Of a stretch of 64,000 nucleotides of DNA, positions 1 through 64,000 are shown piece after piece (the stretch's first letter is position 1; every line of letters begins with the position of its first letter). The DNA is taken from assembly GCA_001971685.1 (NCBI GenBank), contig CP019326.1:930001-994000 (forward strand), read 5' to 3'. Under the pieces are notes generated by a model. That model was not told the DNA's origin. It saw nothing but the letters and a program-made list of their open reading frames with translations, and searched no databases. Made by a program: the position numbers and the translations under genes. Source of the DNA: Halomonas sp. 1513 (lineage in GTDB: Bacteria; Pseudomonadota; Gammaproteobacteria; Pseudomonadales; Halomonadaceae).

Positions 1-1
1 G

Positions 2-1225
2 GTGGGCAGCGTGCTGCTCTTCAACGCTACCCCCAAGCCCAAGCGGCTGCTCGAGCCGCTGGCGGTGGACTTCACCACTGCCGATGCAGACTTCCGGCGC
101 AGCATGGGACTGATCCTCGAGCAACCTATCGTGGCCGGCAATCGCATTGCCATGCTCGAGGACGGCGAGGCGATCTATGCCGACATGCTCGATGCCATCG
201 ACGCTGCCGAGGCCTCCATCACCTTCGAGACCTTCGAGTTCTGGGGCGAAGAGGCCGCCGGGCCATTCGTCGACGCCCTGGTGGCGGCGGCCGAGCGCGG
301 TGTCGCGGTGCATGCCCTGATCGACTATGTCGGCTCGGTGCCCGCCACGGCGAACAAGTTCGAGCGCATGCAGGAGGCCGGCGTCGAGGTGATCCGCTGG
401 CGTAAGCCGTCGTGGTACGAGCTGGCGCGGTTCAACCATCGCACTCACCGCAAGCTGCTGATGACCGACGGTCGCATCGGCTTTATCGGCGGTGCCAATA
501 TCACCGACAACTGGCTGCCCGACGACGACGGCCAGGCCTATCGCGATCACCACTTCCGCGTCGAGGGGCCGGTGGTGGGCAACATGCAGGCCGCCTTCGT
601 CAATGCTTGGCTGGACGCCAGCGGCCGACTGCTGCTCGGCGATGGCTATTTCCCCGAGCTGGAGGCCGAGGGCGAACTGGAGGCGCAGATGGTGACCAGC
701 ACGCCCCGCGAGGGCCGCCACCGCATGCGCATGATGCTGATGGTGGCGATTGCCACGGCCGAAGAGCGGATCACCCTGGGCTCGGCCTACTTCTACCCCG
801 ACGAGGCATTTCTCGAGGCGCTGATCGAGGCCCGCGAACGCGGCGTCGAGGTCAATATCCTGGTGCCCGGCGACAGCATCGATATGGGCTTCGTGCGCCA
901 CGCCTCGGTCAACCGCTGGCGGCCGATGCTCGAGGCCGGCGTGGCCATACACGAGTATCAGCCGTCGATGTACCACGCCAAGTTGGTCAGCATCGACGAC
1001 CGCTGGGCCAGCGTCGGCTCCACCAACCTCGACAACCGCTCCTTCCGCATCAACAAGGAGGGCAACCTCAACGTCTACGATGAGGACTTCGCCCAGCGTG
1101 TCCGCGAGCTGGTCGAGGACGACATCCGCCACGCCGAGCGCTACGACCTCGAGCGCTGGGAGAATCGCCCCTGGCGCAAGCGTCTGGCCGGCTGGATCAG
1201 CATGCTGGCCGGCGCGCACTTTTGA
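2..1225 (+). CDS. Phospholipase D-like protein, cardiolipin synthase family (5' end outside window)
   Basis: The protein has two HKD phosphodiesterase motifs, HRKLLMTD (about residues 149-156) and HAKLVSID followed by D (about 325-333). These make the paired active site of the phospholipase D superfamily. The spacing and the downstream GS-N motifs fit bacterial cardiolipin synthases of the ClsB/C type, which condense phosphatidylglycerol or related lipids at the inner membrane. The reading frame is open to the left edge, so the GTG at base 2 is only the first possible start and an N-terminal part is probably missing. No upstream context is available. A non-cardiolipin PLD-family transferase cannot be excluded. 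Confidence 0.85.
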   Translation: MGSVLLFNATPKPKRLLEPLAVDFTTADADFRRSMGLILEQPIVAGNRIAMLEDGEAIYADMLDAIDAAEASITFETFEFWGEEAAGPFVDALVAAAERGVAVHALIDYVGSVPATANKFERMQEAGVEVIRWRKPSWYELARFNHRTHRKLLMTDGRIGFIGGANITDNWLPDDDGQAYRDHHFRVEGPVVGNMQAAFVNAWLDASGRLLLGDGYFPELEAEGELEAQMVTSTPREGRHRMRMMLMVAIATAEERITLGSAYFYPDEAFLEALIEARERGVEVNILVPGDSIDMGFVRHASVNRWRPMLEAGVAIHEYQPSMYHAKLVSIDDRWASVGSTNLDNRSFRINKEGNLNVYDEDFAQRVRELVEDDIRHAERYDLERWENRPWRKRLAGWISMLAGAHF

Positions 1226-1228
1226 GCG

Positions 1229-1660
1229 TCAATCTCCGTCGCCTGCATTGAAGGCGGCGAACACCTGATCGCCGGTCATATCGTGGGTCTCGTTGGCGAA
1301 GGCGTAGTAGCCGGGCTTTTCGTCGATGAAGATCTGGGTGGCGAAGTGCCAGCCGTGGCCCTGGTCGACCAGCCCCACCGGTACGGCATGGTGCTCGCCG
1401 CTCTTGAGGCGGTAGAACAGGTGCGTGCCGCAGTGCCGGCAGAAGCCGCGCTCGGCCCACTCGGAGGAGGGGTAAACCGTGACGTTGTGTTCGCCTATGA
1501 GGTCTATTGCGCTGGCGCCCTCCAGAGCCAGCAGCGGACCCCCGCCCCAGCGGCGGCACAGGCTGCAGTGGCAGGCAGCGACCTCGTCGGTGGCGACCTC
1601 GACGCTCAGGGTGACGGCGCCGCACAGGCAGCTGCCGGTATGGTGGGTCGTGGCGGACAT
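1229..1660 (-). CDS. GFA/CENP-V family zinc protein
   Basis: This 143-residue protein has the cysteine pattern of the GFA (glutathione-dependent formaldehyde-activating) fold: CLCG near the N-terminus, CHCSLC about 25 residues later and CRHCG in the middle, which bind two zinc ions in the family. I chose the ATG at 1660 over an upstream start because AAGGAGAG lies just before it. Its end is three bases from the end of the convergent phospholipase-D gene. The family contains few members of proven activity, so a formaldehyde-glutathione role is not implied; the fold assignment is secure, the substrate unknown. Confidence 0.85.
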   Translation of the reverse strand: MSATTHHTGSCLCGAVTLSVEVATDEVAACHCSLCRRWGGGPLLALEGASAIDLIGEHNVTVYPSSEWAERGFCRHCGTHLFYRLKSGEHHAVPVGLVDQGHGWHFATQIFIDEKPGYYAFANETHDMTGDQVFAAFNAGDGD

Positions 1661-1725
1661 CAGACTCTCCTTGTAATGACGACTCCTCAGCCAGTCTAGA
1701 CGCAAATTTCCACGCTGCTGAACGC

Positions 1726-2985
1726 TTAGCGCGAGGCGTCATCGAAGCGGTCGACGCGGCGCAGAGTGGGGAACAGCCGCATCCAGGCGCCGACCACGGC
1801 CAGGGTGCCGATGCCGCCGATCACCGCCGCCGGCACCACGCCGAGCCAGGCCGCCATGCTGCCGGCGCGGAATTCGCCGAGCTCGTTGGAGGAGCCGATG
1901 AACAGCATGTTGACGGCGTTGACCCGGCCGCGCATGGCGTCGGGGGTGGCCAGCTGGATCACCGTCATGCGCACATAGACGCTGATCATGTCGGCGGCGC
2001 CGGCCACCAGCATGGCCAGCAGCGATAGCCAGAACAGCGTCGAGAAGGCGAACACCAGGTTGGCGACGCCGAATACTGCCACGGCGACGAACATCACCAT
2101 GCCGGCGTGGCGCTTGATGCCGCGCACGCCGAGATATAACCCCATCAGCAGCGCGCCGACGGCGATGGCGCTGCGCAGCGCACCGAGCCCCTCGGGGCCG
2201 ACATGCAGCACCTCCTGGGCGTAGATGGGCAGCAGCGCAACTACCCCGCCCAGCAGCACCGCGAAAAGGTCCAGCGAGATGGCGCCGAGGATGATCGGCT
2301 GGCGGCGGATATAGCCAATGCCGGCGGTAAAGCGTCGCCAGGCGGTGGCCTCCAGGGAGGTGGCGGCCTCGGTGAAGCGGATCGGCACCGGCAGCAGCGA
2401 GACCAGGGCAATCGCGAAGCAGCCCAGGCATGTGGCGTAGGCGAGACTGCCGCCGCCCACGGCATAGAGAATCCCACCGAGCAGCGGGCCGCCGATCACC
2501 GCGACCTTCATGATCGCACTGTTCAGGGCGATGGCCTGGGCGAGCTGGGGCCGCGGAACGATATTGGGCAGCAGGCTCTGCAGCGCCGGGCCGGTGAAGG
2601 CCCGGGCGCAGCCGAACAGCGCCAGCACCGCGTAGTAGGCCCCGACCCGCTCGCTGGCGGCCAGCGCCAGGCCCAGCAGCAGCGCACTGCACAGCGCCTG
2701 TACCGCCCAGCTCAGCTGCAGGATGCGCTTGCGTGGGAAGCGGTCGACCAGGTCACCGGCGGGCAGCAACAGCAGCACCATGGGCAGAAACTGTGCCAGG
2801 CCGACGTAGGCCAGCGACATCGGGTCGCGGGTCATGGCATACACCTGCCAGGCCACCACCACCGCTTGGATCTGCATGGCGAACACCGCCGCCAGGCGCG
2901 ATACCAGGAAACACACAAAGCCGGGTTGGCGATGCAGGGCGACCTGCTCTGCGGCGGGGGGATCAGCGGCGTGGGCAGAACTCAT
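1726..2985 (-). CDS. MFS transporter, EntS-like exporter type
   Basis: A 419-residue polytopic membrane protein with about 12 hydrophobic segments and the MFS loop signature GDLVDRFPRKR between helices 2 and 3. The organisation resembles the MFS_3 group that includes enterobactin exporter EntS and many drug or metabolite exporters. No siderophore genes are adjacent, so the cargo is unknown. It stands alone, 65 bases upstream of the GFA gene on the same strand, and its ATG lacks a strong ribosome binding site. Confidence 0.8.
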   Translation of the reverse strand: MSSAHAADPPAAEQVALHRQPGFVCFLVSRLAAVFAMQIQAVVVAWQVYAMTRDPMSLAYVGLAQFLPMVLLLLPAGDLVDRFPRKRILQLSWAVQALCSALLLGLALAASERVGAYYAVLALFGCARAFTGPALQSLLPNIVPRPQLAQAIALNSAIMKVAVIGGPLLGGILYAVGGGSLAYATCLGCFAIALVSLLPVPIRFTEAATSLEATAWRRFTAGIGYIRRQPIILGAISLDLFAVLLGGVVALLPIYAQEVLHVGPEGLGALRSAIAVGALLMGLYLGVRGIKRHAGMVMFVAVAVFGVANLVFAFSTLFWLSLLAMLVAGAADMISVYVRMTVIQLATPDAMRGRVNAVNMLFIGSSNELGEFRAGSMAAWLGVVPAAVIGGIGTLAVVGAWMRLFPTLRRVDRFDDASR

Positions 2986-3103
2986 GGCGTGTCCGGCAGC
3001 GAAGCGAAACTCTGATTCTAGTGATTCTTAGGGTGATATTCACTCGGCTAATGAGTAAGGGGCTAATGAATGAGGCGGGCGGCATGGCATGGCCAGCGAA
3101 GAC

Positions 3104-3130
3104 GCCCCGGCCACGTCCTGTGGCCGGGGC
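3104..3130 (-). terminator. Hairpin downstream of the DUF1127 gene
   Basis: A perfect 11-bp inverted repeat (GCCCCGGCCAC / GTGGCCGGGGC) with a 5-nt loop begins six bases beyond the stop codon of the DUF1127 gene. There is no real T-tract, so termination is inferred from position and stability. Confidence 0.6.
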
Positions 3131-3135
3131 GGTGG

Positions 3136-3366
3136 CTACGTCAGTCTGCTCCCGCAGCGGGGACAGGTCTCATGCGCGTCGCGGGTGATGCCCGCGGATG
3201 GCTCGCGCTCGGGATTGATGGCGACCAGGGTGCCGCGCTCCCAGCGCAGGCCCATGTCCTCGAGCATACGCGGGTCGCACTCCCGGAGCTGAGCGAATTG
3301 ACGACGCTTGATCGCACGGCTGCGCAGTGCGCGAAGCAGGTTTTTGAGGCTAGCGGAAATTGCCAT
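3136..3366 (-). CDS. DUF1127 protein with C-terminal CxxC
   Basis: A 76-residue basic protein with the DUF1127 hallmark LRECDPRMLEDMGL and a helical N-terminus. DUF1127 (YjiS-like) proteins are small, often stress-induced and in some alphaproteobacteria bind RNA or adjust phosphate and C1 physiology. Here the domain is extended by a tail ending CPRCGSRLT, a possible half zinc knuckle. The start at 3366 is preceded by AAGGAG; a longer frame upstream has no support. No operon partner is present. Confidence 0.75.
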   Translation of the reverse strand: MAISASLKNLLRALRSRAIKRRQFAQLRECDPRMLEDMGLRWERGTLVAINPEREPSAGITRDAHETCPRCGSRLT

Positions 3367-3687
3367 TTCTCGGTCTCCTTGCAGGAGGCCGGGATGCAGC
3401 GCGAACAGGAGATGACCGAATACAGCGGGGGTAACCACATGGCCGCGACGCATGCCGCGGCCATCGTTTCTCAGTATCGGATTGGCACGCGGCAACGGCA
3501 GGCTCGCATCGCATTATTGGCAATACGATGTAGCTTGCTTGGGCGGTTGACGCGGGATTGCCAGCGCATGAGAAAACGGTCTCTGGATGGGGTTGATGCC
3601 GCTCACCTTATGTGAGTGACCCTTTTTTTATAAACAACCGCTGAACAAGCGTCAAGCGGTGGGTAGAGCGCCGTTGAGTCCGGACCC

Positions 3688-5538
3688 TCAGCGATAGCCC
3701 TTGGCCTGGAGCCTGAACAGCGTGGCGTAGCGGCCGTCGGCGGCCAACAGCTGGTCGTGGGTGCCGCGCTCGATGATCTCGCCGCGGTCGATGACCAGGA
3801 TCTGCTCGGCGCTGCGCACCGTGGAGAAGCGGTGCGAGATCAGGATGGTCATCTTGTCGCGTCCATGTTCGCGGAAGCGCGCGAAGATCTCCGCCTCGGC
3901 GGCGGCGTCCATCGCCGCGGTGGGCTCGTCGAGCACCAGGATATCGGCGTTCTCGCGCATATAGGCCCGCGACAGGGCGATCTTCTGCCACTGCCCGCCG
4001 GAGAGTTCCTGGCCGCCCTTGAACCAGCGGCCCAGTTGGGTCTGATAGCCGCTGGCCATGCGCGCGATGAAGTCGTCGGCCATGCCGTGGCGTGCGGCCT
4101 CCTGCCAGCGCTCCTGGTCCTCGAAGGCGTGGGTATCGCCGACCCCGAGGTTCTCGCCGACCTGCAGCTGGTAGCGCACGAAGTCCTGGAAAATCACGCC
4201 GATACGCTCGCGTAGCGCCTCGGTCTGCCAGTCGCGCAGGTCGCTGCCATCCAGCAGGATGCGCCCCTGGGTGGGGTGATAGAGCCGCGTCAGCAGCTTG
4301 ATCAGGGTGGTCTTGCCGGAACCGTTCTCCCCCACCAGGGCGAGGCTCTGGCCCGGGGCCAGGTGCAGGTTAATGTCTTGTAGCACCGCCTCTCCGCCGG
4401 GATAGGCGAAGCCAACGCCCTCGAAGCGCAGGCCATCACCGGGCGTGGCGCCCTGGGTGAGGGTGCCGCCGTCGTCCTCTACCGGCTGCTCCAGGTACTC
4501 GTAGAGGTTCGAGAGGTAGAGGTTGTCCTCATACATGCCGCTGATCGCGGTCAGGCTGGCCGAGAGCGCCGCCTGGCCCTGCTTGAAGACCATCAGGTAC
4601 ATGGTCATCTCGCCCAGCGTGAGGCCGCCGGCGATGGTCTCCACCACTACCCAGCCGTAGGCGCCGTAGAAGGTCAGGGTGCCGAGCAGGCCGAGCAGGA
4701 AGCCCCAGCTCTCGCGACGCAGCGTCAGCAGGCGGTCCTCGGCGAACAGCCGAGTGAAAATGTCGCGATAGCGCTGCAGGAATAGCCCCTCGAGGCCGAA
4801 CAGCTTGACCTCCTTGATGCTGTCCTCGCGGGCCAGCACCGTTTCCAGATAGATCTGCATGCGGGTCTGCGGCGAGCGCCAGCGAAATAGCCGGAAGGCG
4901 TCGCCGGAGAACTTGGCCTCGGAGATGAACACCGGCAGGGCGCCCGCCACCAGCAGCAGTAGCGCCCAGGGCGAGAACTGCACCAGCAGCACACCGAAGC
5001 TGGCCAGCGAGATGGCGTTCTGCAGCAGCCCGAAGGTCTTGTTGACCAGCGCCAGGGGGCGGGTCGAGGCCTCGCGGCGGGCGCGGGTCAGCTTGTCGTA
5101 GAGCTCGGAGTCCTCGAATTGGGAGAGCGACAGGCGTCCCGCCTTTTCGAGGATCATCACGTTGACCTTCTGGCCGAGGAGCGCACGCAATAATGACTGC
5201 TGGGCGGCGAGGCCGCGCTGGGCGAGCGCGATCAGCGCGATGATCAGGCCCTCCAGCGCCACCAGCCACAGCACCGGGGTGATCAGCGCGAGCAAATCGG
5301 GGTCGCTGGCCGCGCGGTGGGCCTCCATGGCAGCGACCACGCCGTCGACGATCAACTGGCCCACCCAGGCGGCTACCGCCGGCAGCACCCCGGCGACCAG
5401 GGTGCACAGCATCAGCCCCAGGGTCATCCAGCGCGAGGTCTCCCAGACCAGGCCGAGCGCCCGGCGGCTGTAGCGAAACACGCCGAAGAACCCGGCGAGG
5501 GGCTGGCTGCTAGCGCTATTCGATAAGGCTGAGGTCAA
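3688..5538 (-). CDS. ABC exporter, fused membrane and ATPase domains
   Basis: A 616-residue half-transporter: an N-terminal transmembrane domain of about six helices (roughly residues 35-330) followed by a nucleotide-binding domain with Walker A GENGSGKTT, signature LSGGQ, Walker B ILVLDEPTA and switch histidine in ISHR. It would work as a homodimer exporting a lipid, peptide or drug; nothing nearby gives the substrate. The frame starts with TTG; the next ATG (about residue 38) would cut into the first helix, so TTG is preferred. It is divergent from the di-haem peroxidase. Confidence 0.85.
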   Translation of the reverse strand: MTSALSNSASSQPLAGFFGVFRYSRRALGLVWETSRWMTLGLMLCTLVAGVLPAVAAWVGQLIVDGVVAAMEAHRAASDPDLLALITPVLWLVALEGLIIALIALAQRGLAAQQSLLRALLGQKVNVMILEKAGRLSLSQFEDSELYDKLTRARREASTRPLALVNKTFGLLQNAISLASFGVLLVQFSPWALLLLVAGALPVFISEAKFSGDAFRLFRWRSPQTRMQIYLETVLAREDSIKEVKLFGLEGLFLQRYRDIFTRLFAEDRLLTLRRESWGFLLGLLGTLTFYGAYGWVVVETIAGGLTLGEMTMYLMVFKQGQAALSASLTAISGMYEDNLYLSNLYEYLEQPVEDDGGTLTQGATPGDGLRFEGVGFAYPGGEAVLQDINLHLAPGQSLALVGENGSGKTTLIKLLTRLYHPTQGRILLDGSDLRDWQTEALRERIGVIFQDFVRYQLQVGENLGVGDTHAFEDQERWQEAARHGMADDFIARMASGYQTQLGRWFKGGQELSGGQWQKIALSRAYMRENADILVLDEPTAAMDAAAEAEIFARFREHGRDKMTILISHRFSTVRSAEQILVIDRGEIIERGTHDQLLAADGRYATLFRLQAKGYR

Positions 5539-5725
5539 GACAAGCGATCCAAGGGTATTTGCCGCGAGTGTACCTTTTTCGCGGATGACTTGACCCTAAT
5601 CAACTCCCGTTAATGCATCGATAGATACCCTTTATCAGCACATTATCGAAAAGAAAAAGGCCGTCTTGGCATGAGCTATGTCATGAACCCGACGCTGGAT
5701 GGCCAAAAAGATGGGGATCACTGTG

Positions 5726-6751
5726 ATGAAGATACGCGTGATGAGCATGTTGGCAGGCGGAAGTCTGCTGTTGGCAGGGCCGCTGGTGGTGGCTAACGAC
5801 GAACTGCGTGAGCGGGCGAATCGCGTCTTGGGCGGCGTCGAAGCAACACCCTCCGAGGAACTCGAGGATCCGAAATCCACGCTGGGGCAGGCGCTGTTCT
5901 GGGATATCCGTCTCTCATCGAACGGTGAAGTGGCCTGTGCCAGCTGTCACTTCCGTGAAAACTGGGGCTCCGATAGCCGCGAACGTTCGATCAACGCGCG
6001 CGGTGGCGAGACCATGCAGTCACAAACCGTGTTCCACTCTCAGGACACGCCGGGATTGCGTTGGCTGGCGGACCGGGCCACCGGGGCCGATCAGGCGATG
6101 GGCTCGATTACCGGCTCGATGGGGTTCGACGATCGTGAAGATATCCTGCCGGTGCTCCACGAACACGGCTACGAAGCGCTGTTCGCGGCCGCCTTTCCAG
6201 AAGATGAAGACCCTGTCTCGGTCGAGAACTATGGCCAGGCACTGCAGTTCTATCAGACCACGCTACGCACGCCGGCACCCTTCGATACGTGGCTCGAGGG
6301 GGATGACGAGGCGCTGAATGAACTGGAAGTGCGAGGCCTGGAGCGCTTCATGAACAGTGGCTGTGTCGGTTGTCATAGTGGTGAGCTGGTGGGGGGTACC
6401 ATGCTTCAGCGGTTTGGCATCCGTGAGAATTACTGGGAGCACACCGGCTCGCTGGATATCAGCTCGGGTCTGATGGCCGTGACAGGCGAGGAGAGCGACC
6501 GCTTTTTCTTCCGCGTTCCCTTGCTGCGCAACGTCGCAAAAACAGGGCCTTACTTCCATGACGGCTCTGTGGATGATCTGCGCCGCGCCACCGCCATCAT
6601 GGCGCGAGTGCAGCTTGGGCAGGAGCTCGACGACGAGGCGCTTGATGAACTGGTCGCCTTTCAGGAAGCGCTGACGGGGGAGATTCCGGAAAACTTCTTG
6701 CCGCCGGAAGGCATACCGTTTGAACTCCCCGAGGGAGTCGAAGCGGACTGA
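5726..6751 (+). CDS. Periplasmic di-haem cytochrome c peroxidase/MauG family
   Basis: Two haem c attachment motifs, CASCH (about 71-75) and CVGCH (about 213-217), and an N-terminal signal peptide ending LVVA-ND identify an exported di-haem protein. The family includes bacterial cytochrome c peroxidases, which reduce hydrogen peroxide with electrons from small cytochromes, and MauG-like maturation oxidases. At 341 residues it is typical of the peroxidase group. Three ATGs are possible (5699, 5711, 5726); 5726 gives the cleanest signal peptide, with GGGGAT upstream. Its target could be peroxide or a partner protein; no partner gene adjoins it. Confidence 0.8.
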   Translation: MKIRVMSMLAGGSLLLAGPLVVANDELRERANRVLGGVEATPSEELEDPKSTLGQALFWDIRLSSNGEVACASCHFRENWGSDSRERSINARGGETMQSQTVFHSQDTPGLRWLADRATGADQAMGSITGSMGFDDREDILPVLHEHGYEALFAAAFPEDEDPVSVENYGQALQFYQTTLRTPAPFDTWLEGDDEALNELEVRGLERFMNSGCVGCHSGELVGGTMLQRFGIRENYWEHTGSLDISSGLMAVTGEESDRFFFRVPLLRNVAKTGPYFHDGSVDDLRRATAIMARVQLGQELDDEALDELVAFQEALTGEIPENFLPPEGIPFELPEGVEAD

Positions 6752-6772
6752 ACAACCCTCGGCATTGCGTTT

Positions 6773-6806
6773 GGCAGCGGCCAGCTCCTCGGGGCTGGCC
6801 GCTGCC
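6773..6806. terminator. Bidirectional terminator between peroxidase and rhodanese genes
   Basis: Perfect 13-bp inverted repeat GGCAGCGGCCAGC / GCTGGCCGCTGCC with an 8-nt loop, placed between two convergent genes. It could serve both strands; T-tracts are weak. Confidence 0.7.
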
Positions 6807-6827
6807 GTTGCGGTGCTGGCAACGCGC

Positions 6828-7178
6828 TTATTCGTCGCTGTCGAATGCTTTGAGGCCGCCCTGGATATTGACCACCTGGGTGTAGCCCATGCGCTGCAGG
6901 GTGTCGGCGGCCAGCGCGCCGCGGTTGCCGCCGGCGCAGTGGCAGACGATCGGCGCCTGCTTGTCTGGTGCGGCCTCGGCAATACGCATTTCCAGCGTGC
7001 CGCGGCTGATGTTGACCGCCTCATCGAGATGCCCCTGCTCGAACTCCTCCTTGTCGCGCACGTCCAGCACCAGGGCGCCGTCGCGGATCAACTGCTTGGC
7101 TTCTGCGGGCGAGACTTCCTTGATGCGCTGCTTGGCCTCGTTGGCCAGGCGCAGAAAATCCTCGGAATGATGGGCCAT
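6828..7178 (-). CDS. Single-domain rhodanese (sulfurtransferase-like)
   Basis: A 116-residue rhodanese domain with active-site loop CHCAGGNRG, whose cysteine (VCHC) would carry the persulfide, and the conserved LDVRDKEEFEQGHL segment. Such single-domain proteins move sulfur or detoxify cyanide in the cytoplasm. The ATG at 7178 has GAGGAG just upstream and is preferred to a start 22 codons earlier. It is divergent from a PadR regulator, with a palindrome in the shared promoter region, so PadR may control it. Confidence 0.85.
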   Translation of the reverse strand: MAHHSEDFLRLANEAKQRIKEVSPAEAKQLIRDGALVLDVRDKEEFEQGHLDEAVNISRGTLEMRIAEAAPDKQAPIVCHCAGGNRGALAADTLQRMGYTQVVNIQGGLKAFDSDE

Positions 7179-7228
7179 GGCGTGACTCCTCTCATCGGAT
7201 GGGGGCTTGCCCCGCACCAGTGGACTTG

Positions 7229-7260
7229 CTAAAACGAAAACCAATATCGATTTTCGTTAG
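7229..7260. promoter_or_regulatory. Candidate PadR operator between rhodanese and padR
   Basis: AACGAAAA at 7233-7240 is repeated inverted as TTTTCGTT at 7251-7258, with partial extension to CTAA/TTAG outside. It lies in the 104-bp divergent intergenic region, AT-rich against high-GC surroundings, as expected for a promoter/operator. Autoregulation by PadR is inferred. Confidence 0.5.
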
Positions 7261-7282
7261 TTGTCATCGGCGAGTCAACAAC

Positions 7283-7597
7283 ATGGAACATCATGATCTG
7301 CTATCGGGGTTGGTGCGGCTGCACGTGCTGCACCACGCTGCCGAGCACGACATCTACGGCCAGTGGATGATCGACGAGTTGGCGCGCCACGGCTATCGGC
7401 TCAGCCCCGGCACTCTCTATCCCATGCTGCATGCCATGGAGCGCAAGGGCTATCTGCGCTCACGTCAGGAGCAGCAGGGCAGCACGCGGCGCAAGCTGTA
7501 TCGCGCCACGCCCCTGGGCCACGAGGGGCTGGCGGTAGCCAAGCGCCAACTCAAGGAGTTAACCGCCGACCGGCCTCCTGCTGTCAGGATTGGGTAA
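7283..7597 (+). CDS. PadR family transcriptional regulator
   Basis: A 104-residue winged-helix protein with the PadR core: a YxxWxxDELxxxGYxxSPGTLYPMLHAMERKGYL region as recognition helix and wing, and a short C-terminal helix. PadR proteins are usually repressors that answer to small aromatic or toxic ligands. The ATG at 7283 gives the standard family N-terminus; upstream residues are not PadR-like. No strong Shine-Dalgarno is visible. Its 3' end overlaps the convergent deacetylase gene by 14 bases. Likely target: the divergent rhodanese gene and itself. Confidence 0.8.
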   Translation: MEHHDLLSGLVRLHVLHHAAEHDIYGQWMIDELARHGYRLSPGTLYPMLHAMERKGYLRSRQEQQGSTRRKLYRATPLGHEGLAVAKRQLKELTADRPPAVRIG

Positions 7598-8681
7598 AGG
7601 CGCTGCGATGAAAGGCCGCGGCGGCCTCGACTTCGGCGATGCCGCACTCGCCCGGCGGCGGCGGAACCGCACCTGCGAGCACCTCGAGCACGGCCTTGAC
7701 GCCGTGTGACAGCGAAATCAGGTTGTAGCCGCCCTCGAGCACGAATACCAGCCGCCGCTCGCAGTGGCGCTCGGCGAGCAGCTTGAGGCGGTGTGTCATC
7801 GAGGCGAAGCCACGGTAGGAGACGTTCAGCGCCAGGTCGTGGGCGTGGGGGTCGAAGCCCGCCGAGACCAGGATCAGGTCGGGCTTGAACCAGTCCGCTG
7901 CGGGTTCGATGATGCGTTCGAAGGCCAGCAGGTAGGCCGCGTCGCCGGCATCGGCCGGCATCGGGATATTCACCGTGGTGCCTTCGCCGAGACCCACCCC
8001 GACCTCTTCCAGGCTACCGGAGCCGGGATAGAAGGGCGCGCCGCGGTGCAGGTCGATGAACAGCACGTCGGGGTCGGCCCAGAAGATGTCCTGGGTGCCG
8101 TTGCCGTGATGCGCATCCCAATCGAGAATCATGATGCGCTGGCAGCCCAGCGCCGCCTTGGCGTGGGCGGCGGCCACTGCCACGTTGTTGAACAGGCAGA
8201 AGCCTCGCGCTCGCACCGGCTCGGCGTGGTGCCCCGGTGGGCGTACCAGGGCGAAGGCGCTGGCAGTGTGCCCGGCAACCACTGATTCCACGGCGGCGAT
8301 GGCGGTGCCGGCGGCCACCTCGGCGGCCTCGACGCTGCCCGGCGAGACGGCCGTGGTATCCACGTCCAGCCAGGCGTATTGGCCACGCAGCTTGAACACC
8401 TGCTCGAGGTAGGACGAGGTGTGTACCCGACCGAGCTGTTCTTGAGTGGCGGCCTTGCCGTCGGCGTAGGTCACGCCGTCGATGGGCGTCAGCGCCAGGA
8501 ACTGCTGGATGGCGGTCAGTCTGCCCGGGTGCTCTGGATACTTCCAGGGCACCCCGAGCCCCGACAGCAGCTGGCGAATGCGGGTATCCATACGGCCGGG
8601 CAGGAACGCGGCATCGGGGCTGGGTTCGTGGGCCAGCATGCGCTGGTCGTAAAACACCGTGACGGGGGTGACATCGGTCAT
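7584..8681 (-). CDS. Histone-deacetylase family amidohydrolase
   Basis: The 365-residue protein has the zinc-dependent deacetylase landmarks in order: RPPGHHAEP, DWDAHHGNGTQD, SAGFDPH and EGGYN. These give the catalytic histidine pair and the Asp-His-Asp zinc site of class II HDAC-like enzymes. Bacterial members act on acetylpolyamines, acetoin-related substrates or lysine-acetylated proteins; the sequence does not decide which. The ATG at 8681 has only a weak ribosome binding site. It sits alone between convergent padR and the end of the nrt operon. Confidence 0.85.
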   Translation of the reverse strand: MTDVTPVTVFYDQRMLAHEPSPDAAFLPGRMDTRIRQLLSGLGVPWKYPEHPGRLTAIQQFLALTPIDGVTYADGKAATQEQLGRVHTSSYLEQVFKLRGQYAWLDVDTTAVSPGSVEAAEVAAGTAIAAVESVVAGHTASAFALVRPPGHHAEPVRARGFCLFNNVAVAAAHAKAALGCQRIMILDWDAHHGNGTQDIFWADPDVLFIDLHRGAPFYPGSGSLEEVGVGLGEGTTVNIPMPADAGDAAYLLAFERIIEPAADWFKPDLILVSAGFDPHAHDLALNVSYRGFASMTHRLKLLAERHCERRLVFVLEGGYNLISLSHGVKAVLEVLAGAVPPPPGECGIAEVEAAAAFHRSAFTQS

Positions 8682-8771
8682 GGGCGGGCTCTGGATCGCG
8701 GTCGATGGCTATGAGCATGGTCCGGGGATCGCCGCCTTGCCATCTTTGTCGTCATTCCATCGTGCCAAGAT

Positions 8772-8805
8772 GCAACGACCGCCACCCGCAGGCGGCGGTC
8801 GTTGC
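8772..8805 (-). terminator. Terminator hairpin of the nrtABD operon
   Basis: A 12-bp inverted repeat GCAACGACCGCC / GGCGGTCGTTGC about 25 bases beyond the nrtD-like stop codon. It lacks a strong T-tract. Position makes it the likely end of the nitrate ABC operon. Confidence 0.6.
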
Positions 8806-8830
8806 TGCGCTCGGCCCGGTGCCGATGGGC

Positions 8831-9679
<849 letters not shown>

Positions 9680-9690
9680 GGGAAGTCTCC

Positions 9691-10545
9691 TTAGCCCTGG
9701 GCGGTGCCGCGGGTCACGCGGTTGCCGATGTAGGCGACCATACGGTCGAGGAAGAAGCCGACGATGCCGACATAGACCAGCGCCAGCACGATGTCGCTGA
9801 TCATCGAGGCGTTCCAGGCATCCCAGATGAAGAAGCCGATGCCCACGCCGCCGATCAGCATCTCGGCGGCGACGATGGCCAGCCACGACAGGCCCACGCC
9901 GATGCGCAGCCCGGAGAAGATGTAGGGCGCGGCGGCCGGCAGCATGATGCGGGTGAAGTACTCCAGGCCATTGAGGCGCAGTACCCGCGCCACGTTGCGG
10001 TAATCCTCGGGGATGTTTCGCACGCCGACCGAGGTGTTGATGATGATCGGCCAGATGGCGGTGATGAAGATCACGAAGATGGCCGAGGGAGTGCTGTCCT
10101 GGAAACCGGCCAGCGAGATCGGCAGCCAGGCCAGCGGCGGGACGGTGCGCAGCACCTGGAAGACCGGGTCGAGCCCGCGCATGGCCCAGGTGGACTGGCC
10201 GACCAGCACGCCGAGGCTGATGCCGGCCACGACGGCCAGCGAGTAGCCGTAGGCGACTCGCTCGAGGCTGGCCAGTATCTGCCAGCCCATGCCCTTGTCG
10301 TTGCCGCCGTAGTCGTAGAAGGGGTCGACGATCAGCTCCCAGGTGTCGCTGATCACCTGGGAGGGAGGCGGCAGCGCTGCGCCAGGCGAGGAGCAGAGGA
10401 TCTCCCAGATTGCCCCGAGCACGGCGAGGATGATCACCGGTGGCAGAACATTGTGGATCAAGGTGTCGCGAAGGCGGTGAAGGTTGGCCGACCAGCCGCC
10501 CATCAGCGGCTGGTCAGTGCTGTCAGCGCTGGATGAAACGCTCAT
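9691..10545 (-). CDS. nrtB: Nitrate-type ABC transporter permease
   Basis: A 284-residue inner-membrane protein with about six transmembrane helices and the EAA loop typical of binding-protein-dependent permeases, near VARVLRLNGLEYFTRIMLPAA. Its best family fit is NrtB/CmpB. AGGAGA precedes the ATG. It is the middle gene of nrtA-nrtB-nrtD and should form the membrane pore that receives substrate from the NrtA-like protein. Confidence 0.85.
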   Translation of the reverse strand: MSVSSSADSTDQPLMGGWSANLHRLRDTLIHNVLPPVIILAVLGAIWEILCSSPGAALPPPSQVISDTWELIVDPFYDYGGNDKGMGWQILASLERVAYGYSLAVVAGISLGVLVGQSTWAMRGLDPVFQVLRTVPPLAWLPISLAGFQDSTPSAIFVIFITAIWPIIINTSVGVRNIPEDYRNVARVLRLNGLEYFTRIMLPAAAPYIFSGLRIGVGLSWLAIVAAEMLIGGVGIGFFIWDAWNASMISDIVLALVYVGIVGFFLDRMVAYIGNRVTRGTAQG

Positions 10546-10585
10546 GGCGATTCTCCTGTGTCAGTAATGGTGCGAGGGATATGGC

Positions 10586-11890
10586 TCAGGCCAGGCGCTT
10601 GATCTCGAGGCTATCGAGATAGGCCTGGGGATCCTCGGGATCGAATGTCTTGCCGTCGAAGAAGGTCTCGACGCCGCGGGATGTCGAGTCGGGAATGTCG
10701 CTTGATGCCACGCCGAGTCGTTCGGCGGCCTGGCGCCATAGGTCCTCGCGATTGACGCGTTCGATCAGGGCGGCGCTATCGAGATCCTGCGGCAGGTAGC
10801 CCCAGCGCTGATTCTCGGTCAGGAACCACAGGTCGTGGCTCTTGAAGGGGTAAGAGGCGTGACGGTCCCAGTAGCGCATCATCTGCGGATGGTTCTCGAC
10901 GACGCGGCCCGTACCGTAGTCGAAGTTGCCCTGGATACGGTCGATAAGGTCGTCATAGGGCGCATGAATCCAGCGGCGACGTGAGCAGATCTGTGCCATC
11001 TCTTCATGGTTAGCCGGGTCCTCACACCACATCTGTGCCTCCATGATCGCCATCAACAGAGCCTGGGTAGCGTTGGGGTTTTCCTCCACGTAATCACTGC
11101 GCATGGCGAAGGCTTTTTCCGGGTGGTCGTTCCACAGTTCACCGGTGGTATTGGCGGTATAGCCGATGCCTTGGTTGACCAGCTGATGGTTCCAGGGCTC
11201 GCAGACACAGAAGGTATCCATGCTGCCAACGCGCATATTGGCGACCATCTGGGCGGGAGGAATGGTGATGGTCGAGACGTCGCGGTTGGGGTCGATGCCG
11301 CCCGCCGCCATCCAGTAGCGAATCCACATATCGTGGGTACCGCCAGGGAAGGTCATGGCGGCTGTCGCCTCGTCGCCACCGGCGCGCTTCTCGGCCAGCG
11401 CCTGGCCGAACTCACGGGTATCGAGCTGCACCTCCAGGTCGGCGTAGTCGCGGCCCACCGAGATGCATTGGCCGTTGAGGTTGAGGCGGGCCAGGATGCT
11501 CATCGGTACCGGCTGGTTATTGGGCGTGACGGCGCCGGAGCTGATCAGATAGGGCATCGGCGTGAGGATGTGTGCTCCGTCGATGCCGTTGCGCTGCGAG
11601 CCGAGCACCAGGTTATCGCGGGTGGTGCCCCAGGAGGACTGCTTGAGCACCTCGACATCGGTCATGCCGTGCTTGGCGAAGAAGCCCTTTTCATCGGCGA
11701 CGAACAGCGGGGCGGCATCGGTCAGGGCGATAAAGCCAAGCTTGGCCGCGGTGGTTTCCGGCTTGCCGTCGGCGAAGGCCCAGCTAACGGGTAGGCTGCT
11801 GAGCAGCGCCGAGCCGCCGACCAGGGTGGCGGAGTTCTTCAGAAAGCGACGACGCTGAGGGGAGTAGCCCTTGAATCTGTTGTTGTTCAT
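10586..11890 (-). CDS. nrtA: Nitrate-binding protein, Tat-exported (NrtA-like)
   Basis: A 434-residue solute-binding protein of the NrtA/CmpA family. It begins with a twin-arginine signal (RRRFLK, then a hydrophobic stretch ending near SWAFAD), so it is probably exported folded by Tat. The length and the motifs around LGFIALTDAAPLFVADEKGFF fit nitrate/bicarbonate binding proteins. The ATG at 11890 (GGAG seven bases upstream) is preferred to one 16 codons earlier, which would fall inside the leader terminator. First gene of the nrtABD operon, controlled by the sigma54-type promoter and antitermination leader described separately. Confidence 0.87.
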   Translation of the reverse strand: MNNNRFKGYSPQRRRFLKNSATLVGGSALLSSLPVSWAFADGKPETTAAKLGFIALTDAAPLFVADEKGFFAKHGMTDVEVLKQSSWGTTRDNLVLGSQRNGIDGAHILTPMPYLISSGAVTPNNQPVPMSILARLNLNGQCISVGRDYADLEVQLDTREFGQALAEKRAGGDEATAAMTFPGGTHDMWIRYWMAAGGIDPNRDVSTITIPPAQMVANMRVGSMDTFCVCEPWNHQLVNQGIGYTANTTGELWNDHPEKAFAMRSDYVEENPNATQALLMAIMEAQMWCEDPANHEEMAQICSRRRWIHAPYDDLIDRIQGNFDYGTGRVVENHPQMMRYWDRHASYPFKSHDLWFLTENQRWGYLPQDLDSAALIERVNREDLWRQAAERLGVASSDIPDSTSRGVETFFDGKTFDPEDPQAYLDSLEIKRLA

Positions 11891-12018
11891 GCGATGGCTC
11901 CAAACAAAGAAACGGCGCCTGATATAAGCCCCACCCACACTGGGTGATTCTTAATCAGACGCCGTTGTCCGCTATTGAAAACTGCCTGGGAGCTGAACCG
12001 TCGTTGACTCAGCGTACG
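11891..12018 (-). ncRNA. nrtA leader RNA with ANTAR-type hairpins (NasR target)
   Basis: From the predicted start near 12018 the leader is about 128 nt. Hairpin P1 (12013-11992) has an 8-bp stem, two pairs being wobbles, closing hexaloop AACGAC. Hairpin P2 (11971-11956) has stem CGGAC/GTCTG closing hexaloop AACGGC. Both loops have A at position 1 and G at position 4, the signature of RNAs bound by ANTAR proteins. The P2 loop and 3' arm are also the 5' arm of the downstream terminator, so the two structures exclude each other. The adjacent gene encodes the NIT-ANTAR protein expected to bind here. Regulation by nitrate is inferred from the Klebsiella nasF paradigm. Confidence 0.75.
11901..11966 (-). 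terminator. Intrinsic terminator in the nrtA leader (attenuator)
   Basis: On the minus strand AACGGCGTCTGAT (from 11966) pairs with ATCAGGCGCCGTT (to 11911), with an inner CACCCA/TGGGTG hairpin and a following TTTCTTTGTTT tract ending at 11901. It stops 10 bases before the nrtA start codon, so it is an attenuator rather than an operon end. Confidence 0.8.
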
Positions 12019-12028
12019 CCAATAGCGT

Positions 12029-12044
12029 TGCAGTTAGGGTGCCA
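12029..12044 (-). promoter_or_regulatory. Sigma54-type -24/-12 promoter of nrtA
   Basis: Minus-strand TGGCACCCTAACTGCA matches the consensus TGGCAC-N5-TTGCA at 15 of the relevant bases except one, with exactly 10 bases between the GG and GC. It would start transcription about 5 bases before hairpin P1, giving a leader close to the length known for nasF of Klebsiella. This implies NtrC/nitrogen control. Confidence 0.7.
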
Positions 12045-12132
12045 TTTTCACATTTAGTCGAGGCGATGCTTTCGTTAACAATGACTTGCGTATATCGGTG
12101 GCGGTGAGCCGAAACCAGGCGTGGCGTTGTCT

Positions 12133-12160
12133 TGGTGCGCGGGCATGATGCAGCGCACCA
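12133..12160. terminator. Inverted repeat between nasR and nrtA promoter
   Basis: TGGTGCGC at 12133-12140 and GCGCACCA at 12153-12160 form a perfect 8-bp repeat around 12 nt, just beyond the nasR stop. It may terminate nasR. The GCACCA half-sites and the position 115-142 bases upstream of the nrtA start also suggest an NtrC enhancer, though the half-site orientation is opposite to the usual one. Confidence 0.4.
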
Positions 12161-12169
12161 CTTGCGACC

Positions 12170-13441
12170 TCAGGCCTGGCGCTTTTGTAGAATATTGGCC
12201 AGGTCGATGATGGTTCTTGCCATCTCGGCCATGCTCTTGCTCTGGTCCATGGACGCCTTGCGCAGGAAGCGATAGGCCTGGTCTTCGCTCATCTGCTGAT
12301 GCTCCATGATCATGCCCTTGGCACGCTCTATCAGCTTGCGCTCGCGCAGCATTTCACGAGTATTTTCCAGCTCATCGCTGATATGTTGCAGTCGCGCATT
12401 CTGAGACTGCATAAGGTCGATCAGCGCGCGGTTAAGCCGTGATTCGACCGCGTTGGCGGTCAACTGGCCGAGTTCGTGGGTCGCCTCCTGTGGAAACAGG
12501 TCGACCAGCTGTTCGCAGGTAGAGCACTGTTCGATGGCATCGTGCAGTGAGGCATCCAACTGCTGCTGGTCGTTGATGTCGGCCTGGGCCTGCTCGATCT
12601 TGCGGTGGCAAAGCTGGGAAAGCTCGGCCGTCAATTGCGCTTCGACCTGCTGCATGGCGTCGATGCGTGCGGTAGTGAGTTCATACCAGGTTTCGCCAAG
12701 CGCGTGATTCAGCTGGGCTGCGTGATCGCTGCAGGCCTGCTTGCGTAGCTGCTGGATTCCATCCTGACGGCGCGGGGCGTGCTGCTGCTGCCAGTGCTCG
12801 CGTGCAGCATCGCTGGCGAACTCACAGAAGGTATCGAAACAGCGCTGCTGGGCGTCGATCAACTGCAAAAGTAGCTGGCGATGGGCGGCGTCGAACTCGC
12901 CGGCGGTGAAGCCGATAGCGCCGCAGGCGCGTTCCTGACCGGCCAGCTCCTTGCCCTGCATGAAGTGGAAAATCGCCACCAGCGAGTGGGTCACGTCGGG
13001 ATCGTCGGCGGTGTCGGCAGCGTCGAAGACCACCGCCAATAGCCCGCCGATCAGCCGATTGTAGGTGCGGGTAGCGGCATCGGCACTGATCGCCAGTGAC
13101 TCGATCTCCCTACGCAGCGTGGGCAGGGCGTCGAGAGCAGCCCACACGCAGGCGATGCGCTTGAGCAGTCGCGCATTGCTCGCGGCCTGCTGCGGAAGGT
13201 CATCGAGACGCTCGCGTATCGCCTGCTCGCGCTTGAGGCTGTCGCTGACACGCTCCAGCCGTCGTGCGCTAAAGCGCTGGCCGCGGGAGGTGAGGTAGAT
13301 GTTCGAGGCGCCACGCTCTTTTTGCAGCGCATGCACGAAGCGGCTGATATCGCCGACCAGTTCGCAGGTGGCGGCGAGCCGCTCGAGGTTGCCTATTTCG
13401 CTTCGCTTGGCGGCCTGCAGTAGACGGTGGGTGGGGGTCAT
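12170..13441 (-). CDS. nasR: Nitrate-sensing antiterminator, NIT plus ANTAR domains
   Basis: The 423-residue protein has a long helical N-terminal NIT domain with the conserved run ISRFVHALQKERGASNIYL and later arginines that bind nitrate or nitrite. A C-terminal ANTAR RNA-binding domain (about 360-420, LIERAKGMIMEHQQMSEDQA then YRFLRKASM) follows. This is the architecture of Klebsiella NasR, which on sensing nitrate binds leader RNA and prevents termination. GAGGAGG precedes the ATG. Its predicted target, the nrtA leader, lies immediately downstream. No nitrate or nitrite reductase gene is in the window, so the rest of the regulon is elsewhere. Confidence 0.92.
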   Translation of the reverse strand: MTPTHRLLQAAKRSEIGNLERLAATCELVGDISRFVHALQKERGASNIYLTSRGQRFSARRLERVSDSLKREQAIRERLDDLPQQAASNARLLKRIACVWAALDALPTLRREIESLAISADAATRTYNRLIGGLLAVVFDAADTADDPDVTHSLVAIFHFMQGKELAGQERACGAIGFTAGEFDAAHRQLLLQLIDAQQRCFDTFCEFASDAAREHWQQQHAPRRQDGIQQLRKQACSDHAAQLNHALGETWYELTTARIDAMQQVEAQLTAELSQLCHRKIEQAQADINDQQQLDASLHDAIEQCSTCEQLVDLFPQEATHELGQLTANAVESRLNRALIDLMQSQNARLQHISDELENTREMLRERKLIERAKGMIMEHQQMSEDQAYRFLRKASMDQSKSMAEMARTIIDLANILQKRQA

Positions 13442-13483
13442 GGGCTAGGCCTCCTCAGTGAGTGACGCATCATCTCTCGCCAC

Positions 13484-13515
13484 GCAAGCCGCCGCCCTTG
13501 CGAGCGGCGGCTTGC
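13484..13515 (-). terminator. Hairpin between narK/nasA and nasR
   Basis: A perfect 12-bp inverted repeat GCAAGCCGCCGC / GCGGCGGCTTGC with an 8-nt loop lies between the permease stop and nasR. No T-tract follows on the minus strand. It probably separates the two transcription units at least partly. Confidence 0.6.
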
Positions 13516-13550
13516 TATCGGGTCGAGCCAGGTGTCGGTGCGGGCTGCGA

Positions 13551-14903
13551 TCAGCGCAGCGAGAGTGCACCGGCGCCGGTCTCGTCGCCCACGGCATCTT
13601 GATAGGCGGCGGCCTCTTCGGCCTCGGTCTCCGGAGAGAAGCGTACCAGCAGGGCACAGGAGGCCAGTACCAGCACGGTCAGGCCAAGATAGAACAGCCC
13701 TTGCTGGTAGGTGATGGCTTCCGAACGGAACAGAAAGGCTGCGGCCACGGCGCCGACGTTGCCGCCGGCGCCGACGATGCCGGCCACCGCGCCCAGCGCC
13801 TTCTTGTTGATAAAGGGCACCACGCCGTAGGTGGCGCCTTCGGCCATCTGCACGAACAGGCTGAATACCAGCATGATGCCGATGGCGTAGGAGAGCACGT
13901 GCATCTGCGAGAAAGCGACCAGGGCGATGCCCTCGCACACCAGGGCGATGAACAGCCAGCGTACGCGGCCCTTGAGGCCACCATGCTTGGCGAACAGATC
14001 CGAGAAGATACCGCCCATGGTGCGGGCGAACACGTTCATCAGGCCAAACAGCCCGGCAATCATGCCGGCGGTGGCCAAGGTCAGATCGAAGTGATCGAAG
14101 AAATAGATGGCGGCGATATTGTTGATGGTCAATTCGACGCCGAAGCAGATGGCGTAGACCACGAACAGTGCCCAGACGCGGATGTCCTTGGCGGCTGCCA
14201 GAAAGGTCTGGCCGGCGCCGCTGTCGCCGTCTGCCTGGGGAAGCTCGCCGCGGGCGCGCAGGTCCTCGAAGTTGCCGTTGGGTGCATCCTGGGTAAACCG
14301 GTAGTAGCAGATGCCGGTAATGAACAGCACCACGCCGGGCACGACCATGGCCAGGCGCCAGCCGAGGGTCTCGCTGACGCCGAGCATCAGGATGCCGGAG
14401 AAGATCAGCGGCATCAGGATCTGGGTGGTGCCACCGCCCAGGTTACCCCAGCCTGCCGAGGTGGCGTTGGCGGTGCCGACCACGTTGGGGGCGAACATCA
14501 TGGTGGTGTGGTACTGAGTAATCACGAAGGAGGCGCCAATCGCACCGATCGCCAGGCGGGCCAGCAGGAAGGTTTCGAAACTGTTGGCGAAGCCGATGCC
14601 CATCACCGGGATCGAACCGAAGATCAGCAGCCCTGAGTAGGCCTTGCGCGGGCCGATGCGGTCGCACAGCACGCCGATCAGCAGGCGCACGACCACGGTG
14701 ATCGCGACAGAGGCGATGATGGTGTTGCCGATCTGGGTCTGGGTAAGGTTGAGGTCTTCGCGTACCACCGCCATCAGTGGAGCGATGCCGAACCAGCCGA
14801 AGAAACAGATATGAAAGGCGAACCACGAGAAGTGGAAGGCTCGCATTTGCGGAGTGCTGAAGTTCAACAGGCGAATCTTGTTGGCCTTGTTGCGAATTTC
14901 CAT
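13551..14903 (-). CDS. Nitrate/nitrite MFS transporter (NarK/NasA type)
   Basis: A 450-residue, 12-helix permease of the nitrate/nitrite porter family. The nitrate signature is visible in the region around FVITQYHTTMMFAPNVVG and SAGWGNLGGGTTQ, and the substrate-binding arginine environment in helix 2 is present (VVVRLLIGVLCDRIGPRKAY). Beside nasR and nrtABD it most likely imports nitrate for assimilation, giving the cell both an ABC and an MFS route. ATG at 14903 has GAGG upstream. A sigma54-like promoter and a hexaloop hairpin precede it. Confidence 0.88.
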   Translation of the reverse strand: MEIRNKANKIRLLNFSTPQMRAFHFSWFAFHICFFGWFGIAPLMAVVREDLNLTQTQIGNTIIASVAITVVVRLLIGVLCDRIGPRKAYSGLLIFGSIPVMGIGFANSFETFLLARLAIGAIGASFVITQYHTTMMFAPNVVGTANATSAGWGNLGGGTTQILMPLIFSGILMLGVSETLGWRLAMVVPGVVLFITGICYYRFTQDAPNGNFEDLRARGELPQADGDSGAGQTFLAAAKDIRVWALFVVYAICFGVELTINNIAAIYFFDHFDLTLATAGMIAGLFGLMNVFARTMGGIFSDLFAKHGGLKGRVRWLFIALVCEGIALVAFSQMHVLSYAIGIMLVFSLFVQMAEGATYGVVPFINKKALGAVAGIVGAGGNVGAVAAAFLFRSEAITYQQGLFYLGLTVLVLASCALLVRFSPETEAEEAAAYQDAVGDETGAGALSLR

Positions 14904-15016
14904 GGGACTAACCTCGTCAAGTGACGGTCGAACTCACGATCAGGGCCTTCGCCGTTGAAGGTCAGGTCGACGCACTCGTACTCGGTCTGAGCCTGGTCCA
15001 CGTCAATATCTGACAT
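14864..15016 (-). CDS. Unrecognised 50-codon reading frame overlapping the narK start
   Basis: An ATG at 15016 opens an acidic 50-residue frame (begins MSDIDVDQAQTEYECVDLTF) that runs through the whole narK leader and overlaps its first 40 bases in another frame. The third-base composition looks coding, but there is no good ribosome binding site. The best sigma54-like promoter would start transcription just after this ATG. It may be a remnant of a longer gene, a leader peptide or chance. Confidence 0.25.
   Translation of the reverse strand: MSDIDVDQAQTEYECVDLTFNGEGPDREFDRHLTRLVPWKFATRPTRFAC
14946..14961 (-). promoter_or_regulatory. Hexaloop hairpin in the narK leader (possible ANTAR site)
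   Basis: Minus-strand CCTTC-AACGGC-GAAGG is a perfect 5-bp stem with the same hexaloop sequence as P2 of the nrtA leader, with A1 and G4. No second hexaloop hairpin and no T-tract terminator were found in this leader, so NasR control of narK is only a suggestion. Confidence 0.35.
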
Positions 15017-15022
15017 TGATCT

Positions 15023-15038
15023 AGCAATTAGCTTGCCG
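15023..15038 (-). promoter_or_regulatory. Sigma54-like promoter upstream of narK
   Basis: Minus-strand CGGCAAGCTAATTGCT has GG and GC 10 bases apart and matches TGGCAC-N5-TTGCW except at two positions. The predicted start near 15012 gives a leader of about 109 nt before narK. It parallels the nrtA promoter. Confidence 0.5.
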
Positions 15039-15285
15039 TTCGCTTGATTTTATTTTTTATTCAATTACTTATGACATTCGAGTCGCGCGGAATGCTGCGC
15101 TGCATGGTGCATGTTGGTGCACTGGCAATGGGGTGCCGCCATGCCGGGGTGCAGGAAACCGGGGCGGCTCGGCGTCGGCTTGGGCGTGGTTGCGCGGCCC
15201 GGGGGGGGGGAATGGTACGCTGGATAGCGCCTCGCCGACGGGCGGTGGCCAGCGTTCAGCGTGAGACGGGGTGCAAGGAGACGGG

Positions 15286-15522
15286 ATGGCCAAGAAGAAG
15301 GGCGATATTCGTCCCCGCAATGTCGAAAAGATCCTGCTCGCCGCCGAGCGGGTCTTCGCCGAGAAGGGCTATGCGGGCGCCGCCATGGGCGATATCGCTC
15401 AGTTGGCTGACCTGCCCAAGTCGAACGTGCACTACTACTTCGCGACCATGGAGGAGCTGTATCGCGAGGTGCTGCTGGGGTTGCTCGACGCTAGACGGGC
15501 ATTGCATTCATTCCGGAGCTAA
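15286..15522 (+). pseudogene. Truncated TetR regulator (DNA-binding domain only)
   Basis: The 78 residues are a complete TetR helix-turn-helix domain (ILLAAERVFAEKGYAGAAMG then NVHYYFATMEELYREVL), resembling RutR-type pyrimidine regulators. They stop where the ligand-binding and dimer domain of about 130 residues should begin. AAGGAG precedes ATG 15286. The stop is two bases before codB, so a deletion appears to have joined the stub to the permease gene. Without a dimerisation domain it is unlikely to act as a normal repressor, though a short DNA-binding peptide is possible. Confidence 0.75.
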
Positions 15523-15524
15523 CA

Positions 15525-16772
15525 ATGAAAACATCCGATTATCCGCTCAGCGCCGTACCGGCGAGTCGCCGCAAAGGACTGCTCTCGACGACCATGGTGC
15601 TGCTGGGTTTTACCTTGTTTACGGCGACGATGTGGGCGGGCGGCTCGCTGGGCACGGCATTCACCTTTGGTGAACTGCTATGGGTGATCACCATCGGCAA
15701 CCTGCTGCTTGGCGGCTATGCCGCGGCACTGGCGTATATCGCCTGTCGCAGCGGCCTCAACTCGGTACTGATGGGGCGCTTCTGCTTCGGTGAGCTTGGC
15801 AGCAAGCTCTCCGACTTGCTGCTCGGCTTCACCCAGATCGGCTGGTACGCCTGGGGGACGGCCACCATTGCGGTGATCCTGGTGCAAACCACTAACCTGC
15901 CCGGCTGGATGGAGGTCCCGCTGATGGTGGTGTTCGGCATGGCCTTCTGCATCACGGCGATGATCGGCTATCGCGGGCTCGACTGGCTGTCGCGTTTTGC
16001 CGTGCCGGCCATGCTGCTGTTCATCCTGATCAGCCTCTATACCGGCATGCACGATATTGGCGGGTTGAGCGGCCTGCTGGGCCAGACGCCCACCGACAGC
16101 ATGAGTTTTGCCGCGGCCGTCACGGTGATCATCGGCACCTTCGTGAGTGGCGGGACCCAGGCGACCAACTGGAGCCGCTTCGCGCGTTCGCCGAAAATCG
16201 CGGTGATCGCCACCCTGGCGGCCTTCTGTGTCGGCAACGGGCTGATGGTACTCACCGGTGCGCTGGGCGCGCTGATCTATCAGCAGGCGGACATCGTCGA
16301 CGTGATGCTGGCGCAAGGGTTCGTGGTGCTGGCGGTGTTGATGCTGTTCCTGAATATCTGGACCACCCAGGACAACACCATTTACAACTTCGCCGTGGCC
16401 GGTTGCAACCTGCTGCGCACGACCCGTCGACGCCTGGTGACCGTGGTCGGTGCCGCTATCGGTACGCTGCTGGCGGTCGGCGGCATGTACGACCTGCTGA
16501 TTCCCTACCTGGTGCTGCTGGGCACCTTCATCCCACCGATCGGCGGCGTGATCATGGCCGATTTCTGGCTGCGCCATAAGGGGCGCTATCCGTCTCTCGA
16601 GTCCGCGAGCCTGCCGGCCTTTCGCTGGGTGGGACTGATGGCCTATGCGCTGGGCTCGCTGGCCGCCTATCTCTCGCCGCTGCTGCCGCCGCTGGTGGGC
16701 GTGCTAGTGGCCGTGCTGAGCTATGCGCTGCTGCTGCGCTTCGCCACTGCGACGCTGCCGGCCAAGGCCTAG
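15525..16772 (+). CDS. codB: Cytosine permease
   Basis: A 415-residue NCS1-family permease with about 12 transmembrane segments and CodB-like motifs (MWAGGSLGTAFTFGELLWV; IGWYAWGTATIAV; TNWSRFAR; NIWTTQDNTIYNF). It should import cytosine by cation symport. GGAG lies before the ATG. The usual partner codA (cytosine deaminase) is absent downstream, where an insertion element lies, so cytosine deamination must be encoded elsewhere or be lost. A related purine or hydantoin substrate is a weaker alternative. Confidence 0.85.
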   Translation: MKTSDYPLSAVPASRRKGLLSTTMVLLGFTLFTATMWAGGSLGTAFTFGELLWVITIGNLLLGGYAAALAYIACRSGLNSVLMGRFCFGELGSKLSDLLLGFTQIGWYAWGTATIAVILVQTTNLPGWMEVPLMVVFGMAFCITAMIGYRGLDWLSRFAVPAMLLFILISLYTGMHDIGGLSGLLGQTPTDSMSFAAAVTVIIGTFVSGGTQATNWSRFARSPKIAVIATLAAFCVGNGLMVLTGALGALIYQQADIVDVMLAQGFVVLAVLMLFLNIWTTQDNTIYNFAVAGCNLLRTTRRRLVTVVGAAIGTLLAVGGMYDLLIPYLVLLGTFIPPIGGVIMADFWLRHKGRYPSLESASLPAFRWVGLMAYALGSLAAYLSPLLPPLVGVLVAVLSYALLLRFATATLPAKA

Positions 16773-16843
16773 AAACGACGACGCCCCGCAGGTGAACTGC
16801 ACCCCGAAAGTTGGACATCCAACCCAACCTTCGGGGTGTTTCT

Positions 16844-17380
16844 ATGAGGAATCGATATAGCGAGCAGTTCAAGTGGCAGGTGGTGCAGCAATGTCTGCGC
16901 GTGGGGGGCAGCATAAAGGAGGTAGCCCGCCAGCTTGAGCTGGATTATTCCATGGTCCGGCGATGGCTGGAGCATTACCGGCAGCATGGTCCTTCAGGGT
17001 TACGCCAGACGCGCCACCACTACGGCTCATCGTTCAAGCGTGAGGTGCTGGAAAGGATGTGGCGCGACGGCTTGTCGATCCGTCAGGCCGAGGCCCTGTT
17101 TGATATCCGTGCCGCTGGCGCTATTGGCAGATGGGAACGCCAATATCATAGTGGGGGTCTGACCGCGTTAGCCCCAAAGCGTAAGGGACGCCGCCCCATG
17201 CCCCAGAAGCCCCCATCACCGCCCAAGCCTTGCGCCGATGAGGAGCGCTCCCATGAGGAACTGCTCGAGGAACTGGCCTATCTACGGGCAGAGAATGCCT
17301 ACTTAAAAAAGCTCGATGCCTTGATCCAGGAAAAGCGGGCGACGACGCGGGGCAAAAAGCCCAAGCCGTCCAAGGATTAA
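16844..17380 (+). CDS. IS3-family transposase OrfA (helix-turn-helix subunit)
   Basis: A 178-residue protein with two helix-turn-helix modules (SIKEVARQLELDYSMVRRWL and LSIRQAEALFDI) and a C-terminal leucine-zipper-like segment ELLEELAYLRAENAYLKKL. It binds the element ends. ATG 16844 follows the left terminal repeat. The codons TTA AAA AAG at 17303-17311 contain the A-AAA-AAG slippery heptamer used for -1 frameshifting into orfB. Confidence 0.9.
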   Translation: MRNRYSEQFKWQVVQQCLRVGGSIKEVARQLELDYSMVRRWLEHYRQHGPSGLRQTRHHYGSSFKREVLERMWRDGLSIRQAEALFDIRAAGAIGRWERQYHSGGLTALAPKRKGRRPMPQKPPSPPKPCADEERSHEELLEELAYLRAENAYLKKLDALIQEKRATTRGKKPKPSKD

Positions 17381-18207
17381 GGCATGAGCACTCACTGGCG
17401 CTGCTGCTGCGTGCGGCCGAGCTGCCGCGCAGCACGTTCTACTACCAGATCAAGGCCTTGGACGCTGACGATCGGTACGCGGCTCTGAAGGCGCGTATCC
17501 GGGCGATCTACGACCGCCACAAAGGGCGCTATGGCTACCGTCGCATCACCTCCGTTCTGCGGCAGGCAGGTGAGGCGATCAACCACAAGACCGTCCAGCG
17601 GTTGATGCAACAGCTAGGCTTGAAGTCCCTGGTTCGCCCTAAGCGGTATCGTGCCTACCGAGGCGCGGAAGGCTACGCCGCCCCGAATACGTTGCAGCGT
17701 CGGTTTCAGGCTCAGCGTCCCCATCAACGGTGGGTGACAGACATCACCGAATTCAAGGTCAATGGCCAGAAGCTCTACCTGTCACCGGTCATGGATCTAT
17801 ATAACGGAGAGATCATTGCCTTCCAGACAGGGCCACGCCCGGTGTTCGACCTGGTGAAGGGTATGCTCAAGAAAGCCTTTAGCAGGCTGATCGCGGGGGA
17901 CCGGCCGCTGCTCCACTCGGATCAGGGCTGGCATTATCGCCACCCCAGATATCGCCGCCTAGTGGTGGAGAAGCGGATACTCCGTAGCATGTCACGGAAA
18001 GGGAACTGTCTGGACAATGCTGCGATGGAGAGCTTCTTCGGCACCCTGAAGGCTGAATACTTCCATTTGAACCGGTTCGACACCATAGAGCAGCTGCAGC
18101 AAGGCCTCGACCGTTACATCCATTACTACAACCACGAGCGTATCAAGATGAAATTAAAAGGCCTGAGCCCTGTGCAGTACAGGACTCAGGCCTTGAGCGC
18201 CGACTGA
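17305..18207 (+). CDS. IS3-family transposase OrfB, made by -1 frameshift
   Basis: The -1 frame is open from the slippery site at 17305 to 18207. It includes the N-terminal LLLRAAELPRSTFYYQIK segment typical of OrfB, so a fused OrfAB product is expected; an ATG-only start at 17458 would lose this part. The integrase core carries the DDE triad: D in VTDITEF, D in LLHSDQGWHY and E in AAMESFFGTLKAE. It catalyses strand transfer of this element. Confidence 0.88.
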   Translation, partial: KKARCLDPGKAGDDAGQKAQAVQGLRHEHSLALLLRAAELPRSTFYYQIKALDADDRYAALKARIRAIYDRHKGRYGYRRITSVLRQAGEAINHKTVQRLMQQLGLKSLVRPKRYRAYRGAEGYAAPNTLQRRFQAQRPHQRWVTDITEFKVNGQKLYLSPVMDLYNGEIIAFQTGPRPVFDLVKGMLKKAFSRLIAGDRPLLHSDQGWHYRHPRYRRLVVEKRILRSMSRKGNCLDNAAMESFFGTLKAEYFHLNRFDTIEQLQQGLDRYIHYYNHERIKMKLKGLSPVQYRTQALSAD

Positions 18208-18270
18208 ATGAGCCGTCCAACTATTGGGGGTCAGTTCAAGGGCGGGGCGTCGTGGGGTCAGTGCGGGAGT

Positions 18271-20040
18271 CTAGCTGTCGTCGCCAGGGCGGCGCGGCTC
18301 GGGCTCGCCGGTACTGGTGCTGGCGATGACGGTGCCGGTTTCGCCGCTTTCGAGCGTCGCCAGCAGGCGCTCGGACTCGCGCTGGAAGGCGGCCAGGGCA
18401 TCACCTTCGAGGCTCTGGTTCTCGGGCAGGTCGACGCGCATCGGGTCGACCTGGTTGCCGTTGACGATCACCTCGTAATGCAGGTGTGGGCCGGTGCTGC
18501 GCCCGGTGTTGCCGGATTTGGCAATGGTCTCGCCCATGCTGACGCGATCACCACGGCTGACCAGCGGCTCGGAGAGATGCAGGTAGCGGGTGCGGTAGCC
18601 GTTATCGTGGCGTACCACGATGAAGCGGCCGGCCAGCGGGTGATTGCCTACCTTCTCCACGCGACCATCGGCGGGGGCATTGATCGAGGTGCCGATCGGC
18701 ATCGCCCAGTCGGTGCCGTAGTGCGGGCTGACGCGCCCAGTGACCGGATGCTTGCGGCGCAGGTTGAATGAAGAACTCTGGCGATAGTTGCCGTTGAAGG
18801 GGTAGCGCTCGAAGGCCGGGTCGAGGCTTGCACCATCGGGGGTATAGAAACGGTTGTCGGAGCTGTTGCGAACCACCGTCAGATCCATCCGCGCGCCTTC
18901 GTACTTGACTGCCAGCACGCGGGAGTCGAGGCTCTGGCCGTCGATCAGGTCGGATTCCACCAGCACCTGGAAGCGATCGCCGCGACGGGTGTCGCGTCGG
19001 AAGTCGAGTTTTTTCTCCAGCAGTTTGCTGAGCTGGGCGACTTCTGAGGCGGACAGACCGGTGGCCTCGGCGGAGCGTCCGAAGCTACCGCTCACTGTCC
19101 CGGCAAACAACCGCTGGGTAGGTTCGCCTGCCTTCTCGATGCTCGAGACCTCGAAGGCCGTCTCGGGGTCGCGCTCTATCAAGAAGCCGCTGCGTGGATT
19201 CTTCATCACACGCAGCGCCAGGAGTTGCCCATCTTCATCGAGCTGGTAGTCGAAATTGTGCCCGGCCCGCCAACGGGTCAGAACATTGCGATCGGGCATC
19301 TTGTCGAGTAGCTGCAGCACTTCGCTGTAGCCGAGGCCGAGGGTTTGCTGGGCCATTACCGCGAACGTATCGCCCTGCTGCACCGTATAGGTTTCCCATT
19401 CGGGCACATAGGTCTGTTCGGCTACTAGCTCTTCATCGAGAAATACGTCGCCATCGTCGAACAGCACCAGGGGGCCGTCGAGGTAGTCGTCATAATCGTA
19501 GGCGGTATAAGAAGCCAGCGAGTCGTCGTCTAAGCCGGCATCCTGCATGGACTCATCGACCAGCGCCAGATCGTCGGACTGGCCCATCTCGGGAAGATGT
19601 AGAGCAAGATGCAGCACGTCGGTATCAATGGTTGCCGGCGAGTCTTCCGGCTGCTGCTCATCGACATCGATGGATTCCGCGGTAGTGGCGGCGACGGACG
19701 TCTGCTCAGCGCTCGCTTGTGCCGTAGAGAGCATGTCGATGTCGACGATTTCCTGAGCCGCCAGTTCGGCAATGGGGACGTACTGGCGAGTGGCATCCAA
19801 GGCATTACTGGCCATTTTCACCGCGTCTGATACGGCATTGCGCTCGAAATCGAGTTCGCCTGTTTCGCGGTTGGTATTTGAATCGAGGGGGAAGAAAGCT
19901 GGTGAAGCGACGCTGGGGCTTTCGCCTGTAGTGTCGAAAGCGCCGATGATTTTTTGCGTACCTAGCACGGTGACCATGGTGGCGACGGGTAGTAAAAGTA
20001 ACTTGTGCGTGCGAGGCAGCGAATGAAGAATTCGCAACAT
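18271..20040 (-). CDS. M23 metallopeptidase, OapA/MepM-like murein hydrolase
   Basis: A 589-residue envelope protein. An N-terminal hydrophobic segment (about 12-30) anchors or exports it. A long acidic, low-complexity linker follows, then a LysM-like OapA domain (about 215-290, TYTVQQGDTFAVMAQQTLG). The C-terminal M23 domain (about 430-540) has the zinc ligands in HYGTDWAMP and GPHLHYEV. MepM-type enzymes cut peptidoglycan cross-links to allow wall growth. The acidic linker fits a halophile periplasm. It converges on the interrupted terminator of codB. Confidence 0.85.
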   Translation of the reverse strand: MLRILHSLPRTHKLLLLPVATMVTVLGTQKIIGAFDTTGESPSVASPAFFPLDSNTNRETGELDFERNAVSDAVKMASNALDATRQYVPIAELAAQEIVDIDMLSTAQASAEQTSVAATTAESIDVDEQQPEDSPATIDTDVLHLALHLPEMGQSDDLALVDESMQDAGLDDDSLASYTAYDYDDYLDGPLVLFDDGDVFLDEELVAEQTYVPEWETYTVQQGDTFAVMAQQTLGLGYSEVLQLLDKMPDRNVLTRWRAGHNFDYQLDEDGQLLALRVMKNPRSGFLIERDPETAFEVSSIEKAGEPTQRLFAGTVSGSFGRSAEATGLSASEVAQLSKLLEKKLDFRRDTRRGDRFQVLVESDLIDGQSLDSRVLAVKYEGARMDLTVVRNSSDNRFYTPDGASLDPAFERYPFNGNYRQSSSFNLRRKHPVTGRVSPHYGTDWAMPIGTSINAPADGRVEKVGNHPLAGRFIVVRHDNGYRTRYLHLSEPLVSRGDRVSMGETIAKSGNTGRSTGPHLHYEVIVNGNQVDPMRVDLPENQSLEGDALAAFQRESERLLATLESGETGTVIASTSTGEPEPRRPGDDS

Positions 20041-20256
20041 GATAACGGCCTTGACTTGTTAGATGAACGTAAAAAGGCACGAGAACCTTACCCCAAGCCG
20101 CTTGAGATGCCTAGACTGTACATAAGCACAGGTATTTAGGCCGCGGTTTGGCAACGCTGTTCGACTAACGTCTAGCGGTAGATCATGCTGGATTTCCCCG
20201 GCGAGGTAGCGCTTATTCCTGGTTTTTCGCGTACGCCGGGGTGTAATTCAAGTGAT

Positions 20257-21105
20257 TTATCCTGTCAGGTTGCCACTCCGGTAGTCCTTTAACGCCTGTT
20301 CGAGCTCGTCATGGGTGTTCATGACGAAAGGCCCGTAGTGGGCGATCGGCTCCTGATGGGGGGTGCCGGCGAGAATCAATGCCTGAGCGCCGGAGTGGCT
20401 GTCGAGCGAGAGGTGCTGCCCCTCGCCGAGGCGTGCCAGGTGGCCGGCAGTGATGCGCTGGTCGCCGATCTCCAGCTCACCGTCGAAGACATAGACCGCC
20501 AGCATCGGGGCGCTTTGCTCCAGCAGCAGGCGCCCGCCATGCTCCATGATCACATGAGCGACGCCGCTATCACCGGCCAGTGCATCCAGCGGCCCGGCGA
20601 CGTGTTGCTGTGGCTCGATACCGCGCCATTCACCGCCCAGGGCGATCAGCCTGGCAGCCTGGCCGTGCAGAGAGGGCATCTCGCTTGAGCGTACGTCGCG
20701 GTAGGTAGCGTCGCTGAGCTTGTCCTTGGCCGCAAGGCTCAGCCACATCTGAAAGGCGTGCAGGCCATGATGGTCGGTGAGCGGCATTTCGGAGTGAACG
20801 ATGCCACGTCCGGTATGCATCCACTGGGCGTCACCCGCGTTGATGGTGCTGGAATGTCCCATGTGGTCTTCATGGGTCAGGCCGCCGTGAATCACGTAGG
20901 TCAGGGTTTGAATGCCGCGGTGCGGGTGGGGCGGAAAGCCGCCGATATAGTCGTCGGGTCGATCCGAGCCTAGCTCATCGAGCATCAAGAAAGGATCGAT
21001 ACCGCCGCCGAAGTCGTGAATGCGCTTGATCTTCACGCCGTCGCCGTCCTGGCTCGGCTGACTGCGCACCACAGAGGCGACTGAACGGATAGGGGAGGGG
21101 GTCAT
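20257..21105 (-). CDS. Pirin family protein
   Basis: A 282-residue bicupin. The N-terminal domain holds the pirin metal site: GFPPHPHRGIQTLTYV gives two histidines, with H and E further on (HEDHMGH; HSEMP). Bacterial pirins have been linked to quercetinase activity and to redox sensing, so a single function cannot be given. AAGGAG lies before the ATG. It is divergent from a LysR gene followed by yqjG, an arrangement suggesting a joint quinone/oxidative-stress role controlled by the LysR protein. Confidence 0.85.
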   Translation of the reverse strand: MTPSPIRSVASVVRSQPSQDGDGVKIKRIHDFGGGIDPFLMLDELGSDRPDDYIGGFPPHPHRGIQTLTYVIHGGLTHEDHMGHSSTINAGDAQWMHTGRGIVHSEMPLTDHHGLHAFQMWLSLAAKDKLSDATYRDVRSSEMPSLHGQAARLIALGGEWRGIEPQQHVAGPLDALAGDSGVAHVIMEHGGRLLLEQSAPMLAVYVFDGELEIGDQRITAGHLARLGEGQHLSLDSHSGAQALILAGTPHQEPIAHYGPFVMNTHDELEQALKDYRSGNLTG

Positions 21106-21211
21106 CGGAGAGTCTCCTTGGAAAGGTTGGTACTGATGCCGAGGATTATCGATGATGGACAGGCGATATCAGAAGCGCATAGTTTTGCTGCAACTGTTCG
21201 AGGAATTCGAA

Positions 21212-22132
21212 ATGTCCCGTGTGACACTAGCGCAGTGGCAGATGTTGGCTGCCGTGGTCGACCATGGCGGCTTTGCACGCGCCTCCGAGGTGGTACATAA
21301 AAGCCCTTCGACACTCAACCACGCCGTGCACAAGCTGGAAGAGCAGTTGGGCGTCAAGGTGCTGGAGCCGGTAGGCCGTCAGGTGCGGTTGACCGAAGCC
21401 GGAGAGCTGCTGCTGCGGCGCGCGCGGCAATTGATCGAGAGCGCCGAAGCGCTCGAAGACGTGGCCGAAAGCCTGGCGGCGGGGCTCGAGGCGGAGATCG
21501 TGCTGGCCATCGACCAACTGTTTCCACCGGACGCCCTGGCCCGGGCGCTGGATGCCTTTTCGGTGCGCTATCCCGGGGTGCGCGTGCAGCTTCATGAAAC
21601 GGTGCTCAACGGTGGCATCGAGATGCTCTATGACGGCCGCGCCGATCTGGTGGCGTCAGGACTGGCGGCGCAAGGCTTTCTCGGCGAACCGCTGGTGACG
21701 GTGCGCTTCATCGCCGTGGCACACCCCGACCATCCACTGCACCGGCTCGGTCGGCCCCTTGACCTGCGCGATCTCAAGCAGCATCGCCAACTGGTGGTAC
21801 GCGACTCGGCCCAGCGCCAGTCGATGGATGCCGGCTGGCTCAAGGCCGAGCAGCGCTGGACGCTGAGCCATCTCGCCACCTCGGTGGATATGCTGGAGCG
21901 TGGGCTGGGCTTTGCCTGGGTACCGGAGACGCGTATTGACCAGGCGCTGGCGCGCGGCACCCTGGTGGCGCTGCCGCTCAGCGCAGGGGGGATTCGCGAG
22001 GTGCCGATGCAGCTGATCTATCGCGACCGCGACCGTGCAGGCCCCGCGGCTCAGGCCATGGCGGAAGTGCTCAGGCAAGCCGTGCTCGGCTGCTGCGAGA
22101 CGCACGTTGATTCGACGCCATCGAATGACTAA
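21212..22132 (+). CDS. LysR family transcriptional regulator
   Basis: A 306-residue regulator with an N-terminal winged helix-turn-helix (about 5-65, FARASEVVHKSPSTLNHAVH) and a periplasmic-binding-like effector domain. The ATG at 21212, after GAGGAA, gives the normal family N-terminus; the frame extends 20 codons upstream without homology. It lies between divergent pirin and downstream yqjG, which it probably regulates, perhaps in response to a quinone or electrophile. The ligand is not evident. Confidence 0.85.
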   Translation: MSRVTLAQWQMLAAVVDHGGFARASEVVHKSPSTLNHAVHKLEEQLGVKVLEPVGRQVRLTEAGELLLRRARQLIESAEALEDVAESLAAGLEAEIVLAIDQLFPPDALARALDAFSVRYPGVRVQLHETVLNGGIEMLYDGRADLVASGLAAQGFLGEPLVTVRFIAVAHPDHPLHRLGRPLDLRDLKQHRQLVVRDSAQRQSMDAGWLKAEQRWTLSHLATSVDMLERGLGFAWVPETRIDQALARGTLVALPLSAGGIREVPMQLIYRDRDRAGPAAQAMAEVLRQAVLGCCETHVDSTPSND

Positions 22133-22211
22133 GCGCAAAACTTGCGCTTGAGCGTCGGGCCGATGGGGGTAGGCTGTGGCCACTTGATTACATTCGACTC
22201 GGAGGTGGCCC

Positions 22212-23216
22212 ATGGGCCTGTTGATCGACGGCAAGTGGCACGACCAGTGGTACGACACCGACAAGCACGGTGGTGAATTCGTGCGTGAATCCGCCCAGCT
22301 GCGCGACTGGGTGACGGTCGACGGCAGCCCCGGTCCCGGCGGCCAGCCGGGATTGCCCGCCGAGGCGGACCGCTATCACCTGTATGTGTCGCTGGCCTGC
22401 CCCTGGGCGCATCGCACCCTGATCCTGCGTAAGCTCAAGGGGCTGGACGCGCTGATCGGCGTCTCGCACGTCAGCCCGCTGATGCTCGACCAGGGCTGGA
22501 CCTATCATGAGGACGAGGGCTCGAGTGGCGATCCGATCAACGGCGTCGAGTATCATCGCGAGCTCTATACTCTCACCGATCCGCACTATACCGGCCGCGT
22601 CACCGTGCCGGCGCTGTGGGACAAGCAGCAGCGGCGCATCGTCAACAATGAGTCCGCCGAGCTGCTGCGCATGCTCAACGGCGCCTTCGACGAGCTGACC
22701 GGCAATCGCCTCGATTTCTATCCGGCTGACCTGCGCGAGACCATCGATGCGGTCAACACCGATGTCTACGACCACATCAACAACGGCGTCTACAAGTCGG
22801 GCTTCGCCACCGACCAGAAGGTCTACGACAAGCATGTGGTGGCGCTGTTCGAGGCGCTGGATCGCATGGAGGCGCGCCTCGCCGAGCATCGTTACCTGGC
22901 CGGCGAGTGGCTGACCGAGGCCGACATTCGGCTATTCACGACCCTGGTGCGCTTCGATGCCGTCTATCACGGCCACTTCAAGTGCAACCTCAAGCGCATC
23001 GAGGACTACCCGAACCTGTCGAACTACCTGCGTGAGCTATACCAGTGGCCGGGCATCAAGGAGACGGTGGACTTCGATCATATCAAGCGCCACTACTACT
23101 ACAGCCACGACACCATCAACCCGACCCGCATCGTGCCCAAGGGGCCGCTGCTCGACCTCGAACGCGCCCACGACCGCCAGCGGCTGCCGGGGCAGGGGAT
23201 TCGCGAGAAGGGTTAG
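22212..23216 (+). CDS. yqjG: Glutathionyl-hydroquinone reductase
   Basis: A 334-residue Xi-class glutathione transferase-like enzyme. The catalytic cysteine lies in SLACPWAHRTLILRKLKGL, and the thioredoxin-like domain is followed by an all-helical domain (TEADIRLFTTLVRFDAVYHGHFK). Family members reduce glutathionyl-hydroquinones to hydroquinones with glutathione in the cytoplasm. GGAGG precedes the ATG. The 3' end overlaps the convergent yaiI-like gene by four bases. Confidence 0.92.
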   Translation: MGLLIDGKWHDQWYDTDKHGGEFVRESAQLRDWVTVDGSPGPGGQPGLPAEADRYHLYVSLACPWAHRTLILRKLKGLDALIGVSHVSPLMLDQGWTYHEDEGSSGDPINGVEYHRELYTLTDPHYTGRVTVPALWDKQQRRIVNNESAELLRMLNGAFDELTGNRLDFYPADLRETIDAVNTDVYDHINNGVYKSGFATDQKVYDKHVVALFEALDRMEARLAEHRYLAGEWLTEADIRLFTTLVRFDAVYHGHFKCNLKRIEDYPNLSNYLRELYQWPGIKETVDFDHIKRHYYYSHDTINPTRIVPKGPLLDLERAHDRQRLPGQGIREKG

Positions 23217-23662
23217 GCGTTCTTCGCCAGCCAGCGATCCAGCGCATTGGCGAACTCGCGGCGGTCAACGTCGGAGTAGCCCTTGGGCCCGCCGGTGTGT
23301 TCGCCGCTGGCGCGCAAGGTCTCCATGAAATCCCTCATCTGTACCCTGGCTTTGATATTACTCTTGTCCAGCATCTCGCCGCGGGTGGTCATCACCGCCC
23401 CACCCTTGTCGATGGCCTCCATGGCCAGCGGCAGGTCCGAGCTGATCAGCAGGTCGCCGGCCGCGAGGCGGGCGACGATCTCGTTGTCGGCGGCGTCGAA
23501 GCCGCTGGCCACCGCCAGCGACTTGACCCAGCGCGACGGCGGCAGCGGGATCTGGTGATTGGCCACGAACCAGGCGGGGGTGGCGGTGCGTTCGGCGGCA
23601 CGCAGGATGATCTCACGCGCCACCTTGGGGCAGGCGTCGGCATCGATCCACAGGGTCGGCAT
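23213..23662 (-). CDS. yaiI: YaiI/YqxD family (DUF188) protein
   Basis: A 149-residue protein with the DUF188 start LWIDADACPKVAREII and the internal ADNEIVARLAAGDLLISSDLPLA pattern, which resembles a PIN-like acidic site. The C-terminal GGPKGYSDVDRREFANALDR is also conserved. No biochemical function is established for the family. Convergent with yqjG. Confidence 0.9.
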   Translation of the reverse strand: MPTLWIDADACPKVAREIILRAAERTATPAWFVANHQIPLPPSRWVKSLAVASGFDAADNEIVARLAAGDLLISSDLPLAMEAIDKGGAVMTTRGEMLDKSNIKARVQMRDFMETLRASGEHTGGPKGYSDVDRREFANALDRWLAKNA

Positions 23663-24135
23663 GGGGGCTCCTGACAGAGGGGCAAGAATGGCGGCCGCGA
23701 AAAGACTGGCCAGGGTCGGGTGGCGATGTTAGCATGCGCGCTCCTCGCATGTGTTGACCCCACCATCGTAACGGTTCGTCGCTCATCGCTGCTTGATTCG
23801 ATGATGCTGCACGACGCTTTGCAGGACGCCAGATGCGTCCGACTATGTAGATGGAGCGCCCAGGAACGCGGATTGTCATTCCGCGCGGCGCAAACGGTCG
23901 CCACAGCGGTTCGCCGAGGGTCTATGCGAGCAGCTGCCCGCCATGGCCCGAGCCGATTCGGCCCTGCCGAATCTTCGTACGCGAACCGGATGCCAGGTGC
24001 GACCGGTGTCCCAGACTCCGCCCGTGCTGCCCCAAGGGGCAGGTCAGATCGTCCGTGACGATCGGCATATTAATGGGATCAGGGACACCACCAAACTCTG
24101 TTGCCGGTACTGACCGGCCTACCAAGGTGTGATTG
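23663..24135. other. Long intergenic region upstream of the DEAD-box helicase
   Basis: About 470 bases with no convincing gene. It must hold the promoters of the divergent yaiI-like and helicase genes. Cold-shock helicase genes often have long 5' untranslated leaders, and this could be one; I could not pick a specific promoter or fold by eye. Confidence 0.5.
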
Positions 24136-25836
24136 ATGACCTCGACTTCTGTCGCTTCGCCGAGCTTCGGCGATCTTGCTCTGTTGCCTGCCGTTCTCTC
24201 CGCTGTGGAAACACTGGGCTACGAGACTCCTTCGCCGATCCAGCTGCAGACCATCCCTGCGCTGCTGGAAGGCCGTGACATGCTGGGCCAGGCCCAGACC
24301 GGTACCGGCAAGACCGCAGCCTTCGCGCTGCCGATCCTGTCGCGTATCGACCTCGACCGCCGCGAGCCCCAGGTGCTGGTGATGGCGCCGACCCGTGAGC
24401 TGGCCCAGCAGGTCGCCGTGTCGTTCAGCAAATACGGCCAGAACCTCAAGGGCCTGGAAGTCGCCACCCTGTGCGGCGGCCAGGAATATCGCGAGCAGCT
24501 CGGCGCCCTCAAGCGCGGCGCGCAGGTCGTGGTGGGTACCCCGGGCCGCATCATCGACCACCTGGATCGCGGTAGCCTCAAGCTCGACGGCCTCTCCGCC
24601 CTGGTGCTCGACGAAGCCGACGAAATGCTGCGCATGGGCTTCATCGATGACGTCAAGCGCGTTGTCGCCGACACGCCCAAGGATGCCCAGCGGGTATTCT
24701 TCTCGGCCACGCTGCCGACCGAGATCGAGCGCATCGTCAATCGCTACCTGGTCGACCCGGTCAAGGTGGCCATCGAGGCCAGCGCCGGCACGGCCGCGAG
24801 CATCGACCAGCGCATGGTGCGCGTCGACGGCGGCGCCAAGCTGGAAGCCCTGGCGCGCATTCTCGAAGTGGAGCCGGTCGACGGTGCCATCGTCTTCGTG
24901 CGTACCCGTGCCGCCTGTACCACCCTGGTCGAGCAGCTCACCGCACGCGGCGTCAACGCCGCCGGCCTGTCGGGGGATCTCGACCAGAGCCTGCGCGAGC
25001 GCACCATCACGCGCCTCAAGCGTGGCAAGGTCGACGTGCTGATCGCCACCGACGTGGCCGCCCGCGGCCTCGACGTGCCGCGCATCACCCACGTCATCAA
25101 CTACGACCTGCCGCAGGACAGCGAGGCCTACACCCACCGCATCGGGCGTACCGGCCGTGCCGGTCGGACCGGCATCGCCATCACCTTCGTCGGCTTCCGC
25201 GAGACCCGCAAGGTGCGCTGGATGGAGCAGGCCACCGGCCAGCACATGGCCGAGATGCCGCTGCCCGACGAAGCGACGATCCGCGCTCACCGCGACGAGG
25301 TGTTCTCCAAGCGCGTGCAGGGCATGATCACCGCGGGTGCCGACGAGCAGAAAGCGCTGATCGAGCGCCTGGTGGCCGAAGGCAACGATCCGATCGAGCT
25401 GGCCTGCGTGTTCGCCGCCATGGCGCGCGCCGACGAAGCACCGATCGGCCGTGTGCAGGCGCCGCGCGCCGAGCGTGCCAGCGATCGCGCCCCGCGTGAC
25501 GGCAAGCCCAAGCGTCGCGACAGCGCTCCGCGTGAAGGCATGACCCGCTACCGCGTGTCAGTCGGCCACAAGGATGGCGTCAAGCCCGGCCAGCTGGTCG
25601 GCGCGCTGGCCAACGAAGGCGGCATCGAGGGCGCGCGTATCGGCCGTATCGATATCCGCAACGCCTTCTCGGTGGTCGAACTGCCCAGCTCGCTGCCGTC
25701 CAGCATCCTGGCCAAGATGGCGCGCGCCCGTGTCGCCGGTCGTCCGCTGGAGATCAGCGAAGACAGCGGCGCGCCGGAGCGTGCACCGCGCCGTCGCAGC
25801 GACGGCGACGCGCCGATTCGCCGCACCAGCGCCTGA
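24136..25836 (+). CDS. deaD: DEAD-box RNA helicase, DeaD/CsdA type
   Basis: A 566-residue helicase. Core motifs in order: Q motif (SPIQLQTIP), AQTGTGKT, PTRELAQQ, TPGRIIDHL, DEADEML, SATLP, ATDVAARGLD and HRIGRTGR. The C-terminus has a DbpA-like RNA-binding domain (about 470-545) after a basic linker and ends in an arginine-rich tail. It likely unwinds rRNA or mRNA structures in ribosome assembly and cold adaptation. ATG 24136 follows AAGGTG; a TTG one codon earlier is also in frame. Confidence 0.92.
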   Translation: MTSTSVASPSFGDLALLPAVLSAVETLGYETPSPIQLQTIPALLEGRDMLGQAQTGTGKTAAFALPILSRIDLDRREPQVLVMAPTRELAQQVAVSFSKYGQNLKGLEVATLCGGQEYREQLGALKRGAQVVVGTPGRIIDHLDRGSLKLDGLSALVLDEADEMLRMGFIDDVKRVVADTPKDAQRVFFSATLPTEIERIVNRYLVDPVKVAIEASAGTAASIDQRMVRVDGGAKLEALARILEVEPVDGAIVFVRTRAACTTLVEQLTARGVNAAGLSGDLDQSLRERTITRLKRGKVDVLIATDVAARGLDVPRITHVINYDLPQDSEAYTHRIGRTGRAGRTGIAITFVGFRETRKVRWMEQATGQHMAEMPLPDEATIRAHRDEVFSKRVQGMITAGADEQKALIERLVAEGNDPIELACVFAAMARADEAPIGRVQAPRAERASDRAPRDGKPKRRDSAPREGMTRYRVSVGHKDGVKPGQLVGALANEGGIEGARIGRIDIRNAFSVVELPSSLPSSILAKMARARVAGRPLEISEDSGAPERAPRRRSDGDAPIRRTSA

Positions 25837-25876
25837 TACCGCGGCCGCCTTCGAGGCGGTCAGGGTAGGCAACGCA

Positions 25877-25907
25877 AGCAGGCCGGGGACATTGTCCCCG
25901 GCCTGCT
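25877..25907. terminator. Bidirectional terminator between deaD and the FAH-family gene
   Basis: A perfect 13-bp inverted repeat AGCAGGCCGGGGA / TCCCCGGCCTGCT with loop CATTG lies between convergent genes. T-tracts are weak on both strands. Confidence 0.75.
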
Positions 25908-25946
25908 GCGTTGTGGGCGTTGGAAACTCGCGACGCGAGACGCGAC

Positions 25947-26939
25947 CTAGAGTGCGGCGATGTGAGTATTGGTGGATTCCTCCTCGACGCGCAGTGGATT
26001 GCGCAGCGGCCGTCCGAAGGCGGGCAGCTCGACCTCGAAGCGATCGCCGTCGCGGGTCTTGATGCCGTCTGCAAAGCTCAGCGTCGCGGTGCCGAAGAAG
26101 TGCACGTGGACATCGCCGGGGCGGCGGAAGTTGGAGTACTTGAAGTGGTGGTGCTCGAGGTTGGCCAGGCTGTGCGCCATGTTGGCCTCGCCGGTGAGGA
26201 ACGGCTTCTCCCACAGCGTCTCGCCGTCACGCACGATGCGGCTGACGCCCTCCAGGTGTGTGGGCAGCTCGCCGACCAGCAGCTCCGGGCCGACGCTGCA
26301 GGCGCGCAGCTTGGAGTGGGCCAGCCACAGGTAGTTGAAGCGCTCGGTGACGTGGTCGGAGAACTCGTTGCCCAGCGCATAGCCGACCCGCCACGGGGTG
26401 CCGTCGGCGCCCACCAGGTAGAGCCCGGCGAGCTCCGGCTCCTCGCCGGCGTCCTCGGCGAAGGCCGGTGAGGGCAGCGCCGCCTCGGGGGCCACGATGC
26501 AGTCGCCGTCGCCCTTGTAGAACCACTCCGGCTGGGCACCGCTCTCGCCGGGGGCGGGCTTGCCGCCCGTCACGCCGAGCTTGAACATGCGCATCGAGTC
26601 GGTCAGCTCCTCCTCGCTCACCTGCGTCTTGGCGTGCATCGCCGAGCGGGTGTCGGCGCTGCCCAGATGGGTGAGGCCGGTGCCGGTAACCAGGCAGTGG
26701 GCCGGATCGGGATGGGTCAGCGGCGGCAGCAGGCGCCGCTCGTCGACCAGCGCCTGGTAGTCGACCAGGGTCTCGCCGAGGCGCGCCTCGACGACCCGGG
26801 TGAGCGGCTGGCCGGAGTCGATGGCGATGCGCGCCAAGGCATAGGTGCCGCCGTCGACGATGAGGGGACGAACGCTGTCGTTGTTCTCCACCAGCGCTAC
26901 CCGCAGCTGGTCCTGGTCGAGGTATTGAATCAGTCGCAT
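25947..26939 (-). CDS. FAH-family enzyme, AraD1/GguC-like (sugar-acid catabolism)
   Basis: A 330-residue fumarylacetoacetate-hydrolase-fold protein. The C-terminal part carries the family active-site features (VGYALGNEFSDHVTER, SKLRACSVGPELLVG, THLEGVSRIVRDGETLW, GTATLSF). The N-terminal domain is of the AraD1/GguC type. Relatives sit in pentose-acid pathways, and XylX-type members dehydrate 2-keto-3-deoxypentonates to ketoglutarate semialdehyde. Its place as the last gene of the TRAP operon, and the aldonate dehydratases at 38-41.6 kb, support that role here. It is inferred, not proven. Confidence 0.75.
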   Translation of the reverse strand: MRLIQYLDQDQLRVALVENNDSVRPLIVDGGTYALARIAIDSGQPLTRVVEARLGETLVDYQALVDERRLLPPLTHPDPAHCLVTGTGLTHLGSADTRSAMHAKTQVSEEELTDSMRMFKLGVTGGKPAPGESGAQPEWFYKGDGDCIVAPEAALPSPAFAEDAGEEPELAGLYLVGADGTPWRVGYALGNEFSDHVTERFNYLWLAHSKLRACSVGPELLVGELPTHLEGVSRIVRDGETLWEKPFLTGEANMAHSLANLEHHHFKYSNFRRPGDVHVHFFGTATLSFADGIKTRDGDRFEVELPAFGRPLRNPLRVEEESTNTHIAAL

Positions 26940-26969
26940 GGGCTACTCCTTGTCAGGGGCGACGATGAA

Positions 26970-28253
26970 TCAGTTGCCGCGCACGGCGGTGAGGTCGGGC
27001 AGCCAGGTCACCAGGCCGGGGAAGGCGATCAGGATCACCGCCATGATCAGCAGGGTGGCGTAGTAGGGCAGCATCGCCTTGACCAGCTGCTCCATGGTCA
27101 CCTTGCCCACCCCGCAGCCGACGTACAGGCAGGTGCCCACCGGCGGGGTCAGCAGCCCGATGCCGAGAATGAACGCCATCAAGACGCCGAAGTAGACCGG
27201 GTCGATGCCCACCGAGGTGACGATCGGCGTCAGCATCGGCGCCATGATCACCATCGCCGGGGTCAGGTCCATCACGAAGCCCACCAGCAGCAGCAGGCCG
27301 GCGACGATCAGCAGCAGCAGGAACGGGTCCTGGGTGATCGACTGCACCTGCATGACCAGCGTCTGCGGCACCATGTTGATGGTCAGGAACCAGGCGATCA
27401 CCGTGGCGAAGGCCAGCAGCAACAGCACCATGCCGGTCAGCCGCGCGGTGCGGATCAGCATGCCCCACAGCTCGCGGACGTGGAACTCGCGGTAGACCAC
27501 CAGCGAGATGGTCAGCGAGTAGAGCAGCGCCACCACCGCCGCCTCGGTGGCGGTAAAGATGCCGCCGATGATGCCGCCGATCACGATCACCGGCAGCACC
27601 AGGGCCAGCCAGGCGGCCTTGAACGCCTGCCACAGCGGGCCGAGGCGGAACTTGCGGGTCTGCCCGGCGCCGCCGAAGCTGGCCATGATGAAGGTGGTCA
27701 CCATCAGCCCGAAGCCGATCATCACGCCGGGCACGATGCCGGCGATGAACAGCCGGCTGATCGAGGTCTCGGTGACGATGCCGTAGAGGATCAGCGGGAT
27801 CGACGGCGGGATGATGATGCCGATCACCGAGGAGACGGTGTTGATCGCCGTGGCCTGGGGCGCCGAGTAGCCCTGCTGCTTCATCGACGGGATCATCATC
27901 GAGCCGGTGGCGGCGGTGTCGGCCACCGCCGAGCCGCTGATGCCGCCGAAGAACATCGAGCCGGTGATCGCCACCTGGCCAAGCCCGCCACGCACGAAGC
28001 CGACCAGGGTGCCGGCCAGCTCCATCAGCCGCCGGGCGATGCCGCCGGCGCTCATTACCTCGCCGACCAGAATGAAGAACGGGATCGCCAGCAGCGGGAA
28101 GTTGTTGACCCCGCGCACCGACTGTTCGATCAGGATCGACAGCGGGATATCCGAGATCACCGCCATCACCACCGCGGCGATCCCCAGGCCGAAGGCGATC
28201 GGCAGGCCCAGCGCCAGGGAGGCAAACAGGATGCCGAGAAAGATCCAGAGCAT
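26970..28253 (-). CDS. dctM: TRAP transporter large membrane subunit (DctM)
   Basis: A 427-residue protein with about 12 hydrophobic segments and the DctM signatures FFGGISGSAVADTAATGSMM and PPSIPLILYG. It forms the sodium-driven channel of a tripartite transporter with the DctQ subunit 12 bases upstream. In the order dctP-dctQ-dctM-FAH the system probably imports a sugar acid such as an aldonate. Confidence 0.9.
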   Translation of the reverse strand: MLWIFLGILFASLALGLPIAFGLGIAAVVMAVISDIPLSILIEQSVRGVNNFPLLAIPFFILVGEVMSAGGIARRLMELAGTLVGFVRGGLGQVAITGSMFFGGISGSAVADTAATGSMMIPSMKQQGYSAPQATAINTVSSVIGIIIPPSIPLILYGIVTETSISRLFIAGIVPGVMIGFGLMVTTFIMASFGGAGQTRKFRLGPLWQAFKAAWLALVLPVIVIGGIIGGIFTATEAAVVALLYSLTISLVVYREFHVRELWGMLIRTARLTGMVLLLLAFATVIAWFLTINMVPQTLVMQVQSITQDPFLLLLIVAGLLLLVGFVMDLTPAMVIMAPMLTPIVTSVGIDPVYFGVLMAFILGIGLLTPPVGTCLYVGCGVGKVTMEQLVKAMLPYYATLLIMAVILIAFPGLVTWLPDLTAVRGN

Positions 28254-28265
28254 GACAGAGGCCTC

Positions 28266-28832
28266 CTAGCGAGCGCCGAGCATCAGTTGACCGGCACGCC
28301 AGGCGCGCCAGATCGCCACGGCGGCGATGAAGGCGGCGCACAGCACCAGCGAGATATTGATCAGGTTCCAGGGCACGCCGAGGATCGCGGTGCGCCCGGT
28401 GGAGCGGGCCAGCACGAAGTAACCGCCGGTCATGATCACGAACATCAGGGCGGTGATCAGCAGGTGCTGGACCAGGTAGAGGGCGTAGGCGGCGCGCTGC
28501 GGGAGCTTGCGCAGCAGCAGGTCGACGGCGATATGCTCGAAGCGTGCGAAGGCCGCCGCGGCGCCGACGAAGATCAGCCAGATGAACAGCATGCGCGCCA
28601 GCTCGTCGGCCCACGGCAGCGAGCGGTTGAGCAGCGAACGGCCGATGACGTTGGCTGATACCGAGACGATCAGCGCCACCAGCAGGGTGGCAATCAGGTG
28701 CTCCATGCCGACGGTCAGCCAGCGGAAGATCGCCGGGCCGCGGCGCTGCTGGGTATCGATCTCCAGCGGCTTGCGGCGCGGGTCGTCGAGGAACTCGGAC
28801 GGGTCCGGGGGTGGAGTGTGAGAGGTATCCAT
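28266..28832 (-). CDS. dctQ: TRAP transporter small membrane subunit (DctQ)
   Basis: A 188-residue protein with four transmembrane segments and the DctQ-like LPWADELARMLFIWLIFVGA motif. It pairs with the DctM subunit. A mobile-repeat-like sequence and a hairpin separate it from the dctP gene upstream, which may lower membrane-subunit expression relative to the binding protein. Confidence 0.88.
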   Translation of the reverse strand: MDTSHTPPPDPSEFLDDPRRKPLEIDTQQRRGPAIFRWLTVGMEHLIATLLVALIVSVSANVIGRSLLNRSLPWADELARMLFIWLIFVGAAAAFARFEHIAVDLLLRKLPQRAAYALYLVQHLLITALMFVIMTGGYFVLARSTGRTAILGVPWNLINISLVLCAAFIAAVAIWRAWRAGQLMLGAR

Positions 28833-28845
28833 AGGCGCTCCAAAA

Positions 28846-28986
28846 GAGGGTGTCTACAAAAGGACTGCACTCGACAATACGTCGTTAAAACTTGACTCAA
28901 TATGCTCATTTACACCCCGTAAACTCCGCAATTTCGTCAATTTTTGCCTCGTCTTGCCTTCGTTCGCCTGTTTTGTAAACACCCTC
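28846..28986. repeat. MITE-like element with 16-bp terminal inverted repeats
   Basis: GAGGGTGTCTACAAAA at 28846-28861 is matched by TTTTGTAAACACCCTC at 28971-28986 (15 of 16 pairing bases). The 141-bp unit is AT-richer than its surroundings, has no gene and lies between dctP and dctQ. It looks like a small non-autonomous mobile repeat or a dispersed intergenic repeat. Confidence 0.7.
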
Positions 28987-29003
28987 AAAGACAGACAGAC
29001 GCA

Positions 29004-29028
29004 ACGCGGGCCAACCACTGGCCCGCGT
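29004..29028 (-). terminator. Hairpin downstream of dctP
   Basis: ACGCGGGCCA / TGGCCCGCGT (10 bp, 5-nt loop) lies 20 bases beyond the dctP stop on the minus strand and is followed by a T-rich stretch (TGCGTCTGTCTGTCTTTG). It is probably a partial terminator within the TRAP operon. Confidence 0.65.
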
Positions 29029-29047
29029 CTCTCTTGGTACTGCGATA

Positions 29048-30130
29048 TCAGTCGTTCATGGTGTCTGCGACGATCTGCTGGATCTCGGCGACCAGGTCCT
29101 CACCGATGCGCGGCGCCCACTGCTCGTAGACCGGCTGCACGGCGTCCTGGAAGGCGGCGATCTGGTCGTCGTCGAGGCGGGTGATCTGCATGCCGCGCTC
29201 CTCGAGCTGATCGCGGGCCCAGTCGTCATACTCGGTGGCCAGCTGGATCTCGTAGGCCGCCGCTTCACGTGCTGCTTCCTCGACCAGCTCCTGATAGGCC
29301 GGGTCGAGCCGGTCCCAGGTGCGCTCGGACATCATGATGATGAACGGGGTGTAGACGTGGCGGGTCTCGGAGCCGTAGTCCTGCACCTCATGGAAGTTGG
29401 AGGTGAGGATGGTGCTCCAGGGGTTCTCCTGGCCGTCGATCACGCCCTGCTCCATGGCCGAGAACACTTCGCCGAAGGCCATCGGCGTGGGGTTGGCGCC
29501 CAGTGCTTCCCAGATGCTCAGCTGCACCGGGTTCTCCATGGTACGGATGGTCAGGCCGCTGACGTCGAGCCCGGCGACATCCTCGGGGGATTCGACGGGG
29601 CGCACGCTGTTGGTCAACTGGCGATAGCCGTTCTCGTGGTAGGCGAAGGCCTTGATACCGGTGCCCTCGAACTTGTCGAGCAGCCCGAGGGCAACGTCGC
29701 TCTCGAGTACGGCCATTGCCGCTTCGCGGGTCGGCAGCAGGAACGGCAGGTCGAATACCGCCAGCTCCTCGACATAGGTAGTGGCCGGTGAGGTCGAGGG
29801 GATGGTCATGTCCAGCGAGCCGGTCTGCAGCATCTCCATCATCTGCGCATCGTCACCCAGCTGGCTGTTGGGGAAGACGTTGACGGACAGGCGTCCCTCG
29901 GTGCGTTCGGAGAGGATGTCGCCGAAATACTGGGTGGAAATATACAGCGGTGAGGTTTCGGCCAGGCCCAGGCCGACGCGAATGGTGTGGGATCCCAGGT
30001 CTTCGGTGATCACCTCGCCCTCGATGGGCGGCGGGTCGGAGAGATCCGGCGTATTGGCCTGGGCCAGCGAGGTGGCAACCAGCGCGGCGCCGGTAATCGC
30101 TAGGGTAAGCGTGCGGAGAGGGAAGTGCAT
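29048..30130 (-). CDS. dctP: TRAP transporter substrate-binding protein (DctP)
   Basis: A 360-residue periplasmic protein with a signal peptide (LRTLTLAITGAALVATSLAQA) and DctP-family features. These include the binding arginine region LTIRTMENPVQLSIWEALGA and the PTPMAFGEVFSAMEQGVIDG segment. It should capture an organic or sugar acid for the DctQ/DctM pair downstream. ATG 30130 (GGAGG seven bases upstream) is preferred to an ATG five codons earlier. The operator-like sequence at 30257-30303 lies in its promoter region. Confidence 0.9.
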   Translation of the reverse strand: MHFPLRTLTLAITGAALVATSLAQANTPDLSDPPPIEGEVITEDLGSHTIRVGLGLAETSPLYISTQYFGDILSERTEGRLSVNVFPNSQLGDDAQMMEMLQTGSLDMTIPSTSPATTYVEELAVFDLPFLLPTREAAMAVLESDVALGLLDKFEGTGIKAFAYHENGYRQLTNSVRPVESPEDVAGLDVSGLTIRTMENPVQLSIWEALGANPTPMAFGEVFSAMEQGVIDGQENPWSTILTSNFHEVQDYGSETRHVYTPFIIMMSERTWDRLDPAYQELVEEAAREAAAYEIQLATEYDDWARDQLEERGMQITRLDDDQIAAFQDAVQPVYEQWAPRIGEDLVAEIQQIVADTMND

Positions 30131-30256
30131 GCTGAGAGCCTCCATAGAGCAGCGTGGCAGCGGCGAAGCGTGTCGGGTCCGCCAACTGCGCAGGTTGTTT
30201 TTGTCAGTGACGATCACTAGGTCGGCACGACGATTCAGTCGTCGTGCCTATGGCGA

Positions 30257-30303
30257 ATGTTGGACTTATTCGCGATTTGTTCAACATATACTTTTGTATG
30301 TAG
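30257..30303. promoter_or_regulatory. Operator-like sequence upstream of dctP (copy 1)
   Basis: ATGTTGGAC (30257-30265), 13 nt, GTTCAACAT (30279-30287) and then palindrome ATAC-TTTT-GTAT (30288-30299). The same arrangement, with the same spacing and orientation, recurs at 37833-37880. The form suits a GntR/FadR-type regulator; the 42.6-kb FadR-family gene is a candidate. Confidence 0.6.
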
Positions 30304-30358
30304 TGGCTCTCTGGGCAGCTCCGGCAGCGGCCATGCTATGAGTACTGCGGGTAGCGGA

Positions 30359-31492
30359 TCAGAGCGCCTCTTCGAGCATCGCGCGAAAATCTTGTAACGT
30401 CGCTGGCCGCGGGTTGGTCGGTGTGGAGTGATCTTCACAGGCCCATGCAGAGACCCGATCGAACAGATCGGCCGTCACGCCAAGCGCCGAGAGGCGTGTG
30501 GGAAGATGGAGCCTCTCATTCAGCCCTTCGAAAAACACCGCGAGGTCATCACCCGCAGGAAGTCCCATGACCGTGCGCAGGGTGGCGAATTTCTCTTCGC
30601 AATGAGACTGATTGAAGCGCAATACCGTAGGTAGCAGGACGGCATTGAGGGTGCCATGGTGCAAGGGCAGCTCTTGGAAACCACCCAAGGCATGGGACAG
30701 GGAGTGCACGGCCCCGAGCCCCTTCTGAAACGCTAAGGCGCCCTCCACAGCGGCCATCATCATCTCGCTGCGCGCGGCCATGCTCGGTGCAGGTCCTGAG
30801 GCCTCCTCGATGTGATGAATGGCACGCCGTAGTCCATCGAGCGCAATGGCCTCGGCCGGCGGATTGAAACGAGGGCTCAGGTATGTCTCGATGCAGTGCG
30901 CAATGGCATCCATCCCCGTTGCCGCTGTGAGGTACTGGGGAAGCGAGGCGGTCATCTCAGGGTCGCAAACCGCCACCGAAGGGATCAGGTAGGGAGAAAT
31001 GAAGCCCAGCTTGTGTTCGTCATCCATGCAGATTAACGAGCCTCGTCCTACTTCACTCCCGGTGCCTGCCGTCGTGGGTACGGCAATCAGAGGTAATACC
31101 TGAGCGGTGATCCGGGAAGCCCCACCGTCGATCACCGCGTATTGGCGGAGTGGCGGCGCATGCGTCGCCAGCAGCGCCACCCCCTTGGCTAAGTCAATGC
31201 TCGAGCCGCCGCCCACGGCGACAAGGCCATCGCAGTCATGCTGTCGGAGCATGGCGAGTGCTTCATGCACAGCGTGTTCCGTCGGGTTGGAAGGCGTCTC
31301 CGCGAAAACAGGGGTCGCGGCGGTGAATCCTGCCTTTTCCAGAAAGAGTTGGAAGACGCCACTTTCAATTAACCCTGGGTCGGTTATCAGAAGCGGTTGC
31401 TTTACGTTAAGACCATCAAGCTCTGTGGCCATCGAGGCAGCCGCCCCTGAGCCAAAAACAATCTTGGTTAAATAATTGATGGTGTGTAGCAT
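30359..31492 (-). CDS. Iron-containing alcohol dehydrogenase family oxidoreductase
   Basis: A 377-residue group III alcohol dehydrogenase. An NAD-binding GGGSSIDLAK motif, Asp in IAVPTTAGTGSEVG, and metal-ligand histidines in AVHSLSHALGG and LPLHHG are present. AGGAG lies before ATG 31492; a start nine codons earlier is unlikely. It is the last gene of the minus-strand island operon. Relatives oxidise alcohols or reduce aldehydes and alpha-hydroxy acids; the substrate here should be an intermediate of whatever the second TRAP system imports. Confidence 0.85.
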   Translation of the reverse strand: MLHTINYLTKIVFGSGAAASMATELDGLNVKQPLLITDPGLIESGVFQLFLEKAGFTAATPVFAETPSNPTEHAVHEALAMLRQHDCDGLVAVGGGSSIDLAKGVALLATHAPPLRQYAVIDGGASRITAQVLPLIAVPTTAGTGSEVGRGSLICMDDEHKLGFISPYLIPSVAVCDPEMTASLPQYLTAATGMDAIAHCIETYLSPRFNPPAEAIALDGLRRAIHHIEEASGPAPSMAARSEMMMAAVEGALAFQKGLGAVHSLSHALGGFQELPLHHGTLNAVLLPTVLRFNQSHCEEKFATLRTVMGLPAGDDLAVFFEGLNERLHLPTRLSALGVTADLFDRVSAWACEDHSTPTNPRPATLQDFRAMLEEAL

Positions 31493-31631
31493 AATAAGAC
31501 TCCTAGTGCCCCGTGGCATTGATGAGAGTGTTTGTTCTTGTTTTCATACGACGTACCTGGCTAATCACCTTGTCTAAGGGGGGCTCGCCAAACGCTTCAC
31601 AATCATACAAAGAGCATGATCAACCCCTTAA

Positions 31632-32522
31632 CTAAGGCTCAGGAGTACTGTTTATTCGTTTGATTTCTTGTATTATGGCGCTGTGGTCCAACTCACCATG
31701 ACCATTATCTACGAGGCTTGCGAAGAGGTCATTGACAAGTGATGAAACTGGCAGTTTCAGGCCAAGCTCTCCAGCAAATGACAGAGCCGTCTGCGTATCT
31801 TTTAACTGCCATTTGGCGGGGCCTCCCGGTGTAAAGTCTTGAGCAATCATGCGCTGCCCATGGACGCGTAGAATAGTCGAGTCCGCAAAACCACCCTGCA
31901 TGGCGGCTAAAACACTAGCGGGATTGGCACCGCCGCGCTCCGCCATTAACAAGGCCTCAGCAACCGTGGTGATAGTGTTAGCGACGATCAGCTGATTGGT
32001 AAGCTTGGCTAGCTCCCCGCTACCCGCAGGGCCCACATGCACGGGCGTACCAAGAACGGCCAGGACGGGCTCGACGGCTGCGAAGCTCTCGATAGCACCT
32101 CCCACCATGATCGCCAGGGTGCCATCGATGGCGCCTTTTTCGCCCCCGGATACCGGCGCATCCAGATAGTGCACCTGCCGTAAGGCTGCCGCCTCAGCTT
32201 GGCGACGAGCCGTTTCCACTGGTATCGAACTCATGACGATCAGCGTTGCATCGCGCTTCATGTTGCTGATTAAACCTTCTGGGCCCAGCAGGATCTCATC
32301 ACAGACAGGGCCTGAACTGAGCATAATGATGACGACATCACAGTCCGCAACCATCGCCTGGGGTGTCTCCATCATATCGACCCCCAGCGCCTGAAGGACC
32401 TCGGCCTTGCGCTGTGTTCGGTTCCAGGCACGCACGCGATAGCCAGCTTTGGCTAAGCGGCCTGCCATCGGGGCACCCATGATACCTGTGCCGATAAAGC
32501 CGATAGCTGGGGCGGGTTGCAT
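31632..32522 (-). CDS. Beta-hydroxyacid dehydrogenase, GarR/HIBADH family
   Basis: A 296-residue NAD(P)-dependent enzyme with Rossmann motif GFIGTGIMGAPMA, substrate-loop DAPVSGGEKGA and catalytic lysine in GSGELAKLTNQLIVA. This is the pattern of 2-hydroxy-3-oxopropionate reductase and 3-hydroxyisobutyrate dehydrogenase. AAGGAG precedes the ATG. In the island operon it may reduce tartronate semialdehyde or a similar hydroxyacid product. Confidence 0.85.
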   Translation of the reverse strand: MQPAPAIGFIGTGIMGAPMAGRLAKAGYRVRAWNRTQRKAEVLQALGVDMMETPQAMVADCDVVIIMLSSGPVCDEILLGPEGLISNMKRDATLIVMSSIPVETARRQAEAAALRQVHYLDAPVSGGEKGAIDGTLAIMVGGAIESFAAVEPVLAVLGTPVHVGPAGSGELAKLTNQLIVANTITTVAEALLMAERGGANPASVLAAMQGGFADSTILRVHGQRMIAQDFTPGGPAKWQLKDTQTALSFAGELGLKLPVSSLVNDLFASLVDNGHGELDHSAIIQEIKRINSTPEP

Positions 32523-32578
32523 ATCATCTCCTTCAGCTAACTAAGTGATGTTAGATTTTAATTTCCTGACTAGTCGAT

Positions 32579-33547
32579 TCAGTCCCTGTGCGAGCTAAAA
32601 GGCGTCTCTACAACGGGAGTGAGAGGAGGTTTTTTCGAGAACCAGGAGGTTAGATTGTCAACTAATAGCTGACCCATGGCATCACGAGTGTAGAGAGAGC
32701 CAGAACCTATGTGGGGTAATAAAACAACGTGATCCATATCTACGAGAGACTGGGGAACGTTGGGTTCATTTTCATAGACGTCGAGTCCAGCTGAGTGAAT
32801 GATCCGTTTTTGTAGCGCGTCAATCAGTGCCTTTTCGTCAACGACACTGCCCCGAGCGATATTGATGAGAACACCATTGGGGCCCAGTTCCTTTATAACC
32901 TGAGAATCGATTAGATGCTTGGTAGAGTCACCGCCGGGTGTCGTGATCATCAGTACATCGGCATCTCTGGCCATTCTTTTTAAAGATGAGTAGTGGGTAT
33001 AGCCAGACTCCACCTTGGGGGTGCGTGTATGATAGATAATGCGTACGCCGAAGCTTTCCAGACGATGGGCAATGGCGAGTCCGATGCGGCCAAGGCCTAC
33101 CATACCGATGGTTCGTTCACGCAAAGTAGATGTTAGTGGAAAGGCTCCCTGTTGCCAGCTACCTTCCCTGACAAAGCGGTCAGCCTGAGGAAACTGGCGC
33201 AATGTGGCGATGAGCAAGCCCACTGCCGCATCGGCGACTTCATCGGTTAGTACATCTGGTGTGTTTGTGACGATGACTCCCTTCTCGCCAGCATAAGCGG
33301 CATCTACATGATCGTAGCCGACGCCAAAGCAGGAGATGATTTCGAGTGCTGGCAGTCTGTCAATAAGTGGAGCGTCGATGATTGAGTGACCACCAGCGGC
33401 TAGACCACTAATGTGTGGTGCGATTCTATCTAGATAGGTATCTGGTTGAGCTTGCTCCCATAAGCAATGAAGAGTGAACTTCTCTTTCAGCTGTTTGATA
33501 ATCATCTCGCGCAAAGGTGCTGGAGCTAATATTTCTATGTCTTTCAT
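32579..33547 (-). CDS. D-2-hydroxyacid dehydrogenase (GhrB-like)
   Basis: A 322-residue member of the D-isomer-specific 2-hydroxyacid dehydrogenases. The NAD motif is GMVGLGRIGLAIAHRL, the catalytic Arg is in INIARGSVVDE, Glu in YENEP and His in LLPHIGSGS. It probably reduces glyoxylate, hydroxypyruvate or a related 2-keto acid. AT-richer than the genes flanking the island. The dctQ2 gene lies about 50 bases upstream. Confidence 0.85.
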   Translation of the reverse strand: MKDIEILAPAPLREMIIKQLKEKFTLHCLWEQAQPDTYLDRIAPHISGLAAGGHSIIDAPLIDRLPALEIISCFGVGYDHVDAAYAGEKGVIVTNTPDVLTDEVADAAVGLLIATLRQFPQADRFVREGSWQQGAFPLTSTLRERTIGMVGLGRIGLAIAHRLESFGVRIIYHTRTPKVESGYTHYSSLKRMARDADVLMITTPGGDSTKHLIDSQVIKELGPNGVLINIARGSVVDEKALIDALQKRIIHSAGLDVYENEPNVPQSLVDMDHVVLLPHIGSGSLYTRDAMGQLLVDNLTSWFSKKPPLTPVVETPFSSHRD

Positions 33548-33598
33548 ATGCGGGCCTCTTTCCGTGACTTTACGACTTTGTGATATTTCGGATGATAG

Positions 33599-34126
33599 TT
33601 AATTTGTTTCGAGTAACGGATCTGCTTTTCCAGATAATGCTCTGAATAAGTTATTGGTTGCTTGAAGCATGATAAGTGCACCACCAATAACCAGCGCCAT
33701 TCTTGGCCAATATAGTGTAAAGGCGCCACTCGGGGTGAGGTCGCCAGCACCAAGCTCTGCAAGTCGGTGGCCGGCAAAAATTATGAGGTAAGAGAAATAG
33801 ATGATGAGTATGTTTATGAACATGAATATCAAGATCTGAAGAATTCTTGGTAAGAAATTGACCAAGGTTTCGACACGAATGTTCTCCCATGAGCGTACAA
33901 GGCAGCTGCAAGCAAATAACACCATATATGCGAGCGCATAACTGGTGAGTTCCTCAACCCAGGCTAGGGGGGAGCGAATCAGGTAACGCATTACCACCTG
34001 AAGCATTAGTAGAAAAAATATTAGCCCCGAAATAAATATAAGGATGTAACGAGTTCCGAGGTCTATATATCCACACAACTTGTCAAGTTGGTTAGCGATT
34101 TTTGCAAATAACTTATATGTTCTCAT
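33599..34126 (-). CDS. TRAP transporter small membrane subunit (second system)
   Basis: A 175-residue DctQ-type protein with four hydrophobic segments and the RSPLAWVEELTSYALAYMVL motif. It follows the DctM subunit by 11 bases, so gene order is P-M-Q rather than the more usual P-Q-M. The gene is clearly AT-richer than the genome background. Confidence 0.82.
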   Translation of the reverse strand: MRTYKLFAKIANQLDKLCGYIDLGTRYILIFISGLIFFLLMLQVVMRYLIRSPLAWVEELTSYALAYMVLFACSCLVRSWENIRVETLVNFLPRILQILIFMFINILIIYFSYLIIFAGHRLAELGAGDLTPSGAFTLYWPRMALVIGGALIMLQATNNLFRALSGKADPLLETN

Positions 34127-34137
34127 TACAGCCCCCG

Positions 34138-35442
34138 TTAAAGTCCACCAAGTCCAAGCAATCTGGGTAATGTCTCACTTATTGACGGGAAAAGAATGAC
34201 AGCCATTGTGATAGCTATCTCGAGAATAATAAAAGGCCATATATATCGTACTATTGATGCAACCGACATCTTGCCCACCATGGCTGTCATCAACAATGTC
34301 CCACCTACGGGAGGAGTTAGATGACCAACCCCTAAGGCCATAACGATGATCATTGCAGCATGGACGGAGCTGAAACCAGCTTGGGTGGTAAGTATAGGGA
34401 TAATGATGGCGCCGAATAAAAGTACTGCTGTAGTCCTGTCAATAAAGAGCCCTACTACGAAGAGCATAGCAAGGATTAAAGCTGATATCAGGATTGGGTC
34501 AGATGTAATATTGAGTAAGACAGACATTAGCTCGGCGGGAACGTGGCGAGCTGCCATGACATAGGATAGAGAAAAAGCAGCCCCGATAAGCACCATGACA
34601 CCCCCACTAGTGAGTGCCGTCTGTAACAGTATTTGAGGGATTTCACGTAATTTAATACTGCGATAGACTACGACAGTGATGAACATTGCATAAGCTGCTG
34701 CCACTGCTCCAGCCTCAGTTGGTGAGAAAAAACCACCGAAAAGGCCGCCAACTACGACTACAGGCAGTACTAGCGGCCCAGCTGCCCTTTTCAAAGCAGA
34801 TATGACCTCTCCAGATGAGGCCCGCTGATAAGAGGGGACACCAAGTTTTCTAATTAGGAAGTAGGTCATAGTCATGTAACAGATGGCAATCAATAATGCT
34901 ACGCTAAGCCCAGCAGCAAAAAGAGCGCCAATAGAAACGCCAAACGTTGAACCATAGACGATTAACACGATGCTGGGAGGTATCATTGGTGCCATAGTGC
35001 CGGATACCGCTGTGATCGCTCCCGCTAAACCGGCAGGATAACCTTCTTTCTTCATTGAAGGAATAAATACTGTACCCATTGCGGCAATGTCGGCATAAGC
35101 TGACCCCGATATGCCGCCAAAAAAAACACTAGACACGATATTAATCTGAGCGAGCCCGCCCTTGAAATGGCCAACTAAGGCTTTTGCCAAACCAATCAAC
35201 CTGTCGGTGAGTCCTCCTTTTGTCATGATGTTTCCGGCCAGTAGAAACATAGGGATAGCAAGGAGGGTGAAAGAAGTCATGCCGCCGTAAAAACGCTGAA
35301 TCAAGACGATCAAGGCAGAGTCGCGTCCTACGTCTACCCAGTGCACCAAGCTAGCAAATACCATAGCCAGAAATACAGGAGCACCCAAAAAAATCAGCAA
35401 GAATAACGTGCCCAGCAATAGAACTATGACCACGGCACTCAC
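34138..35442 (-). CDS. TRAP transporter large membrane subunit (second system)
   Basis: A 434-residue DctM protein with FFGGISGSAYADIAAMGTVF and PPSIVLIVYGS motifs and about 12 hydrophobic segments. It uses a GTG start. With the neighbouring DctP and DctQ it forms a second sodium-dependent tripartite importer, separate in sequence and base composition from the one at 27-30 kb. Confidence 0.87.
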   Translation of the reverse strand: MSAVVIVLLLGTLFLLIFLGAPVFLAMVFASLVHWVDVGRDSALIVLIQRFYGGMTSFTLLAIPMFLLAGNIMTKGGLTDRLIGLAKALVGHFKGGLAQINIVSSVFFGGISGSAYADIAAMGTVFIPSMKKEGYPAGLAGAITAVSGTMAPMIPPSIVLIVYGSTFGVSIGALFAAGLSVALLIAICYMTMTYFLIRKLGVPSYQRASSGEVISALKRAAGPLVLPVVVVGGLFGGFFSPTEAGAVAAAYAMFITVVVYRSIKLREIPQILLQTALTSGGVMVLIGAAFSLSYVMAARHVPAELMSVLLNITSDPILISALILAMLFVVGLFIDRTTAVLLFGAIIIPILTTQAGFSSVHAAMIIVMALGVGHLTPPVGGTLLMTAMVGKMSVASIVRYIWPFIILEIAITMAVILFPSISETLPRLLGLGGL

Positions 35443-35528
35443 CCCAAGTTAAGTATTGGTAAAGCGCCCCTCAGTGATGTTTATTGGGGCGCTTGTTCGT
35501 TGCAGTATTATGCTCTATTAAGTGTAGC

Positions 35529-36584
35529 TTACTGTTTGTAGAAAGTATCCTCTATGCGAGATACTGTGTCGAGAGTCGCTTCTAGGAAGTCAGGATCAGC
35601 TTCTTCTTCGACAAATGAGCGTCCGATAGGCTCGGCTAGCTCACGCCATTCAGCGCGTTCTTCAGCAGTGGGCTCTACAACGGTGCTCCCAGCTTCGATG
35701 ATGCGCTCTAAAGCTCTATTGTCTTCGACTAGAGCATGGGCGTTCTGGACATCAATGGCTAGCGATGCAGCTTCTTCAACTACTTGCTGGTAGTCTTCAG
35801 GTAGGCTTTCAAAAAAATCGCTACTAACAATGTAACTAGTTACATCATACATATGTGCTGTTAGTGATACGTATTCAGCCACTTCGAGCAGGCCAGCATT
35901 CCACGCTGAATTCAAACCACCTTCGGTGGCATCAATGAGACCGGTTTGCAGGCCTGTATAACGTTCTGCGGCTGGAAGAGCGACTACTGACGGTGCCCCT
36001 AGTTCACTCCATACAGCTTGATGCATTGGAGCCTGCATTGTGCGCACTTTAATACTTTCTGAATCAAGGTCAGATGGAACGCGTATCGGACCGCGGGTAG
36101 TATAGAGATGGCGAACAGAGTTTTCAGCAGCACCTAGAAAGCGCAGCTGACCATTAGTGTCAGACTGTATATGATCATTCACAAGACCAATGTAGTCACG
36201 ATCTTGGAATACTCTCCAAGCAATATGTCTTCCCGCAAATAGGAATGGAAGGTTCCAGACTTGTGCTGCGGGAAATGCACCAGCCATACCGCCTGCATTA
36301 GGAGTCATAAACTGTAGCTCGCCTAGCCGCAACTGATCCAGCACTTCGCGCTCGTCACCTCCTAGGCCCCCGACAGTGGTAATATTGATCTCCATGTCTC
36401 CGTCTGTAGCAATTTCAATATAATGCTTGAAGGCTTCTGCAGCGGGAAGTTGAAAGTCGACATTCGAGTCGAAGTAGGCAAATGTGGCTGAATAAGACTG
36501 TGCTAGAACCATACCCGAAGTCGCCATGGTAAGGCCTAGAATGCATGTGCTGCCAATAGCTTTTGTGACGTGGCGCTTGTTCAT
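35529..36584 (-). CDS. TRAP transporter substrate-binding protein (second system)
   Basis: A 351-residue DctP-type protein with a signal peptide (KAIGSTCILGLTMATSGMVLA) and the binding segment SIKVRTMQAPMHQAVWSELG. Family members of this type bind carboxylates through the conserved arginine. ATG 36584 follows GGAGAG. Ligand unknown; the dehydrogenases downstream suggest a branched or hydroxylated short acid. Confidence 0.87.
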   Translation of the reverse strand: MNKRHVTKAIGSTCILGLTMATSGMVLAQSYSATFAYFDSNVDFQLPAAEAFKHYIEIATDGDMEINITTVGGLGGDEREVLDQLRLGELQFMTPNAGGMAGAFPAAQVWNLPFLFAGRHIAWRVFQDRDYIGLVNDHIQSDTNGQLRFLGAAENSVRHLYTTRGPIRVPSDLDSESIKVRTMQAPMHQAVWSELGAPSVVALPAAERYTGLQTGLIDATEGGLNSAWNAGLLEVAEYVSLTAHMYDVTSYIVSSDFFESLPEDYQQVVEEAASLAIDVQNAHALVEDNRALERIIEAGSTVVEPTAEERAEWRELAEPIGRSFVEEEADPDFLEATLDTVSRIEDTFYKQ

Positions 36585-36781
36585 GATGTCTCTCCGCAAA
36601 TTTGTTAGAGATTATAATGGAGCTTAGGTCGTCTCTTATATGTGGTTTAGTAACTTCCTGATTGTGTATTTTAGTTCGGTTGTATATATTTGGTTGCTAA
36701 TGATTGATGATTGTTCTTGGGTTAGTTCCTCCATGTTATCAATGTCGGTTTTGCGAGTGCCTTGATAGAATGGCTGAATCT

Positions 36782-37693
36782 TTATTCTTCATGATGAAGG
36801 TCTGTGTCGTTCCAGGCGGCTACTTGATCGGATATCATTGGTATATATTTCTCGCCATTTCCGCTATTCACAGCCAATGCGAATATATTTTTAATGCCAT
36901 TTGAAAGAGGGTTGCTTATTCCTGCTTTGTTTGACATTGAATCTAAGTATTGCATGTCTTTAAATGCGTTTTTTAATGTGAACTTGTGGGCTTCTTGATC
37001 GCGTTCGATAACATATTGCATGTAGCTGCGGTAGAACTCGCAGTCCATTCGACTTCCACGAATGACATTGTCGAATCGCTCAGGCTTGATTCCTATTTTT
37101 TTTGAGAGAGTAAGCGCCTCTGCGTAGAGAGCGGCATAGCCGAGAGAAATGAAATTGTTGATTAATTTAATTTTGTGGCCATCGCCAGTTTCACCGATAT
37201 GGATGACGCGCCCCGCCCAGCTTTCAAGGACTGGCTTGATTTTATTGAAAGTTTCTTTGTCGCATCCGACCATGGTGTCAAGAGTGCCTTGCCAGGCCTC
37301 TTTAGGAGATCGACCTAGTGGGGCATCAACTAGCTTTGCTTTGATGTTCTCTAGCTCTTTAGCTAGCTCGAGAGTTGAGTTTGGGTCTGAAGTGGAGCAG
37401 TCCACGATGATTATGCCCGGACGTAAATAATTTATAAGGCCGTGAGGCCCTCTGATAATATTTTCGACAATTTTTGAGTCTGGCACGCAAAGGAAAATAA
37501 TTTCTGACTCTTTTGCAAGCAGCTGGAGTGTATCTACTTCGCAGGCCCCACGGGATACCAAATCATTAATGGGATCTCGGTTGTGATGCCCTAAGATGGT
37601 AAGGCTGAAGCCCTTCTCGATGATATTTTTAGCCATGCCATGCCCCATATGGCCGGCACCGATAAACCCCACCTTTCTGATTGGATTGTTCAC
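36782..37693 (-). CDS. NAD(P)-binding beta-hydroxyacid dehydrogenase-like protein
   Basis: A 303-residue member of the 6-phosphogluconate/3-hydroxyisobutyrate dehydrogenase superfamily. It has GFIGAGHMGHGMA, a DAPLGRSPKEA substrate loop and the lysine in GHKIKLINNFISLGYAALY. GTG start after GAGGGGAC. It is the first gene of the island operon and, like dctPMQ2, much AT-richer than the flanking genome. It is only distantly like the GarR-type enzyme six genes on, so the two probably act on different substrates. Confidence 0.82.
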   Translation of the reverse strand: MNNPIRKVGFIGAGHMGHGMAKNIIEKGFSLTILGHHNRDPINDLVSRGACEVDTLQLLAKESEIIFLCVPDSKIVENIIRGPHGLINYLRPGIIIVDCSTSDPNSTLELAKELENIKAKLVDAPLGRSPKEAWQGTLDTMVGCDKETFNKIKPVLESWAGRVIHIGETGDGHKIKLINNFISLGYAALYAEALTLSKKIGIKPERFDNVIRGSRMDCEFYRSYMQYVIERDQEAHKFTLKNAFKDMQYLDSMSNKAGISNPLSNGIKNIFALAVNSGNGEKYIPMISDQVAAWNDTDLHHEE

Positions 37694-37832
37694 TTCTGTC
37701 CCCTCTCTTAACAGAATACTTAGAGCATGCCATCAAGCTGTGAGAGTCGCCTGAGGGTGTGGGCAATGCATGTTGTCGAACCTTCAGGGGAAATTGGTAC
37801 TTCGCTGGTGAGGTTCGAATACATGCCCTTAA

Positions 37833-37880
37833 ATGTTGTACATGAACCCCGTTTGTTCAACATATACTTTAGTATGTGTG
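37833..37880. promoter_or_regulatory. Operator-like sequence upstream of the arabonate dehydratase gene (copy 2)
   Basis: ATGTTGTAC (37833-37841), 13 nt, GTTCAACAT (37855-37863), then palindrome ATAC-TTTA-GTAT (37864-37875). It matches copy 1 at 30257-30303 over about 47 bases in the same orientation. It lies about 100 bases before the dehydratase start codon. Confidence 0.6.
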
Positions 37881-37976
37881 TACTGTCCGCGTGGCAGTGG
37901 CTACTGTTATACGAAATTTCATTACAATCGGATCGATCGGGCCCATGGCCTCGGTCTTTGAATAAGGAGAGGCCTT

Positions 37977-39722
37977 ATGTCCCAGCCCAAACGCCCCCTT
38001 CGCTCTGCCGAGTGGTTCGGCAGTGCAGACAAGAACGGCTTCATGTACCGCAGCTGGATGAAGAACCAGGGCATCCCCGATCACGAATTCCAGGGCAAGC
38101 CGATCATTGGTATCTGCAACACCTGGTCGGAGCTGACGCCCTGCAACGCCCACTTCCGCAAGCTCGCCGAGCACGTCAAGCAGGGCGTGCTGGAGGCCGG
38201 CGGCTACCCGGTGGAGTTCCCGGTGTTCTCCAACGGTGAGTCGCTGCTGCGGCCCACGGCGATGTTTACCCGCAATCTGGCGAGCATGGACGTCGAGGAG
38301 GCGATCCGCGGCAATCCCCTCGACGCCGTGGTGCTGCTGGTGGGCTGCGACAAGACCACCCCGGCGCTGCTGATGGGCGCGGCCAGCTGCGATATCCCGA
38401 CCATCGTGGTCAGCGGCGGGCCGATGCTCAACGGCAAGCACAAGGGCAAGGACATCGGCTCCGGCACCGTGGTCTGGCAGCTCTCTGAGCAGGTCAAGGC
38501 CGGGACCATCTCGCTGCACGACTTCATGGCCGCCGAGGCCGGCATGTCGCGCTCGGCGGGCACCTGCAATACCATGGGCACCGCCTCGACCATGGCCTGC
38601 ATGGCCGAGTCGCTGGGCACCACGCTGCCGCACAACGCAGCGATCCCTGCGGTGGATTCGCGGCGCTACGTGCTGGCGCACCTGTCCGGCAACCGTATCG
38701 TCGAGATGGTCGACGAAGGGCTCACGCTGTCGAAGATCCTGACCCGCGAAGCGTTCGCGAACGCCATTCGCACCAACGCTGCCATTGGCGGTTCGACCAA
38801 CGCGGTGATCCACCTCAAGGCGATCGCCGGGCGCATCGGCGTCGACCTGGCGCTGGACGACTGGACGCGCATCGGCCGCGGTACGCCGACCATCGTCGAC
38901 CTGCAGCCCTCGGGGCGCTTCCTGATGGAGGAGTTCTACTACGCCGGCGGCCTGCCGGCAGTGCTCAAGCGCCTCGGCGAGGCCGACCGGCTGCCCCACA
39001 AGGATGCCCTGACTGTCAACGGCAAGACCCTGTGGGAGAACGTCGAGGCGGCCCCGCTCTACGACGAGGAGGTGATCCGCCCCTGGGACAAGCCGCTGCG
39101 CGAGGATGGCGGCATGTGTGTACTGCGCGGCAATCTGGCCCCGCAGGGGGCGGTGCTCAAGCCCTCGGCGGCGACCCCCGCGCTGATGACCCACCGTGGC
39201 CAGGCTGTGGTGTTCGAGGGCTTCGACGACTACAAGGCGCGCATCAACGACCCCGGCCTCGAGGTGACGGCCGACAGCATCCTGGTCATGAAGCACTGCG
39301 GGCCGCGGGGCTATCACGGCATGGCCGAAGTGGGCAACATGGGGCTACCGGCCAAGCTGCTCGAGCAGGGCGTCACCGACATGGTGCGTATCTCCGATGC
39401 GCGCATGAGCGGCACCGCCTACGGCACCGTGGTGCTGCATGTGGCCCCGGAAGCCGCCGCCGGCGGCCCGCTGGCGGCGGTGCGCAACGGTGACTGGATC
39501 AGCCTCGACTGCGACGCCGGCTCGCTGCAGCTGGAGATCGACGATAGTCAGCTGGCAGCGCGGCTGGCGGAAGACGACCCGGGGGCGGCCTCGCGGCGCA
39601 TCGCCAGCGACGGCGGCTATCGCCAGCTGTATATAGAGCATGTGCTGCAGGCCGACGAGGGCTGCGATTTCGACTTCCTGGTCGGCTGCCGCGGCGCCGA
39701 GGTGCCGCGGCACTCGCACTAA
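37977..39722 (+). CDS. L-arabonate dehydratase-like IlvD/EDD family enzyme
   Basis: A 581-residue Fe-S dehydratase with the family signatures GCDKTTPA and [10 protein letters not shown]; the cysteines coordinate the cluster. The N-terminus ([20 protein letters not shown]) is characteristic of L-arabonate and related pentonate dehydratases rather than IlvD. The enzyme removes water from an aldonate to give a 2-keto-3-deoxyaldonate. AAGGAGAGG precedes the ATG. First gene of an operon with a xylonate-dehydratase-like gene and a DMT permease. Confidence 0.85.
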
Positions 39723-39778
39723 TGGCGCATGACGAGCCCCCCATCAGCGGCGCTAACCCGGCAAATGGAGCAGAGAGG

Positions 39779-41581
39779 ATGACAACCAACAACAGGATCA
39801 CGCCCGCGCAGCTGCGCTCGCGCTACTGGTTCGACAACCCCGAGCATCCGGGCACCACGGCGCTGTGCATCGAGCGCTACCTCAACCAGGGCATTACCCT
39901 GGATGAGCTGGTGGGCGGCAAGCCGATCATCGGTATCTGCCAGTCGGGCTCCGACCTCACGCCGTGCAACCGCCACCACATCGAGCTGGTCAAGCGCGTC
40001 AAGGACGGCATCCGCGCCGCCGGCGGGGTGCCCTTCGAGTTCCCCCTGCACCCCATCCACGAGAATGTGCGCCGGCCCACCGCGGCGCTGGATCGCAACC
40101 TGGCCTACCTGGGCCTGGTCGAGGTGCTGCACGGCTACCCGCTGGACGGCGTGGTGCTGACCACCGGCTGCGACAAGACCACCCCGGCCAGCCTGATGGC
40201 CGCGGCCACGGTCAATATCCCCGCCATCGTGCTGTCCGGCGGGCCGATGCTCAACGGCTGGCGCGGGGCGGAGCGGGTCGGTTCCGGCACCATCATCTGG
40301 GAACTGCGCAAGCGCCTCGCCGCCGGCGATATCGACTACGCCGAGTTCCTCGCCCGGGCCACCGACTCGGCGCCCTCGGTGGGCCACTGCAACACCATGG
40401 GCACCGCCTCGACCATGAACTCACTGGCCGAGGCGCTGGGCATGAGCCTGCCCGGCTCGGCGATGATCCCCGCGCCCTACAAGGAGCGCGCCATGGTCGC
40501 CTACCAGACCGGCGAGCGCATCGTCGAGATGGTCTGGGACGACCTGCGCCCCAGCGACGTGCTGACCCGCGAGGCGTTCGACAACGCCATCGTCACCTGC
40601 TCGGCGCTGGGCGGCTCCAGCAACGCGCCGATCCACATCAACGCCATCGCCCGGCATATTGGCGTCGAGCTGACCAACGACGACTGGCAGCGGCTGGGGC
40701 ACGAGGTGCCGCTGCTGGCCAACGTGATGCCCGCCGGCGCCTATCTCTCCGAGGAGTTCCACCGCGCCGGCGGCGTGCCGGCGGTGATGAGCGAGCTGCT
40801 CGGCGCCGGCAAGCTGCACGGCGGCGTACTGACCGTCAACGGCCGCACCCTGGCCGACAACCTGGCGGGGCGCGGTATCCAGGATCCCGCGGTGATCTGC
40901 CGCTACGCCGAGCCGCTGGTCGACCACGCCGGCTTCCTCAACCTCAAGGGCAACCTGTTCGACTCGGCGCTGATGAAGACCAGCGTGATCTCGGCGGATT
41001 TTCGCGCCCGCTTTCTCAGCGACCCCGACGACCCCGAGGCGTTCGAGAGCAAGGTGGTGGTGTTCGACGGCTCTGAAGACTACCACGCGCGCATCGACGA
41101 CCCGGCGCTGGGCATCGACGACCGCACCATCCTGGTGATGCGCGGCGCCGGCCCGGTGGGTCACCCCGGTGGCGCCGAGGTGGTCAACATGCAGCCGCCG
41201 GAAGCGATGATTCGTGCAGGGACCGAGTCGCTGCCGTGCCTCGGCGACGGCCGCCAGTCGGGCACCTCGGGCTCGCCGTCGATCCTCAACGCCGCGCCGG
41301 AGGCGGCCACCGGCGGTGGCCTGGCGCTGCTCGAGGACGGCGACCGGCTGCGCATCGATCTGGGCCGGCGCGAGGTGCGGCTGCTGGTCGACGACGCCGA
41401 GCTGGCCGCGCGGCGCGAGCGCCTCGAGGCCCAGGGCGGCTATCGTTACCCGGACCATCAGACGCCGTGGCAGGAGATCCAGCGCAGCATGGTGGAGCCG
41501 CTGGACCGCGGCATGACCCTGGCACCGGCGACCAAGTATCGCGACGTGGCGCGGGTCAGCCCGCCGCGGGACAATCACTGA
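39779..41581 (+). CDS. xylD: D-xylonate dehydratase-like IlvD/EDD family enzyme
   Basis: A 600-residue protein strongly resembling Caulobacter XylD along its length: [10 protein letters not shown] start, [38 protein letters not shown] and the C-terminal [17 protein letters not shown]. It should convert D-xylonate to 2-keto-3-deoxyxylonate. ATG 39779 after GGAG is preferred; the frame extends upstream to the stop of the first dehydratase gene. Two dehydratases of different type in one operon suggest use of two stereoisomeric pentonates. Confidence 0.85.
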
Positions 41582-41582
41582 C

Positions 41583-42527
41583 ATGGCGGCATTTGCATCA
41601 CTTTCACACCGTCAGCAGGGCCTGCTGCTGACCGCGGGTGGGGCGCTGATCATGGCCCCCGATGCGCTGCTGATCAAGGTCGCCAATCTGCCCGACGCCG
41701 AGATCCTGATGTGGCGGGGCTTTCTGTCGGCGCTGGGGTTCTTCCTGATCGCCTTGATGCGCCACGGCAATGGCCTCTGGGCGGTCTATCGCCGCTGCGG
41801 CTGGACCGGCATCGCCGTGGCGCTGCTGTTCAGCCTCACCACCTGTGGCTTCGTGCTCGGCAACCAGTACACCAAGGCCGGCAACGTACTGATGATCCTG
41901 GCCGGCGCGCCGCTGATTGCCGCGGCGTTGTCGTGGGTCATTCTCAAGGAGCGCCTGCCGCGGCGCACTTGGATCGCGATCTGGCTGTGCCTGGCGGGGA
42001 TCGCCATGATCGCTCTGGATGACGCCGGTGCCGGCAGCTGGGTAGGCAACGCCTTTGCACTGATGGCAGCCACGACGCTGGCGATCAACTTCACCCTGTG
42101 CCGCACCCGGCCGGGCATCGACATGAGCCCGATGCTGGTGTTCAACGGCATCATCGTCGGCAGCGTGGCCGGGCTGTTCTGGCTGGCCGGCGGCGAGACG
42201 TCGCTGCCGCCGACCAACCAGCTCGCGGTGGTCGTGCTGCTGTGTCTGATCATCGTGCCCTGCGGGGTGACCCTGCTGCAGCGCGGCCCGCTGTATCTGC
42301 CCGCCGCCGAGGTGGGGTTGTTATTGCTACTCGAAGTGGTGGTCGGCACCCTGCTGGCGTGGTGGATCATTTCGGAGCAGCCGGCGCCCATGGCGCTGGT
42401 GGGTGGCGTGCTGGTGCTCGGCACACTGACCGTCAAAGGCCTCTACGAGCGGCGCCTGGAGCTCCGGCTGCGCGCTGGAGCCACGCCGGCGTTGCAACAG
42501 ACAGTCGAACGCACGGATACGGTATGA
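41583..42527 (+). CDS. DMT superfamily transporter (EamA type)
   Basis: A 314-residue protein with about ten transmembrane helices in two EamA repeats. The ATG lies one base after the dehydratase stop, so translational coupling is likely. EamA proteins move small metabolites, often outward. Given the operon it may handle a sugar acid or a deoxy-keto product; substrate unknown. Confidence 0.82.
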   Translation: MAAFASLSHRQQGLLLTAGGALIMAPDALLIKVANLPDAEILMWRGFLSALGFFLIALMRHGNGLWAVYRRCGWTGIAVALLFSLTTCGFVLGNQYTKAGNVLMILAGAPLIAAALSWVILKERLPRRTWIAIWLCLAGIAMIALDDAGAGSWVGNAFALMAATTLAINFTLCRTRPGIDMSPMLVFNGIIVGSVAGLFWLAGGETSLPPTNQLAVVVLLCLIIVPCGVTLLQRGPLYLPAAEVGLLLLLEVVVGTLLAWWIISEQPAPMALVGGVLVLGTLTVKGLYERRLELRLRAGATPALQQTVERTDTV

Positions 42528-42558
42528 TATCGAGGAATCGCAACAGGGGCTTACCGCT

Positions 42559-43347
42559 TTGACGTCACCACTCTCCAAGCCTGCGGCATCCAAGCCTGCG
42601 GCATCCAAGCCTGCGGCGCGCCCCAGCATCGCCGAGCATCTCGCCGAGGCGATCTTCTCCGGTCGTTACCAGCCCGGTGACTTCGTGCCCCGCGAGCTGG
42701 ATCTCTGCGAGCGCTTTGCTATCAACCGTTCGGCGGTGCGCAGCGACCTGCGGCAACTGGTCGATGCCGGCATCATCGAGCGCATCTCCGGCCACGGCTC
42801 CAAGGTGCGCGAGTATGCCGAGTGGCATATTCTCGACCCCCAGGTAACCGACTGGATGACCCGCTACGCCGCGCCCAATCCGGGCATTCAGCGCGAGATC
42901 CTGGCCTTTCGTCTCGACGTCGAGCCCTATGTGGCGATGACCGCTGCGCGGCGTGCCAAGGCTCGCGACCTGGTCGCCATCGAAGAGGCGTTCGAAGGGC
43001 TGGGGCAGAACCTGCGCAATGCCAGCTGCGCCGAGGAGCGGCGCCTGCACAGCGAGTGCGACGTGGCCTTCCACGTGGCGATCTTCAAGGCCACTCACAA
43101 TATCGTCTGGTCGCAGCTGTCGCATATTCTGCGCCCCTCGATCCACCTGCTGGTGTCGATGTCCAACGAGAGTGCCAGCGACCCCGAAGAGAGCCTCGAG
43201 CGGCATCGTCAGCTGATGGAGAGCATCCGCATGCGTCGCCCGCGTGAGGCGTTTCTGGCCGCCCAGGCGGTACTCGCCGGCACCGCCGATGCGCTGGGCC
43301 TGGAGCCGGGTGCCAGTACGCTGGGTCGCTGCGTGGACCTGCCCTGA
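42559..43347 (+). CDS. FadR/GntR family regulator with a repeated N-terminus
   Basis: A 262-residue GntR-type winged helix (about 22-85, RELDLCERFAINRSAVRSDL) followed by an FCD ligand domain with the metal-binding histidines (FHVAIFKATHN). No ATG precedes the helix-turn-helix in this frame, so the start is probably TTG at 42559. The first 20 residues contain three tandem SKPAA units encoded by a 15-bp repeat. Downstream of the dehydratase operon, it is a good candidate for the shared operators at 30.3 and 37.8 kb, with an aldonate or keto-deoxy acid as effector. Confidence 0.82.
   Translation: MTSPLSKPAASKPAASKPAARPSIAEHLAEAIFSGRYQPGDFVPRELDLCERFAINRSAVRSDLRQLVDAGIIERISGHGSKVREYAEWHILDPQVTDWMTRYAAPNPGIQREILAFRLDVEPYVAMTAARRAKARDLVAIEEAFEGLGQNLRNASCAEERRLHSECDVAFHVAIFKATHNIVWSQLSHILRPSIHLLVSMSNESASDPEESLERHRQLMESIRMRRPREAFLAAQAVLAGTADALGLEPGASTLGRCVDLP
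42574..42618 (+). repeat. Three tandem copies of a 15-bp repeat
   Basis: TCCAAGCCTGCGGCA is repeated three times at 42574-42618 with only the last base changed in the third copy, inside the start of the FadR-type gene. Slippage would add or remove five residues (SKPAA) without shifting the frame. Confidence 0.9.
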
Positions 43348-43414
43348 GCTACCGTCATTCATCGCTGCTCCAGCGCGATGCCAGCGAGGCCTTCGTCGAG
43401 TAGGGCAGGGTGGC

Positions 43415-44635
43415 TCAGAGGTCGTCCGAGCGTCCTGTCAGCAGCGGCGAGTCGCTCGCCTGCAGCGTAATGGCGATGCCGCCAAGGCAGGTCATGTCAC
43501 GGTCCCAGGGGCAGCTGACGATACGCGTGGGGCCGATCAATTCGCTGACCAGCGCCTCGTCGATGGCGTCCTGCATGGCCTCCTGCATGGCCGCGTAGCC
43601 GCGTACCCCAGAGCCGGTCACCAGCACCAGGTCGGGGTTGAACAGCGCGAGTAGATTGGCCATGCCGTAGCCCAGCGCGCGTCCCGCCTCGTTGAAGATG
43701 CGTTGGGCGTTGGCTTCGCCCTGCATGGCCAGTTGGGTGAGGGCCTGCATCTGCGCCTCCGACGGGTGGGCGCTGTCGCCAGCGGGAAGCTCCAGCACCT
43801 CGCGGGCCTCGCGGTAGAGCGCGTAGTCGCTGGCATAGGCCTCGATACAGCCGCGCTTGCCGCAGGCGCACTGGGCCCCCCCCGGCTGGTACTTGCTGTG
43901 GCCGAACTCCGCGGCGGAGCCGTTGGCGCCGAGAAACGGCACGCCGTCGATCATCACCGACATGCCGATACCGTACCCCAGCATGATCACCGCCAGATTG
44001 GGATAGCCGGCATAGGCGGGCTTGGTGGCCAGCACGCTGGCGATGCAGTTGGCATCGTTCTCGAGCAGCACCGGGCAGCCGAAGCGCTCGGCCAGCGGCG
44101 GCGCCAGCGGCGTGTTGCGAAAGCCCAGGGCCGGCGACCAGATCAGCGTACCGCTATGCGACGACACCACCCCCTGCACCGCCAGGCAGATACCCACCAG
44201 GCGGCGGTGGCTGGCCAGGGCCTTGGCTCGCACCGCGGCAATCTTCTCCACGAGTAGCGTCACCAGATCCTCCGGGGTGAGGGCCAGAGTGGCGACGCTA
44301 TGATGCTCGCTGTGCTGCACATGGCCGCTATAGTCGCCCACCACCAGCTGCAGCTCATTGATCGACAGCTTGACGCAGATGACGCAGGCCGCCTCGGGGG
44401 CCAGCCGGATCAGCGTCTTGGGGCGGCCACGTCCGCTGGGGCGGGTGGTGTCCGGCGGTAGCTCGCTGATCAATCCCAGTTTGAGGAGATCGGTGCTGAT
44501 CGAGGTCACGGTGGCCGAACTGATGCCGTTGAGAAGGCCCAGATCGACCCGCGCGGCGGGGCCGTGCTCGCGCAGGCTGCGAATCACCGCCAGGGTGTTG
44601 TCGTGGCGGCTGGTGTCATGGGGCTGAGAGGCCAT
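43415..44635 (-). CDS. ROK family sugar-responsive repressor (XylR/NagC type)
   Basis: A 406-residue protein: N-terminal winged helix (about 15-70, LLNGISSATVTSISTDLLKLG) and a ROK sugar-binding domain. The latter has zinc motif CACGKRGCIEAYAS and the ENDANCIA and GSAAEFGHSKY segments. Such proteins repress sugar operons and are released by the sugar. It is divergent from the xylose-dehydrogenase/ABC operon, with a palindrome between them, so it likely controls that operon in response to xylose or a related sugar. Confidence 0.87.
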   Translation of the reverse strand: MASQPHDTSRHDNTLAVIRSLREHGPAARVDLGLLNGISSATVTSISTDLLKLGLISELPPDTTRPSGRGRPKTLIRLAPEAACVICVKLSINELQLVVGDYSGHVQHSEHHSVATLALTPEDLVTLLVEKIAAVRAKALASHRRLVGICLAVQGVVSSHSGTLIWSPALGFRNTPLAPPLAERFGCPVLLENDANCIASVLATKPAYAGYPNLAVIMLGYGIGMSVMIDGVPFLGANGSAAEFGHSKYQPGGAQCACGKRGCIEAYASDYALYREAREVLELPAGDSAHPSEAQMQALTQLAMQGEANAQRIFNEAGRALGYGMANLLALFNPDLVLVTGSGVRGYAAMQEAMQDAIDEALVSELIGPTRIVSCPWDRDMTCLGGIAITLQASDSPLLTGRSDDL

Positions 44636-44756
44636 GGGTTTCGCCGTTGCTATGGGTCATGGGCAGTCTACCAGAGTCGCTATGTCGCCATGGCCTGCGG
44701 TGGCTGGCCCTCGACCGGTGGAAAAAAATGCGACCTAAGTTGCATAGGCGCGTATT

Positions 44757-44775
44757 TATTTTAGGGTCTAAATTA
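44757..44775. promoter_or_regulatory. Candidate ROK-repressor operator
   Basis: TTTAG-GGT-CTAAA (44760-44772), with partly symmetric AT-rich flanks, lies in the divergent region between the ROK repressor and the SDR operon, 56 bases before the SDR start. It is an island of AT in high-GC sequence. Confidence 0.45.
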
Positions 44776-44827
44776 ATTCTGCGCCAACGTCATCATCCCC
44801 TCCACAATGACAACAAGGGAGATCACC

Positions 44828-45598
44828 ATGCGCGAGCCCACGGCCCGCTATCCCAGCCTCGATGAGCGCGTCGTTTTCGTTACCGGTGGCGGTGGCGGGA
44901 TCGGTGCGGCCCTGGTCGAGGCCTTTCACCGCCAGGGTGCGAACGTCGCCTTCGTCGATATCGACGATGTGGCAAGTCAGGCGCTGTGCCGCGATCTCGA
45001 GGCGCAGACCGGTCGTGCGCCCAGCTACCACCGCTGCGACATCCGCGATATCGCCGCCCTGCAGGCCGTCATCGATGAGGTCAGCGAGCGCCTGGGGCCG
45101 ATTCGCACCCTGATTAACAATGCCGCCAACGACGACCGCCATGATTGGCGTGACGTGAGCGTCGAGTACTGGGACGAGCGCATGTCGCTCAACCTGCGCC
45201 CGATGTTCTTCTCGAGTCAGGCGGTGGCCGAGCGCATGGCTCAGGCCGGCGGCGGCTCGATCATCAATTTCGGCTCGATCAGCGTGCGCCTGGCGCTGGG
45301 CAACTTGTCCACCTACGTCACCGCCAAGGCGGCAGTGCATGGCCTGACCCGTAGCCTGGCCCGCGACCTCGGCGAGCAGAATATCCGCGTCAATACCGTG
45401 GTGCCGGGCTGCATCATGACCGAGCGGCAGCTCGACAAGTGGATCGGCCCCGAGGACGAGGCGCGCATCCTCGAGCATCAGTGCCTCAAGGTGCGCCTGG
45501 CCCCTGAACACGTGGCGCCGACGGTGCTGTTTCTGGCCGCCGACGATAGCGCCCAGTTGACCGGCCACGAGTTCTCGGTGGATGCGGGGTGGGGCTGA
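44828..45598 (+). CDS. xylB: D-xylose 1-dehydrogenase-like SDR
   Basis: A 256-residue short-chain dehydrogenase. NAD motif TGGGGGIGAA, NNAANDDRHDW, catalytic Ser in NFGSISVRL and Y-x-x-x-K in YVTAK. The NDDRHDW...YWDERMSLNLR run and the C-terminal GHEFSVDAGWG closely resemble Caulobacter XylB, which oxidises D-xylose to xylonolactone with NAD. AGGGAG precedes ATG 44828. Its TGA overlaps the ATG of the ABC ATPase, so it is coupled to sugar import. L-arabinose or another aldose remains possible. Confidence 0.85.
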   Translation: MREPTARYPSLDERVVFVTGGGGGIGAALVEAFHRQGANVAFVDIDDVASQALCRDLEAQTGRAPSYHRCDIRDIAALQAVIDEVSERLGPIRTLINNAANDDRHDWRDVSVEYWDERMSLNLRPMFFSSQAVAERMAQAGGGSIINFGSISVRLALGNLSTYVTAKAAVHGLTRSLARDLGEQNIRVNTVVPGCIMTERQLDKWIGPEDEARILEHQCLKVRLAPEHVAPTVLFLAADDSAQLTGHEFSVDAGWG

Positions 45599-47127
45599 TG
45601 AGCGATCAGACTGCGCCACTTTTGTCGGCACACCGCATCTGCCGCTCGTTTGGCCAGAATCAGGTGCTGTTCGATATCGACCTCGATCTCGTCCCCGGCG
45701 AGGTGCATGCGCTGCTGGGTGAGAATGGCGCCGGCAAGTCGACGCTGGTCAAGATTCTCTCCGGCTACTTGAGCGCTACGTCGGGCGACATTCGCCTGCA
45801 GGGCGAGGCGCGTCGCTATCGCAGCAGCGGCGAGGCCGAGGCCGACGGCATCGTGATGATCCACCAGGAGCTGGCGCTGGCCGAGCAACTGACAGCCGAG
45901 GAGAACATCTTCCTGGGTCGTGAGCTGCGCCGCGGGCCCTTCCTCGACCGCCGCGCGATGCGCGAGCGCTGTCGTGCGGCGCTGACCGAGCTCGAGACCC
46001 GGGTCGACCCGCGCGCCAGGGTCAAGGACCTCAGCACCTCCGACCAGCAGATGGTGGAGATCGCCAAGGCGATCACCCGCGACGTGCGCGTGCTGATCAT
46101 GGACGAACCCACCGCGACCCTCACCGAGCATGAGGTCGAAGTGCTGTTCACGCTGATAGGGCGGCTGCGCCAGCGCGGCGTGGCGATTCTCTACATCTCC
46201 CACAAGCTGCGCGAGATCGAGCGGATCGCCGACCGGGTCACGGTGCTGCGCGACGGCCGGCTGATCGACTGCGCGCCGATGGCCGGGCGCAGCAAGGAGG
46301 CGCTGGCGCGCCTGATGGTGGGGCGCGAGATCAGCGACATGTACCCCGAGCGCAGCGTGCTGGCCAACGACGCGCCGGTGGTGCTGGAGGCGCGGGACAT
46401 GGTGGTGCCCGGGGCCGTGAAACAGGCGAGCTTCAGCCTGCGCCGCGGCGAGGTGCTGGGCTTCGGCGGGGTGGTCGGGGCCGGTCGCACGGCGCTGATC
46501 GAGGCCGTGCTGGGCCTGCGTGCCCGTAGCCAGGGCCAGGTGCTGCGCAACGGCCAGCCGGTGATGCTGCGGCATTTGCGCGACGCGGTACGCCAGCGCA
46601 TTGCCTATCTCACCGAGGACCGCAAGGGCAAGGGCCTGGTGCTCAACATGGGGCTGCGTCCCAACTTCACGCTGCTCAACCTGCGCGCCTACTGCCGGCC
46701 GCTCATCGACCGGCGCCGCGAGGAGCAGGCCTTTCAAGAGGCCATCGAGCGCTTCGACATCCGCCTGCGCACCCAGGCGGCTAGTGCCGCCGAGCTCTCC
46801 GGCGGCAACCAGCAGAAACTGCTGCTGGCCAAGGTGATGTCCATCGATCCCGAGATCGTGATCATCAACGAGCCGACCCGCGGCATCGACGTGGGTACCA
46901 AGCACCAGATTTACCACTTCGTGCGCGAACTCACCGACGCCGGCCGCTCGGTGATCCTGATCTCCTCGGAGATGGCCGAGCTGATCGGCCTCTCGCATCG
47001 GGTGGCGGTGATGTGCGCCGGGGTGCTGACCGGTGTGCTTGAGGGCGAGCAGATCAACGAACACGACATCATGCAGTATGCATCCGGTATCAAGGGAGTG
47101 GGAGCAGATGAACAACGCCGTGCCTGA
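45598..47127 (+). CDS. Sugar ABC transporter ATPase (RbsA/XylG type, two ATPase domains)
   Basis: A 509-residue double ATPase. First half: [37 protein letters not shown]. Second half: degenerate Walker [37 protein letters not shown]. This is the arrangement of the CUT2 family that imports pentoses, ribose and galactose. The start overlaps the SDR stop, and its end overlaps the permease start by 20 bases. Confidence 0.9.
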
Positions 47128-48121
47128 TAACAAGCCGGTCGCTGGGAGCCGCGTCTCCTTCGATCTCAAGACCTGGGGGCCCTTCATTGCCTTGCTGGCC
47201 CTGGCGCTGCTGGGGGTGTTGATCAATCCCGCCTTCCTGGGGCTGGACAACCTCTCCAACATGCTCACCCGCAGCGCCTTCATCGGCATCATCGCCATCG
47301 GCGCCACCTTCGTGATCACCGCCGGCGGGCTGGATCTGTCGGTAGGCTCGATGGCGGCGTTCATCGCCGGGGTGATGATCATCCTGATGAACAGCCTGGT
47401 CGAGCAGTTCGGCCCCGGCCTCACTACCATCCTGCTGGGCATCGGTGCCTCGCTGCTGCTGGGGCTGTGCGCCGGTTTCATCAACGGCATGGTAACCACC
47501 AAGGGCAAGATCGAGGCCTTCATCGTCACCCTGGGCACCATGGGCATCTACCGCTCGCTGGTCACCTACCTCGCCGACGGCGGCACCCTGTCGCTGGACT
47601 GGGGGGTGCGCGACATCTACCGGCCGGTCTACTACGGCAGCCTGATGGGCATCCCGATTCCGGTGCTGGTGTTCCTGCTGGTGGCGGTGGCCGGCTACAT
47701 CCTGCTCAACCATACCCGCTTCGGTCGCTACTGCTTCGCCATCGGCTCCAACGAGAAGGTGGCCGAGTACAGCGCCATCCACGTCGACCGCATCAAGACC
47801 ATGACCTACATGCTGCAGGGCCTGTGCGTGGCGCTTGCGACCATCATCTACGTGCCGCGGCTGGGCTCGGCGTCGGGGGCCACCGGGGTGCTCTGGGAGC
47901 TCGAGGCGATCGCCGCGGTGATCATCGGCGGCACCGTGCTCAAGGGCGGGCATGGACGCATCTGGGGCACGGTGGTAGGGGCGATCATGCTGACCATGAT
48001 CGGCAATATCCTCAACCTCACCGATGCCATCTCCAACTATCTCAACGGCACGGTGCAGGGGATCATCATCATCGTCGCGGTGTACCTGCAGCGCGCATCG
48101 TGGAGGAAGTCGGCGCCATGA
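47108..48121 (+). CDS. Sugar ABC transporter permease (RbsC/XylH type)
   Basis: A 337-residue membrane protein with 8-10 helices and CUT2 permease motifs ([56 protein letters not shown]). ATG 47108 after GGAG lies inside the ATPase gene end. It forms the homodimeric channel with the ATPase and the binding protein that follows. Confidence 0.9.
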
Positions 48122-48174
48122 GGCGCCTCATGAGGCAGCAGCATAACAAGCACAATCAGCAGAGGAGCATCATC

Positions 48175-49137
48175 ATGCCAATCACCAAGCACACCAGGAT
48201 GAAAGTCGCGGCCCTGACCGCGGCGGCGGCCATCGGCCTGCCGGGCCTCGCCATGGCCCAGGAATACACCATCGGCGTGTCGATTCCTGCCGCCACCCAT
48301 GGCTGGACCGGCGGGGTCAACTTCCACGCCGAGCAGGCCAAGGAGCGCCTCGAGGCCCTGCATCCGGAGGTCTCGATCACCATCACCACCGCCAGCGATG
48401 CCGGCGGGCAGGCCAACGACCTCGAAGATCTGGTCTCGCAGCGCAACATCGATGCGCTGGTGGTGCTGCCCTTCGAGTCCGGGCCGCTGACCGACCCGGT
48501 GCGGCGGGTCAAGGAGGCCGGGGTGTTCGTCACCGTGGTCGACCGCGGCCTCGAGCAGGAGGGCATCGAGGACCTCTACGTCGCCGGTAACAACCATGAG
48601 ATGGGCCGCGTCTCCGGCGAGTATATCCGCGACCAGCTCGACGGCGAGGGCGATATCGTGGTGCTGCGCGGGATCCCCACGGTGATCGACGAGGAGCGCG
48701 TGCAGGGCTTCCAGGAGGCCATCGAAGGCTCCGACATCAATATCCTCGACATGCAGCACGCCAACTGGAACCGCGATGACGGCTTCGAGGTGATGCAGGA
48801 CTATCTGGCACGCTTCGACCGCATCGATGCGGTGTGGGCCCAGGATGACGATATCGCTCTCGGCGTGATCGAGGCGGTGCGTCAGGCCGGCCGCGAGGAC
48901 GAGCTGTTCATCGTCGGCGGGGCCGGCATGAAGGACATCATCGCGCGGGTCATGGAGGGCGACGAACTGGTACCGGTAGACGTGCTCTATCCGCCGGCGA
49001 TGATCGCCACCGCCATGGACCTCACGGTGCAGAACTTCGTCTCCAACGGCCCGGTGGTCGGCGAGTACATCCTCGGCTCGCCGCTGATCACCCAGGAGAA
49101 CGCCGAGCAGTACTACTTCCCCGATTCACCGTTCTGA
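48175..49137 (+). CDS. Sugar ABC transporter substrate-binding protein
   Basis: A 320-residue periplasmic protein of the ribose/xylose-binding (CUT2) type with signal peptide ending GLPGLAMAQE. Ligand-pocket features include IPAATHGWTGGVNFHAE near the start and WAQDDDIALGVIEAVRQAG later. AGAGGAG precedes ATG 48175. The sugar is probably the substrate of the SDR encoded in the same operon. A strong hairpin follows the gene. Confidence 0.88.
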   Translation: MPITKHTRMKVAALTAAAAIGLPGLAMAQEYTIGVSIPAATHGWTGGVNFHAEQAKERLEALHPEVSITITTASDAGGQANDLEDLVSQRNIDALVVLPFESGPLTDPVRRVKEAGVFVTVVDRGLEQEGIEDLYVAGNNHEMGRVSGEYIRDQLDGEGDIVVLRGIPTVIDEERVQGFQEAIEGSDINILDMQHANWNRDDGFEVMQDYLARFDRIDAVWAQDDDIALGVIEAVRQAGREDELFIVGGAGMKDIIARVMEGDELVPVDVLYPPAMIATAMDLTVQNFVSNGPVVGEYILGSPLITQENAEQYYFPDSPF

Positions 49138-49147
49138 TCGAGCCGGT

Positions 49148-49171
49148 GGGCGAGCGCCGCGGCGCTCGCCC
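49148..49171 (+). terminator. Hairpin after the sugar-binding protein gene
   Basis: A perfect 11-bp inverted repeat GGGCGAGCGCC / GGCGCTCGCCC with a 2-nt loop, 11 bases beyond the stop and 37 before the next gene. No T-tract. It probably stabilises upstream mRNA or attenuates downstream transcription. Confidence 0.6.
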
Positions 49172-49207
49172 GCATCGATCCGTCTACCACCCATCGGAGA
49201 GCCCACT

Positions 49208-50263
49208 ATGCAAACCATCAAAGGGCCGGCGATCTTCCTCGCTCAGTTTGCCGGTGACGACGCCCCCTTCAACAGCCTCGACAGCATCGCCCGCTGGGCG
49301 GCGGGACTGGGCTACGAGGGCGTGCAGATTCCCAGTTGGGATGCGCGCCTGATCGACCTGAAACGCGCCGCCGAGAGCCAGACCTACTGCGACGAGATCA
49401 AGGGCACCCTGGCCGAGCACGGCCTGGCCCTGACCGAACTCTCCACCCACCTGCAGGGCCAGCTGGTGGCCGTGCACCCGGCCTACGACGAGATGTTCGA
49501 CGGCTTCGCCGTACCCGAGGTGAGAGGCAACCCCAAGGCCCGCCAGGCGTGGGCGGTGGAGCAGCTGATGCTGGCCGCCAGGGCCTCGAAGAACCTCGGC
49601 CTGACCGACCATGGCACCTTCTCCGGCGCGCTGGCCTGGCCCTATGTGTATCCGTGGCCGCAGCGCCCAGCGGGGCTGATCGACGCCGCCTTCGACGAGC
49701 TGGCCAAGCGCTGGCGGCCGATCCTCGACGCCTTCGACGAGGCCGGGGTCAACCTCTGCTATGAGATCCATCCCGGTGAGGACCTGCATGACGGTATCAC
49801 CTTCGAGATGTTCCTCGATCGGGTCGGCTATCACCCTCGCTGCCACATCCTCTACGACCCCAGCCACCTGATCCTGCAGCAGCTCGACTACCTGGGCTTT
49901 CTCGACGTCTACCGCGACCATATCCAGATGTTTCACGTCAAGGACGCCGAGTTCAATCCCAGTCCCAAGCAGGGCGTCTACTCCGGCTACCAGTCCTGGA
50001 CCGAACGCGCCGGGCGCTTCCGCTCGCTGGGCGATGGCCAGGTCGATTTCAAGTCGATGTTCTCGTGGATGGCCGCCAACGACTACCACGGCTGGGCGGT
50101 GCTGGAGTGGGAGTGCTGCCTCAAGCACCTGGAGGTCGGCGCCCGTGAAGGGGCCACCTTCATTCGCGAGCATATCATCCAGGTAACCGAGCGCGCCTTC
50201 GACGACTTCGCCGACGCCGGCGTCGACCAGGCGACCAACCGCCGCCTGCTGGGCCTCGACTGA
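49208..50263 (+). CDS. Sugar phosphate isomerase/epimerase-like TIM barrel
   Basis: A 351-residue AP-endonuclease-2-like (xylose-isomerase-like) TIM barrel. Likely metal ligands are Glu in CYEIHPGED, Asp in LYDPSHL, His in MFHVKDAEF and Glu in AVLEWE. Members are isomerases, epimerases or keto-inositol enzymes. With the Gfo/Idh/MocA gene 13 bases downstream it may epimerise or isomerise a sugar or its 3-keto form. Exact reaction unknown. Confidence 0.8.
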   Translation: MQTIKGPAIFLAQFAGDDAPFNSLDSIARWAAGLGYEGVQIPSWDARLIDLKRAAESQTYCDEIKGTLAEHGLALTELSTHLQGQLVAVHPAYDEMFDGFAVPEVRGNPKARQAWAVEQLMLAARASKNLGLTDHGTFSGALAWPYVYPWPQRPAGLIDAAFDELAKRWRPILDAFDEAGVNLCYEIHPGEDLHDGITFEMFLDRVGYHPRCHILYDPSHLILQQLDYLGFLDVYRDHIQMFHVKDAEFNPSPKQGVYSGYQSWTERAGRFRSLGDGQVDFKSMFSWMAANDYHGWAVLEWECCLKHLEVGAREGATFIREHIIQVTERAFDDFADAGVDQATNRRLLGLD

Positions 50264-50276
50264 AGGATACGACGAC

Positions 50277-51440
50277 ATGAGCCAACAAAAGGATACGTCC
50301 CGCCGGCTGCGCCTGGGCATGGTCGGTGGCGGCCAGGGGGCCTTCATCGGCGGCGTGCATCGCATCGCCGCCAGGCTCGACGACCACTATGAGCTGGTCG
50401 CCGGCGCCTTCGCCTCCGACCCCGAGCGCAGCCGTGCGGCGGCCGCCGAGCTGCACGTGGCCGACGACCGAGCCTACCCCGACTACCGCGACATGGCCGA
50501 GGCCGAGCGCCAGCGCCAGGACGGCATCGACGTGGTCGCCGTCGTCACGCCCAATCACCTGCACTTCGACGTGGCGAAAACCTTCCTCGAGGCCGGCATC
50601 CATGTGATCTGCGACAAGCCGATGACCACCAGCCTGGAGGATGCCCAGGCGCTGGCTGCGCTGGTCGAGCGCAGCGGCCTGTTCTTCGGCCTGACCCACA
50701 ACTATTCGGGCTATTCGCTGGTGCGTCAGGCCCGCGACATGGTGGCCGCCGGCGAGCTGGGCGAGCTCAGGGTGGTACAGGTGGAGTATCCTCAGGACTG
50801 GCTGTCGACGCGCCTCGAGGAGAGCGGCGTCAAGCAGGCCGAGTGGCGTACCGACCCCCAGCGTAGCGGCCCGGCCGGCTGCCTGGGCGATATCGGCACC
50901 CACGCCTATCACCTGGCGCGCTTCGTCACCGGGCTCGAGCTCGAGTCGCTGGCGGCGGACATGCACACCTTCGTCGAGGGCCGCGCCCTGGATGACAACG
51001 TGCACATGATGCTGCGTTTCAAGGGCGGCGCGCGGGGCATGCTGTGGTCGAGCCAGGTGGTGCCGGGCAACGAGAACGGCCTCAAGCTGCGGGTCTACGG
51101 CAGCCAGGGCGGCCTCGAGTGGCATCAGGAGGAGCCCAACCGGCTGCTCCACTCGCCGCTGGGCGAGCCGCCGCGCATCCTGACTCGCAACGGCCCGGGC
51201 CTTGGCGAGGCGGCGCTGGCGGCGTCGCGAATTCCCCCCGGGCACCCGGAGGGCTATCTCGAGGCCTTCGCCCAGCTCTACGGCGACTTCGCCGAGCAGA
51301 TCCGTGCTCGCCAGGGCGGGCGTTCGGCCGCGCCGCTGGCCGCCAATACCCCGGACGTGATGGACGGGGTCGATGGCCTGCGTTTCATTACCCGGGCGCT
51401 GGCGTCGTCCGCGGCAGGAGGTGCCTGGGTGGATGTGTGA
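50277..51440 (+). CDS. Gfo/Idh/MocA family oxidoreductase
   Basis: A 387-residue NAD(P)-dependent enzyme with Rossmann motif [15 protein letters not shown], the [12 protein letters not shown] segment containing the catalytic lysine (E/D-K-P), and H in [14 protein letters not shown]. These proteins oxidise or reduce sugars and inositols. In this operon it is probably a sugar dehydrogenase working with the TIM-barrel enzyme. Its last eight bases overlap the epimerase gene. Confidence 0.87.
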
Positions 51441-52332
51441 GGCCCAGACCCTCGACAACGGCCAACTGCGGCTGGTGGTGGCGCCGGGCAACGGTGCCTG
51501 TGTGGTGCGCTTCGAGGCACTGACGCCGGCAGGGCCGGTGCCGCTCTTGCGACCCGGTGACGGGCCGGATGACCACCCTAACCGCATGGGGCTGTATCCG
51601 CTGCTGCCGTGGTCAAACCGCATCTCCGGCGGCGGCTTCGCCTGGCGTGGCCAGGAATATGCGCTATTCGCCAACCTCGCCGGTGAGGCAGCGCCGATCC
51701 ACGGCGACGGTTGGCAGCAGCCCTGGCGAGTGGTGGCGCTGGCACCAGAGAGGATGCGGCTGGTGCTGCACTCGGCCTGGCAGCTGCCCTTCGACTACCG
51801 CGCGGTGCTGGACTATCGGCTGCAGGGCGCCAGCCTGGTGGTCGACCTGCAGCTGACCCACCTGGGTCCGCAGCCCGTTCCCTACGGCGTGGGCATGCAT
51901 CCCTGGTTCGTGCGCACCCCGGATGTGCGTCTCTCGGCCCCGGCGAATGGCGTTTGGGAGGTGGATGCCGCGCAGCTTCCCAGCCACTGGCGGCGCTTGG
52001 ACGCAGAAGATCCCTGGCAGTTTGCCGAGACTGCGGCGCTGCCCGAGGGTCGCATCGACAATCTGTTCACCGGCTGGCGCGGGCGTGGCCAACTTAGCTG
52101 GCCGCAGCGCGGGCTGAGTATGGCGCTGAGCGTGGCGCCGCGGCTCAGTCGATACCTGGTGTTCTCACCGGGGCGCGATGCAGACTTCTTCTGCTTCGAG
52201 CCCGTCAGCCATACGGTGGATGCCCACCATCTCGACGACCCGCTTGGCAAGGGGCTGGTCGAGCTGGCCAGCGGTGAAAGCCTCAGGCAGCGCTGGCGCT
52301 TCGGCCCGGTGCAGTGGCATGGCACCGTCTAA
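51433..52332 (+). CDS. Aldose 1-epimerase family protein
   Basis: A 299-residue beta-sandwich protein of the galactose mutarotase fold, with NRMGLYPLLPWSNRISGGGF, IHGDGW (active His) and GVGMHPWF (second His) and a late Glu region (CFEPVSH). It would interconvert sugar anomers and so feed the dehydrogenase. ATG 51433 overlaps the end of the oxidoreductase gene, with AGGAGG somewhat far upstream. Confidence 0.85.
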   Translation: MCEAQTLDNGQLRLVVAPGNGACVVRFEALTPAGPVPLLRPGDGPDDHPNRMGLYPLLPWSNRISGGGFAWRGQEYALFANLAGEAAPIHGDGWQQPWRVVALAPERMRLVLHSAWQLPFDYRAVLDYRLQGASLVVDLQLTHLGPQPVPYGVGMHPWFVRTPDVRLSAPANGVWEVDAAQLPSHWRRLDAEDPWQFAETAALPEGRIDNLFTGWRGRGQLSWPQRGLSMALSVAPRLSRYLVFSPGRDADFFCFEPVSHTVDAHHLDDPLGKGLVELASGESLRQRWRFGPVQWHGTV

Positions 52333-52347
52333 TCAAGGAGGACCGCG

Positions 52348-53259
52348 ATGGCGGCTGAGATCGAGCTCGAGCTGAACATGAGCCTGGGCGAATGCCCGCT
52401 GTGGTCGGTGGCGCGCCAGACCCTCTACTGGGTGGATATCAATCGCGGCACGATCTACGCCTGGTGCCCGGGAAGTGGCGCGCCGCCGGAGACCATCACG
52501 CTAGGGGAGAAGGTCGGTTGCATCGCGCTGTGTGAAGACGGGCTGCTGGCATCGATGAGTTCGGGAGTCGTGCGGCTGCGCCTACCCTTCAACGGCCGGC
52601 TAGAACGCTTGGCGGCTAATCCCGAATGGAAAAAAGAGGGGAAGAAAGAGGGAAAAGAAGAGCGGCAGGGCAACCGCTTCAACGACGGCCGCTGCGACCC
52701 GGCCGGACGTTTCTGGGTGGGCACCATCGACGCCGAGGAGCGCCACCCCACGGCGGCGCTCTACTGCCTCGAGGGCGGCGAGCTGGTGCGCCGCCAGGCG
52801 AAGCTTGGCATCGCCAACGGCCTGGCCTTCAGCCCCGACCAGCGCTGGCTCTACCACACCGACTCGCTGACGCGGCGCATCCTGCGCTACCCCTTCGACG
52901 CGGCCAGCGGTGCCACCGGCGCGCCGCAACCCTGGGTCGATCTGGAGGCGCTGGGACTGCCGGGGGTGCCGGACGGCGCCGCGGTGGATAGCGAAGGCTG
53001 CTACTGGAGCGCGCTCTACGACGGCGGCCGCGTGGTGCGATTTTCGCCCCACGGCGAGCTGCTCGCCGAGATCGAGGTGCCGTGCCCGCACCCCACCATG
53101 CCGGCATTTGGTGGGCCCAACCTGCACACGCTGTATATCACCACGGCGACCCAGCATCTGGACGCGGCGGGCCGCGCGCGCTGGCCGGCGGCAGGCAGCT
53201 TGCTGAGCGTCAACCTAGACGTGCCGGGGCTCGCCGAGCCAAGCTGGGGGGGTAGCTGA
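52348..53259 (+). CDS. SMP-30/gluconolactonase family lactonase
   Basis: A 303-residue six-bladed propeller with the metal ligands in LGECPLWS (Glu), RFNDGRCDPAGRFWVGT (Asn), IANGLAFS (Asn) and VPDGAAVDSEGCYW (Asp). It probably hydrolyses the sugar lactone made by the SDR, as XylC does for xylonolactone. A charged insert KKEGKKEGKEERQ sits just before RFNDG, encoded by a purine-only tract at about 52628-52665 and absent from usual family members. Last gene of the operon. Confidence 0.86.
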   Translation: MAAEIELELNMSLGECPLWSVARQTLYWVDINRGTIYAWCPGSGAPPETITLGEKVGCIALCEDGLLASMSSGVVRLRLPFNGRLERLAANPEWKKEGKKEGKEERQGNRFNDGRCDPAGRFWVGTIDAEERHPTAALYCLEGGELVRRQAKLGIANGLAFSPDQRWLYHTDSLTRRILRYPFDAASGATGAPQPWVDLEALGLPGVPDGAAVDSEGCYWSALYDGGRVVRFSPHGELLAEIEVPCPHPTMPAFGGPNLHTLYITTATQHLDAAGRARWPAAGSLLSVNLDVPGLAEPSWGGS

Positions 53260-53383
53260 ACGAGTCTCAAGCGTCTCCCAAGGCTTGGCTGCTCTGGCGG
53301 AGTTACGCCTAGCGCCCCTAGGCTTGGCCACGCCAAGATCGGTTACAGTAAGGTGGGAAATACAGCCTTCAGGAGTGGTGACC

Positions 53384-54109
53384 ATGACTGCCAGCCAGCG
53401 CGGGCTCGCAAGTTTCCGGGGAGCGGGGCGGCGTCGCTTCAAGCTTTGTGACCGGGTATATGGCGATATCGTCGACCGCATCATTCGGCGCGAGTTCGCG
53501 GAGGGCGAAAAGCTTCCTTCCGAAGAGTTATTGGCTAAGCGACACGGTGTCTCACGGCCGATTGTGCGTGAGGCCTTGGCAAGGTTGCGTGAGGATGGCC
53601 TGATTCGCTCGCATCGTGGCGCTGGCAGTTTCGTACACTTGCGGCCGAGTCGTGCAATGCTCGACTTCGCCCCATTGGAGAGCCTGGCCGATATTCAGCG
53701 CTGCTTCGAGTTCCGCATTGCCGTAGAGGCTGAATCTGCACGACTGGCCTCGCTCAATGCCACCAGTGAAGAGCGCCATGAGATCTCTGCCGCACTGGCA
53801 CTCCTCGAACAGCGCATTCGCGATAATGCCTTGGGGGTCGATGCCGATTTCGGGTTTCACTTGGCAATTGCCCGGGCAACGCACAATCGATTCTTCGAGG
53901 ACACCCTGCTGTCGCTAGAAGAGTCGATTACCTATGGCCAGAACTTGGCCCGAGGCCTGGGGTTGCGCCATCCCGGCCATCACCTCCCAGACGTGCAGTG
54001 GGAGCACCAGCAGATACATGATGCCATCCTTGCGGGGGATAGCGAGTTAGCGAGTCAGTCCATGCGCGCGCATCTCGGAAATTCTCGCCGAAGGATCTTT
54101 GAAGGGTGA
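53384..54109 (+). CDS. FadR/GntR family regulator of the tartrate module
   Basis: A 241-residue GntR winged helix (about 22-90, LLAKRHGVSRPIVREALARL) with an FCD ligand domain containing the metal-site histidines (FHLAIARATHNRFF and later HQQIH). ATG 53384 after AGGAG is preferred; the frame is open 33 codons further without homology. It lies directly before the tctC gene, and a palindrome follows its stop codon, so tartrate-responsive control of the operon is likely. Confidence 0.83.
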   Translation: MTASQRGLASFRGAGRRRFKLCDRVYGDIVDRIIRREFAEGEKLPSEELLAKRHGVSRPIVREALARLREDGLIRSHRGAGSFVHLRPSRAMLDFAPLESLADIQRCFEFRIAVEAESARLASLNATSEERHEISAALALLEQRIRDNALGVDADFGFHLAIARATHNRFFEDTLLSLEESITYGQNLARGLGLRHPGHHLPDVQWEHQQIHDAILAGDSELASQSMRAHLGNSRRRIFEG

Positions 54110-54110
54110 T

Positions 54111-54128
54111 TTAATATATTGATATTAA
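54111..54128. promoter_or_regulatory. Palindrome upstream of tctC, candidate GntR operator
   Basis: TTAATAT-ATTG-ATATTAA is a perfect 7-bp inverted repeat beginning one base after the regulator's stop codon. A TTGACA hexamer follows at 54147, but I see no matching -10 element at good spacing. Confidence 0.5.
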
Positions 54129-54276
54129 AGGATTAATTTCAAAAATTTGACAACTTTTACAACTTAGCTAGCTTGAAGGGGTGACGCTAACGAGAACCAT
54201 GGTGGGTCGAACAACAACAACAGCCGGCCCGCTAACTCGTAGACAACAAACTCACAACAGCACAATGGAGCACGCC

Positions 54277-55227
54277 ATGAAACTTCTCACCACGACTCTG
54301 GTGGGCGCTGTCTCATCCTTCTCGCTGCTCGGCATGGTGGCGATGGCCCAAGCCGACTATCCAGACAGTTCCATAGACTATGTGATTCCCTTCGATCCCG
54401 GCGGTGAGTCGGACGTCACCGCCCGATTCCAAGAACCCATTCTCGAAGACATCCTCGGCGTGAGTGTCAATGTGGTGCATCGGCCGGGTGGCGGTGGTGC
54501 AGTGGCTTGGAGTGAATTCCAGAACAGCGCTGAACCGGACGGCTACGAGATCATCGGGGTCAATATCCCACACATTATCGGCCAGCCGATCCAGCGCTCC
54601 GATGCTGGCTTCGACACAGAAAACTGGGAGATCATCACCTTCTTCCACTCAACGCCGAATGCTCTGATCGTACCGGCAGACAGTCCCTTCGAGACCCTTG
54701 ATGATCTGGTCGAGTATGCCCGTGAGAACCCTGAAACCGTCACCTTGGGGGGGAGCGGCACCTACAGCGCCAACCACCTTGATATGCTGCGCCTAGAGCA
54801 AGAGGCAGATATCGAACTGACCTATATTCCCTTCACTGGTACTGGACCGCTGCCTGGCGCGCTAGAGGGTGGGCACGTGACCGGGGTCTTCAATTACACC
54901 ATGCTCGGCGTACAGATGGACGACAGCGTGCGCGTCCTGGCGGTGGCCTCCGAGGAACGAGTGCCCGCCTTGCCGGATGTGCCTACCTTCCAGGAAGAGG
55001 GCTATGACATCGTCGGCGGTGCCTATCGTGGCGTTGCGGCGCCGGCGGGCACGCCAGACGAGATCGTCGAAACCTTGGCTGATGCCTTCTCTGAGGCTAA
55101 TGAGCGGATCACCGATGAGCAGGAGCCGCTCGGCTTCGTCATGGAATATATCACCGGCGATGAGATCGATGAGGTAATCGACATGCTCGCCGAAGCATAC
55201 GGCCCCATTCTCGAAGCCGCAGAATAA
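54277..55227 (+). CDS. tctC: Tripartite tricarboxylate transporter binding protein (TctC/Bug)
   Basis: A 316-residue periplasmic Bug-family protein with a signal peptide ending GMVAMAQA. The typical opening YVIPFDPGGESDVTAR and NVVHRPGGGGAVAW form the carboxylate-binding loops. ATG 54277 after GGAG is chosen; an ATG four codons upstream is possible. With the tartrate enzymes downstream, its ligand is probably tartrate. Confidence 0.88.
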   Translation: MKLLTTTLVGAVSSFSLLGMVAMAQADYPDSSIDYVIPFDPGGESDVTARFQEPILEDILGVSVNVVHRPGGGGAVAWSEFQNSAEPDGYEIIGVNIPHIIGQPIQRSDAGFDTENWEIITFFHSTPNALIVPADSPFETLDDLVEYARENPETVTLGGSGTYSANHLDMLRLEQEADIELTYIPFTGTGPLPGALEGGHVTGVFNYTMLGVQMDDSVRVLAVASEERVPALPDVPTFQEEGYDIVGGAYRGVAAPAGTPDEIVETLADAFSEANERITDEQEPLGFVMEYITGDEIDEVIDMLAEAYGPILEAAE

Positions 55228-55241
55228 GCAACTTCCCCTCC

Positions 55242-55275
55242 ACCCTGGGTACCGTCACCTGACGGCACCCAGGGT
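55242..55275 (+). terminator. Hairpin between tctC and tctA
   Basis: ACCCTGGGTACCGTCA pairs with TGACGGCACCCAGGGT (15 of 16 bp, 2-nt loop) and is followed only by TTGTCATC. It probably attenuates or stabilises mRNA, giving more binding protein than membrane subunits. Confidence 0.6.
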
Positions 55276-55325
55276 TGTCATCGCCTGCTGCCTCCCAAGC
55301 TGGGAGCCAACCGGAGGGTTAACGA

Positions 55326-56864
55326 ATGGAGATGCTGTTACAGGCACTAGCCTCGCTGATGACCTTCGAGAGCTTCATCACGGTGCTGGTGGGGGTGTCG
55401 GCCGGACTATTGATTGGTTCAATGCCGGGCTTAACGGCCACTATGGCACTGGCTGTGCTACTGCCGTTCACTTTTTCGATGGAGGCCCTACAGGGGTTGA
55501 TTGCCCTTGGTGCAGTCTATATGGGGTCGATCTATGGCGGTGCCTTTACCGCCATCCTCATTAATACTCCGGGGACGCCATCATCGATTGCCACGACCTT
55601 CGACGGCTATCCCATGGCGCGTCAAGGCAAGGCGTTTGAGGCGCTGACGGCGGCCACCCTGGCGTCTGTCGTGGGTGGCTTGGTGGGTGTGGCTTTCCTG
55701 CTGATTCTCGCGCCACCGCTCGCTCGGCTGGCGGTGGCCTTCGGCCCCGCCGAGATGTTCTGGGTGGCCATGCTGGGGCTGACGCTAGTGGCCAGCCTTT
55801 CCAGCGGTTCGTTGCTCAAGGGCATGCTGGGTGGCTGCATCGGTATGCTGCTCAGCACTATCGGTGTCTCACCAGTAGGTGGTGAGACGCGCTTCACCTT
55901 TGGCTTTCCGCCCCTACAAGGCGGGATTGAGTTGATCGTAGCGCTGATTGGCCTGTTCGTGATTCCCGAGCTGTTGACCATGGCAGCCGAGGGCAAGGGA
56001 GCACTTCCCCGGGAGGGAAAGTTTGGCAAGCGAGAAGCCAGTATCCGCCAAGTGGCGCGTACTGTCTTCAGTAAACCCGTTAACCTGGTTCGCTCCTGTC
56101 TGATTGGCCAAATTATTGCCATTATTCCCGGTGCTGGTGGCAATGTTACTAGCCTAGTGGCGTACAACGAGGCGAGGCGTTTCTCCAAAGATCCTAAGAG
56201 CTTCGGCAAGGGGAATGTCGAGGGCATCGTCGCATCGGAATCGAGTAATAATGTGATGGTGGCGGGTAGCATGATCCCGCTGTTGACCCTGGGCATTCCC
56301 GGCGCGCCTCCGGATGCCATTATCCTCGGTGTATTGCTTTTACACGGGCTTCGCCCAGGTCTCGATCTATTCACTGAGACCGGTGTGCTTACCAACGGCT
56401 TCATTCTCTCCATGGGCTTAGCAGCCTTGATGCTGCTACCGGTGGGGTTGCTGGGCGCTCGCTTGATCCATCGTATAGTGATCCGCACTCCCTACTACTT
56501 CATGGTGCCGTGCATCGCAATGGTGACAATTCTTGGCACCTTCTCGCTGCGTAACAGCCTACTCGATGTTGCGATCATGTTGACCTTGGGCTGCGCCGGT
56601 TACTTTTTGCGATTGATCGGCATACATGCCGCACCCATTGTGCTTGGATTGATTCTCGGTGGTATCGCGGAGCAGGGCTATGTGCAGACTATGCTGGCCG
56701 CAGTGACGGACCCCATCCCCTGGCTGAGACTACTGAGTAATACCCTTTCTAAGGTGCTCGCCGCAATGGTGTTGTTGGGGGTGGCAACGGCACTGGTCCC
56801 GATCTGGCTGCAGCGCAGCGGTCGCCTCGACAAGGCATCACCGGACAAGCGAGGTGAGCCATGA
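55326..56864 (+). CDS. tctA: Tripartite tricarboxylate transporter large subunit (TctA)
   Basis: A 512-residue membrane protein with about 12 helices and TctA signatures GLLIGSMPGLTATMALAVLL and GSIYGGAFTAILINTPGTP; the second repeat has IIPGAGGNVTSLVAYN. It is the transport subunit. Its stop overlaps the tctB start. Gene order C-A-B differs from the classical C-B-A. Confidence 0.9.
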   Translation: MEMLLQALASLMTFESFITVLVGVSAGLLIGSMPGLTATMALAVLLPFTFSMEALQGLIALGAVYMGSIYGGAFTAILINTPGTPSSIATTFDGYPMARQGKAFEALTAATLASVVGGLVGVAFLLILAPPLARLAVAFGPAEMFWVAMLGLTLVASLSSGSLLKGMLGGCIGMLLSTIGVSPVGGETRFTFGFPPLQGGIELIVALIGLFVIPELLTMAAEGKGALPREGKFGKREASIRQVARTVFSKPVNLVRSCLIGQIIAIIPGAGGNVTSLVAYNEARRFSKDPKSFGKGNVEGIVASESSNNVMVAGSMIPLLTLGIPGAPPDAIILGVLLLHGLRPGLDLFTETGVLTNGFILSMGLAALMLLPVGLLGARLIHRIVIRTPYYFMVPCIAMVTILGTFSLRNSLLDVAIMLTLGCAGYFLRLIGIHAAPIVLGLILGGIAEQGYVQTMLAAVTDPIPWLRLLSNTLSKVLAAMVLLGVATALVPIWLQRSGRLDKASPDKRGEP

Positions 56865-57319
56865 TTATCAAACTCAATACGGATATTGCGGCAGGGTGCT
56901 TTGGGCTGCTGTTCTGTGCTCTATTGTGGTTCCCCCAGAGTGATCTGGGGCGGCTCAGCATTATCTTCCCGCGCGCGATTCTGTTGATCACTACGCTAAT
57001 TGCCGTTGCCCTGCTGATCAAGGGGCTGTTCTTTACCCCGGAAGGACGTCAGGTAGAGATTACCGGTAGCCCACGTCGGCTGTTGGTCGTGATGGCCGGT
57101 TTCTTCATCTGGTGGTTGCTGATCGACATCCTCGGCTTTGCAGTGACCAGCTTCATCGCGATCTACCTACTTTGCTGGTATCTGGCGCGTGTTCAAGGCC
57201 CCGTGTCTGCAGGTCAGTTATTGCGTTGGCTGCCGATCATCAGCGTCATCGTAGGCAGTTTCTATCTGACCTTTCGACACCTACTCAATGTGCGTTTGCC
57301 TGCCGGGCTACTGTTCTAG
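56861..57319 (+). CDS. tctB: Tripartite tricarboxylate transporter small subunit (TctB)
   Basis: A 152-residue protein with four transmembrane helices, the size and topology of TctB. It overlaps the tctA stop codon (ATGA) and is followed by the dehydratase gene after nine bases. The sequence itself is poorly conserved, so the call rests on topology and neighbours. Confidence 0.82.
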   Translation: MIIKLNTDIAAGCFGLLFCALLWFPQSDLGRLSIIFPRAILLITTLIAVALLIKGLFFTPEGRQVEITGSPRRLLVVMAGFFIWWLLIDILGFAVTSFIAIYLLCWYLARVQGPVSAGQLLRWLPIISVIVGSFYLTFRHLLNVRLPAGLLF

Positions 57320-57328
57320 GAGATTGAT

Positions 57329-58495
57329 ATGAAGATTACCGATATCCGTGAGGCGAGGGTATCGATTGCATCCGATATCGCCAATGCCTATATCTCGTTT
57401 GCCAAGATGGATGTGTCGGTGGTGGCGATTTACACCGATGCCTGGGTCGATGGGCGTCAGGTAGTGGGCTACGGCTTCAACTCCAACGGCCGCTATGCTC
57501 AGAGCGGACTGCTTCGCGAGCGCTTTCTGCCACGTCTTCAGGAGGCCGAGCCCACGGCGCTACGTGACGAAAGCGGGAGCAATCTAGACCCCTTCAAGGT
57601 CTGGTCGGTGTTAATGGCCAACGAGAAGCCTGGTGGTCACGGCGAGCGAAGCGTGGCGGTGGGTATCATCGATATGGCGATCTGGGACATCGTGGCCAAG
57701 ATCGAGAACAAGCCATTGGCCCGACTGCTGGCCGAGCGCTATGGAGATGGCAATACCGATGAGCGTGTATCCGTCTACGCAGCGGGCGGCTACTACTATC
57801 CGGGAAAGCAGATAGAGGGTCTTCAGGATGAGATGCGCAGTTATCTCGATATGGGATACACCTGCACCAAGATGAAGATCGGCGGTGTGCCTCTGGTGGA
57901 TGATCTCAAGCGTATAGAGGCTGCCATTGAAGTGGTGGGCGATGCTTCGCGTTTGGCCGTGGACGCCAATGGGCGCTTCGATCTCAAGATGGCCCTGGCC
58001 TTTGCTGATGGGCTCGCGCCCTATGGCGTTCGCTGGTATGAGGAGGCCGGCGATCCGCTCGACTATGCACTGCAGCAACAGCTCGGCGAGCACTACGACC
58101 CGCCGATGGCAACCGGCGAAAATCTCTTCTCTCATCAGGACGCACGCAATCTGCTGCGCTACGGCGGTATGCGGGCCGATCGCGATATCCTGCAGATGGA
58201 CCCGGCGCTCAGCTACGGTCTGGTCGAGTACTTGCGGACACTGAAGGTGCTACGTAGCCACGGTTGGTCGCCTCGGCAGTGCATCCCACACGGCGGGCAT
58301 CAGTTTGCGCTGAATATTGCCGCGGGTCTCAAGCTGGGTGGCAACGAATCCTACCCTGAGGTATTCGCACCCTTTGGTGGTTTTGCTGATTCAGCGCCGG
58401 TTGAAGATGGGCGAGTAACACTGCCGGATCTTCCCGGAATAGGGTTCGAGGATAAGCATGAATTGATGGAAGTGTTCCGTCAGCATCTTAGCTAA
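57329..58495 (+). CDS. tarD: D-tartrate dehydratase-like enolase-superfamily enzyme
   Basis: A 388-residue mandelate-racemase-type protein closely resembling Bradyrhizobium D(-)-tartrate dehydratase. Shared runs include VGYGFNSNGRY, NEKPGGHGERSVAVG and YAAGGYYYPGK. The KxK base is in TKMKIGG, metal ligands in VDANGRF, YEEAGDP and ATGENLFSHQDARN, and the His base in IPHGGHQFALNIAAG. It would dehydrate tartrate to oxaloacetate. The Tct transporter upstream and tartrate dehydrogenase downstream agree. Confidence 0.88.
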   Translation: MKITDIREARVSIASDIANAYISFAKMDVSVVAIYTDAWVDGRQVVGYGFNSNGRYAQSGLLRERFLPRLQEAEPTALRDESGSNLDPFKVWSVLMANEKPGGHGERSVAVGIIDMAIWDIVAKIENKPLARLLAERYGDGNTDERVSVYAAGGYYYPGKQIEGLQDEMRSYLDMGYTCTKMKIGGVPLVDDLKRIEAAIEVVGDASRLAVDANGRFDLKMALAFADGLAPYGVRWYEEAGDPLDYALQQQLGEHYDPPMATGENLFSHQDARNLLRYGGMRADRDILQMDPALSYGLVEYLRTLKVLRSHGWSPRQCIPHGGHQFALNIAAGLKLGGNESYPEVFAPFGGFADSAPVEDGRVTLPDLPGIGFEDKHELMEVFRQHLS

Positions 58496-58517
58496 AAGAA
58501 CGGAGTAAGGAGGACGT

Positions 58518-59579
58518 GTGAGAACACATCGAATAGCGGTTATTCCCGGCGATGGAATTGGCATTGAAGTCATCAATGCCGGCAAGCAAGTACTGCAGGC
58601 GCTGGCTGAGAAGAGCGGTGATTTCAATATCGAGTTTGATGACATTCCATGGAGCTCCGATTATTACCTCGAGCATGGCTACTATATTCCTGAGGGCGGG
58701 CTCGACCACCTTAAGACCTACGATGCGATATATTTCGGTGCCGTAGGTAGCCAGCAGGTACCCGACCACATCTCGCTATGGGACCTGCGTCTGGCGATTT
58801 GCCAGGGCTTTGATCAATATGCCAACGTGCGGCCTGCCCGAGTGCTGCCCGGCGTCAGCAGCCGGTTGCAGGGGGCCGACTCAATCGACTGGATGATCAT
58901 TCGCGAGAACAGCGAAGGCGAGTACTCCGGTAACGGGGGGCGCGTACACCGCGGCCTGCCGGAAGAGGTTGGCACCGAAGTGTCACTATTCACTCGCTCG
59001 GGCGTCGAGCGTATTCACCGATTCGCTTTCGAGATGGCCATGAATCGGCCACGCAAGCGGCTCACGCTGGTTACCAAATCCAATGCCCAGCGCCATGGCA
59101 TGGTGCTATGGGACGAGGTATTTTTCGAGGTGGCCGCTGATTATCCGGAAGTAGAGATCGACAGAGAACTGGTAGACGCGGTGACAACTCGCATGGTGCT
59201 GAAGCCGGGCAGTATGGATGTGATCGTGGCCACCAACCTGCACGCTGATATCATATCCGACCTGGCGGCTGCCCTTTCTGGCAGTCTGGGTATTGCTCCA
59301 ACGGCTAACCTCAATCCGGAACGCCGTTTTCCCTCCATGTTCGAGCCAATCCATGGTTCGGCCTTCGATATTGCTGGCCAAGGCATCGCCAACCCAGTTG
59401 GTGCTTTCTGGACGGCGGTCATGATGCTCGAACACCTGGGAGAAGCTCAGGCTGCCGGCCGCTTGATGGCAGCGATCGAGCGACTGACAAGCGCCGGGCA
59501 GCATGCTCAAGACCTAGGGGGGAATGCCACAACGAGCGAATTGACGGACGCCGTTTGCCATTACCTCCAAGCAGCATGA
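58518..59579 (+). CDS. Tartrate dehydrogenase / D-malate dehydrogenase family
   Basis: A 353-residue member of the isopropylmalate/isocitrate dehydrogenase family with IPGDGIGIEV, substrate-binding WMIIRENSEGEYS, catalytic VTKSNAQRHGMVLW, metal-binding ATNLHADIISDLAAAL and FEPIHGSAFDIAG. The sequence type is TtuC/DmlA, which oxidises or decarboxylates tartrate and D-malate with NAD. It starts with GTG after GGAGGAC. It ends the tartrate operon. Confidence 0.87.
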   Translation: MRTHRIAVIPGDGIGIEVINAGKQVLQALAEKSGDFNIEFDDIPWSSDYYLEHGYYIPEGGLDHLKTYDAIYFGAVGSQQVPDHISLWDLRLAICQGFDQYANVRPARVLPGVSSRLQGADSIDWMIIRENSEGEYSGNGGRVHRGLPEEVGTEVSLFTRSGVERIHRFAFEMAMNRPRKRLTLVTKSNAQRHGMVLWDEVFFEVAADYPEVEIDRELVDAVTTRMVLKPGSMDVIVATNLHADIISDLAAALSGSLGIAPTANLNPERRFPSMFEPIHGSAFDIAGQGIANPVGAFWTAVMMLEHLGEAQAAGRLMAAIERLTSAGQHAQDLGGNATTSELTDAVCHYLQAA

Positions 59580-59595
59580 CACTCAGGATCTTGCG

Positions 59596-59646
59596 CTAGT
59601 AGCAGTAGCTCGTAGGCGCAACTCGCCGAGAGCTTACTGCTGCTAG
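59596..59646. repeat. Long imperfect hairpin after the tartrate operon
   Basis: CTAGTAGCAGTAGCTC at 59596-59611 pairs almost completely with GAGAGCTTACTGCTGCTAG at 59628-59646, one base bulged and one wobble, around an inner GGCG/CGCC. No T-tract follows directly. It could be a processing hairpin or part of a tandem terminator. Confidence 0.55.
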
Positions 59647-59683
59647 TAAACCTTGCCACTACCCGCCGAACTGAACTGGCCTC

Positions 59684-59711
59684 GAGACCCGCAGGGCTCT
59701 GTTTGTTATTT
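59684..59711 (+). terminator. Terminator of the tartrate operon
   Basis: GAGACCC-GCA-GGGCTCT stem (one A-C mismatch) is followed by GTTTGTTATTT, a fair T-tract on the plus strand. It slightly overlaps the end of the convergent argE. Confidence 0.65.
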
Positions 59712-60866
59712 CGCGGCCATCCGCTCGCCCAGCGCCCGCATAAAGCGGCCGCCGGCCTCGAGCTGCTCGATGTCGATATACTCGTCGGGCTGGTGGGCCT
59801 GGCTGATGCTGCCGGGGCCGCAGATCACGGTGGACAGCCCCTCGCGCTGGAACTGGCCGGCCTCGGTGGCGTAGGCCACGGCGCCGCCCGCCGCCTGCTC
59901 ACCAAGCAGGTCGTGGCACAGCGTCAGTGCCGCGGCGTTGTCGCGGTCGGCGAGTGCCGGCACGGTGGCATTGAGCGTCTCGGTGACGATGCCGGTGTGC
60001 GGGGCGCGCCGTTGCATCTCGGCTTCGAGTTGGCTGGCGTAGTCGGTGACGCGGCCTAGCAGTTCGTCGAAGCGGTCCTGGGGCAGGTGGCGGATCTCCC
60101 AGTCGAAGCTGCACTCCCGGGCCATGATGTTGATCGCCGTGCCGCCGGCGATCTTGCCGACATGCAGGCTCGAGTGAACCACGTTGAAGGCCTCATCCAC
60201 GCGGCCCTCCGCCTTGAGCTCGCTCATCACGTCCTCGATCTTGGTGACCAGGCGTGCCGCCACATGGATCGCCGAGACACCCTGGTTGACCTGGCTCGAG
60301 TGGGCGGCGTGGCCGGTCACGGTGGTGCGCAGGTTGGTGGCGCCCTTTTGCGCGACCACCGGTGCCATCGAGGTGGGCTCGCCGACGATCACCGTCGCCG
60401 GGCGCGGATGGTCGGCCATCAAGCGCTCGATCATGCGCGGCGCACCGACGCAGCCGATCTCCTCGTCGTAGGAGAGCGCCAGATAGATCGGCTTGGGCAG
60501 GTCGAGCGCCACCCAGTTCGGCACCTCGGCCAGGGCACAGGCGATAAAGCCCTTCATGTCGCAGGTACCGCGGCCGTAGAGGCGTCCGTCGCCCTTGTCG
60601 ACCAGCATGAAGGGGTCACTGGTCCAAGGTTGGCCGTCCACCGGCACCACGTCGGTATGCCCCGAGAGCACCACGCCGCCCTCGACGGCGGGGCCGATGC
60701 GCGCCAGCAGGTTGGCCTTGCTGCCGTCGTCACTGTCGATGCGCCAGTGCTGCACGCCATACTCGTCGAGGTAGGCCTCGACCCACTCGATCAGCGCCAG
60801 GTTGGAGTCGCGAGACACGGTGGGAAAACCCACCAGCGTCTCCAGCAGCGTCGCCGCGTCGTTCAT
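59706..60866 (-). CDS. argE: Acetylornithine deacetylase
   Basis: A 386-residue M20-family metallohydrolase with GHTDVVPVDGQPW (His, Asp), GRGTCDMKGFIA (bridging Asp), SYDEEIGCVGA (Glu base and ligand), VGEPT and the final His in ISQAHQPDEYI. The pattern is ArgE, releasing ornithine from N-acetylornithine for arginine synthesis. ATG 60866 after GAAGGGAC is preferred to one six codons upstream. No other arginine gene adjoins it. Confidence 0.88.
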   Translation of the reverse strand: MNDAATLLETLVGFPTVSRDSNLALIEWVEAYLDEYGVQHWRIDSDDGSKANLLARIGPAVEGGVVLSGHTDVVPVDGQPWTSDPFMLVDKGDGRLYGRGTCDMKGFIACALAEVPNWVALDLPKPIYLALSYDEEIGCVGAPRMIERLMADHPRPATVIVGEPTSMAPVVAQKGATNLRTTVTGHAAHSSQVNQGVSAIHVAARLVTKIEDVMSELKAEGRVDEAFNVVHSSLHVGKIAGGTAINIMARECSFDWEIRHLPQDRFDELLGRVTDYASQLEAEMQRRAPHTGIVTETLNATVPALADRDNAAALTLCHDLLGEQAAGGAVAYATEAGQFQREGLSTVICGPGSISQAHQPDEYIDIEQLEAGGRFMRALGERMAAK

Positions 60867-61265
60867 GCTGATGTCCCTTCTCATTGAATCCCATCAGCCT
60901 AGCATGAGCCGGGGGCGCCTTCGCCACTCGCACTTCCTACCGATATCTTCGGCGCTGCGGCGACTAAACGTCTATGCCGTGTGCGACTTGGAGCGAGATT
61001 CAACTATTCGGGAATTTTGGATAGTTCGGTGAGATGGGGATGAATGACGTGGGGCTTGCTGCTCTCACGCTTGCCTGCCCCAAAGGAGTGTCATGGCCAC
61101 GGGAGCTGTGGCATTTAGCTCCATGGGCTTCGGCACTGGCCCCTCCCATGAATTAGTGGCAGGCTAAGGAAATATCAGCCCCACCCTGTCGTGATAGTGG
61201 TGAACCGCGCTCGGGGAAAATTGGTTTTCGCCTAGTGAAAGCTGGGCAGAGAAAAGGGGGGATAA
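60867..61265. other. Intergenic region before the accessory cassette
   Basis: About 400 bases between divergent argE and the three-gene cassette. It marks a composition shift from high-GC core sequence to AT-richer accessory DNA. It contains a 24-codon frame at 61093-61167 with a good ribosome binding site but no recognisable product. I see no clear promoter. Confidence 0.5.
61093..61167 (+). CDS. Possible 24-residue peptide, unrecognised
   Basis: ATG at 61093 is preceded by AAAGGAG at seven bases and opens a 24-codon frame (MATGAVAFSSMGFGTG then eight more residues). It lies 100 bases before the cassette. Small, glycine-rich and without homology that I know; it may be chance. Confidence 0.2.
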   Translation: MATGAVAFSSMGFGTGPSHELVAG

Positions 61266-61952
61266 GTGCTCCAGACTATCAACCAGAAAAAAACACAGAT
61301 GTATCGTCGCTATCTGGGGCATCGTGATGGAAGCGAACGACGAGTGAGGGAAGAAGATGAGCTGACTGGGCTGCTACTGGGGCCGCTAGCCATGTTCCCC
61401 GGTTCTGCCCCTGCTATTTTTTGGTATAACTTGCTTATCGATTCTGGTATTGAAAATTTGCCATCACATGAGCCGCAAGCTTGCCGGATGCAGTTCTGGC
61501 CGAGATGTCAAGCGGCTGATGGACGAATTATTGAGCCCGACCTTGCTGTGGAGCTGTGCTGGCCAAGTGGTGACGTACGCCGAGTGACGGTGGAGATGAA
61601 ATGGAATGCACCGCTAAGTGGTGAAGATCAACTCGGGCGTCAACTAATGAGCCAATGGGAAGGAATGAGGTTCGATTACTTGTTGTTTATTGGTAAAGAT
61701 GTCACTGAGGCGGCAGGAATGCTTGCGTCGGAAGGCGATAGGAAAAAAGTGGCAGCTTGGACCTGGGACCGAATTGTTACTTTTCTCAATCATAGCGATA
61801 TTTTGGGGCTAGAGACATGGAGCTATCAGGTGGTCTCGGTTCTCGAGTGTTTGGGAATCCGTGGCTTTCGTGGTTTTTATGTTTTTCAAATGCCAGAAGT
61901 TGAGTTGGTTAACAATAAGAGGGTTTTCTGGAAGGGTGAGGTTCTAGGTTAG
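61266..61952 (+). CDS. PD-(D/E)XK nuclease-like protein, first gene of accessory cassette
   Basis: I do not recognise a named family. The 228-residue protein shows a nuclease-fold pattern: an early acidic REEDELTGLLLGPL helix (about 29-41), Asp in IEPDLAVEL (about 92), E-x-K in TVEMKWNAP (110, 112) and glutamines in EDQLGRQL (122, 126). This order is typical of PD-(D/E)XK enzymes. The start is probably GTG 61266, behind AGGGGGG; an ATG 11 codons later is the alternative. It forms a tight operon with two unknown genes, is AT-richer than the core genome and could be part of a defence or DNA-processing module. Confidence 0.6.
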   Translation: MLQTINQKKTQMYRRYLGHRDGSERRVREEDELTGLLLGPLAMFPGSAPAIFWYNLLIDSGIENLPSHEPQACRMQFWPRCQAADGRIIEPDLAVELCWPSGDVRRVTVEMKWNAPLSGEDQLGRQLMSQWEGMRFDYLLFIGKDVTEAAGMLASEGDRKKVAAWTWDRIVTFLNHSDILGLETWSYQVVSVLECLGIRGFRGFYVFQMPEVELVNNKRVFWKGEVLG

Positions 61953-61975
61953 AAATATTTATATTGAGGATTGAT

Positions 61976-62632
61976 ATGAATGAGTTCGCCGCTGGTGAGT
62001 CTATATTTCGAGCTTTTAACTTGGTAGAACAGGTGGGACACGAAATTAATGGCCTAGCCAGAATAATAGAGCATGAGCTGGTTGAAAGCTTTATCTCACA
62101 GGGGGAAGGAAAGGATGTTAAGTTGGCGAGTTGGCGTAAAGAGGCCGATTGGGTATCTGAGAGCCAGTGGGTCTATATGGGGCATGTCGTTTCTCTTGGC
62201 GTTACAACTTGCCGTGGTAAATTGCCTCGTCGGTACTTGAGTATTCAGTTTGCCATGATTGGCGAAACAATGACATCCTTCAAGCACCCTAACTCTCAGC
62301 CTCTTGTTCATGTGAGTTTTTGGGACGAGCCTGTGGACATGGAGTACAGCTACATGGGGTTGGAAGATCTTTCTAAACCACTGCCAACTCTGGTTAATGA
62401 CTCGGTATTTTATTGGTCTGCACCTGGAGACTCGGGTCTATCGGCACAGTGGACATTCAGTGTTCGGCTTACCAGCTTGAATTCCCGAGATGATGTCAAA
62501 AATAAGATCGTAGATGTCTTCTGGGAGCTTTTGAGTTGTGATATTGATACTGCCCATCTGGATATTGAGGGTCTGGTCCGGTATAGACTATATGACGACG
62601 GTCATTGCAAAATGTTATCTGAAGTGGAATAA
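61976..62632 (+). CDS. Unknown protein, second gene of accessory cassette
   Basis: A 218-residue soluble protein of unknown family. The N-terminal 50 residues look helical (FRAFNLVEQVGHEINGLARI), followed by a probable alpha/beta part with many aromatic residues. No catalytic motif, signal peptide or membrane segment is visible. ATG 61976 follows GAGGA. The gap to the upstream nuclease-like gene is 23 bases and to the next gene 13, so the three are probably co-transcribed. Confidence 0.6.
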   Translation: MNEFAAGESIFRAFNLVEQVGHEINGLARIIEHELVESFISQGEGKDVKLASWRKEADWVSESQWVYMGHVVSLGVTTCRGKLPRRYLSIQFAMIGETMTSFKHPNSQPLVHVSFWDEPVDMEYSYMGLEDLSKPLPTLVNDSVFYWSAPGDSGLSAQWTFSVRLTSLNSRDDVKNKIVDVFWELLSCDIDTAHLDIEGLVRYRLYDDGHCKMLSEVE

Positions 62633-62645
62633 GTGGGGTAATGTA

Positions 62646-62861
62646 ATGGACGCTATGCGAAGCCTATACTTGGCTCGACTTTTGATCGAGAATAGAAAAA
62701 TTGTAGTCACGAATAAACTTGAGCTGCTCAATGGGATCATGGTTTTGCCATTTTTCTCTGCTATTTCACTGGATGTGGCTCGTTTGCTCAACTATAGAGA
62801 TCATGAGGTCTTCATAGAGTGCAGAGCGAGCGATTATCAGATGACATTGTGCCTGTCTTAA
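62646..62861 (+). CDS. Unknown 71-residue protein, third gene of accessory cassette
   Basis: A small protein (begins MDAMRSLYLARLLIENRKIV) with a hydrophobic middle (LLNGIMVLPFFSAISL) and a cysteine-containing tail. It could be a small regulatory partner or immunity protein. The frame is open upstream of ATG 62646, but GTGGGGTA just before this ATG supports the start. It ends about 70 bases before the likely boundary of a decayed insertion sequence, so truncation by that element is possible. Confidence 0.45.
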   Translation: MDAMRSLYLARLLIENRKIVVTNKLELLNGIMVLPFFSAISLDVARLLNYRDHEVFIECRASDYQMTLCLS

Positions 62862-62967
62862 TATCATTAGAAGATGAAAGGCATTATCTGATTGCACCGT
62901 CGACTGGCTCAACCCAGCATGTACAGTGATGGTTTCACCTGACACATGCCCTCGTGGGGCCCCATAG

Positions 62968-64000
62968 TTAAACAGTGTTTTCTGCCGTTTTCCTGGCTTC
63001 CTTCTTTGGTGTTTTGGGGAGCCCCTTCTTGAAGACGGCATAGGGCGTCATCCCCTTCATGTTGCGGCCTTTGTGAGGGCGCTTCGTGTTGTAGGTGATC
63101 AGGTAGTTATCCAGATCCGTCTGCATCTCATCCAGCGCTTCGTACCACTTGGTGCGTCCCTGGATGCGGAAATGTTCGTCCAACAGCGTTCGATGCAGCC
63201 GCTCGACGAACCCATTGCTCTGAGGCCGACGCACCTTGGTCGTGCGGTGTTCGAACTCTTCGAGCTAGAGGAATAGCTCATACGGGTGATTATCCTTGCG
63301 TCCGCAGAATTCACGGCCGTTGTCGCTGAGCACCGTGCTGATCCTGGCATTGTGCGACTCGAAGAAGGGCAGCACGTCGTTGTTGAGCATATGGACTGCC
63401 GTAACAGGCAGTTTGTTGGTGTACAGGCGGCCCCAGGCATAGCGACTGAAGCAATCAATGACGGACTGCAGATAGACCCTGCCGACGCCCTTGAGCGTGC
63501 CGACGAAGAGGGTATCGACGGCCACCAGCTCACCGGTGCGGTGGACCTCGATACGGCGTTCGCGAAGTTCCGGACTGAAGCGCTCCAGGTGACGCACCTG
63601 GTCATCGGTCAGTTCGATTTTCTGCACGCGAGTGGCCCGTTCGAGGCGCAGGAGGCGCTCATGGCGCGTGAGCAGGTCATGGCGGCCCCAGACACCTCTC
63701 ACCCCGGTTGAGCTTACCTGGACGCCGCATAAGGCCAGTTCTTGAGAGACGCGCACCGTGCCGTGAGTCTGGCAGGCCAGGCTGTGGCTCGAGGATGGCG
63801 GTTTTGATCGCTTCGTTGACGCGATTGGGATGCGGTCGTCGCGGTCCAGGGAGCTTGTCGATTAGCCCCTCGAAGCTGAAGGTTTGATAGTTGCGGCGGA
63901 TCTCGTAGAACTGCTGGCGGGAGTAGCCCATCACCTTACAGGCCTTGCTGACGTTCTGCAGATCCGTTGCCAATTCTAGGAGGCTGAGCTTGCGTCGTGC
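62968..64000 (-). pseudogene. Decayed IS481-type transposase (5' end outside window)
   Basis: Three minus-strand pieces together make an IS481-like integrase. The N-terminal helix-turn-helix is around ATDLQNVSKACKVMGYSRQQ. The core has AVDTLFVGTLKGVGRVYLQS (first D), STVLSDNGREF (second D) and NGFVERLHRT (E). A one-base frameshift near 63790 separates the first piece from the core, where GAGCCACAGC would need one base less to restore EHSLAC. A TAG at 63262-63264 interrupts the core in frame where CAG would be expected. The product is therefore not functional without correction. The left end of the element may be the TGT near 62930. Confidence 0.8.

Follow-up and report, generated by a model that had tools for sequence, protein, structure and literature searches.

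The nasFED genes of Klebsiella, with nasF in first place, encode an NrtABD-type importer. For the nasF leader of K. oxytoca, the relevant passages of PMC3369936 put forward an ANTAR antitermination model with NasR, and what is said of nasF in K. oxytoca and K. pneumoniae in parts of PMC3369936, PMC5424462, PMC3795266 and PMC8443478 resembles in several respects the leader discussed here, which lies in a 64,000-nucleotide stretch of the Halomonas sp. 1513 genome (hereafter, the window). Shared between the two are a NIT–ANTAR regulator, hexaloops that begin with A and have G in fourth place (A1/G4), a second hairpin (P2) that overlaps the terminator, Ntr-controlled expression (for the Halomonas leader, predicted) and an operon whose first gene serves transport – a likeness to the published descriptions of the Klebsiella leader. 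The sigma54/NtrC part of the Klebsiella Ntr system, as far as it is outlined in PMC5424462, also matches the model proposed below. The initial annotation had contrasted the two systems by placing the Klebsiella leader in front of nitrate reductase genes; this was wrong, as nasF, the first gene there, is itself a nitrate transport gene. Where they do differ is in their organisation: in Halomonas, nrtABD stands behind the leader, nasA and nirB form separate units with ANTAR leaders of their own, and a second ANTAR protein, NasT, is also present.

Two further systems invite comparison. The NalA leader of nirBD in Pseudomonas combines, according to part of PMC12830290, a sigma54/NtrC promoter with an ANTAR-controlled terminator, as is predicted for the nrtA leader, yet there the regulator is NasT and the operon is that of nitrite reductase, whereas here we find NasR and an importer. 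The Enterococcus eut leaders, which work with EutV, share the dual-hexaloop antiterminator but not its dimensions: EutV linkers measure 5–12 nt and lengthened ones lose induction (passages of PMC3369931 and PMC8934654), as against the 20 nt between the hairpins of the nrtA leader.

Among catalogued RNA families, Rfam RF03032 (narK RNA) comes close in layout, its consensus having a sigma54-like GGCaC..UUGC, an annotated hairpin with CAACGGCG at its top and a second with CGACAAAGACGUCG; by Rfam's rule, however, the leader is not a member, scoring 19.8 bits where 43.2 are required. The consensuses of RF03032 and RF00625 (P11, which we take to be NalA) both resemble a sigma54 −24/−12 promoter with an ANTAR dual hexaloop behind it; in RF03032, the annotation covers just the first hairpin. 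At the gathering threshold, Rfam gave no match in the window, and a permissive run returned sub-threshold matches only; those to RF03032 and RF00625 lie at 11956–12043 and 11914–12056 of the window and at L003:10954–11021 (L003 being the locus of the same genome that holds the nasA and nirB leaders). Neither narK RNA nor the narK motif nor RF03032 was mentioned in the open-access literature searched, nor was there, among the matches listed from it, a paper on this leader in Halomonas. ANTAR-target matches upstream of nitrate and nitrite transporters had already been listed by Ramesh et al. (part of PMC3369931), and the novelty that the initial annotation saw in nrtABD standing behind such a leader dissolves in the many named genomes in which the order nasR–leader–nrtABD recurs. 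The nrtA leader is a classical nitrate-assimilation control circuit, well preserved and of a known type; what is new in this analysis is the company it keeps, namely NasT and two further sigma54-plus-ANTAR leaders (nasA and nirB) whose hairpins lie closer together.

The leader spans positions 11902–12044 of the minus strand, in the intergenic region between nasR (12170–13441) and nrtA (10586–11890), and all the elements listed in the initial annotation are there, on that strand and in the order given. It opens with a sigma54-type −24/−12 promoter motif (TGGCACCCTAACTGCA, 12029–12044), which reads TGGCAC-N5-CTGCA and has 10 bases from GG to GC. Next comes hairpin P1 (11992–12013), in which the arms GCTGAGTC and GGTTCAGC form 8 bp, including two G–U pairs, around the loop AACGAC, and then P2, the candidate antiterminator (11956–11971), in which CGGAC and GTCTG form 5 bp around AACGGC; both loops have six bases, carry A1 and G4 and are closed by a C–G pair. 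Twenty nucleotides link the two hairpins, and 33 separate one loop from the other. The intrinsic terminator (11902–11966) is made up of a 5′ arm (11950–11966), an inner hairpin, a 3′ arm (11911–11926) and a U-tract (11902–11912). Its 5′ arm is composed of the P2 loop, the P2 3′ arm and ATTAAG, while the 3′ arm runs into TTTCTTTGTTT, followed directly by GGAGCC and, 5 bases further, by the ATG.

The mutual exclusivity of P2 and terminator, likewise proposed at the outset, follows on paper from this shared arm, and predicted folds agree with it. The terminator stretch (11903–11970) folds with −37.3 kcal/mol (z −7.4; none of 200 shuffles equally stable), compared with −5.5 kcal/mol for P2 alone. 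For the 115-nt leader, the predicted fold consists of P1 and the terminator (−46.7 kcal/mol, z −4.65), and in an 85-nt transcript without the terminator 3′ arm P1 and P2 both form (z −0.85). Taken singly, P1 and P2 are no more stable than their shuffles (z −0.3 and −1.0, respectively), so it is their combination, and its conservation, that carries the evidence. A scanner for the whole arrangement, run over the window in both directions with a minimum of 4 pairs in P1, found a single site; with a minimum of 5 pairs, it found none in 2.3 Mb, both strands counted, of letters permuted inside 300-nt blocks. The −24/−12 motif alone, one mismatch permitted, occurs three times in the window against 2.7 expected, which is chance level, so that its support comes from its position and conservation. 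Further upstream, two half-sites judged against the NtrC consensus, TGGTGCG (12154–12160) and CGCACCA (12133–12139), make up a putative NtrC enhancer (12133–12160, minus strand) approximately 90–117 bp upstream of the −24 GG; by eye, they are identical in all five genus members and similar in some other relatives. As they stand in everted order, we do no more than infer an NtrC enhancer here.

Downstream of the leader, all on the minus strand, lie genes for an NrtA/NasF-type nitrate-binding protein (10586–11890; 434 aa; Pfam NMT1_2, 356 bits), the N-terminus of which is twin-arginine-like by eye, an NrtB-type permease (9691–10545; NCBIfam TIGR01183 ntrB, 330.6 bits, over its cut-off) and an NrtD-type ATPase (8831–9700, with an approximate 5′ boundary; NCBIfam TIGR01184 ntrCD, 358.7 bits, over its cut-off). 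On the other side, the neighbouring gene (12170–13441, minus strand) is indeed nasR, its product containing a NIT sensor domain (Pfam, 172.7 bits) and an ANTAR domain (70.2 bits). Upstream of nasR, a narK-family gene encodes a nitrate/nitrite transporter (13551–14903, minus strand; TIGR00886, 316.3 bits against a cut-off of 311.7), as is also the case in the named Halomonas-group loci L094–L101 and L103. About 40 nt before narK there is a lone ANTAR-like hairpin, CCTTC and GAAGG around AACGGC (14946–14961, minus strand), for which the scan gave neither a P2 partner nor a terminator. Roughly 2 kb from narK, two adjacent transposase ORFs (16811–18207, plus strand; one with HTH_Tnp_1, the other with rve and HTH_21) are, judging from this domain pair, presumably of the IS3 type.

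NasR itself finds its best solved-structure match in 4akk, the nitrate regulatory protein NasR of K. oxytoca (E 1.9e-53), and its closest named records, with 86–91% identity, in Halomonas sp. ML-15, H. salipaludis, Franzmannia pantelleriensis and H. socia. In the alignment with 4akk, R340, K341 and K347 are unchanged and R stands in place of K345, given a 27-residue offset between the 4akk chain and the numbering of PMC7496416 that we deduced from the alignment; a K345R variant of NasR behaved like the wild type, according to the part of PMC7496416 concerned with it. The product of the adjacent nasR gene is the likely regulator of the leader, and adjacency and co-occurrence suggest that the two are cognate.

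The leader was found in all five genus genomes searched and, at the level of the family, in 10 of 11 genomes that have a close nrtA (73–100% identity; 151 genomes searched); in the exception, L044, P2 and the terminator are present and P1 is not recognisable. The arrangement also precedes nrtA in other Halomonadaceae and in Comamonadaceae. Among 31 named NasR loci, 26 hold nrtA too, with the leader in front of it in 21; a strict scan gave no leader in the other five, which are L106, L117 and a group of three (L116, L118 and L119) whose nrtABD and nasR genes converge. At a stricter scan setting, 36 of 70 loci retrieved via NasR had no match. In both of the g11 genomes that have a close nrtA, this gene and nasR are found on different contigs. 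As a separate observation, the nrtA leaders of L044, L053, L055 and L058, in whose genera NasR is divergent, have a P2-type hairpin (loop AACGGC or AAAGGC) and no P1 that obeys the A1/G4 hexaloop rule; the terminator is visible in the first three.

Both A1/G4 hexaloops, on whose conservation the initial annotation had staked its reading, are retained in the leaders of relatives, and the stems beneath them covary strongly. Across 19 aligned leaders (L110 was omitted because MAFFT misplaced its P1), 93.4% of cells are paired, a share that falls to 23–45% when the partner is slid along the alignment. Two-sided changes occupy 30 cells compared with 9.0 in shuffles, and the covariation score was reached by none of 500 shuffles, which ignore relatedness among the leaders. 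Compensatory change is two-sided at 7 of 12 pairs (5 of the 7 counted in P1, 2 of 5 in P2), and three P2 pairs are invariant. The motif GGC-N9-GC was seen in each of the 22 nrtA leaders inspected for it, a set that omits L115, several near-duplicates and L108, in whose leader no clear sigma54 motif was seen; P1 begins 12–21 nt after the −12 GC.

We consider it very probable, reading from sequence, that the leader is a transcription attenuator controlled by NasR. What the initial annotation proposed – sigma54 plus NasR/ANTAR control of nrtABD – is supported by what can be seen directly, namely the anatomy, the exclusivity on paper, the conservation, the covariation and the neighbouring NIT–ANTAR regulator gene, and draws nothing from the promoter motif taken alone; the start site, the binding of NtrC and NasR and the response to nitrate we infer. 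Under nitrogen limitation, phosphorylated NtrC and sigma54 RNA polymerase would initiate at about position 12018, and P1 would be the first structure to form in the transcribed leader. Without nitrate or nitrite, the terminator would then form and transcription would end ahead of nrtA. With nitrate, the NIT domain of NasR would release the ANTAR domains, which would bind the hexaloops of P1 and P2; with P2 held, the terminator 5′ arm would be sequestered and the polymerase would continue into nrtABD. That P1 and P2 are bound at the same time is not to be presumed, since a later structural study of EutV argues for a dimer that touches the hexaloops one after another (PMC8934654). The combination of a starvation promoter and a nitrate-opened terminator would make the switch a logical AND gate, open when nitrogen is scarce and nitrate is present.

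Speaking against NasR as the regulator is the fact that the genome encodes a second ANTAR protein: NasT (REC plus ANTAR), which together with NasS is encoded about 18 kb away. The same attenuator might then be opened by NasT, freed from NasS by nitrate, either alone or along with NasR, as both ANTAR proteins should recognise the same A1/G4 hexaloops. We find this unlikely, though worth keeping in view. Each of the 11 genomes of the family that have a close nrtA encodes NasR, and three of them (G069, G120 and G054) gave no full-length NasT match; nasR, moreover, adjoins the leader, and the 33-nt spacing of its loops is typical of most NasR-only genomes of the family and not of most NasT leaders, with exceptions on both sides. 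A section of PMC8014003 notes that some Halomonas have both NasR and NasST, which it regards as possible dual regulation, and that elsewhere the two almost exclude each other.

A small-RNA role for the terminated leader, as a stable trans-acting molecule, is suggested by the fact that Rfam lists P11, a related leader, among its sRNAs and by a weak P11 match that overlaps the nrtA leader, but with 13.9 bits against a threshold of 70 this is very improbable. Barely credible is the view that the terminator merely closes the nasR transcript, the nrtA promoter being unrelated and the hairpins incidental: the structure does lie between co-directional nasR and nrtA, but both hairpins covary, the sigma54 motif is conserved at a narrow distance, the leader precedes nrtA even where nasR is elsewhere (L039, L043), and the U-tract abuts the ribosome-binding site, leaving scant room for another promoter.

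The initial annotation had also pointed to an additional pairing lying partly upstream of the start. It exists, as 8 bp between CAATAGCG (11970–11977) and CGCTATTG (12020–12027), read on the minus strand, and in four of the five genus members it reaches 9 bp with G–U, including one compensatory C–G/G–C change; it is broken in the fifth, L035, and the other 17 leaders showed no pairing of at least 9 bp. It spans the promoter melting region and the foot of P2, and as its 5′ arm sits 3–10 nt past the −12 GC, that arm is probably upstream of the start and outside the transcript. Restricted to the genus, broken in L035 and with a 5′ arm that is probably untranscribed, the pairing was rejected as a switch component and looks like a local oddity.

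Returning to the genome as a whole, the nasA gene and the nirB operon of the NasT cluster each have a dual hexaloop and a terminator, with good sigma54 motifs discernible by eye further upstream (TGGCATGGCGCTTGC and TGGCAGGCAGCTTGC). Both leaders lie beside nasS–nasT, approximately 5–7 kb before the window starts: that of nasA at about L003:10926–11060 (plus strand), with 14 nt from loop to loop, and that of nirB at about L003:8750–8890 (minus strand), with 17 nt and a linker of 6 nt. Judged by their sequence features, the genome carries at least three ANTAR leaders (nrtA, nasA and nirB). The idea that its nasA promoter had decayed was dropped, TGGCATGGCGCTTGCTT occurring further upstream. Two weaker own-genome matches of our model R1, scoring 21.2 bits at 1640576 and 18.7 bits at 2896612, have no P1–P2–terminator arrangement and were taken as chance; as R1 missed the nirB leader, it is an incomplete census.

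These spacings can be set against those of relatives. From 30 NasT loci of the family, a leader was recovered in 26. The loop-to-loop distance is at most 17 nt in 10 of 13 nasA leaders (exceptions L074, L075 and L076) and at most 23 nt in 15 of 18 nirB-side leaders, six of the latter assigned by position alone, with no gene assignable at the locus end. The nirB-side exceptions are L077, L079 and L081, the last of which has a hairpin with a GAAGAC loop (first base G) that would give about 23 nt. Among 30 nasA loci from 29 NasR-only genomes, 19 have a nirB-side leader, with at least 26 nt in 18 of them (L212 and L213 are weak) and either 20 or 49 nt in the ambiguous L195; no leader was recovered in 11, and the sole nasA leader, in L201, has 14 nt. 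In non-family genomes, too, distances of 14–20 nt occur where the one ANTAR match is NasR, namely in L102, L104 (a nirB leader), L105 and L115.

Rows from NasR loci (31) and NasT loci (37) differ with a Mann–Whitney p of 3.3e-5, a value that ignores relatedness, includes probable mis-assignments (L119, L081 and one row each of L066, L115 and L121) and draws no row from 36 of 70 NasR loci and 23 of 59 NasT loci. A strict regulator code of spacing was rejected, being broken by the NasT-only L074, L075, L076, L077 and L079, with 31–36 nt, as well as by the NasR-only L201 and the non-family L102, L104, L105 and L115. What the sequences suggest, from few independent genera, is a tendency: the distance between the loops in Halomonadaceae goes with the regulator more than with the gene, though some leaders clearly depart from this. 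The nirB leader, with 17–23 nt in most NasT genomes and 26–50 nt in nearly all NasR-only genomes that have it, appears to switch its spacing with the regulator. The linker is 20–21 nt in the close Halomonadaceae nrtA leaders found, except for L043 (16 nt), which is notable as EutV, in the accounts cited in part above, fails with longer linkers. Whether bacteria with both NasR and NasT use hairpin spacing to help separate their regulons, NasR reading wide leaders (33 nt) and NasT close ones (14 and 17 nt), is a speculation to which we give little credence at present.

The nrtA leader offers a clean, conserved case in which a halophile is predicted to control a nitrate importer at two levels, by nitrogen starvation and by nitrate. 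With a pair of ANTAR regulators and no fewer than three leaders in one genome, the organism would be a natural system for the question of how ANTAR proteins that obey one loop rule choose their targets – a question made concrete by the intolerance of EutV for long linkers on the one hand and the 20-nt linker of NasR-linked leaders on the other. Should spacing indeed help to separate the two regulons, a nasR–leader–nrtABD cassette could enter a NasT genome and remain insulated there.
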